This document shows, in pieces, positions 1 through 32,278 of a DNA stretch of 32,278 bases. The translations under genes and the position numbers were made by a program. The stretch's first letter is position 1; each line of letters begins with the position of its first letter. Source of the DNA: Campylobacteraceae bacterium (lineage in GTDB: Bacteria > Campylobacterota > Campylobacteria > Campylobacterales > Sulfurospirillaceae); the NCBI GenBank assembly GCA_019162915.1, contig JAFLKZ010000027.1:1-32278 (forward strand), given 5' to 3'. The notes below the pieces were generated by a model, which did no database searches, had not been told where the DNA came from, and worked only from the letters and a program-made list of their open reading frames with translations.

Positions 1-2
1 AA

Positions 3-59
3 AAGATGGCACTTGTCGATGTTGGTGAATTTATTAGTTCTTGGGCAAATGTAGAGTAG
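3..59 (+). CDS. C-terminal end of upstream gene, probably guanylate kinase (partial)
   Basis: Open frame ...KMALVDVGEFISSWANVE* ends at TAG 57-59. Identity is inferred from the conserved gmk-tatA-argS order in Campylobacter/Helicobacter, not from the short sequence alone. Confidence 0.45.
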   Translation, partial: KMALVDVGEFISSWANVE

Positions 60-89
60 ACATCTTGTTTTTAGTTTATAAAAAAATGC

Positions 90-95
90 TATAAT
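90..95 (+). promoter_or_regulatory. Putative sigma70 -10 box (TATAAT) upstream of tatA
   Basis: TATAAT about 40 bp upstream of the tatA ATG in AT-rich context. Confidence 0.5.
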
Positions 96-137
96 TCGCG
101 CACAAAATTTTAAGTACAGGTTACATAAGGAGAAAAA

Positions 138-398
138 ATGGGTTCATTTAGTATTGGTCATTGGTTAGTTATTTTAGCTGTAGTTGTTTTGCTTTTTGGT
201 GCTAAGAAAATACCAGAGTTGGCTAAAGGTGTTGGTCAAGGCATCAAAGATTTTAAAAAAGCAATTAAAGAAGATAAAGAAAATGAAGCTGCAGCTGCAG
301 CAAGCGTAGACAAAGTAGAAGCTAAACAAGAGAATGTAGTGACGCCTACAACGACGACGTCAACAACGCCTCCCGTAGATGAAAAAAAAGCAGTATAA
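138..398 (+). CDS. tatA: Sec-independent protein translocase subunit TatA/E
   Basis: [44 protein letters not shown] helix, FG hinge and amphipathic helix of TatA; AGGAG-like RBS. Confidence 0.93.
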
Positions 399-407
399 GG
401 TAGCATA

Positions 408-1994
408 TTGAAAAAATCGGTTATTCGTTCTATCCAAGAGAGTTTGCAAAGAGAGTTTATTTTAGAAAAACCAGCTAATCTCTCTTTTGGTCATTATGCT
501 ACGCCTATCGCTTTTTCTTTAGCAAAAGAACTCAAAAAATCACCCATAGCGATAGCTGAGGAGCTTTGTGAAAAGTTTTTGCAAAGTGATATTTTTCAAG
601 AAGTAACGCCGATTAAAGGCTATATCAACTTTAAACTCAGTGAATCTTTTCTAGACAAATACGCTTCATGGGCGATTGCCAATGAAAATACATTTGGCAT
701 AGAAGAGCGAAATGAATCAATTCTTCTTGAATATGTCAGTGCAAACCCAACGGGTCCATTGCATATCGGACATGCCAGAGGTGCTGTGGTAGGTGATGCT
801 TTATGCAAAATTGGAACACATTTAGGCTATAAAATAGACAGTGAATATTATATTAATGATGCTGGCAACCAAGTTGACCTTTTAGGGCTTTCTTTGTTTC
901 TCTCAGGTCGTGAGCAGATTTTAGGAATAAGTGTAGAGTGGCCTGCAGAGTTTTACCGTGGTGAATACATTGTTGACTTGGCACAAGTTGCTAAAGAAGA
1001 ATTAGGCTTAGGTATATTTGAAAACGAAGAGAGTATCGCAACTTTATCTCTTTGGGGTAAAGATAAGATGCTAGAACTTATCAAATCAAATCTTGCCGAT
1101 GTTGGTATCGTATTCGATAATTTCGTGAGTGAAAAAGCGCTTTACAATAAATGGGATGAGAGTTTCGAGAAACTTCAAAAAAATAATAAAACCTATAAAG
1201 AGGGTGATAAAATTTGGATTCGCTCTACTGAACTAGGCGATGAAAAAGATAGAGTTGTTGTGCGAGATGATGGAAGACCAACGTATTTAGCTGGTGATAT
1301 TATCTATCATGATTACAAGTTTCAAAGAGGCTATGACCATTATATCAATATCTGGGGGGCAGATCACCATGGGTATATTGCTCGCGTAAAAGCGGCAATA
1401 AACTTCTTAGGTTATGATGAAAAAAAACTTGAAGTTATTTTAGCTCAGATGGTTTCTTTGCTCAAAGGCGGTGAACCTTATAAAATGAGTAAGCGCGCTG
1501 GTAATTTTATTTTGATGAGTGATGTGGTAAAAGAGGTTGGAAGCGATGCGTTGCGTTTTGTCTTTTTGAGTAAAAAATCTGACACCCATTTAGAATTTGA
1601 TGTGGATGTTTTTAAACAAGAAGATAGCAATAATCCAATTTTTTATATTAATTATGCGCATGCTCGAATAAATCAAATTTTTGCCAAAGCAAATAAAAGT
1701 GTTGAAGATGTTTTACATGTAAAGCTTGAAAACCTCAGTGAAGATGCTCAAAATCTTCTCTTTAGTGCACTTTTACTGCCTGAAGTTTTAGATGATGCTT
1801 TTCATTCAAGACAAGTTCAAAAAGTAACAGAGTATCTTAAAAATCTCTCTGCTTCATTACACAAGTTTTATAATGAAAATCGTGTTGTTGGAAGTGAGGA
1901 TGAAGAAAAATTCCTTAAACTTTTTGCAATGGTTGGCGTAAGTATTCGAGTAGGACTTAAACTCATAGGCATTAGCGCAAAAGAAAAAATGTAA
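408..1994 (+). CDS. argS: Arginyl-tRNA synthetase
   Basis: ANPTGPLHIGHARGAVVGD (HIGH motif) and YKMSKRAGN (KMSK-like) class I aaRS motifs; 528 aa; non-ATG start (TTG). Confidence 0.96.
   Translation: MKKSVIRSIQESLQREFILEKPANLSFGHYATPIAFSLAKELKKSPIAIAEELCEKFLQSDIFQEVTPIKGYINFKLSESFLDKYASWAIANENTFGIEERNESILLEYVSANPTGPLHIGHARGAVVGDALCKIGTHLGYKIDSEYYINDAGNQVDLLGLSLFLSGREQILGISVEWPAEFYRGEYIVDLAQVAKEELGLGIFENEESIATLSLWGKDKMLELIKSNLADVGIVFDNFVSEKALYNKWDESFEKLQKNNKTYKEGDKIWIRSTELGDEKDRVVVRDDGRPTYLAGDIIYHDYKFQRGYDHYINIWGADHHGYIARVKAAINFLGYDEKKLEVILAQMVSLLKGGEPYKMSKRAGNFILMSDVVKEVGSDALRFVFLSKKSDTHLEFDVDVFKQEDSNNPIFYINYAHARINQIFAKANKSVEDVLHVKLENLSEDAQNLLFSALLLPEVLDDAFHSRQVQKVTEYLKNLSASLHKFYNENRVVGSEDEEKFLKLFAMVGVSIRVGLKLIGISAKEKM
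1712..1723. repeat. TTTACATGTAAA palindrome (exact), in argS
   Basis: Exact 12-mer read as L-H-V-K. Confidence 0.9.
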
Positions 1995-2002
1995 GGCTTC
2001 TT

Positions 2003-2839
2003 TTGCGTCAAGCCAATCTTCTCCTTAAACTTTTCTCTTTTTTAATTAAAAACCCTAAAGCTTTCTTACTTATTTTTGTGCTTGGAGCACTCTTTTATAG
2101 CTATGAAGTTTTTGTGGCTAGAGATAAAATGGTCTACATGGGCATCCCAGTAGCAAAAGAATTTTCTTTAAATTTGACGACAAGAATTTTAAGAAATGAA
2201 GCTTATATGGTGGGCTACTCAGATATCCGAGGTAATCCACTTTGGGTTGCCTATAAACTTAAACACGTTCCATATCATGCCCCACATCTCAAAAGACCAG
2301 ATAATTTTAGTATGGATATCAGAAACTTGACGTTTATCAAATCGAGTGATTATACGAACAGTGGATACGATAGAGGACACATGGCGCCTAATCATGCGAT
2401 ATCTGTGCTATATGGTAAAGCGGCGCAAGAAGAGACATTTTTAATGACGAATATCACACCTCAAAAAGCAAATCTGAATCAAAAAATATGGCAAAAACTA
2501 GAAGAAATGGAATTAAATAAATTTACAGAAGAATTTAAAGAAGTGTGGGTTTACACGGGGCCTATCTTTAATAAAGAGACACAAAGACTTAAAAGCTCTT
2601 TTTTTGTAGAGATTCCAGATGCTTTTTATAAAATTTTCATAGGTATTAAAGAAGATAAAAGCGTGCGAGCACTTTCTTTTATTATGCCTCAAACGGTAAA
2701 ACCTCATGATAGAATTGAAAAGTATATGGTTAGTATTAATGAAATTGAAAAGCAAAGCGGATTTGATTTTTTACATGAACTTGAGGACACAATGGAGGAA
2801 AAAATAGAGTCTGAAGTAGAAAGAGAGCTTTGGTTTTAA
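2003..2839 (+). CDS. DNA/RNA non-specific endonuclease (NUC1 family) with N-terminal membrane anchor
   Basis: DRGHMAPNHA active-site motif plus TNITPQKANLNQKIWQKLE; hydrophobic N-terminal segment LLIFVLGALFYSYEVFV; TTG start. Confidence 0.9.
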   Translation: MRQANLLLKLFSFLIKNPKAFLLIFVLGALFYSYEVFVARDKMVYMGIPVAKEFSLNLTTRILRNEAYMVGYSDIRGNPLWVAYKLKHVPYHAPHLKRPDNFSMDIRNLTFIKSSDYTNSGYDRGHMAPNHAISVLYGKAAQEETFLMTNITPQKANLNQKIWQKLEEMELNKFTEEFKEVWVYTGPIFNKETQRLKSSFFVEIPDAFYKIFIGIKEDKSVRALSFIMPQTVKPHDRIEKYMVSINEIEKQSGFDFLHELEDTMEEKIESEVERELWF

Positions 2840-3240
2840 ACTTTACACTCTTTGCATGTGCCATTCATTACGATAAAACTGTTACTTATGGTAAAGCCAC
2901 TGTTTAAAGTTATGGTTTCCATTAAAGAATGAGTTTCTACAAAAAAATCTTCAACTTTAGCACAATTTTTACATAAAAGATGAATATGAGGAATTTTTCT
3001 AATTTCATATTGCTGTTTTTGGTTAGGGAGTTTTACTTCTTCAAGGATATGAAACGAGATAAGATCATTAATATTACGATAAAGTGTGGCTTTAGACATG
3101 GAGGGATATTTTTTAAAAACAGTATCATAAATTGCGTCTATATCGATATGTCCGTAAGTATCAATACAATCTAATATTGCCAACCTTTGATGTGTTGACT
3201 TTAAATTATTGGCTTTAAGAACATCTTTAAATCTTTCCAT
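2836..3240 (-). CDS. Fur-family transcriptional regulator (PerR-like)
   Basis: NNLKSTHQRLAILDCI winged helix, MSKATLYRNI recognition helix, HIHLLCKNC...CKEC metal site. Confidence 0.88.
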   Translation of the reverse strand: MERFKDVLKANNLKSTHQRLAILDCIDTYGHIDIDAIYDTVFKKYPSMSKATLYRNINDLISFHILEEVKLPNQKQQYEIRKIPHIHLLCKNCAKVEDFFVETHSLMETITLNSGFTISNSFIVMNGTCKECKV

Positions 3241-3254
3241 CGTGTTAAAAATCC

Positions 3255-3266
3255 TTTACATGTAAA
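3255..3266. repeat. TTTACATGTAAA palindrome (exact), just upstream of the fur-like gene
   Basis: Exact 12-mer, intergenic. Confidence 0.9.
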
Positions 3267-3329
3267 ACAAAATTTTATTAAAGAAAAACTTAATAAGACA
3301 TTAATTATCCTATTTAAAAATTACAATTA

Positions 3330-3344
3330 TAGGATAAAATCCTA
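3330..3344. promoter_or_regulatory. Inverted repeat TAGGAT-AAA-ATCCTA, candidate operator
   Basis: Perfect 6-3-6 inverted repeat between the divergent fur-like and cytochrome c peroxidase genes; further half-sites at 3307-3312 and 3347-3351. Confidence 0.5.
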
Positions 3345-3378
3345 AATAGGACTTATTCTTATTTAAGTTATAAACAAC

Positions 3379-3384
3379 TATAAT
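3379..3384 (+). promoter_or_regulatory. Putative -10 box (TATAAT) for cytochrome c peroxidase
   Basis: TATAAT 28 bp upstream of the ATG at 3413. Confidence 0.5.
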
Positions 3385-3412
3385 TTTTCTACATCTTAAA
3401 AAAGGAGTAGAA

Positions 3413-4441
3413 ATGCAAATTTCTAAAGCGTTAAGTCTTTGTGTGTTAAGTGCAACAGTGTTATTTGGGGCTAATAACTTAGTTGATAAAGTGAAACAAA
3501 ATGGTATAAGTGCTATTCCAAATAGTAATTATGAACTTTTAAAAATAATAGATGATCCTAAGGATCCAATCACAGATGCTAAAGTAGAGTTGGGCAAAAA
3601 ACTCTTTTTTGATCCAAGAATGTCACGAAGTTCTCTTATTAGTTGTAACACGTGTCATAATTTAGGACTTGGTGGTGCTGATGGTGTAAGTGCCGCAATC
3701 GGTCATGGATGGACAGTAAATCCTCATCATCTTAATTCTCCAACTGTTTATAACTCTGCATTTTTTAAAGCACAGTTTTGGGATGGTAGAAGTCCACATT
3801 TAGCGGATCAAGCACAAGGTCCTGTACAAGCAGGCCCAGAAATGGCTGCTCCTCCCAAGCTCGTTGAAGAGAGAATTAACTCTATCCCTGAATATGTCGA
3901 AGAGTTTAAAGTTGCTTATGGTGATAGTGTCAAAGTAAATTTTGAAAAAATTACTGCTACGATTGCTATTTTTGAAAAAGTATTAGTAACGCCATCAAAA
4001 TTTGATGATTTTCTCAATGGCAACGACAACGCCCTTTCCAAAGCTGAAAAAGAAGGGTTAGAAGTGTTCCTTGATAAAGGTTGTGCTGCTTGTCATAATG
4101 GTATAGCACTTGGTGGAACCATGCAACCATTTGAAGTTGCGGGAAAATACAAATTTGCAAAAGTAGGTGATTTTAAAGGCGATGCTAATGGTATGGTCAA
4201 AACACCAACACTTAGAAATATTACTGAAACAGCACCATATTTTCACAATGGAGCCATCTGGTCACTTAAAGATGCCATTAAAGAGATGGGAAGTACACAG
4301 TTAGGAATTGCTATTACAGATGCAGAGAGTGCAAAGATGGAAACATTCCTTAAAACACTTAAAGGAAGAAAGCCAGCAATTAGTTATCCACAATTGCCAG
4401 AGAGTACAGCTAAAACGCCAGTACCTGACGCTAAATTATAG
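3413..4441 (+). CDS. Di-haem cytochrome c peroxidase
   Basis: Signal peptide, two CXXCH motifs (SCNTCH, GCAACH), FDPRMSRSSLISCNTCHNLGLGG and FWDGRSPHLADQAQGP typical of MauG/CCP family. Confidence 0.95.
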   Translation: MQISKALSLCVLSATVLFGANNLVDKVKQNGISAIPNSNYELLKIIDDPKDPITDAKVELGKKLFFDPRMSRSSLISCNTCHNLGLGGADGVSAAIGHGWTVNPHHLNSPTVYNSAFFKAQFWDGRSPHLADQAQGPVQAGPEMAAPPKLVEERINSIPEYVEEFKVAYGDSVKVNFEKITATIAIFEKVLVTPSKFDDFLNGNDNALSKAEKEGLEVFLDKGCAACHNGIALGGTMQPFEVAGKYKFAKVGDFKGDANGMVKTPTLRNITETAPYFHNGAIWSLKDAIKEMGSTQLGIAITDAESAKMETFLKTLKGRKPAISYPQLPESTAKTPVPDAKL

Positions 4442-4447
4442 TTTACG

Positions 4448-4477
4448 AAGAGGTGTGGATTTTACTCCACGCCTCTT
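4448..4477. terminator. Hairpin terminator between convergent ccp and nadD-rsfS
   Basis: AAGAGGTGTGGA-TTTTAC-TCCACGCCTCTT: 12-bp stem with one G-U, 6-nt loop. The nadD-rsfS stop codon lies in the loop. Confidence 0.65.
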
Positions 4478-4806
4478 ACTCTTTTCATCTCAAGCTCTCT
4501 TTCTTTTAAAAATAATTCAAGATTATATTTTGCACGGTATTCTGGTGTCATAAGGTGAATTAAGATATCGCCCATGTCTATAACAGTCCAGTTATTGTCG
4601 GCATCTACATTTAAAAAAACTTCTCCAGCACCTTTAAGTTCTGTTTTGAGATGATCCAAAAGTGAAAGACCATGTCTCTCTCCCATGGTAGTAGCGATGA
4701 CAACGCTATTGACAAAGTAATCTTTGTTTCGCATGTCAAATACTTGTATATCTTCTGCTTTTTTTTCACTGAGGGCGAAAACTATTTTTTCATTTCTATT
4801 GTCCAT
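4462..4806 (-). CDS. rsfS: RsfS, possible independent translation from an internal ATG within the nadD-rsfS ORF
   Basis: Internal ACAAGGAATCAAATG (SD AAGGA, 5-nt spacing) gives MDNRNEKIVFALSEKKAED..., the length and start expected for stand-alone RsfS (114 aa). Confidence 0.6.
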   Translation of the reverse strand: MDNRNEKIVFALSEKKAEDIQVFDMRNKDYFVNSVVIATTMGERHGLSLLDHLKTELKGAGEVFLNVDADNNWTVIDMGDILIHLMTPEYRAKYNLELFLKERELEMKRVRGVE

Positions 4807-5343
4807 TTGATTCCTTGTGTAGTACTCTTTGACTTCATTTTGTATCGCTTTTGGGATAAATGTTTCATCCAAAAAGTCTCGAAGCTTTGAAGAACTGATA
4901 TTAACATTAATAGACAAATTTTTCAAGTCTTTTGGTAATTTTGTAGTATCTCTTGATGCAACAACAAATTCTACTAAAGTAGATAGTTCCTCATGATTGT
5001 GCCATTTAACTAAAGATGCGTAGTGGTCGCTACCAATAATGAGGTATATTTTAGAGAGTTCGTATTTATTCATAAGATATTTGACGGTTTCTATCGTAGG
5101 TACAGGTCTTTCTTGGTCACACTCGTAGGAAAAAACTTCTACTTTTTTATAAGGAAGAAAAAGTTTTTCAAGCCATATTTTTCGCATCTGTGGTGGAGCG
5201 CAAAAGGTTTTTTTAAAAGGGCTCAAATAGGTTGGAATAACAAAAAGCTTATCTATATCCAACGTTTCTAAGGCTTTTTCTACAATCATCACATGACCAT
5301 TATGGGGAGGATCAAATGAGCCTCCAAAAATAGCTATTTTCAA
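4462..5343 (-). CDS. nadD: Nicotinate-nucleotide adenylyltransferase fused in frame to ribosomal silencing factor RsfS
   Basis: N-terminal MKIAIFGGSFDPPHNGH (NadD nucleotidyltransferase motif); C-terminal RNEKIVFALSEKKAEDIQVFDMRNKDYFVNSVVIAT...NNWTVIDMGDILIHLMTPEYRAKYNLE (RsfS). Confidence 0.92.
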   Translation of the reverse strand: MKIAIFGGSFDPPHNGHVMIVEKALETLDIDKLFVIPTYLSPFKKTFCAPPQMRKIWLEKLFLPYKKVEVFSYECDQERPVPTIETVKYLMNKYELSKIYLIIGSDHYASLVKWHNHEELSTLVEFVVASRDTTKLPKDLKNLSINVNISSSKLRDFLDETFIPKAIQNEVKEYYTRNQMDNRNEKIVFALSEKKAEDIQVFDMRNKDYFVNSVVIATTMGERHGLSLLDHLKTELKGAGEVFLNVDADNNWTVIDMGDILIHLMTPEYRAKYNLELFLKERELEMKRVRGVE

Positions 5344-5450
5344 CTTTATATCTCCAGATGTCTTTAATCTTTTTTATACATCATTTTTGCTAAAATAGAT
5401 GCGTTTTTATACAAGCAAAAAATTACCTTATTATAACAAAAGGAAAGCAC

Positions 5451-6449
5451 ATGGCACTTAAAATTGCTATAAATGGATTTGGTCGCATTGGAAGATGTGT
5501 TGCGAGAATTATTGATTCAAGAGATGATGTGGAGTTAGTGTGTGTGAATGACACGGCAGATCGTGCCATGACAAAACAATTATTAAAATATGATAGCGTT
5601 CATGGTGTTTTTAGTGGAGTTGTTGAATTACTTGAAGATGACTATATGCAAATGGGAAAAGCTAAAGTAAAAATGTTTTCAACCAGAGATGCCAAAGCAC
5701 TTAATTTTGCTGATTATGGTGTTGATGTTGTCCTTGAATGTACAGGTTCACTCCTTACTCAAAAAGAGACACAAGTATTTATCGATAATGGCATTAAAAA
5801 AGTTATTCTCTCTGCTCCTGCAAAAGACGATACTCCGACATTTGTGATTGGTGTAAATGAAGACAAATATGCTGGTCAAGCGATTGTCTCCAACGCAAGT
5901 TGTACCACAAACTGTTTAGGCCCAGTGGCTAAAATTTTAGATGACGCATTTGGTATTGACAAGGGATTGATGACGACTATTCACTCTTATACGAATGACC
6001 AAAGTATTTTGGATGTTAAACACAGTAAAGATTTACGTCGTGCACGTGCGGCAGCTATCAATATGATTCCTACAACAACAGGTGCTGCAAAAGCCATTGG
6101 TTTGGTTATGCCTCATCTTAAAGGTAGATTGCATGGTCAAAGTGTACGCGTTCCTACGCCTAACGTTTCAATGGTTGACCTAAACGTAGTTGTTAAAAAA
6201 GCGACAACAAAAGAAGAGATCAATGCACTTTTAACGAAACACGCGCAAGGTGCATTAAAAGGTATTTTAGAAGTTGATGTTGAACAAAGAGTTTCACAAG
6301 ATTTCGTGACAACTTCGTTTAGTTCGACAGTGGCTCTTGACCTCACACAAGTTATTGGTGGCGATATGGTAAAGATAATGGCATGGTATGATAACGAATG
6401 GGGATACTCAACACGTTTGATAGACATGGCTTTACATGTAAGCAAATAA
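5451..6449 (+). CDS. gap: Glyceraldehyde-3-phosphate dehydrogenase
   Basis: KIAINGFGRIGR, catalytic SNASCTTNCLGP, WYDNEWGYSTRLIDMALH. Confidence 0.97.
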   Translation: MALKIAINGFGRIGRCVARIIDSRDDVELVCVNDTADRAMTKQLLKYDSVHGVFSGVVELLEDDYMQMGKAKVKMFSTRDAKALNFADYGVDVVLECTGSLLTQKETQVFIDNGIKKVILSAPAKDDTPTFVIGVNEDKYAGQAIVSNASCTTNCLGPVAKILDDAFGIDKGLMTTIHSYTNDQSILDVKHSKDLRRARAAAINMIPTTTGAAKAIGLVMPHLKGRLHGQSVRVPTPNVSMVDLNVVVKKATTKEEINALLTKHAQGALKGILEVDVEQRVSQDFVTTSFSSTVALDLTQVIGGDMVKIMAWYDNEWGYSTRLIDMALHVSK

Positions 6450-6461
6450 AAGGACTAAAAG

Positions 6462-7667
6462 ATGATTAGATCAGTTCGAGATTTAGACATAACCGATAAA
6501 AAAGTTTTTATACGATGTGATTTTAATGTTCCTTTGGATGAATTTAATAATATAACAGATGATAGGCGCATACGATCAGCTATTCAAACAATTCGATATT
6601 GTCTTGATCATAACTGTGCGATTATCCTTGCAAGCCACTTGGGTCGTCCAAAAGGTTCTATTGATGAAAAATATTCTCTTGCACCTGTACAAATGAGGCT
6701 GAAAAGACTACTAGATAAAGAAGTTATGTTAGCACTCGACGTGGTGGGTAAAGACGCGCAAGAAAAAGCAGAAAATCTTCAAAATGGAGAGATTTTACTC
6801 TTAGAAAATTTACGTTTTTGTAAAGGCGAAACAACCAATGATGAAGAGTTTGCCAAAGTTTTAGCGGATATGGCAGAAGTATATATCAATGATGCTTTTG
6901 GTGTGTGTCATAGAGCGCATGCTTCTGTTGAGGCTATTACAAGATTTTTTAATGAAAAAAGCTCTGCGGCTGGATTTTTACTCCAAAAAGAAGTTCAGTT
7001 TTCAAAAAATCTTCTTCGCAGACCGACACGACCTTTTGTAGCCGTTGTGGGAGGAAGCAAAGTAAGTGGTAAGCTTCAAGCACTTGTCAATCTTTTACCA
7101 AGAGTCGATAAATTACTGATTGGTGGCGGTATGGCATTTACGTTCCTTAAAGCACAAGGACTTGATATCGGTAATTCTTTGGTCGAAGATGATTTGTTGG
7201 ATGAAGCCAATCGCGTGATGGAAGAAGCAAAAAAGCAAGGGGTTAAAATCTATCTACCGGTGGATGTTGTAGCTGCACAAACTTGCTCTCAAGATGCAAC
7301 CATTAAATTTGTAACGGTTCAAGAAATTCCTAAAGGTTGGATGGGACTAGACATTGGACCTGCAACTTCAAGATTGTTTAGAGAAGCACTTGCGGATGCA
7401 CAAACCATTCTATGGAATGGCCCAATGGGTGTTTTTGAGATAGAAAAGTTTTCAAAAGGTAGCTTCAAAATGTCACATGTCATCGCAGAAGCGCATGCAA
7501 CAACCGTTGTTGGTGGTGGCGATACGGCAGATGTAGTCGCACGTGCGGGTGATGCTGATGAGATGACTTTTATCTCCACGGGTGGTGGTGCTAGTTTGGA
7601 ATTAATAGAAGGCAAAGAACTTCCAGGGGTTAAACCACTCACAAATAATGAAAATGAAAACGAGTAA
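6462..7667 (+). CDS. pgk: Phosphoglycerate kinase
   Basis: [50 protein letters not shown]. Confidence 0.97.
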
Positions 7668-7669
7668 AA

Positions 7670-8386
7670 ATGATTATTGCCTCAAACTTTAAAACCAATT
7701 ATACCAGAGCAAAAACAGATGATTTTGTCATTGCTATACAAGATTTTATGCGCACTACAAGAAGTAAACAGCAGGTGCGTATTTATGCTCCTGCAACGGC
7801 ATTAGATCTTTTTGATGAAATTCCTTCTTTACATGTAGGGGCTCAAAATTTTTATCCTACACAAAATGGTTCTTACACGGGCGAAATTGGTTTTGAGCAA
7901 CTTGAAGAGTTTGCTATCGATACGGTTTTAATCGGACATAGTGAAAGGCGTCATATCTTGAAAGAATCACAGGATTTAATCGCTCAAAAATTTAATTTTG
8001 CACAAGCCAAAAATGTTGAAATTATATATTGCGTGGGTGAACCTAAAGAGATACGAGCTCTTGGTATTGATGCGGTGATGGCTTATATTTGGGAACAGTT
8101 TGAGGGAATTGATATCAATTATGAAAGGCTTGTGATTGCGTATGAACCAGTCTGGGCAATTGGCACGGGACTTACTGCGAGTGATGATGATATCAAAGAA
8201 GTATTAGGAAGACTTGATGAAAAACTCTCCGCTCCTTTATTGTATGGCGGAAGTGTGAAAGTAGATAATATTAAAGAGATTTTGAGCATTGACAAATGTA
8301 GTGGTGTGTTAGTAGGCACGGCAAGCTGGAGTGTAGAAGCTTTTTCATCTATGATACAAGCAGCCGATAATTTAGAAAAACAATAG
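7670..8386 (+). CDS. tpiA: Triosephosphate isomerase
   Basis: IASNFKTNYT, IGHSERRHIL, AYEPVWAIGTGLTAS, LLYGGSV, GVLVGTAS. Confidence 0.96.
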   Translation: MIIASNFKTNYTRAKTDDFVIAIQDFMRTTRSKQQVRIYAPATALDLFDEIPSLHVGAQNFYPTQNGSYTGEIGFEQLEEFAIDTVLIGHSERRHILKESQDLIAQKFNFAQAKNVEIIYCVGEPKEIRALGIDAVMAYIWEQFEGIDINYERLVIAYEPVWAIGTGLTASDDDIKEVLGRLDEKLSAPLLYGGSVKVDNIKEILSIDKCSGVLVGTASWSVEAFSSMIQAADNLEKQ

Positions 8387-9220
<834 letters not shown>

Positions 9221-9225
9221 AAGCG

Positions 9226-10191
9226 ATGTTTAAATCAACACTTCAAAAGATAGGCTATGTCGTGTTGATGCTTTTGCTTATATCGGTTATCTCTTTTGGG
9301 GCTATTCATCTAGCTCCAAACTCTTTTTTTGCGAGTGGGGAACTCAACCCTAACATTACCCAAGAATCATTAGAACAACTCAAAAAAGTTTATGGACTGG
9401 ATAAGTCACTTTTAATGCAATTTGTTGCTTGGTTTCAAGCGATGGTGCAACTCGACTTTGGTATCTCTTTTGCAAGTGGAAAAGCCGTGCGCGATGAGAT
9501 TTTGAGTAGACTTCCTATTACTCTTTTAATGAATATCATCAGTATGATTTTCGTATTTGCCTTATCTCTCTATTTTGGGATTAAATCAGCGCTCAAACAA
9601 ACAACGTTCTACGATAGAAGTGTGAAGCAATTTTCATTACTAAGTTATGCCATGCCTTCTTTTTATCTCTCTCTTTTACTCGTCATGTTGTTTGCTGTCA
9701 AATGGAAAATATTTCCTATTTCAGGGTTGCATACTAGTGATGTGGGTGATGGATTGTGGTATTATTTAGACATGGCTTGGCATCTCTTTTTACCTATTTT
9801 TGTAATGGTTTTTGGGGGACTTGGGAGTTTAACTTTGTATGTGCGCAGTCTTACGCTCAATATTTTAAAGAGTGATTATATCTTTTTTGCCCGAAGTCGA
9901 GGTATAGAGGGACAAGCCCTATTATGGCATTTTATCTTACCCAATCTTTCTCCTCCTATCGTGACAATTCTTGGTCTTTCTCTTCCTGGACTCATCGGGG
10001 GGAGTGTTATTTTAGAGTCTATATTTGCCATAAATGGTATGGGATTGCTCTTTTATCAAAGTGCACTTAGTCGAGATTATCCTGTGATTATGGGGATTTT
10101 AATCATATCTTCTTTTTTGACATTAATGGGAAATATGATAGCAGATTTAGTATTGACGAGGCTCAACCCTCATTTTAAAAGAAAAAACTAA
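9226..10191 (+). CDS. ABC transporter permease, dipeptide/oligopeptide type (DppB/OppB-like)
   Basis: MFKSTLQKIGYVVLMLLLISVISFGAIHLAP, LKKVYGLDKSLLMQFVAWF, FFARSRGIEGQALLWHFILPNLSPPIVTILGLSLPGLIGGSVILE. The ORF track starts at 9202 inside fabI; ATG 9226 follows the fabI stop and fits better. Confidence 0.9.
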   Translation: MFKSTLQKIGYVVLMLLLISVISFGAIHLAPNSFFASGELNPNITQESLEQLKKVYGLDKSLLMQFVAWFQAMVQLDFGISFASGKAVRDEILSRLPITLLMNIISMIFVFALSLYFGIKSALKQTTFYDRSVKQFSLLSYAMPSFYLSLLLVMLFAVKWKIFPISGLHTSDVGDGLWYYLDMAWHLFLPIFVMVFGGLGSLTLYVRSLTLNILKSDYIFFARSRGIEGQALLWHFILPNLSPPIVTILGLSLPGLIGGSVILESIFAINGMGLLFYQSALSRDYPVIMGILIISSFLTLMGNMIADLVLTRLNPHFKRKN

Positions 10192-10202
10192 AAGGAGTTA
10201 CT

Positions 10203-10352
10203 ATGAAAAAAGTTATATTAGTCGTATTGGCTTTGTTAATTAGTGGTTGCGCTACATGGAAAGGTGTTCAAGAAGATACCAAAGAGGGTGCTGAGTGGAC
10301 TAAAACTAAGATTAATAAAGGCGCAGAGTACGTTAAAGAAAAAACAGAGTAG
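10203..10352 (+). CDS. Small entericidin-like lipoprotein (49 aa)
   Basis: MKKVILVVLALLISGCATWKGVQEDTKEGAEWTKTKINKGAEYVKEKTE*: lipobox LISGC, RBS AAAGGAG; below the ORF-track size cutoff. Confidence 0.85.
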   Translation: MKKVILVVLALLISGCATWKGVQEDTKEGAEWTKTKINKGAEYVKEKTE

Positions 10353-10396
10353 AGCTTTTACATGTAGAGAAAATCTCTACATGTAAAGCTTTTTTA
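10353..10396. terminator. Hairpin terminator for the small lipoprotein gene (likely bidirectional with nusA); both arms contain the ACATGTA motif
   Basis: AGCTTTTACATGTAGAGA-AAA-TCTCTACATGTAAAGCT followed by TTTTTT; one unpaired base. Confidence 0.85.
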
Positions 10397-10397
10397 A

Positions 10398-11510
10398 TTA
10401 ATTGCCACCAAAAAGATTTTTGAGCGCATTTGGATCACGTGGTTCTTCTTTTGACGTAGGGTCATTTGAAGAAGTTCCTGATTCGACGAGTTCGATATCG
10501 AGTCCACAAAGCATAGATGTCAGCCGGATATTAATACCACTTTTACCTATCGCTTTTGATTTTTGATCTGCTGGAAGTGTAACGATTGCTTTGCCATTTT
10601 GAATTCTTACATTAGAAATAATGGCTGGGCTTAAAGCTCTTGCGATAAAAATTTCAGGTGTATTTGAAAACTCGATACAGTCAATATTTTCATTATGTAA
10701 TTCTTTACTGACAGCATTGATTCTCATACCTCTTGTTCCAACCGTAGCACCTACCGCATCGACGTTTGGATGCAAAGAAAGAAGTGAAACTTTAGCTCGC
10801 TCCCCTGGTATTCTAGCACTTCCTATGATTTTAACAAGACCATCTTTAATCTCTGGTACTTCAAGCTCTAAAAGTGACTCTAAAAATTTAGGGCTGGTAC
10901 GTGAAAGTTCAACATAAATACCTTGAGATTTATCGATAAGTACTTTCCTAATAACACTTTTAACAACGTTACCCACTTTGAATTTTTCACCTTTGATACG
11001 ATTTTTTCGAGGTAAAACTGCTCTGATTTCATCTATTTCTATGTAGGTATTCTCATCATTATCAATTCGTGCAACAGTTCCAAAGATAGTTTTTCCAACC
11101 ATATTTTGATATTTTTCAAAAATATTATTTTCTAAAAGTCGCTGTATATGAAATTCTAACTCTTTTTGTAAGGTGGCAGCAGCGGTACGTCCAAGATTAT
11201 CAAGAGGAAGTTCATAGGTTAATTCATCGCCTATTTCTATATCTGGATCAACTTCTTTTGCATCTTTGATAGCGATAAAATTTTCATTACCCGATTTAAG
11301 TCTTTCGTCTTCTGGCTGAACAACGATAACTTTTTGATACAGTTTTAAAGTTTTTGTGAATGGGTCAATTTCTGCACCATACTCATACTCTGCACCATAT
11401 ATTTTTTTGGCAGTTTTAATGAGTGCAAGGGTAAGTGTATCTTTGACCGCTTTGATATCGAGCCCCTTTTCATGGGCGATTGATTCTATGATATCTACAA
11501 TTTTTTCCAT
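10398..11510 (-). CDS. nusA: Transcription termination/antitermination factor NusA
   Basis: EKIVDIIESIAHEKGLDIKAVKDTLTLALIKTAKK N-domain, S1 region, VDAVGATVGTRGMRINAVSKELHNENIDCIEFS KH domain. Confidence 0.94.
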   Translation of the reverse strand: MEKIVDIIESIAHEKGLDIKAVKDTLTLALIKTAKKIYGAEYEYGAEIDPFTKTLKLYQKVIVVQPEDERLKSGNENFIAIKDAKEVDPDIEIGDELTYELPLDNLGRTAAATLQKELEFHIQRLLENNIFEKYQNMVGKTIFGTVARIDNDENTYIEIDEIRAVLPRKNRIKGEKFKVGNVVKSVIRKVLIDKSQGIYVELSRTSPKFLESLLELEVPEIKDGLVKIIGSARIPGERAKVSLLSLHPNVDAVGATVGTRGMRINAVSKELHNENIDCIEFSNTPEIFIARALSPAIISNVRIQNGKAIVTLPADQKSKAIGKSGINIRLTSMLCGLDIELVESGTSSNDPTSKEEPRDPNALKNLFGGN

Positions 11511-11686
11511 AGTTATTCCTTATTATTGAACAAAATATATGCTTTTAATGATCCATATGAAGACCGCAACAATGAAAAATTTAAAGGAATTTTTAACGAT
11601 TGCGAGCTGAGGAAATAGGATTATAGCTAAAATCTTCTTTTATTTTCTTTATGCAGAGTTTAATGAGGAATTTATTGAAACTAAAG

Positions 11687-11692
11687 TATAAT
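11687..11692 (+). promoter_or_regulatory. Putative -10 box (TATAAT)
   Basis: TATAAT about 65 bp upstream of the ATG at 11757. Confidence 0.45.
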
Positions 11693-11756
11693 CCACGATA
11701 TATCAGTGTCTGTTTTTAGCAAACACGATAATTTTCTTTATGAAAAGAGGTTTACA

Positions 11757-11999
11757 ATGGAAATTAAATTAGCAAGAAATGAAATTAATGGAAAACCAAA
11801 AACAATCACATTAGAAAAAGTTACAGAGATTATAGAAAAAGATGGACAAAAGATTTTTTATTTTGACAAAGAAAATTCTCACAAAGATTTAGTTGCTTTG
11901 GTAGAACATTTTGAAGCAAAAGGTTTAAGTGTTTATCTTCGTGAAATCAAATATGGCTTAGGCGAGGGTGATTATATGTACGAAGTACATATTTTATAA
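11757..11999 (+). CDS. HP0268-like family protein (80 aa)
   Basis: [80 protein letters not shown] resembles H. pylori HP0268 in length and pattern (IFYF...HKD...Y..E...Y..HI), and adjoins miaB as in H. pylori. Start moved from 11706 to ATG 11757 preceded by AAAAGAGG. Confidence 0.75.
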
Positions 12000-12001
12000 G
12001 G

Positions 12002-13327
12002 TTGAACTCTTTGATTTTTAAAGAAGAAAAAAAACTATATATTGAAACACTCGGTTGTGCGATGAATGCTAGAGATTCTGAGCATATCATTGCAGAACTA
12101 GGTGATAAAGAAAATTATGTTTTAACAGACACGATGCAAGAAGCAGATTTGATTTTAATCAATACCTGTAGTGTGCGCGAAAAACCTGTAAGCAAGCTTT
12201 TTTCGGAAATTGGCAAGTACAATAAACGTAAAAAAGAAGGTGCTAAAATAGGTGTTTGTGGTTGTACTGCAAGTCACTTGGGCGAAGAAATATTTAGAAG
12301 AGCTCCTTATGTAAGTTTTGTTATAGGGGCGCGCAATGTTTCTAAAATTGGTGCAGCTGTTAATACGGAGAGATTTATCAGTGTAGATACTGACTATGAT
12401 GAGAGTACGTATGCTTTTGGAGAATTCCGCCACAGTTTGTATAAAGCGTATGTCAATATCTCAATAGGGTGCGATAAAAAATGCACTTATTGTATTGTCC
12501 CTCAAACCAGAGGCGATGAGATTTCTATTCCCCTAGATTTGATTGTCAATGAAGCACGAAAAGCTGCCAAAAGTGGTGCTAAAGAGATTTTTTTACTGGG
12601 TCAAAATGTTAACAATTATGGCAAAAGATTTAGTAATAAGTCTGAAGCAGAAGTAGACTTTTCAGACTTACTGAATAAAATTAGCGAGATAGAAGAAGTG
12701 GAACGTATCCGTTTTACTTCTCCGCATCCTTTACATATGGATGATAAATTTTTACAGACTTTTGCGACTAATCCTAAGGTTTGTAAATCAATGCACATGC
12801 CACTGCAAAGTGGCTCAACGCATATTCTTGAGCAGATGAAAAGAGGCTACACGAAAGAGTGGTTTTTAAATCGCGCACTAAAACTTCGAGCCATGATTCC
12901 TGATGTATCGATTAGTACTGATGTTATTGTTGCTTTTCCAGGAGAGAGTGAAGAAGATTTTGAAGAAACTTTAGACGTGATGCGACAGGTTAAATTTGAG
13001 CAAGTTTTTGCTTTTAAATATTCTCCTCGTCCTCTCACAAAAGCCGCAGAATTTACGAATCAAATTGACCCAGAAATAGGCTCTGCAAGATTGGAGCGTT
13101 TACAAGTGATGCAAGATGATATTTTGGATGAAATCTCGCAGAGTAAAATGGGGAAAATCTATCCTGTTTACATAGAAGAACTCCGAAATAATGGATTTTT
13201 AGCAGGTCGAAGTGATAATAATGCACTGGTTCAAATCAAAGGTGATGAAAGTTTACTAGGACAAACGCTCAATGTTGAAATCACAAATCCAAAGCGTTTG
13301 GCACTTTATGGCGAAATTGTTCTCTAA
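12002..13327 (+). CDS. miaB: tRNA-2-methylthio-N6-dimethylallyladenosine synthase
   Basis: [19 protein letters not shown], radical [41 protein letters not shown] start. Confidence 0.95.
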
Positions 13328-13943
13328 GCTTAACCAGCGAAGATTTTTACTTTGGATTGTTCCACCACTTGCTTTTGTACTGATAAAGTTATTGTACTTT
13401 ACATGTAAAAAGAAATTTCATATCAACACCAATGGTTCACATACGCCGAGTATTTATGCTTTTTGGCATGGTGAGCTGTTGATGTTGCCTTTAGCGTATA
13501 TAGATTATGCTCAAAAAACTTCTTTGGATGCTATGATTAGTCGGCATTTTGATGGTGAATTGATAGCCAAACTCATTCTTTTATTAGGCGGCGGTTCAAT
13601 TCGAGGGAGTTCTTCTAAAGGGGGAACTGAAGCCTTGCGCGCGGCCATTCGTTCATTACGTAATGGTCGAGACGTCGCTATTACTCCTGATGGGCCAAGA
13701 GGTCCTAGGCATAGCGTTGCTGAGGGGGTTGTTGCCATAGCAGCGATGAAAAAAGTTCCCATCATCACTATGAATTGTAAACCATCACGGTATTGGAAAT
13801 TAAAGAGTTGGGATGAATTTTGCATTCCAAAACCCTTTTCAACGTTAGAGTTTTATTTTGGAGACCCTTTTTTTATTCATGAGATGAGTATGGATGAAGC
13901 AAAAGCACTGATTAAAAATAAGCTCCTTGAACATGCCTTATAG
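13308..13943 (+). CDS. Lysophospholipid acyltransferase family protein (DUF374)
   Basis: [63 protein letters not shown] track start 13272 lies deep in miaB; ATG 13308 is preferred. Confidence 0.88.
13398..13409. repeat. TTTACATGTAAA palindrome (exact), in the LPLAT gene
   Basis: Exact 12-mer read as F-T-C-K. Confidence 0.9.
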
Positions 13944-14068
13944 CTTGGAGGGCATTTAGATATGAATGGCACTCTTTTTGCTTACATTTTAGAAAACTTA
14001 AGCAATATTAGTCTAATATATTCTATAAAATTAACACAAGAGATTTCAGTGATTAAAGAGACAGTCGT

Positions 14069-15121
14069 ATGAGCCTAAAAAGCGCTATTCAGAAAAAATT
14101 TCAGAATATTTTTGTTGCTGTTGTATTGACTGAAAACGAGTGTAATATTCGTTGTAAAGTGGTGAAAAATGGAGAAGTAGTAAAGACTTTTAATAAAGTT
14201 TTTACTATCGAGTTTTCGTCTGAGATTTTAGATAAAAATGTTGAAAATTATCTCATATCACTGCAAGAAGAGTATCAATTTGTTTATATAGCGTTTCTTT
14301 TAAATTCAATGGGACAAGGCGCTATTTCTGGTTTTAGTAAGGAATTTTTTACTAAAAACAGTGTTGATATTCAAAATGTAACCCATGTCACCATCTCTAA
14401 TCTTTGGTCAACTTACGCCTCTTTTATAGAGATAAAATGGGCAAAAAATCTTTTTTCTGAAGTAGGATTAGACCTTATCTATTCTCCTTTTATCCTTTTA
14501 AATGATTTTGTTATTTCTCAAAAACTTAAAAATAAACCTACCTTATATATTTTAAATTCACAAGATTTTTTCATTTTGGCTGTTTTCGACAATAAAAAAC
14601 TCCATTTTGGTGCTTTCTTTAAAACCCAAAGTGATACCTCTTTTTCGCATTCTTCTGAAGTAAATGATTGGGAAAGTGAACAAAAAGAGGAAAATATTGC
14701 AACACTTGGTGAATTATCGGAAATGGGACAAGAAGAAGATAATGACGAGATGAGTGAGTTAAGTGAACTTGGAGATATTGATGATTTACAATCAGTTGAT
14801 TCTTTTTCCGATTTTGATGATACTAAAACCATAGGACGATTTAAGGGACTAGACGAAGTACGAGATGAAGATACCAATTTAGAGCTTTATGGCCGTGATT
14901 TATTGGTGTATAAATATCTAAAATCTTCGCTTGAAGAGTATTATCATAATCCTATCTATTTAAGTGAATTTATTGAAGAAATCATTATTTTTGATGGATA
15001 TGAAGTGAGTTCAGAACTCATTCATCAACTTGAAGATGAGTTAATGATGGATGTTGAAATACATAAAGTGGATTTGGTAGACCGTATGTGCGACATAGCT
15101 ATCAAAGAGGTATTTCAATGA
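14069..15121 (+). CDS. PilM-like actin-fold protein (tentative) with acidic insert
   Basis: First gene of a three-gene set followed by PilN-like and PilO-like bitopic proteins; contains an acidic low-complexity stretch EMGQEEDNDEMSELSELGDIDDLQSVDSFSDFDD. Assignment rests mainly on context. Confidence 0.5.
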   Translation: MSLKSAIQKKFQNIFVAVVLTENECNIRCKVVKNGEVVKTFNKVFTIEFSSEILDKNVENYLISLQEEYQFVYIAFLLNSMGQGAISGFSKEFFTKNSVDIQNVTHVTISNLWSTYASFIEIKWAKNLFSEVGLDLIYSPFILLNDFVISQKLKNKPTLYILNSQDFFILAVFDNKKLHFGAFFKTQSDTSFSHSSEVNDWESEQKEENIATLGELSEMGQEEDNDEMSELSELGDIDDLQSVDSFSDFDDTKTIGRFKGLDEVRDEDTNLELYGRDLLVYKYLKSSLEEYYHNPIYLSEFIEEIIIFDGYEVSSELIHQLEDELMMDVEIHKVDLVDRMCDIAIKEVFQ

Positions 15122-15639
15122 AATACAGCTTTATAACGCCTCGGCAAAAGAACTTTTTTTCTCTTTTTACAAAACTATGGGTTTCTTTCATTGCATTAAT
15201 GGTTATTTTTATGTTGACGTTTAATTTTTACATTTCCGTTGAAGCAAAATCTTTTAAACAAGGCGTTGTGGAACTGACTTCTGCACGAGAAGAATTAGAA
15301 AACAAAATCGATAAAGATGATGAAGAAATTAGTCTTATTTTACGACAAAAAGCTCTGTGTGAAGAAATATTTTCAAACAATACATTGCTAAAAGAAAGCA
15401 TGAAAAATCTTTTTGATTTAGTCCCAGATCAGATTACCTTGAAAAAAGTCGAAATGGAGAGAAATTCTTTGATACTTTATGGCGTTGCTCCAACGCAAGA
15501 TACCTTCAATTTTCTTCTTGCTGCACCGCTAAAATCAATTTTTCATACGAGCAATACAACTTTTTATCTTACAGAGGAGGGTTGGTATAACTTTGTCAGT
15601 ATCAATAAAATTGTAGGAACGGATGGTATACGTGAGTAG
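15118..15639 (+). CDS. PilN-like bitopic membrane protein
   Basis: ATG overlaps the TGA of the preceding gene (ATGA); MKYSFITPRQKNFFSLFTKLWVSFIALMVIFMLTFNFYISVEA TM, coiled coil, then ...LFDLVPDQITLKKVEMERNSLILYGVAP typical of PilN-like proteins. Confidence 0.65.
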   Translation: MKYSFITPRQKNFFSLFTKLWVSFIALMVIFMLTFNFYISVEAKSFKQGVVELTSAREELENKIDKDDEEISLILRQKALCEEIFSNNTLLKESMKNLFDLVPDQITLKKVEMERNSLILYGVAPTQDTFNFLLAAPLKSIFHTSNTTFYLTEEGWYNFVSINKIVGTDGIRE

Positions 15640-16171
15640 CATAGATAGAAGCATGGAAAAAATTGATTTGATGAAGCTTTTGCTCTTCTTTATGGCATTT
15701 ATTGTTATTACCTTTAGCATTGTTTTTTTGATGATTATTCCTAATATTAAAGAACACAGAGTAATTCAAGCGGAACACAAAAGAGTTTTAGTCCATAAAA
15801 CGAGAGTGGAGAGTCTTTATTTGGAGCGAGAAAATGAGCTTTCTAAATTAAAAACTGATAATAGTCATATCTTAAAAGCTTTTAGGCATTCTTTTACGCA
15901 AGAAGAATTTATTCAATATGCAGGAACTTTTTTTACACAAGTAAATCTTACACAAGTTACAAAATCTGATTATAAAAAAGAATTTGTGGAGTATGAGCTT
16001 AACGTAACATCAACACTTAAAACACCAACCAATTTTTACAATTTTTTAGAAGGACTCAATCGATACAGTAGTATCGTTCAAGCAGATTTTCCTATACATT
16101 TGGGCTCTAGTAAAGATTCAATTACTTCTACTTTTAAAATTAAGGTTTATGACTTAAATTTAACGCGTTAA
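15623..16171 (+). CDS. PilO-like bitopic membrane protein
   Basis: Single N-terminal TM (LLLFFMAFIVITFSIVFLMIIP), coiled coil, C-terminal ferredoxin-like region YELNVTSTLKTPTNFYNFLEGLNRYSSIVQADFP. Confidence 0.6.
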   Translation: MVYVSSIDRSMEKIDLMKLLLFFMAFIVITFSIVFLMIIPNIKEHRVIQAEHKRVLVHKTRVESLYLERENELSKLKTDNSHILKAFRHSFTQEEFIQYAGTFFTQVNLTQVTKSDYKKEFVEYELNVTSTLKTPTNFYNFLEGLNRYSSIVQADFPIHLGSSKDSITSTFKIKVYDLNLTR

Positions 16172-17144
16172 TATCAAAACTTTCTTTGTATAGGTAAGGT
16201 CTTATTTTTGCAGGGATAAGTGCAAGTCTACATAATTCTTTAAATTTTTTGTTCATTTTTTCTTGCACAAATGGGGCTACAAAGATACATATTTCCCCAA
16301 AACAGACGGCGACTTCTCCTCCAATAACACAGTTTTTAGTACGCAGTATCTCCTCCCTAGTATCATGCGACACAATTTTTCCTAATAATTTGATCGCTTT
16401 ATCAATCTGTCTAATGTTGATAAGGTCATCATCACTTTTTTGTATCATAAAGAGATTTTTAATTCTTCTCGTGTGTGGTGGCAATAATATCTCACAATCT
16501 TTTTCCAAGTAAGCAAAGCTTTTACAAATGCCTTCTTCAAAATCTTCCATTAAAACTGAAGCGTGGTTCTTTCTGATTTTATTGCGAAGATACTTTGGCG
16601 ATGCATTACTTTCATCGATAAAATATTTTAATTTGCGTTTGTCCAAAAAATGGAGTAACGTTGTTTTGCTTACATGTAAAAGAGGTCTTACGAGGGCATA
16701 ATTCTCTTTTTGCTCATATTCTCTCATCCCAAGCATCTCAACAAGTCCTGCGCCACGCCCAAGTTGCATCAAAAACCATTCAAGTTTATCTCCTAGATGA
16801 TGTGCGGTGAGGAGTGCCGTGTAGTGATGTTCTTGAATGATTTTTTCAAAAAAATGATAGCGCTCAGCTCTTGCGTAATGTTCAAAGTTGGCACTCTCTA
16901 ACTTGCAGGTATGCACAAAACATATTTTATGATGACGCTTCGCTAATGCTCTAGCAAAGGCTTCTTCTTCGTGGCTTTGTTCTCTTGTTTGATAGTTAAC
17001 AATGGCGATATCAAAAGCAATATTTTCTTCCATCAAGAGAGCAAAAAGGGCACTTGAATCAACGCCTCCTGAAAAAGCCAAAAGATTTTTAGTGGCTTTT
17101 AAAGAAGTGCATATCTCTTTATGCAGAAGCGGTAACGGTTGCAA
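16140..17144 (-). CDS. tilS: tRNA(Ile)-lysidine synthase
   Basis: [36 protein letters not shown] (SGGVDSS PP-loop), [22 protein letters not shown]. The ORF extends to 17381 through the rimO region; a TTG near 17144 is the likely start. Confidence 0.88.
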
Positions 17145-18447
17145 TAAGTTTGTCTCCAGCAAGTTCCGTAACTTTGGCGTAGTAACATTTATCGGTCTCA
17201 AGTTCTCCAATATCGGAGTCATTGACCAAGATTTCACCATCAATTTCAGGTGCCCAGAGCAGTTTCCTAGCACCTCTGAAAAATTCATGCTCACTGCTTT
17301 CCCCTTCGATGAGGATTTTAATCTCTTGATTAAGTTCTTTTTGAAGGCTTTTTTGTGCTTTTTCTTGGACGAGTTTGTCAAGTATTTCTATGCGCTGATT
17401 GATGATTGTAGGGTCTATTTTCTCATCCATTAAAAATGCAGGGGTATCTTCTTCATCAGAATAAGCAAAAATATTGACCCTATCAAAATCAAAATCTTGC
17501 ATAAATTGTACTAATTCTGCAAATTCTTCTTCGCTCTCACTAGGATGTCCCACGATAAAGCTGGTTCGAACAAAGCTATCTTTAGCTTCTCTCATCATGG
17601 TGAGTTGCTCTAAAATACGCTCCCTTCCAGCTCCTCTTTTCATACGCTTTAACATCGCATCATTAATGTGTTGGATAGGCATATCAAAATAGTTATGGAA
17701 CAAAGGTGAATCGATAATTCTCTGTATCAGTGCATTGGAAGTCGTTGTAGGATAGAGATAAAGTATCCTTGCACTTTTAACACCTTCTATCTTTTCAACA
17801 GCATCGATGAGTTTGATAAGTCCCTCTTTTTCTCCAACATCTCTTAAAAATGAGCTACTATCTTGTGATATAAAACTAAAATCAAAATAACCTTTTTTGG
17901 CTAAAGCAGTCACTTCTTTGACTAAAGATTCTAACGTTCGTGAGAGCAGTTTGCCTTTAAATCCTGGGATAGCACAAAAACTACAGGCTTGATTGCATCC
18001 TTCGCTTAGTTTGATATAAGCATGAGAATTAGAACCAGTGATAACGCGCTCTTCTTCGTTTAAAAGATAAGTAGAAGGTGAAAATCTGTTTTTTCTAGCC
18101 TTGATAATCTCATCTATCTTGTCATAATCACCTACCCCTGTAAAAAGGTCAACTTCTTTAAGCTCTTGTACCAAATCAGTTTTGTATCGCTCACTTAAAC
18201 ATCCCGCAACAACTAAAAGAGAGCCTTTTTTGCGTGCTTCATGGAGTGAAAAAATAGTATTTAAACTCTCCTCTTTGGCCGGTCCGATAAAGCCACAGGT
18301 ATTGACGATAAGTACGTCTGCAAGGGAGGGTTCATCGCATAGTTCATAGGCTTTTAGTTTGCCTAGCATCACTTCACTATCTACTAAATTTTTATTACAG
18401 CCCAATGAGACCAAATGTAATTTTTTCACTATTTTCCTTAAATCCAT
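17119..18447 (-). CDS. rimO: Ribosomal protein S12 methylthiotransferase
   Basis: [61 protein letters not shown]. Confidence 0.95.
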
Positions 18448-19268
18448 AAATTATCAATGAGTCTCGTTTGCCCCACTTTGGCGCATACTAAAATCACGGT
18501 ATTGCTTAAAACAATCGTTCGCATTGTATCGAAATCTCTGTTTAAAATCTCAACATATTCTACATGTAAAGGGCGGAGTACTTCTTTCATTTCTTGTTTG
18601 ATGACATCAATCTCTCTTTGCCCTGATATGATAGCTCTAGTAGCAGTTTGAAGAGATTGGGAGAGTAAAAGAGCTTCTTTTCTCTGCTCTGTATCAAGAT
18701 AAATATTTCTGCTAGAAAGGGCTAGTCCATCTTCTTCTCTAACGATTTCACACGGCACAATGTTCACCTCTAAAAAGAGTGTTTTAACCATATTTTGAAT
18801 TAAATAAAGTTGTTGTGCATCTTTTTTACCAAAATAAGCGTGGGTAGGTTTGCTAAGATGTAACAGCTTCAAAACAACTCTTAAAACACCATCAAAATGG
18901 CCAGGTCGTGCAAATCCTTCTAGGATGTAAGCTTTAGAAGCAGGAGCTAGGATTGAGGGTTCAAGTGGCGCATACATCACATCACTTTGCGGCATAAAAA
19001 GGGCATCAACGCCTGCAAGAGAGCATATTTTGATATCAGCATCTGTTTTTTTAGGATATTGGTGAAAATCTTCACCTTCTAAAAATTGCGTGGGATTCAC
19101 AAAAATAGATACGATGGTATGGTCATTTTCTTGGAGAGATTTTTGAATTAAACTTAGGTGACCATTGTGCAAGGCACCCATGGTTGGGACAAATCCTACG
19201 GTTCCTTTTAACGCGTTTCGAAACGCGTTTAATTCATTAATTGTTTTTAATATTTTCATTTTAGGCAC
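18438..19268 (-). CDS. panC: Pantoate-beta-alanine ligase
   Basis: [56 protein letters not shown]. Confidence 0.96.
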
Positions 19269-19316
19269 TTTTGAGTAAAATATATAATCAATGTATTATA
19301 TCAAAAGGAAAACCAT

Positions 19317-20411
19317 TTGGATAGTTATGAATATACCGAGTTACTGAAAAAATTGACTACCAAAGTTGACAATATATCGCAAATTATTAAGCCAGAGCAG
19401 CTTCAAAAACGTCTCTTAGAGATAGAAGAGATGGAACAAGATCCTTCTTTTTGGAGTGATGCCAAAAGTGCTGGAGAAATTCAAAAAGAAAAAACTTCAC
19501 TGAATTCACTTTTTAATAGATACGCTAAAGCTAAAAATGTTGTGTATGATGCTGTGGATTTATATGAAATGGCCAATAGTGAAAATGATGAATCAACCAT
19601 TGAAGCACTCTATAAAGATGCTACAAATTTGGAAGACCATATCACTAATCTTGAAATAGCTATGATGCTCAGTGGAGAAAATGATGCCAATAATGCGATA
19701 GTTAGTATCCATCCAGGAGCGGGTGGTACTGAGAGTCAAGACTGGGCAAATATGTTGTACCGCATGTATTTACGATGGGCGGAGCGATGTGGGTTTAAAG
19801 TAGAAATTTTGGATTATCAAGAGGGTGATGAAGCGGGTATTAAAGATGTCAGTTTTATCGTGCGGGGTGAAAATGCTTATGGGTATATGAAAGTGGAAAA
19901 TGGCATTCATCGGTTGGTGCGCATTAGCCCTTTTGATGCCAATGCCAAGCGTCACACTTCTTTTAGCTCCGTAATGGTATCTCCTGAAGTAGATGATGAC
20001 ATCGATATCGAAATTTTGGATAAAGACATTCGTATCGATACCTATCGCTCAGGTGGTTCTGGTGGGCAGCATGTTAATAAAACAGATAGTGCCATACGTA
20101 TAACGCACATTGCAACAGGTATCGTCGCGCAGTGTCAAAACGATAGGTCACAGCATAAAAATAAAGCCTCTGCCATGAAGATGTTAAAGTCAAGACTCTA
20201 TGAATTAGAACTAGAAAAGCAACAAGCTGAAAAAGATGGTGTTGAAAAAAGTGAGATAGGCTGGGGACATCAGATAAGAAGTTACGTGATGGCTCCTTAT
20301 CAGCAAGTGAAAGATAACCGAAGCAATATTGCTTATTCGCAAGTGAATAATATTTTAGATGGTGATATTACAAAAATGATTGAAGATGTGCTTATTGCAC
20401 AAAAAAAATAA
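19317..20411 (+). CDS. prfB: Peptide chain release factor 2 (no programmed frameshift)
   Basis: SPF anticodon tripeptide ([15 protein letters not shown]) and [15 protein letters not shown]; single open frame from a TTG start. Confidence 0.95.
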
Positions 20412-20422
20412 AAAGGAAAAAA

Positions 20423-20746
20423 ATGAGAAATGATGCTTTACTTACGCAACTCGGCTATACCGTTACCAAAAGTGCTCAAGCACAAATACAAAAAGTGATA
20501 GATAATACTTTTGGATTTGAACATGTAGAAAAACATCTTATTGCGTTGCATGATGCCCTTAAAGCGCATATTTCTTGCGTAGCGCTCTCAAGTAGTAAAG
20601 ATTACTTCAAGATTAAGAATGAAGCGATTGGTGATGAGATGAAGAATGAAGTGGCGGAAATGATTGCGCGATGGTCTCAAAAATATAAAATAGAAATAGA
20701 AAAAGTGCCGAATAAAAATACATATTATGTTAAAGGTTATAAATAA
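20423..20746 (+). CDS. Conserved hypothetical protein (107 aa)
   Basis: RBS AAAAGGAAAAAAATG, compact ORF tightly coupled to its neighbours. Confidence 0.75.
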   Translation: MRNDALLTQLGYTVTKSAQAQIQKVIDNTFGFEHVEKHLIALHDALKAHISCVALSSSKDYFKIKNEAIGDEMKNEVAEMIARWSQKYKIEIEKVPNKNTYYVKGYK

Positions 20747-22152
20747 TGTTAAAGATGAAATATTTAGTCATGATAGGTGTCGTGGTTACTGGTATCGCGA
20801 TTGCTCCTTTGTTAATTTCAAACAGTCTTGATGATAAGATGGAAGAGAATAAAGCAGTGCTTCAGAAAAATGGTTTTAGGCAAGAAATACTCAATAAAAG
20901 TGGCTATATAACAACGACACGAAATTTTAGCCTTGAAGTAGTAGATGCTACAAAAGCTAGAGATTTTCTTTTAGACAAATTAGTTGAAAAAAATGCACAA
21001 TACAAAGTCTTCGCACAGAGTCTTAAGATGGGCTCACAAGAAGATATAAATGAAGCTTTTAATGGGCTAAAATTTAAAGGCGAAATGGTGAATTCTAATT
21101 TTTCACCAAGCGACATCAAGATGAGTTTAGTGTTAGACAAACTTCCCTTAACCATGCAAAATGAACTTGCTCAAAATAAAGAAATTGGCGATACATTGTT
21201 ACCCCTTATCGCTAAAGGTGTTTTGGCTTTTGATATGACGTTTGGTAGTGGTGAATTTGTAGGAGATATGAAATTAAAAGATTTCAAATTAAGAGATATT
21301 AAAGAGCACATAAAGATCGAAGAAATTGCACTTGATATTGATACGCTCAACCATACGCTAAGTTTAAGCGAGAGTGGTGGCGTAGTTAATGGTCTATTTG
21401 GCATTGCAAAGCAAGACTTTGGTATTAAATCACCAACGTTTGAGATGAAAAGTCATTTGGAAAACCTCAAGTACAATTTTTCTTATAAAGATGATTTGAA
21501 TAATAATGGTACGTTTGAAGCTGGAAAATATGAGTTTGAAATGCTTGAACTTTACAGCAATATAAAATTTTCAGCAAGTAATATCAAAGCAATCAGTACC
21601 GTAGCAGATATTAATAAAGAGCTACATCTCAAAGGAGACTATGCTATCAATACCATTATGTTTATGAATGAAACAGATGATATTAAAGTCAATCAACTTC
21701 TTTTCAAGCTTTTCTTAAGAGGTATCAACAGTAGTACCATGAAGAAAATACAAAATGATTATAATTCCCTTGCGCTTGGAGCTGTTGCACCTAATGATCA
21801 AGCGATAATTGATGATTTTGTAGCACTTATCAATAATGGTGTCAAGCTTGACCTAAGCATCGCACTGAAGGGACTTAGTGGAACACTTAATCTCAAAGAT
21901 GTTGCGGTAGATATAAATATTGAAGTTGCTAAAAATACTTATACAGATAAACAGAGTCCTTTGGAAATTTTAAACTTTTTAGATATCTCTTCTCATGTTA
22001 AAATACATAAAGATGATAAAAAAACACTTGAAGAATTAAACATGGCAACACCTGAAGATTTTGCGAATGGCAAGGTTGAAGGCGATTTCTTTGTTTATGA
22101 TATTGCGATGAAAAATGGCACAGTGAGTGTTAATGGTAAGCCAGTACAATGA
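20746..22152 (+). CDS. DUF945 (YdgA-like) family protein
   Basis: N-terminal TM anchor, long beta-rich region, GVLAFDMTFGSGEFVGDMKLKDF and AIALKG-type repeats typical of DUF945; start overlaps the previous stop (TAATG). Confidence 0.7.
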   Translation: MLKMKYLVMIGVVVTGIAIAPLLISNSLDDKMEENKAVLQKNGFRQEILNKSGYITTTRNFSLEVVDATKARDFLLDKLVEKNAQYKVFAQSLKMGSQEDINEAFNGLKFKGEMVNSNFSPSDIKMSLVLDKLPLTMQNELAQNKEIGDTLLPLIAKGVLAFDMTFGSGEFVGDMKLKDFKLRDIKEHIKIEEIALDIDTLNHTLSLSESGGVVNGLFGIAKQDFGIKSPTFEMKSHLENLKYNFSYKDDLNNNGTFEAGKYEFEMLELYSNIKFSASNIKAISTVADINKELHLKGDYAINTIMFMNETDDIKVNQLLFKLFLRGINSSTMKKIQNDYNSLALGAVAPNDQAIIDDFVALINNGVKLDLSIALKGLSGTLNLKDVAVDINIEVAKNTYTDKQSPLEILNFLDISSHVKIHKDDKKTLEELNMATPEDFANGKVEGDFFVYDIAMKNGTVSVNGKPVQ

Positions 22153-22178
22153 GATTAGACAATGCCTAATCTTTTTTT
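22152..22178 (+). terminator. Terminator-like hairpin spanning the EI24 gene start codon
   Basis: AGATTAG-ACAATGC-CTAATCT followed by TTTTTT; the ATG (22162) is in the loop. Confidence 0.5.
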
Positions 22179-22896
22179 AGCGTCCCTTGGAGATTTTTTC
22201 TCTCCAAGGGTTTTGCTTGTCACTCTTGTCTCTTTTATTGTGACGATAGTTTTTTTTATCGTGTGTCTTTTTTTTCTTTTTGGAAGTATTGAGTTTTTTG
22301 CGCAGTGGTTTGTTGGGATGATGAATGGTTTTGAACATACGATAGAGCAAAATTGGCTTTTGAGTTTCATCTCCTTGATTTTTATTACCAAAGCAATTGT
22401 CGGTATTTTGGTCTTTTTTACTTCTTTTATCGTTGTTTATTATCTTTTTCTGATGGTTTATTCTTTGATTGTAGGATTGTTTTGTAGTTACTTTATCAAC
22501 GAAATCGGGCAAAAATATTATCCCGATGTGGAACGAAGTGGCATCAACTTTTTTACTAATCTTTTTTTGATTGCCAAAACTTTTTTAGTAGGCGCACTTT
22601 TGTTTTTGGTGTTATCTCCTTTAGCGTTTATTCCTCTTTTAAACTTAGCACTTTTCTTTCCTATTTACTATATTTTTCACAAAATGCTGGTACTGGATGT
22701 AGCTTCGGTTATTAATTCGAGTGCAGAGTATGGGAAGATAAAAAAAGACAACGGTGGTGAGCTCAAAGGCATCACACTGATATTCTTTGCATTGACGATT
22801 ATTCCTATCGTGGGTGTTTTGATTTACCCTTTGTATGTGATCGTCATGAGTCACTTTATCTTTCGCAAAACACGAGATTTAAGAAGTAGGGCGTAG
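22162..22896 (+). CDS. EI24-domain (CysZ-like) integral membrane protein
   Basis: MPNLFLASLGDFFSPRVLLVTLVSFIVTIVFFIV...; multiple TM helices, FINEIGQKYYPDVERSG and LNLALFFPIYYIFHKMLVLDVAS. Confidence 0.75.
   Translation: MPNLFLASLGDFFSPRVLLVTLVSFIVTIVFFIVCLFFLFGSIEFFAQWFVGMMNGFEHTIEQNWLLSFISLIFITKAIVGILVFFTSFIVVYYLFLMVYSLIVGLFCSYFINEIGQKYYPDVERSGINFFTNLFLIAKTFLVGALLFLVLSPLAFIPLLNLALFFPIYYIFHKMLVLDVASVINSSAEYGKIKKDNGGELKGITLIFFALTIIPIVGVLIYPLYVIVMSHFIFRKTRDLRSRA
22184..22214 (+). terminator. Second terminator-like hairpin inside the EI24 coding sequence
   Basis: CCCTTGGAGA-TTTTTTC-TCTCCAAGGG followed by TTTT; perfect 10-bp stem. Confidence 0.45.
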
Positions 22897-23382
22897 TTCA
22901 AATATGCCTTTTTGTCTATTTTTATAGATAACATCATGCGTGGCAACAAGTCCGTGCATGGCAATGTAGATACCCTTTTTTCCCCTTACATGTAAATCTC
23001 CTAGCGCCATAGAAAGATTAGCCGTAGCTTCTATCCCATCGATGCTAAAAGGCACCATAGCACCCGTTAATGTGATAACTTTATCCTTTACATGTAAATC
23101 CAAAAATGACGCGGTAATATCCATCGTATCGGTACCGTGCACGATAAGGACTTTTTTAAATCCTTTTTTTTGAATAGTTTGTAACATCAACAGTCTATCC
23201 TCATCATTCATCTCCAAGCTATCTTTGTGGATGATATTGATGATTTCATACGGATAGTTATAAAAGTAGCACAAGATAGACTCTAGTGCACGTCCTTCTT
23301 TGGGAATTTCAAGTTCTCCTTTGAGAGGATTGTATACTTTGTTAAATGTACCGCCAGTGTTGATGATAAGGGTCTTTTCCAT
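22879..23382 (-). CDS. Short asparaginase-domain protein (N-terminal domain only, 167 aa)
   Basis: LIINTGGTFNKVYNP and VLIVHGTDTMDITA, VITLTGAMVPF match the type I/II asparaginase N-domain; the C-terminal domain is absent. Confidence 0.85.
   Translation of the reverse strand: MEKTLIINTGGTFNKVYNPLKGELEIPKEGRALESILCYFYNYPYEIINIIHKDSLEMNDEDRLLMLQTIQKKGFKKVLIVHGTDTMDITASFLDLHVKDKVITLTGAMVPFSIDGIEATANLSMALGDLHVRGKKGIYIAMHGLVATHDVIYKNRQKGIFELRPTS
23087..23098. repeat. TTTACATGTAAA palindrome (exact), in the asparaginase-like gene
   Basis: Exact 12-mer read as L-H-V-K on the minus strand. Confidence 0.9.
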
Positions 23383-23384
23383 GG

Positions 23385-25016
23385 TTATACTTTTTGGTGA
23401 ATTTGGATAGATTTGGGTTCAAAAAGTTCTTGCGCTCTTTGGATAAAAGGGTCATTCAAAATCTCTTTGGCATCTATCTCTCTTTTTTCTGCTGAGATGT
23501 GACCTGCCACACAACTCTCTGTATTGGCACCTTCTTGATTAAATTCTTCATTTTCTATCATAGAAGAGGTCTCTTCATTGGCATGTAACTCTGCTTCTTG
23601 CATTTGTTCATCTATTTCATTAAGCGGTGGCGTACTTTTGAGTATCTTTATCTTGGCTTCTAGTCCAAATATCTCTTGAACAAAATGTTTGATGATGCTT
23701 GAGCTATTTTTGAGAGTCTTACTATCTTCATCTAAGGCACTCGAACTGAGGCTTAAAAGGTCATCTTCAAAACTAATCAAACGAATATTTTTTTCAAAAC
23801 ACTCGCCTAAGGCAGCATTTCTATCATAAAGTTTTTCACTTAGTTTTTGAAAATTTTGTTTACATGTAACGCTATTTGTGTTTACATGTAAAGTTTCTAT
23901 CTCCTCTTTTACGGAAGCATTGCTGGATAAAGAGGCGGAGGGAATTCTAAATTTTTCACTCTCAAGGGAGTCTATCATCTCTTCTATAGTTTTGATATGC
24001 GTTGCTTCAATCATCTTAAAAAAGAGCAAACTCAGTACAAAACCATTGTCTGCATTGATAAAAAGAAGATTTTTTGATTCGCTGAGGATTTTGAAAAATC
24101 GCTCATAAAGTAGGGTTGAAAACCTTCTATCTTGCTCAAAAAACGCATTTTTAAGATAAGCGATAAGTTCATCAACGACGATTTCACACTCATAACTTTC
24201 TAACTCTTTGATGATGTGGATAAGTTTCGCTTTATCGCCACTCAAAATGGCACTAAAAATAGTTTCAAGCTGATTAGGGTCAAGAAGTCCTAACATAGAG
24301 GCAACACTTTGAGGGGTGATGTAGCCTTTTGAAAAGATAATGGATTGGTCAACCAGTGTCAAGGTATCGCGAAGAGACCCTCCACCGGCACGACTTAGCA
24401 TATCGAGAGCTTCTTTTTCGTATTCGACATTTTCAAGGTTCAAAATGTGGCAAAGATGGTTGACTACGTCGATAGTTTTAATTTGTTTAAAGCGAAAATG
24501 TTGCGTTCTTGAGAGAATCGTCGCTGGCAGTTTCAGAGGATCTGTTGTTGCTAGGATAAATTTGACATAAGGTGGCGGCTCTTCTAGTGTTTTCAAAAGC
24601 GCATTAAAAGCTGAAGGAGTTAGCATATGAACTTCATCAATGATAAAGATTTTAAACCTGGCACTACTAGGTTTGTATTTGGTGTTTTCAATCAAATCTC
24701 GAATATCATCAATGCCACGGTTAGATGCTGCGTCCATCTCGATAATATCGATGTGGCGGTTTTCATTCGCACTTAAACATTGCTCGCATACTTCGCAGGG
24801 ATTTGCCGTAGGACCTTTATCGCAGACTAATGCTTTGGCAAAAATTCTGGCAGTTGATGTTTTTCCACTGCCTCTAAGACCTGAAAAAAGGTAAGCATGA
24901 GAGAGTCTGTTTTGGGTTAAAGCTAAAGTAAGTGTTTGTGTAACTGACTCTTGACCTATAAGTTTATCGAATGATGATGGGCGATATTTGAGTGCTAGAA
25001 CTTGCGACACGGGCAA
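23385..25016 (-). CDS. dnaX: DNA polymerase III subunit gamma/tau
   Basis: LALKYRPSSFDKLIGQESVTQTL, HAYLFSGLRGSGKTSTARIFAKAL, zinc site CDKGPTANPCEVCEQC, IDEVHMLTPSAFNALLKTLEEPP. Confidence 0.96.
   Translation of the reverse strand: MPVSQVLALKYRPSSFDKLIGQESVTQTLTLALTQNRLSHAYLFSGLRGSGKTSTARIFAKALVCDKGPTANPCEVCEQCLSANENRHIDIIEMDAASNRGIDDIRDLIENTKYKPSSARFKIFIIDEVHMLTPSAFNALLKTLEEPPPYVKFILATTDPLKLPATILSRTQHFRFKQIKTIDVVNHLCHILNLENVEYEKEALDMLSRAGGGSLRDTLTLVDQSIIFSKGYITPQSVASMLGLLDPNQLETIFSAILSGDKAKLIHIIKELESYECEIVVDELIAYLKNAFFEQDRRFSTLLYERFFKILSESKNLLFINADNGFVLSLLFFKMIEATHIKTIEEMIDSLESEKFRIPSASLSSNASVKEEIETLHVNTNSVTCKQNFQKLSEKLYDRNAALGECFEKNIRLISFEDDLLSLSSSALDEDSKTLKNSSSIIKHFVQEIFGLEAKIKILKSTPPLNEIDEQMQEAELHANEETSSMIENEEFNQEGANTESCVAGHISAEKREIDAKEILNDPFIQRAQELFEPKSIQIHQKV
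23881..23892. repeat. TTTACATGTAAA palindrome (exact), in dnaX
   Basis: Exact 12-mer read as L-H-V-N; a one-mismatch copy lies at 23859-23870. Confidence 0.9.
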
Positions 25017-25025
25017 ACCTTAGTT

Positions 25026-25916
25026 TTAATTTGTAGTCAATTTTACACTATTTTTGTTGATAAGTCCAACGGCGAGAGTGCAGATAACGCCTCCGATAAT
25101 GGTAGAGAGTTTGGGAATTTCATCTAGGATTAAAAAACTTCCAAGAATGGCAGTGGCTGGGACTAAAAAGATAAATGAACTGGCAATGGCAGAACCCAAA
25201 ACGGTAGATGCTTTAAAATAGATAGTCGTTGCAATCGCCGTTACGATAACGGAGATGAAAAACATATTAATCCAAAACGTAAAACCAAAGAAGAAAGAGT
25301 TGTAAACCTCCATTTTATCGGCAAGGAAAAAACTCACTATCGTAGTGCACAGATAGATATAGAAGCTAAAGGTTAAAACAGGCAGATGCGTTTTCCCTCC
25401 CGCACTAGAGAGTGTTAAAAAAGACCACAAAAGTGCTGCAATGAGAAAAAAGAGATTGCCTCCTTGCAAAAGGCTTACCATATCAACTTCCCATAGTCTG
25501 ATAATCAATCCTCCACCGATAAGCGCCATCAAAAGCCCCAACATCTGATACGTGCTAAAACCTTTTTTGGAGATAAGCGCTACGATAAAAAAAGTCAAAA
25601 TAGGGTTCAGGGTAGTGACAAGAACACCGCCCAATCCTGATAATCCATAGCGCAAACCTAAAAAGAAAAAGAGATTGTATGTGAGGATAAAAAATGTGCC
25701 AAGTGCTATGTATTTGAGACCTTGTAGTGAGAATTTAAAACTTTGTTTAAAGTAGAACATCAAAGGTATCATGCCCAGTGTGGTGAGAAAAAAGCGCCAA
25801 AAGAGAAGTGTGTATTCTCCTGCAAACCTAGTGACTATTTTAGCAGTGGGCCATGAAAGACCCCATAAAACCATGGCAAAAATAAGGAGGAGAATAAAGT
25901 TTTTATTTTTTGCCAT
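25026..25916 (-). CDS. DMT-superfamily (EamA) transporter
   Basis: About 10 TM segments; MVLWGLSWPTAKIVTRFAGEYTLLFWRFFLTT and GLSGLGGVLVTTLNPILTFFIVALI. Confidence 0.9.
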   Translation of the reverse strand: MAKNKNFILLLIFAMVLWGLSWPTAKIVTRFAGEYTLLFWRFFLTTLGMIPLMFYFKQSFKFSLQGLKYIALGTFFILTYNLFFFLGLRYGLSGLGGVLVTTLNPILTFFIVALISKKGFSTYQMLGLLMALIGGGLIIRLWEVDMVSLLQGGNLFFLIAALLWSFLTLSSAGGKTHLPVLTFSFYIYLCTTIVSFFLADKMEVYNSFFFGFTFWINMFFISVIVTAIATTIYFKASTVLGSAIASSFIFLVPATAILGSFLILDEIPKLSTIIGGVICTLAVGLINKNSVKLTTN

Positions 25917-25920
25917 AGTC

Positions 25921-25932
25921 TTTACATGTAAA
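25921..25932. repeat. TTTACATGTAAA palindrome (exact), between rho and the EamA gene
   Basis: Exact 12-mer in the 24-bp intergenic gap. Confidence 0.9.
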
Positions 25933-25940
25933 GGAAGTTA

Positions 25941-27299
25941 TCAATCGTTCATGATTGATAAAAGCTCTTCATTATCCTTTGTTTTTAGCATTTTTGCATA
26001 GAGGAATTTAAGTGCTTCAATATCTTCCATTTGGCTAATGGCACTACGCAATGCCCATATTTTTTGAAGATTTTCAGGGCTAAGAAGAAGTTCTTCTTTT
26101 CTTGTGGCTGATTTCATGATGTTAATAGCAGGGTAAATTCTTCTATCGGAGATATTTCGGTCAAGCACGATTTCACTATTGCCCGTTCCTTTAAATTCTT
26201 CAAAGATAACTTCATCCATACGACTTCCTGTCTCTACCAATGCCGTTGAAATGATAGTCAAACTTCCACCAAATTCGATATTTCTAGCAGCTCCAAAAAA
26301 GCGTTTTGGTTTATGAAGTGCATTCGCATCCACACCACCGCTGAGTACTTTTCCGCTTGATGGGGTTACGGTATTGTAAGCACGTGCAAGTCGGGTGATG
26401 GAGTCTAGTAAAATGATGACATCTTTGCCCATTTCAACGCGGCGTTTTGCTTTTTCGATGACAAGATTGGCAACACGAACATGGTTTGATGCTGGCATAT
26501 CAAAGGTTGAGCTATAAACTTCACCTTGAACACTTCGTTGCATGTCCGTCACTTCTTCAGGGCGCTCATCAATGAGTAAAACAATGAGTTCTACTTCAGG
26601 ATGATTGCGTGAAATTCCATGTGCTAACTCTTTCATAAGCTCTGTTTTACCACTTCTTGGAGGGGCAACGATAAGTCCACGCTGTCCTTTGCCTAAAGGC
26701 GTAAAGAGATCAAGTGCACGACCGGTTATTTTCATGGTGTCGTATTCGAGTTTTATTTTATCAGTAGGATAAAGAGGGGTTAAGTTTTCAAAAAGAGGTC
26801 TTTTTTTGCTCTCACCCATAGGGAGATAATTAATGGCTTCTATTTTTAAAAGCGCGTAGTAACGTTCTTGATCTTTGGGTGGACGTACTTGTCCTGTGAC
26901 GATATCGCCTGTTCGAAGTGCGAATTTTTTGACTTGGGTACTACTAACATACGCATCATTAGCACTATCTGAAAAGTTAGCATCGGTTGCTCTTAAAAAT
27001 CCATAACCCTCTCCAGCGATCTCTAAAATTCCCGTAAAAAGAATAAATCCACCTTGGTTAACTTGTGATTTAAGAATTTCAAACATCAAATCTTGGCGTT
27101 TAAGTTCATTAGGATTTTCAATGCCCAGTTCCGTTGCAATCTCTAAAAGTCTATCCAAAGGAGTAACACGCAAACCTTCAATTTTATAACCCTCAACTGG
27201 TACGTGTGTTCTTGATTTTGAGTGGTGGTTTGTTTTTGCTGGAGTGCTTGGTTGGGTATTGCCGTTTGGATTGCCGTTAGATGGAGTGTTTCCGCTCAT
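25941..27299 (-). CDS. rho: Transcription termination factor Rho
   Basis: [22 protein letters not shown] Walker [58 protein letters not shown] open to 27371; ATG 27299 has AAGAAGG upstream. Confidence 0.96.
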
Positions 27300-27513
27300 T
27301 TTGCCTTCTTTTAATGTGAAATTATCGTTCATGAAGCTTAGTTTTCTCTTGATTTTGAGTAAAGTGTTCAAAGAGATAGAATTGCCTGAGTCGATTTTGA
27401 GTTGTTTTAAGTAGTTATAGCGTTATTTTATTGAAAGCAGAAGAATTTGTCAAGTGAAGCTAAAGGCAAAGAAGATAAAATAAGGTCAAAATATCTCGTA
27501 AAAAAGTTGAAAA

Positions 27514-28200
27514 ATGAATGATTTAGTACATTTAGCAATTATCATGGATGGAAATGGAAGATGGGCGACAAGGCAAAATAAAGAACGCTCTTACGGACAT
27601 AAAGAAGGTACCAAAAATGTGAGAGAAATAACCAAATACGCTTCTAAAATGGGCATAAAATATCTAAGCCTCTATGCATTTAGTACTGAAAACTGGAATC
27701 GTCCTAAAGCAGAAGTTGCCATACTGATGAAACTACTTTCAAAATTTTTAAAAACAGAAATGGTGATGCTTAGCGAAAATAATATTAAATTTGATGTGAT
27801 AGGCGATATGAGTAAATTTTCCACTTCTTTACAAAATGAGATAGCCAACGCCAAAGAGATGACCAAACACTGCACGGGTATGACACAAGTAATCGCCATT
27901 AATTACGGCGGACAAGATGAAATTATTCGAGCTATTAATAAAGCTACTCAAAAGCATGAAAAGATTACCAAAGAGATACTTGAAGAGTTTTTAGACACAG
28001 CAGGCATGCCGCCTGTGGATGTTCTTATACGAACAGGAGGCGATTATCGACTTTCCAATTTTTTATTATGGCAGTCTGCATATGCAGAGCTTTTTTTCAC
28101 AAAAACGCTTTGGCCAGAGTTTTCCTCCGGCGAACTTGAAGCGATTGTTTCAGAGTATATGAGTACGGAAAGAAGATTTGGTGGAGTTGTGGGGAATTGA
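27514..28200 (+). CDS. uppS: Undecaprenyl diphosphate synthase
   Basis: HLAIIMDGNGRWATRQNKERSYGHKEGT, YLSLYAFSTENWNRP, DVLIRTGGDYRLSNFLLWQSAYAELFF, ERRFGG at C-terminus. Confidence 0.95.
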   Translation: MNDLVHLAIIMDGNGRWATRQNKERSYGHKEGTKNVREITKYASKMGIKYLSLYAFSTENWNRPKAEVAILMKLLSKFLKTEMVMLSENNIKFDVIGDMSKFSTSLQNEIANAKEMTKHCTGMTQVIAINYGGQDEIIRAINKATQKHEKITKEILEEFLDTAGMPPVDVLIRTGGDYRLSNFLLWQSAYAELFFTKTLWPEFSSGELEAIVSEYMSTERRFGGVVGN

Positions 28201-28552
28201 ACCCCAGTCCAAAAATAGCCACCTATGACGTCTACATGCTTAGATATTGTTGATAGTTTTTAATCTTGCTTCGTACGACAATCAGAAAACTACGCAAGAC
28301 GAGCCTTTAACTTCACTACATGTAAAGGCGTTCATGTAGTATATCTATCATTGCTATGATACTTCCCAATCCTCCTTAGATAGCATTAAAGGGGGAAGCA
28401 GTCCGCTATTTGTTAAACTTACGCTACAGCGTAAGCAGGACGATAGTTACTGTTGTTAGCAGTTATTGTTTGAAGGTTTTGTAACGAAAGGCCCTCACTT
28501 CCGACATGCAGCCATAAGCTAACACTACTCCTGTCGAAGCCATGTCAACCCC
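28179..28552 (-). ncRNA. ssrA: tmRNA (SsrA)
   Basis: Reverse complement: 5' GGGGUUGACAUGGCUUCGACAGG; 3' GGGGUUCAAUUCCCC-ACAACUCCACCA with encoded CCA; acceptor GGGGUUG/CAACUCC; tag reading frame GCU AAC AAC AGU AAC UAU CGU CCU GCU UAC GCU GUA GCG UAA = ANNSNYRPAYAVA (28419-28460). Confidence 0.95.
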
Positions 28553-28602
28553 ATAAAAACAGTGTAATTTTACCATATAAAACCATTTTTAGCAAATTTT
28601 GT

Positions 28603-28608
28603 TATAAT
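28603..28608 (+). promoter_or_regulatory. Putative -10 box (TATAAT) for downstream lipoprotein
   Basis: TTTTGTTATAATTGC 26 bp upstream of the TTG start at 28634. Confidence 0.5.
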
Positions 28609-28633
28609 TGCTTAAATTAAATGAGGAATATCG

Positions 28634-29155
28634 TTGAAAAAATTAATATCGTACAGTGTGAAATTATCGTTTTTATTTGCTTTTTTTATGGTTATGCAAG
28701 GATGTGCAGCAAAATCACCAGTCCCTGAAGCCAATACTCAAAATCTTTCCAAAGAGCAACAAGCAAGTTATGAAACCAAAAATCCAAAACTTTCCAACTT
28801 AGTAGGCAAAAATTACGTTAAAGGTATCGTTACGGCACTTAACCGTGAAAGTTCTAGTCAAACATGGAATTATGTGATAGAAGGCGTTGATACGACCAAT
28901 GGAAAGCTACCATATGTTAACTTTAACAATAAAACCGTGCTTGCAAATGAAGGCGACCTTGTTCATGCTTCATTCGATGGAAATAAATTGACGCAGATGT
29001 TAGTTATCAAAGAAGGATATTTTAAAGGTGGAAAGCGTCAAGAAGTTGTGCCTATACCTAAAAAAAGTAATTTAGGTGAAAAAACAGCTACCAAAAGAGA
29101 TAAAGCGCATCAAATTTTAGCAGTACCACAAGAAGAGTCGATTAGACTCAATTAA
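28634..29155 (+). CDS. Putative lipoprotein (173 aa)
   Basis: Signal peptide with FMVMQGCAAKS lipobox; GAGGAATATCG RBS; TTG start. Confidence 0.8.
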   Translation: MKKLISYSVKLSFLFAFFMVMQGCAAKSPVPEANTQNLSKEQQASYETKNPKLSNLVGKNYVKGIVTALNRESSSQTWNYVIEGVDTTNGKLPYVNFNNKTVLANEGDLVHASFDGNKLTQMLVIKEGYFKGGKRQEVVPIPKKSNLGEKTATKRDKAHQILAVPQEESIRLN

Positions 29156-29249
29156 TTCTCAAGAAGTTTACCTTTGTTAACCGATCGTTTACTTTGAGTT
29201 CATATACTTTCATCAGCGAATTTCATATTTTCTTTTGAATTTATGACTC

Positions 29250-29277
29250 AAAGGGGCGACCGCCAAGCGTCCCTTTT
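29250..29277. terminator. Hairpin terminator between convergent lipoprotein and histidine kinase genes
   Basis: AAAGGGGCG-ACCGCCAAG-CGTCCCTTT(T): 9-bp stem with one G-U. Confidence 0.55.
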
Positions 29278-30838
29278 AACTTTCCCTCTCTAACTCAATC
29301 GTAAAAATAGCTCCTCCCTCTTCATTCTTCCCCTCCAACTTTCCTTTCATACTCTTTTCAATGATAAGTTTTGCCATATAAAGTCCGATGCCAATACCTT
29401 CATTTTGTTCTTTCGTGCTCACATAAGGCTCAAAGATTTTTTCTATCGGCACTATGGTGATGCCTCCACCGTTATCTTGGATACTTAAATGCACTACATC
29501 TTCATAGCGTCTAAGCTTGATGATGATTTTTGGATTGAGTGTGTACGATGCGATGATGGCGTCTTTTGCATTAGATAAAAGATTTAAAAGCACTTGTTCA
29601 TATTCACTTTTATAGCCTAACACTTTTTCATCTTTGGGGATATCTACTTCTATCTTAATGCTTTGGTTGGTGATAGACTTCCCGATGATACGCAAAACTT
29701 CATCTACTGATTGAGCGATACTAAAGTATTTCTTGTCTTTATTGGGCATGAAAAAATTTCTAAAATCATCAATAGTATGTGACATATACTCTACGATATT
29801 TTCAGCCTCAACACATTTAGTTTCCATCGAGTTTTTATCTAGTTTCCCCATTTTATGTTTGAGTTTAAGGGTCATCATCAAAGCAGAGAGTTGCGAGAGT
29901 GGTTGTCGCCATTGATGAGCGATGTTGCTTATCATCTCTCCTAAAGCGATAAATTTTGATTTTTGAATGAGCAGTTGTTCTTGTTCTCTATTTTTTTCAA
30001 TTTCTTCTAAAACACGACTTTCCAACGTTTTGTTAAGATTTTCGAGTTCAAGCGTTTTTTGTTTGACCTGTGCATTGTAGCCATTTAAAAATTTTTCGAT
30101 TCTTTTACCTAGCACGATAGCAAAAGTATTAGCGATAAAAGAAAAAAGCAAAAATATCAAAATGGCAGAGCTAGCTTCCATTTGTACTTTTTGTTTAAAT
30201 TTTTCTTTCGCTAAAGCGTTTTCTTTGTCAATGTCGTCTAAGTATTCTCCAGCTGCAATGATGAGGTTCCAATCTTTATAAAACTTAAAATACGATACTT
30301 TAGGACGAACAACACTACTTTCAGGTTTTTTATACATATAATCCACAAATGAAAAACCCTTTTCATGAATATCTTTAAGAAAAATCTTTCTAAATGCTTT
30401 GCCATTATCATCGGTATAAGAATCCGAGATATAGTTTCCCTCCAAATCAGGGCGATTAGGGTTGATAAGCATTTTGGCAAAGTTTTCACCACCTTGGCTA
30501 TTTTCAACCTCATAAACAAAAATATAGTTGTTCTGATCCGTTCCAAACCGTATACTTCTTATCCAATCGTAAAGTTCTTTTTTAAATGCTTCTTCATCTT
30601 CCCCCCTAAGCGTAGCTCGCTTAAATGCAATAAAATCGATGATAGAATCAACTTCTCTCTTCAGCATATTGCGCTGATTTTCGATAAAAGTTTTTCGGTT
30701 GTCTTCTATTTGTGTTTCAAGAATTTCATACTGCTTGGTGATGAAAAAATAGCCATTAAAGAGCATGAGTGAAGAGATGATAAAAATAGTACTAAAAATA
30801 ATGATATTAGATATGTTACTTTCTTTGATGATTTTCAT
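29276..30838 (-). CDS. Sensor histidine kinase with periplasmic Cache-type domain
   Basis: Two TM segments flanking a Cache-type region (YIFVYEVE..., FKFYKDWNLIIAAGEYLDDI); H-box GEMISNIAHQWRQPLSQLSALM, N-box LLNLLSNAKDAI, IQDNGGGI and GIGIGLYMAKLII. Confidence 0.93.
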   Translation of the reverse strand: MKIIKESNISNIIIFSTIFIISSLMLFNGYFFITKQYEILETQIEDNRKTFIENQRNMLKREVDSIIDFIAFKRATLRGEDEEAFKKELYDWIRSIRFGTDQNNYIFVYEVENSQGGENFAKMLINPNRPDLEGNYISDSYTDDNGKAFRKIFLKDIHEKGFSFVDYMYKKPESSVVRPKVSYFKFYKDWNLIIAAGEYLDDIDKENALAKEKFKQKVQMEASSAILIFLLFSFIANTFAIVLGKRIEKFLNGYNAQVKQKTLELENLNKTLESRVLEEIEKNREQEQLLIQKSKFIALGEMISNIAHQWRQPLSQLSALMMTLKLKHKMGKLDKNSMETKCVEAENIVEYMSHTIDDFRNFFMPNKDKKYFSIAQSVDEVLRIIGKSITNQSIKIEVDIPKDEKVLGYKSEYEQVLLNLLSNAKDAIIASYTLNPKIIIKLRRYEDVVHLSIQDNGGGITIVPIEKIFEPYVSTKEQNEGIGIGLYMAKLIIEKSMKGKLEGKNEEGGAIFTIELERES

Positions 30839-30937
30839 AAAACTCCACCTACTTTAAAGATTTAATAGAAAGAAAAAAGAAAATATATTATCATATATAC
30901 CGCTCTTCTTCAAAGTTCTTACATGTAAAGGTTATTT

Positions 30938-31612
30938 ATGGATGAAAAATTATTAAAAAAATTAGCAAATTATAGAGTTTTATACGCAGAAGATGATGAT
31001 GGAGTGAGAGAAAATGTCCATGAACTTTTAAGTTTACTCTTTAAAGAGGTCACTCTCGCCTCCGATGGAGAAGAAGCTTATGAACTTTTTTTGCAAAGTA
31101 AGCCAGATTTGGTTATCACGGATATTAAAATGCCTCGCTTAAGTGGGATTGAGCTTGCAAAAAAGATACGCTCACACGATGATGAAGCCCAAATTATCAT
31201 TATCACCGCCTATACAGAAGTTGATTTTATGCTTGATGCCATAGAACTCTCTTTGCTTCGCTACATCGTAAAACCTATCACAGAATCTAAACTTTTTGAA
31301 GCATTGGAAAAATTTTTACAGTTTAAAGAAAAGACAAATTTAAAAGAACTAGCACAAGATTGGTACTACGACAATCTCCAAAAGGTCGTCATACACGAGA
31401 GTGACATCTACGAACTCACGAAAAAAGAATCAAAGTTTATTGAGTTGCTTTTATCCAAAGATTCTATCATCACCTATGAAGAGATAGAACAAAAGCTCTG
31501 GGACAGCGAATACATGAGCCTCAATGCCCTTCGGTTGATGATAAAAAATTTACGTAAAAAATTACCAGAAGACACTTTGAAAAATATCCAAGGCATAGGG
31601 TATAAATTGTAA
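30938..31612 (+). CDS. OmpR-type response regulator
   Basis: YAEDDDGVRENVHELL, DLVITDIKMPRLSGIELA receiver; ESKFIELLLSKDSIITYEEIEQKLW...NALRLMIKNLRKKLPEDTLKNIQGIGYKL winged helix. Confidence 0.93.
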   Translation: MDEKLLKKLANYRVLYAEDDDGVRENVHELLSLLFKEVTLASDGEEAYELFLQSKPDLVITDIKMPRLSGIELAKKIRSHDDEAQIIIITAYTEVDFMLDAIELSLLRYIVKPITESKLFEALEKFLQFKEKTNLKELAQDWYYDNLQKVVIHESDIYELTKKESKFIELLLSKDSIITYEEIEQKLWDSEYMSLNALRLMIKNLRKKLPEDTLKNIQGIGYKL

Positions 31613-31617
31613 TGTGC

Positions 31618-31623
31618 TATAAT
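31618..31623 (+). promoter_or_regulatory. Putative -10 box (TATAAT) for the mntA-like gene
   Basis: TATAAT immediately upstream of the TTTACATGTAAG element. Confidence 0.5.
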
Positions 31624-31652
31624 GTTTACATGTAAGGATAAAGGATCTAAAA

Positions 31653-31946
31653 ATGACAAAAGCTTTCATATTGAATTTTTTAAACGAACACAAAAAAGAA
31701 TTAAATGAAAAATATGGGATCACTAAAATAGGTCTTTTTGGAAGTTATGCAAGAGATGAGCAAACAGATGAAAGCGATATTGATTTAGCATGCGAAATGA
31801 CAAAAGAAAAGAAGACGCTTCATACTTTCTTACAATTTAAAAGAGAAATGGAAGCGGTTTTTGGTAAAAAAGTTGATTTGGGTATAGAAAGCACCTTGAA
31901 GCCTATCGCACGAGAGTACATTCAAAAAGAGATTATTTATGTCTAA
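31653..31946 (+). CDS. MntA-like nucleotidyltransferase (antitoxin of a HepT/MntA module)
   Basis: GLFGSYARDEQTDESDIDLACEM: GSX10DXD minimal nucleotidyltransferase motif; 97 aa. Confidence 0.88.
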   Translation: MTKAFILNFLNEHKKELNEKYGITKIGLFGSYARDEQTDESDIDLACEMTKEKKTLHTFLQFKREMEAVFGKKVDLGIESTLKPIAREYIQKEIIYV

Positions 31947-32115
31947 ACGAGATATTAAGCTTTTCATTTATGATATCAAAGACTTTAGAAACCTTTTGAT
32001 TCATGAGTATTTTGGCGTTGACCATGAAATTGTTTGGAATACCATTTGTAAAGATGTGCCAAAATTGAAAATAACCATCGACCAAATCATCACAGAAATA
32101 ACAAAAGATAATTAA
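31939..32115 (+). pseudogene. Shortened HepT-like toxin ORF (58 aa), internally deleted
   Basis: MSKRDIKLFIYDIKDFRNLLIHEYFGVDHEIVWNTICKDVPKLKITIDQIITEITKDN*; RNLLIHEY = RX4HXY motif; ATG overlaps mntA stop (ATGTCTAA). The usual intervening helices between the N-terminus and the RX4HXY motif are missing. Confidence 0.75.
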
Positions 32116-32246
32116 AAATATTTTAACCTTTCATCGCAACTTTATTACGAAAATACCAAATTCATCTCATTTCCCTAAAGATTTATTGAAATTTCCAAAA
32201 TTTTGTGATAGACTTACCTCGCATTTAAAAAATTCAAGGAGACAAT

Positions 32247-32278
32247 ATGAAATTAGCTAAACTTAGCTTGGCGGCTAT
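32247..32278 (+). CDS. Start of a downstream gene, probably exported protein (truncated by window end)
   Basis: CAAGGAGACAATATG RBS and start; MKLAKLSLAA... signal-peptide-like start. Confidence 0.5.
   Translation, partial: MKLAKLSLAA

What the first reader, a model, noticed from the sequence alone, without database searches (positions are those of the whole stretch)
31653..32115. MntA next to a HepT-like toxin missing its N-terminal helices
The MntA-like antitoxin is intact (GSX10DXD). The overlapping toxin ORF is only 58 aa: a HepT-like start (MSKRDIKLFIYDI) joined directly to the HepT C-terminal half with the RX4HXY motif (RNLLIHEY). Full HepT proteins are roughly 100-140 aa with additional helices between these parts. 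The join falls at ...TATGATATCAAAGAC..., where both flanks would normally encode Asp-Ile (GATAT), so a microhomology deletion is plausible. The remaining ORF is still open, so it may be a relic or a retained mini-protein that MntA can AMPylate without toxicity.
Basis: partly seen in the sequence, partly recalled or inferred. Interest (0 to 1): 0.6.

Follow-up and report, generated by a model that had tools for sequence, protein, structure and literature searches.

The report
Toxin gene shortened by a deletion
In a Sulfurospirillum genome, the toxin gene of a common toxin-antitoxin pair has lost its middle through a small in-frame deletion between two matching stretches of DNA, leaving the antitoxin intact beside a probably dead stump; this is a clear but ordinary case of a toxin decaying before its antitoxin.

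Summary
MntA (31653-31946) has an intact GSX10DXD motif and overlaps a 58-aa HepT ORF (31939-32115) that keeps RX4HXY. Two Sulfurospirillum relatives, including strain SCADC, carry 117-aa HepT orthologues in the same slot before the same porin. Against them the window lacks exactly 177 bp (59 codons), including the family's most conserved block, REFEIIGEA.

The break lies between two copies of a 12-bp repeat (Asp-Ile/Val-Lys-Asp/Glu), matching at 10 of 12 positions in the siblings. Both copies are in the same frame, so slippage between them leaves an open frame automatically; the open frame is not evidence of retained function. No other short form turned up among the matches listed from 399 genomes of the order.

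In 24 Sulfurospirillum genomes all 61 HepT hits sit beside an MntA. Five HepTs, this one included, are broken beside an intact MntA. Five more intact MntAs have no HepT hit, and three of those keep only 18-21-aa HepT stubs. A second in-frame deletion, removing RX4HXY itself, occurs in another campylobacterotal MAG.

Most likely this is a recent deletion relic of a type VII toxin with its antitoxin retained. A functional mini-protein is not excluded, but nothing supports it.

The parts
31653..31946 (+). mntA: MNT-type nucleotidyltransferase antitoxin, 97 aa, intact
   Evidence: ORF; PF01909 8.3e-15; NCBIfam MntA_antitoxin 4.6e-12 but below its curated cut-off; 69% identical to the intact orthologues in G007 and G009
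31740..31784 (+). GSX10DXD nucleotidyltransferase motif of MntA (GSYARDEQTDESDID)
   Evidence: sequence
31939..32115 (+). hepT remnant, 58 aa: first 13 residues joined to the last 45 of a 117-aa HepT
   Evidence: ORF; PF01934 positions 82-120; alignment to the full-length orthologues
31972..31983 (+). deletion join: single remaining copy of the 12-bp repeat (GATATCAAAGAC); the exact break lies somewhere within it
   Evidence: alignment A1 and repeat comparison
31987..32010 (+). RX4HXY motif (RNLLIHEY), retained
   Evidence: sequence

Best explanation
This is a type VII (HEPN/MNT) toxin-antitoxin locus whose toxin was inactivated by a recent 177-bp in-frame deletion, while the antitoxin stayed intact. 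Shown: full-length 117-aa orthologues in the same slot, the exact size of the loss, and the flanking in-frame repeat. Inferred: the deletion arose by replication slippage or annealing between the two repeat copies. Also inferred: the 58-aa product, lacking most of helix 1 and all central helices including the REFEIIGEA block, cannot form the HEPN bundle and is not an active RNase. MntA may persist only because the loss is recent, or because it still protects against related HepTs entering the cell (anti-addiction); that last part is speculative.
For: Orthologues in the same slot in G007 and G009/SCADC are 117 aa, and the alignment shows exactly 59 codons missing. The repeat D-[IV]-K-[DE] flanks the missing part: 10/12 identical in SCADC and an 11-bp exact run in L090. 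The short form is unique among the listed matches of 44 family genomes, 399 order genomes and the plasmid collection. In the genus, 61 of 61 HepT hits have an MntA neighbour; 5 HepTs are broken, all beside open MntA frames; 6 MntAs lack a HepT hit, 5 of them intact, and 3 of those keep only 18-21-aa N-terminal HepT stubs. Among the 79 nearest HepT loci in GTDB genomes, 9 are broken; 8 of those 9 have an open MntA, and one, L104, is a second in-frame deletion that removes RX4HXY. AlphaFold: the full-length sibling folds confidently (pLDDT 89, pTM 0.83) and its best PDB match is Shewanella HepT 5yep, although with a weak E-value of 0.009; the 58-aa form is a two-helix hairpin with pTM 0.40.
Against: The remnant shows no further decay: it has no stop, its leave-one-out profile score ranks 13th of 40, and its pN/pS against G007 is 0.33, similar to MntA's 0.27. 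That fits either a recent deletion or continued constraint. Loss of activity was not measured. Raw reads were not available to exclude an assembly fault.
Confidence: 0.85

Rival explanations
1. The 58-aa ORF is a retained mini-protein: a non-toxic RX4HXY peptide that MntA still binds or AMPylates, for instance as a decoy, regulator or MntA stabiliser.
For: The frame is open, RX4HXY is intact and the retained part is well conserved; the overlap with mntA is kept.
Against: An in-frame join is automatic because both repeat copies are in the same frame, and conservation is expected if the deletion is recent. No homologue of the short form was found in the family, order or plasmid searches. R70, which contacts the first AMP in Shewanella HepT (PMC7641770), lies 34 residues ahead of the modified tyrosine; its counterpart was not mapped here but is probably in the lost part.
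Confidence: 0.1
2. The short ORF is an assembly or sequencing artefact: a 177-bp segment was skipped at the 12-bp repeat near the contig end.
For: Draft genome of 202 contigs; the locus is 163 bp from the contig end.
Against: A 12-bp imperfect repeat is shorter than the words assemblers normally use (general knowledge); the flanks are clean and collinear with two relatives; similar toxin losses recur in independent genomes, among them complete single-contig ones, G002 and G007.
Confidence: 0.05

Closest known systems
HepT-MntA type VII toxin-antitoxin (SO_3166/SO_3165 of Shewanella oneidensis, PDB 5yep/7bxo; PMC7641770)
   Same: MntA with GSX10DXD; partner with RX4HXY; adjacent genes; the full-length sibling's predicted fold matches Shewanella HepT best among solved structures
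   Different: The window's HepT lacks 59 of 117 residues, including the REFEIIGEA block and the central helices; even the full-length sibling is only about 19% identical to Shewanella HepT in the structural alignment
Orphan or solitary antitoxins left by decayed toxin-antitoxin loci (for example Klebsiella, PMC7192599)
   Same: Intact antitoxin frame next to a broken or missing toxin
   Different: Here a 58-aa toxin piece with its catalytic motif remains in frame, and the deletion end points can be read off

Membership tests
Type VII HepT-MntA toxin-antitoxin | MNT-fold antitoxin with GSX10DXD | tested here: met
   PF01909 hit and motif at 31740-31784
Type VII HepT-MntA toxin-antitoxin | Neighbouring HEPN protein with RX4HXY | tested here: met
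   RNLLIHEY at 31987-32010; PF01934 over its cut-off
Type VII HepT-MntA toxin-antitoxin | Complete HEPN domain (about 110-140 aa helical bundle) | tested here: not met
   Only profile positions 82-120 match; NCBIfam HepT_toxin scores 27 against a cut-off of 60; 59 codons are missing relative to orthologues; pTM 0.40 against 0.83 for the full-length sibling
Type VII HepT-MntA toxin-antitoxin | RNase toxicity of HepT, neutralised by AMPylation of the tyrosine in RX4HXY | not testable with these tools
   Needs expression and mass spectrometry
A normal short-form HepT family | Several homologues with the same short architecture | tested here: not met
   Only the window aligns across residues 1-58 in the family and order searches; all other listed matches begin at residue 4 or later, nearly all at 9-16, mostly within longer HepT frames; the order list was cut at the weaker end

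The most novel reading that the evidence does not exclude
The 58-aa remnant is expressed and MntA still binds or AMPylates its tyrosine, so that a detoxified HepT fragment serves as a regulator or decoy for the antitoxin.
Probability: 0.06. Interest if true: 0.55.

Novelty: new member of a known kind. Interest (0 to 1): 0.2.

Why it matters
It is a clean example, readable by synteny, of how type VII pairs decay: the toxin goes first and the antitoxin stays. The genus-wide count (no HepT without MntA; ten open MntAs with a broken or missing HepT) fits the expected asymmetry of addiction modules. In this HepT clade a built-in in-frame repeat may make detoxifying deletions easier. The practical lesson is that an open frame after a deletion between in-frame repeats is not evidence of retained function.

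Tried and rejected
Short-form family: rejected, no second example in the family and order genomes or plasmids. Selection on the remnant: pN/pS and profile ranking do not separate a recent deletion from constraint, because the window and its siblings are already far diverged at synonymous sites. Exact junction search in viral contigs: nothing. PDB sequence search with the full-length sibling: nothing, so a fold comparison was used instead. Papers on truncated HepT: none found in the library searched. Promoter and terminator scan: no informative excess.

Full report
Observation. The window is the whole of contig C13 (32,278 bp) of a draft genome of 2.18 Mb in 202 contigs, 78% complete. One of its same-genus relatives is Sulfurospirillum sp. 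SCADC (G009 = L099), so the genome is called Sulfurospirillum here. At 31653-31946 lies a 97-aa MNT-type nucleotidyltransferase with the GSX10DXD motif; overlapping it by 8 bp is a 58-aa ORF at 31939-32115 with RNLLIHEY, an RX4HXY motif. Pfam HepT-like matches only the last third of its profile, positions 82-120, but well above the cut-off.

What was lost. Two genomes of the genus, G007 and G009 (SCADC), hold an orthologous mntA-hepT pair in front of the same porin gene, with HepT of 117 aa. The DNA alignment shows the window to be collinear with both across the pair, apart from exactly 177 bp missing inside hepT. The missing 59 codons include the block REFEIIGEA, which holds most of the family's invariant columns (A41, E47, I49, G50, E51, A52 in alignment A3). 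In the AlphaFold model of the SCADC protein (pLDDT 89, pTM 0.83) the loss takes the rest of helix 6-23, helix 36-53 and the short helices before the motif. The best solved match of that model is the Shewanella HepT-MntA complex 5yep, with a modest E-value of 0.009 but probability 1.00. The 58-aa form is modelled as a two-helix hairpin with pTM 0.40.

How it was lost. In the siblings the missing segment is flanked by GAYATTAAAGAG (Asp-Ile-Lys-Glu) and GAYGTTAAAGAT (Asp-Val-Lys-Asp), 10 of 12 bases identical. In the relative L090 the two copies share 11 consecutive bases. The window has one copy, GATATCAAAGAC, at the join. Both copies are in the same reading frame, so loss of one copy plus the spacer leaves the frame open whatever selection does. 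Slippage or annealing between the copies is the inferred mechanism.

How usual it is. In 24 genomes of the genus, the Pfam search gives 61 HepT hits and the MntA search 67 hits. Paired by position, all 61 HepTs have an MntA directly upstream. Five HepTs are broken: the window's, and four with internal stops or frameshifts (G002, G007, G009, G020), each beside an open MntA frame. Six MntAs have no HepT hit; one of these, on C82, has an interrupted frame with ambiguous bases and is set aside. Around the other five, translated comparison with three HepT queries finds 18-21-aa N-terminal HepT stubs in three (G006, G007 and G023) and no recognisable remnant in two. The broken G002 gene is in the same slot as the window's. 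Among the 79 nearest HepT loci in GTDB genomes, nine are broken, and eight of the nine have an open MntA. One of these, L104 from a campylobacterotal MAG, is a second in-frame deletion: 39 bp lost between two Asp-Phe codon pairs, judging from relatives, which removes the RX4HXY motif itself. In-frame cases are thus 2 of 14 broken genes, not an excess that would suggest selection for shortened proteins. Some frameshifts in MAGs may be sequencing errors.

Relic or mini-protein. The short form was sought in 44 genomes of the family, 399 of the order and the plasmid collection, and no other listed match aligns along the whole 58 residues. The retained C-terminal part scores 13th of 40 against a profile of intact relatives and shows pN/pS of 0.33 against G007, compared with 0.27 for MntA. 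So there is no visible decay since the deletion. Since the divergence from G007 may largely predate the deletion, this cannot separate a recent event from continued constraint. The simplest reading is a recent deletion of a toxin that was costly or no longer needed, with the antitoxin not yet lost or kept for protection against incoming HepTs. Anti-addiction has been proposed for orphan antitoxins elsewhere (PMC7192599), but was not tested here.

Novelty. The system belongs to a known type VII toxin-antitoxin family (PMC7641770), in a decayed state of a known kind. As a HepT it fails the test of a complete HEPN domain, so it should be called a HepT remnant. Not shown: expression, toxicity, AMPylation, and read support for the join.

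Surroundings. In G002, G006, G007 and G009 the order is response regulator, dctP-dctQ-dctM, mntA, hepT, porin (G002 has a further MntA-HepT pair before the porin). In the window the response regulator is followed directly by mntA, and the genome's best DctM match (89%) lies on another contig, C23. The window lineage has therefore also rearranged this locus, or one of the contigs is misjoined. A striking palindrome, TTTACATGTAAA, found 293 times in this assembly and up to 792 times in relatives, is listed separately.

Noticed in passing
window, 12 sites of TTACATGTAA, e.g. 31626-31635 just upstream of mntA and 30919-30928 upstream of the response regulator: The palindrome TTTACATGTAAA is very strongly over-represented: 293 copies in this 2.18-Mb draft against 0 for the reversed control, and 14 to 792 copies in the 23 other genomes of the genus, but 0-8 in one sister genus. 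It resembles the cyanobacterial HIP1 kind of iterated palindrome; no paper linking it to Sulfurospirillum was found. Function unknown; candidates are a methylation site, an uptake signal or a regulator/nucleoid binding site. Probably more interesting than the finding itself.
   Followed up: partly
window 31612-31653; G000 contig C23 6263-9111: The dctPQM transporter genes that lie between the response regulator and mntA in four relatives are absent here and sit on another contig in a different context, so the locus has been rearranged in this lineage.
   Followed up: partly
L104 257-568 (Epsilonproteobacteria bacterium FK_Sedi_A_Bin.72): A second in-frame deletion in a HepT of the same clade, 39 bp between two Asp-Phe codon pairs, which removes the RX4HXY motif itself beside an open mntA frame.
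   Followed up: partly
L184 1243-1299, L185 1121-1174, L187 355-417: Intact MntA genes followed by HepT stubs of only 18-21 residues, the rest of the toxin gone.
   Followed up: partly
L172 9009-15613 and L174 8581-15238 (G007, G006): The stretch around the two porins is crowded with small genes that look like toxin-antitoxin pairs (RelE/ParE-like, Phd/YefM-like, a lone MntA); a local toxin-antitoxin cluster, judged by eye only.
   Followed up: no
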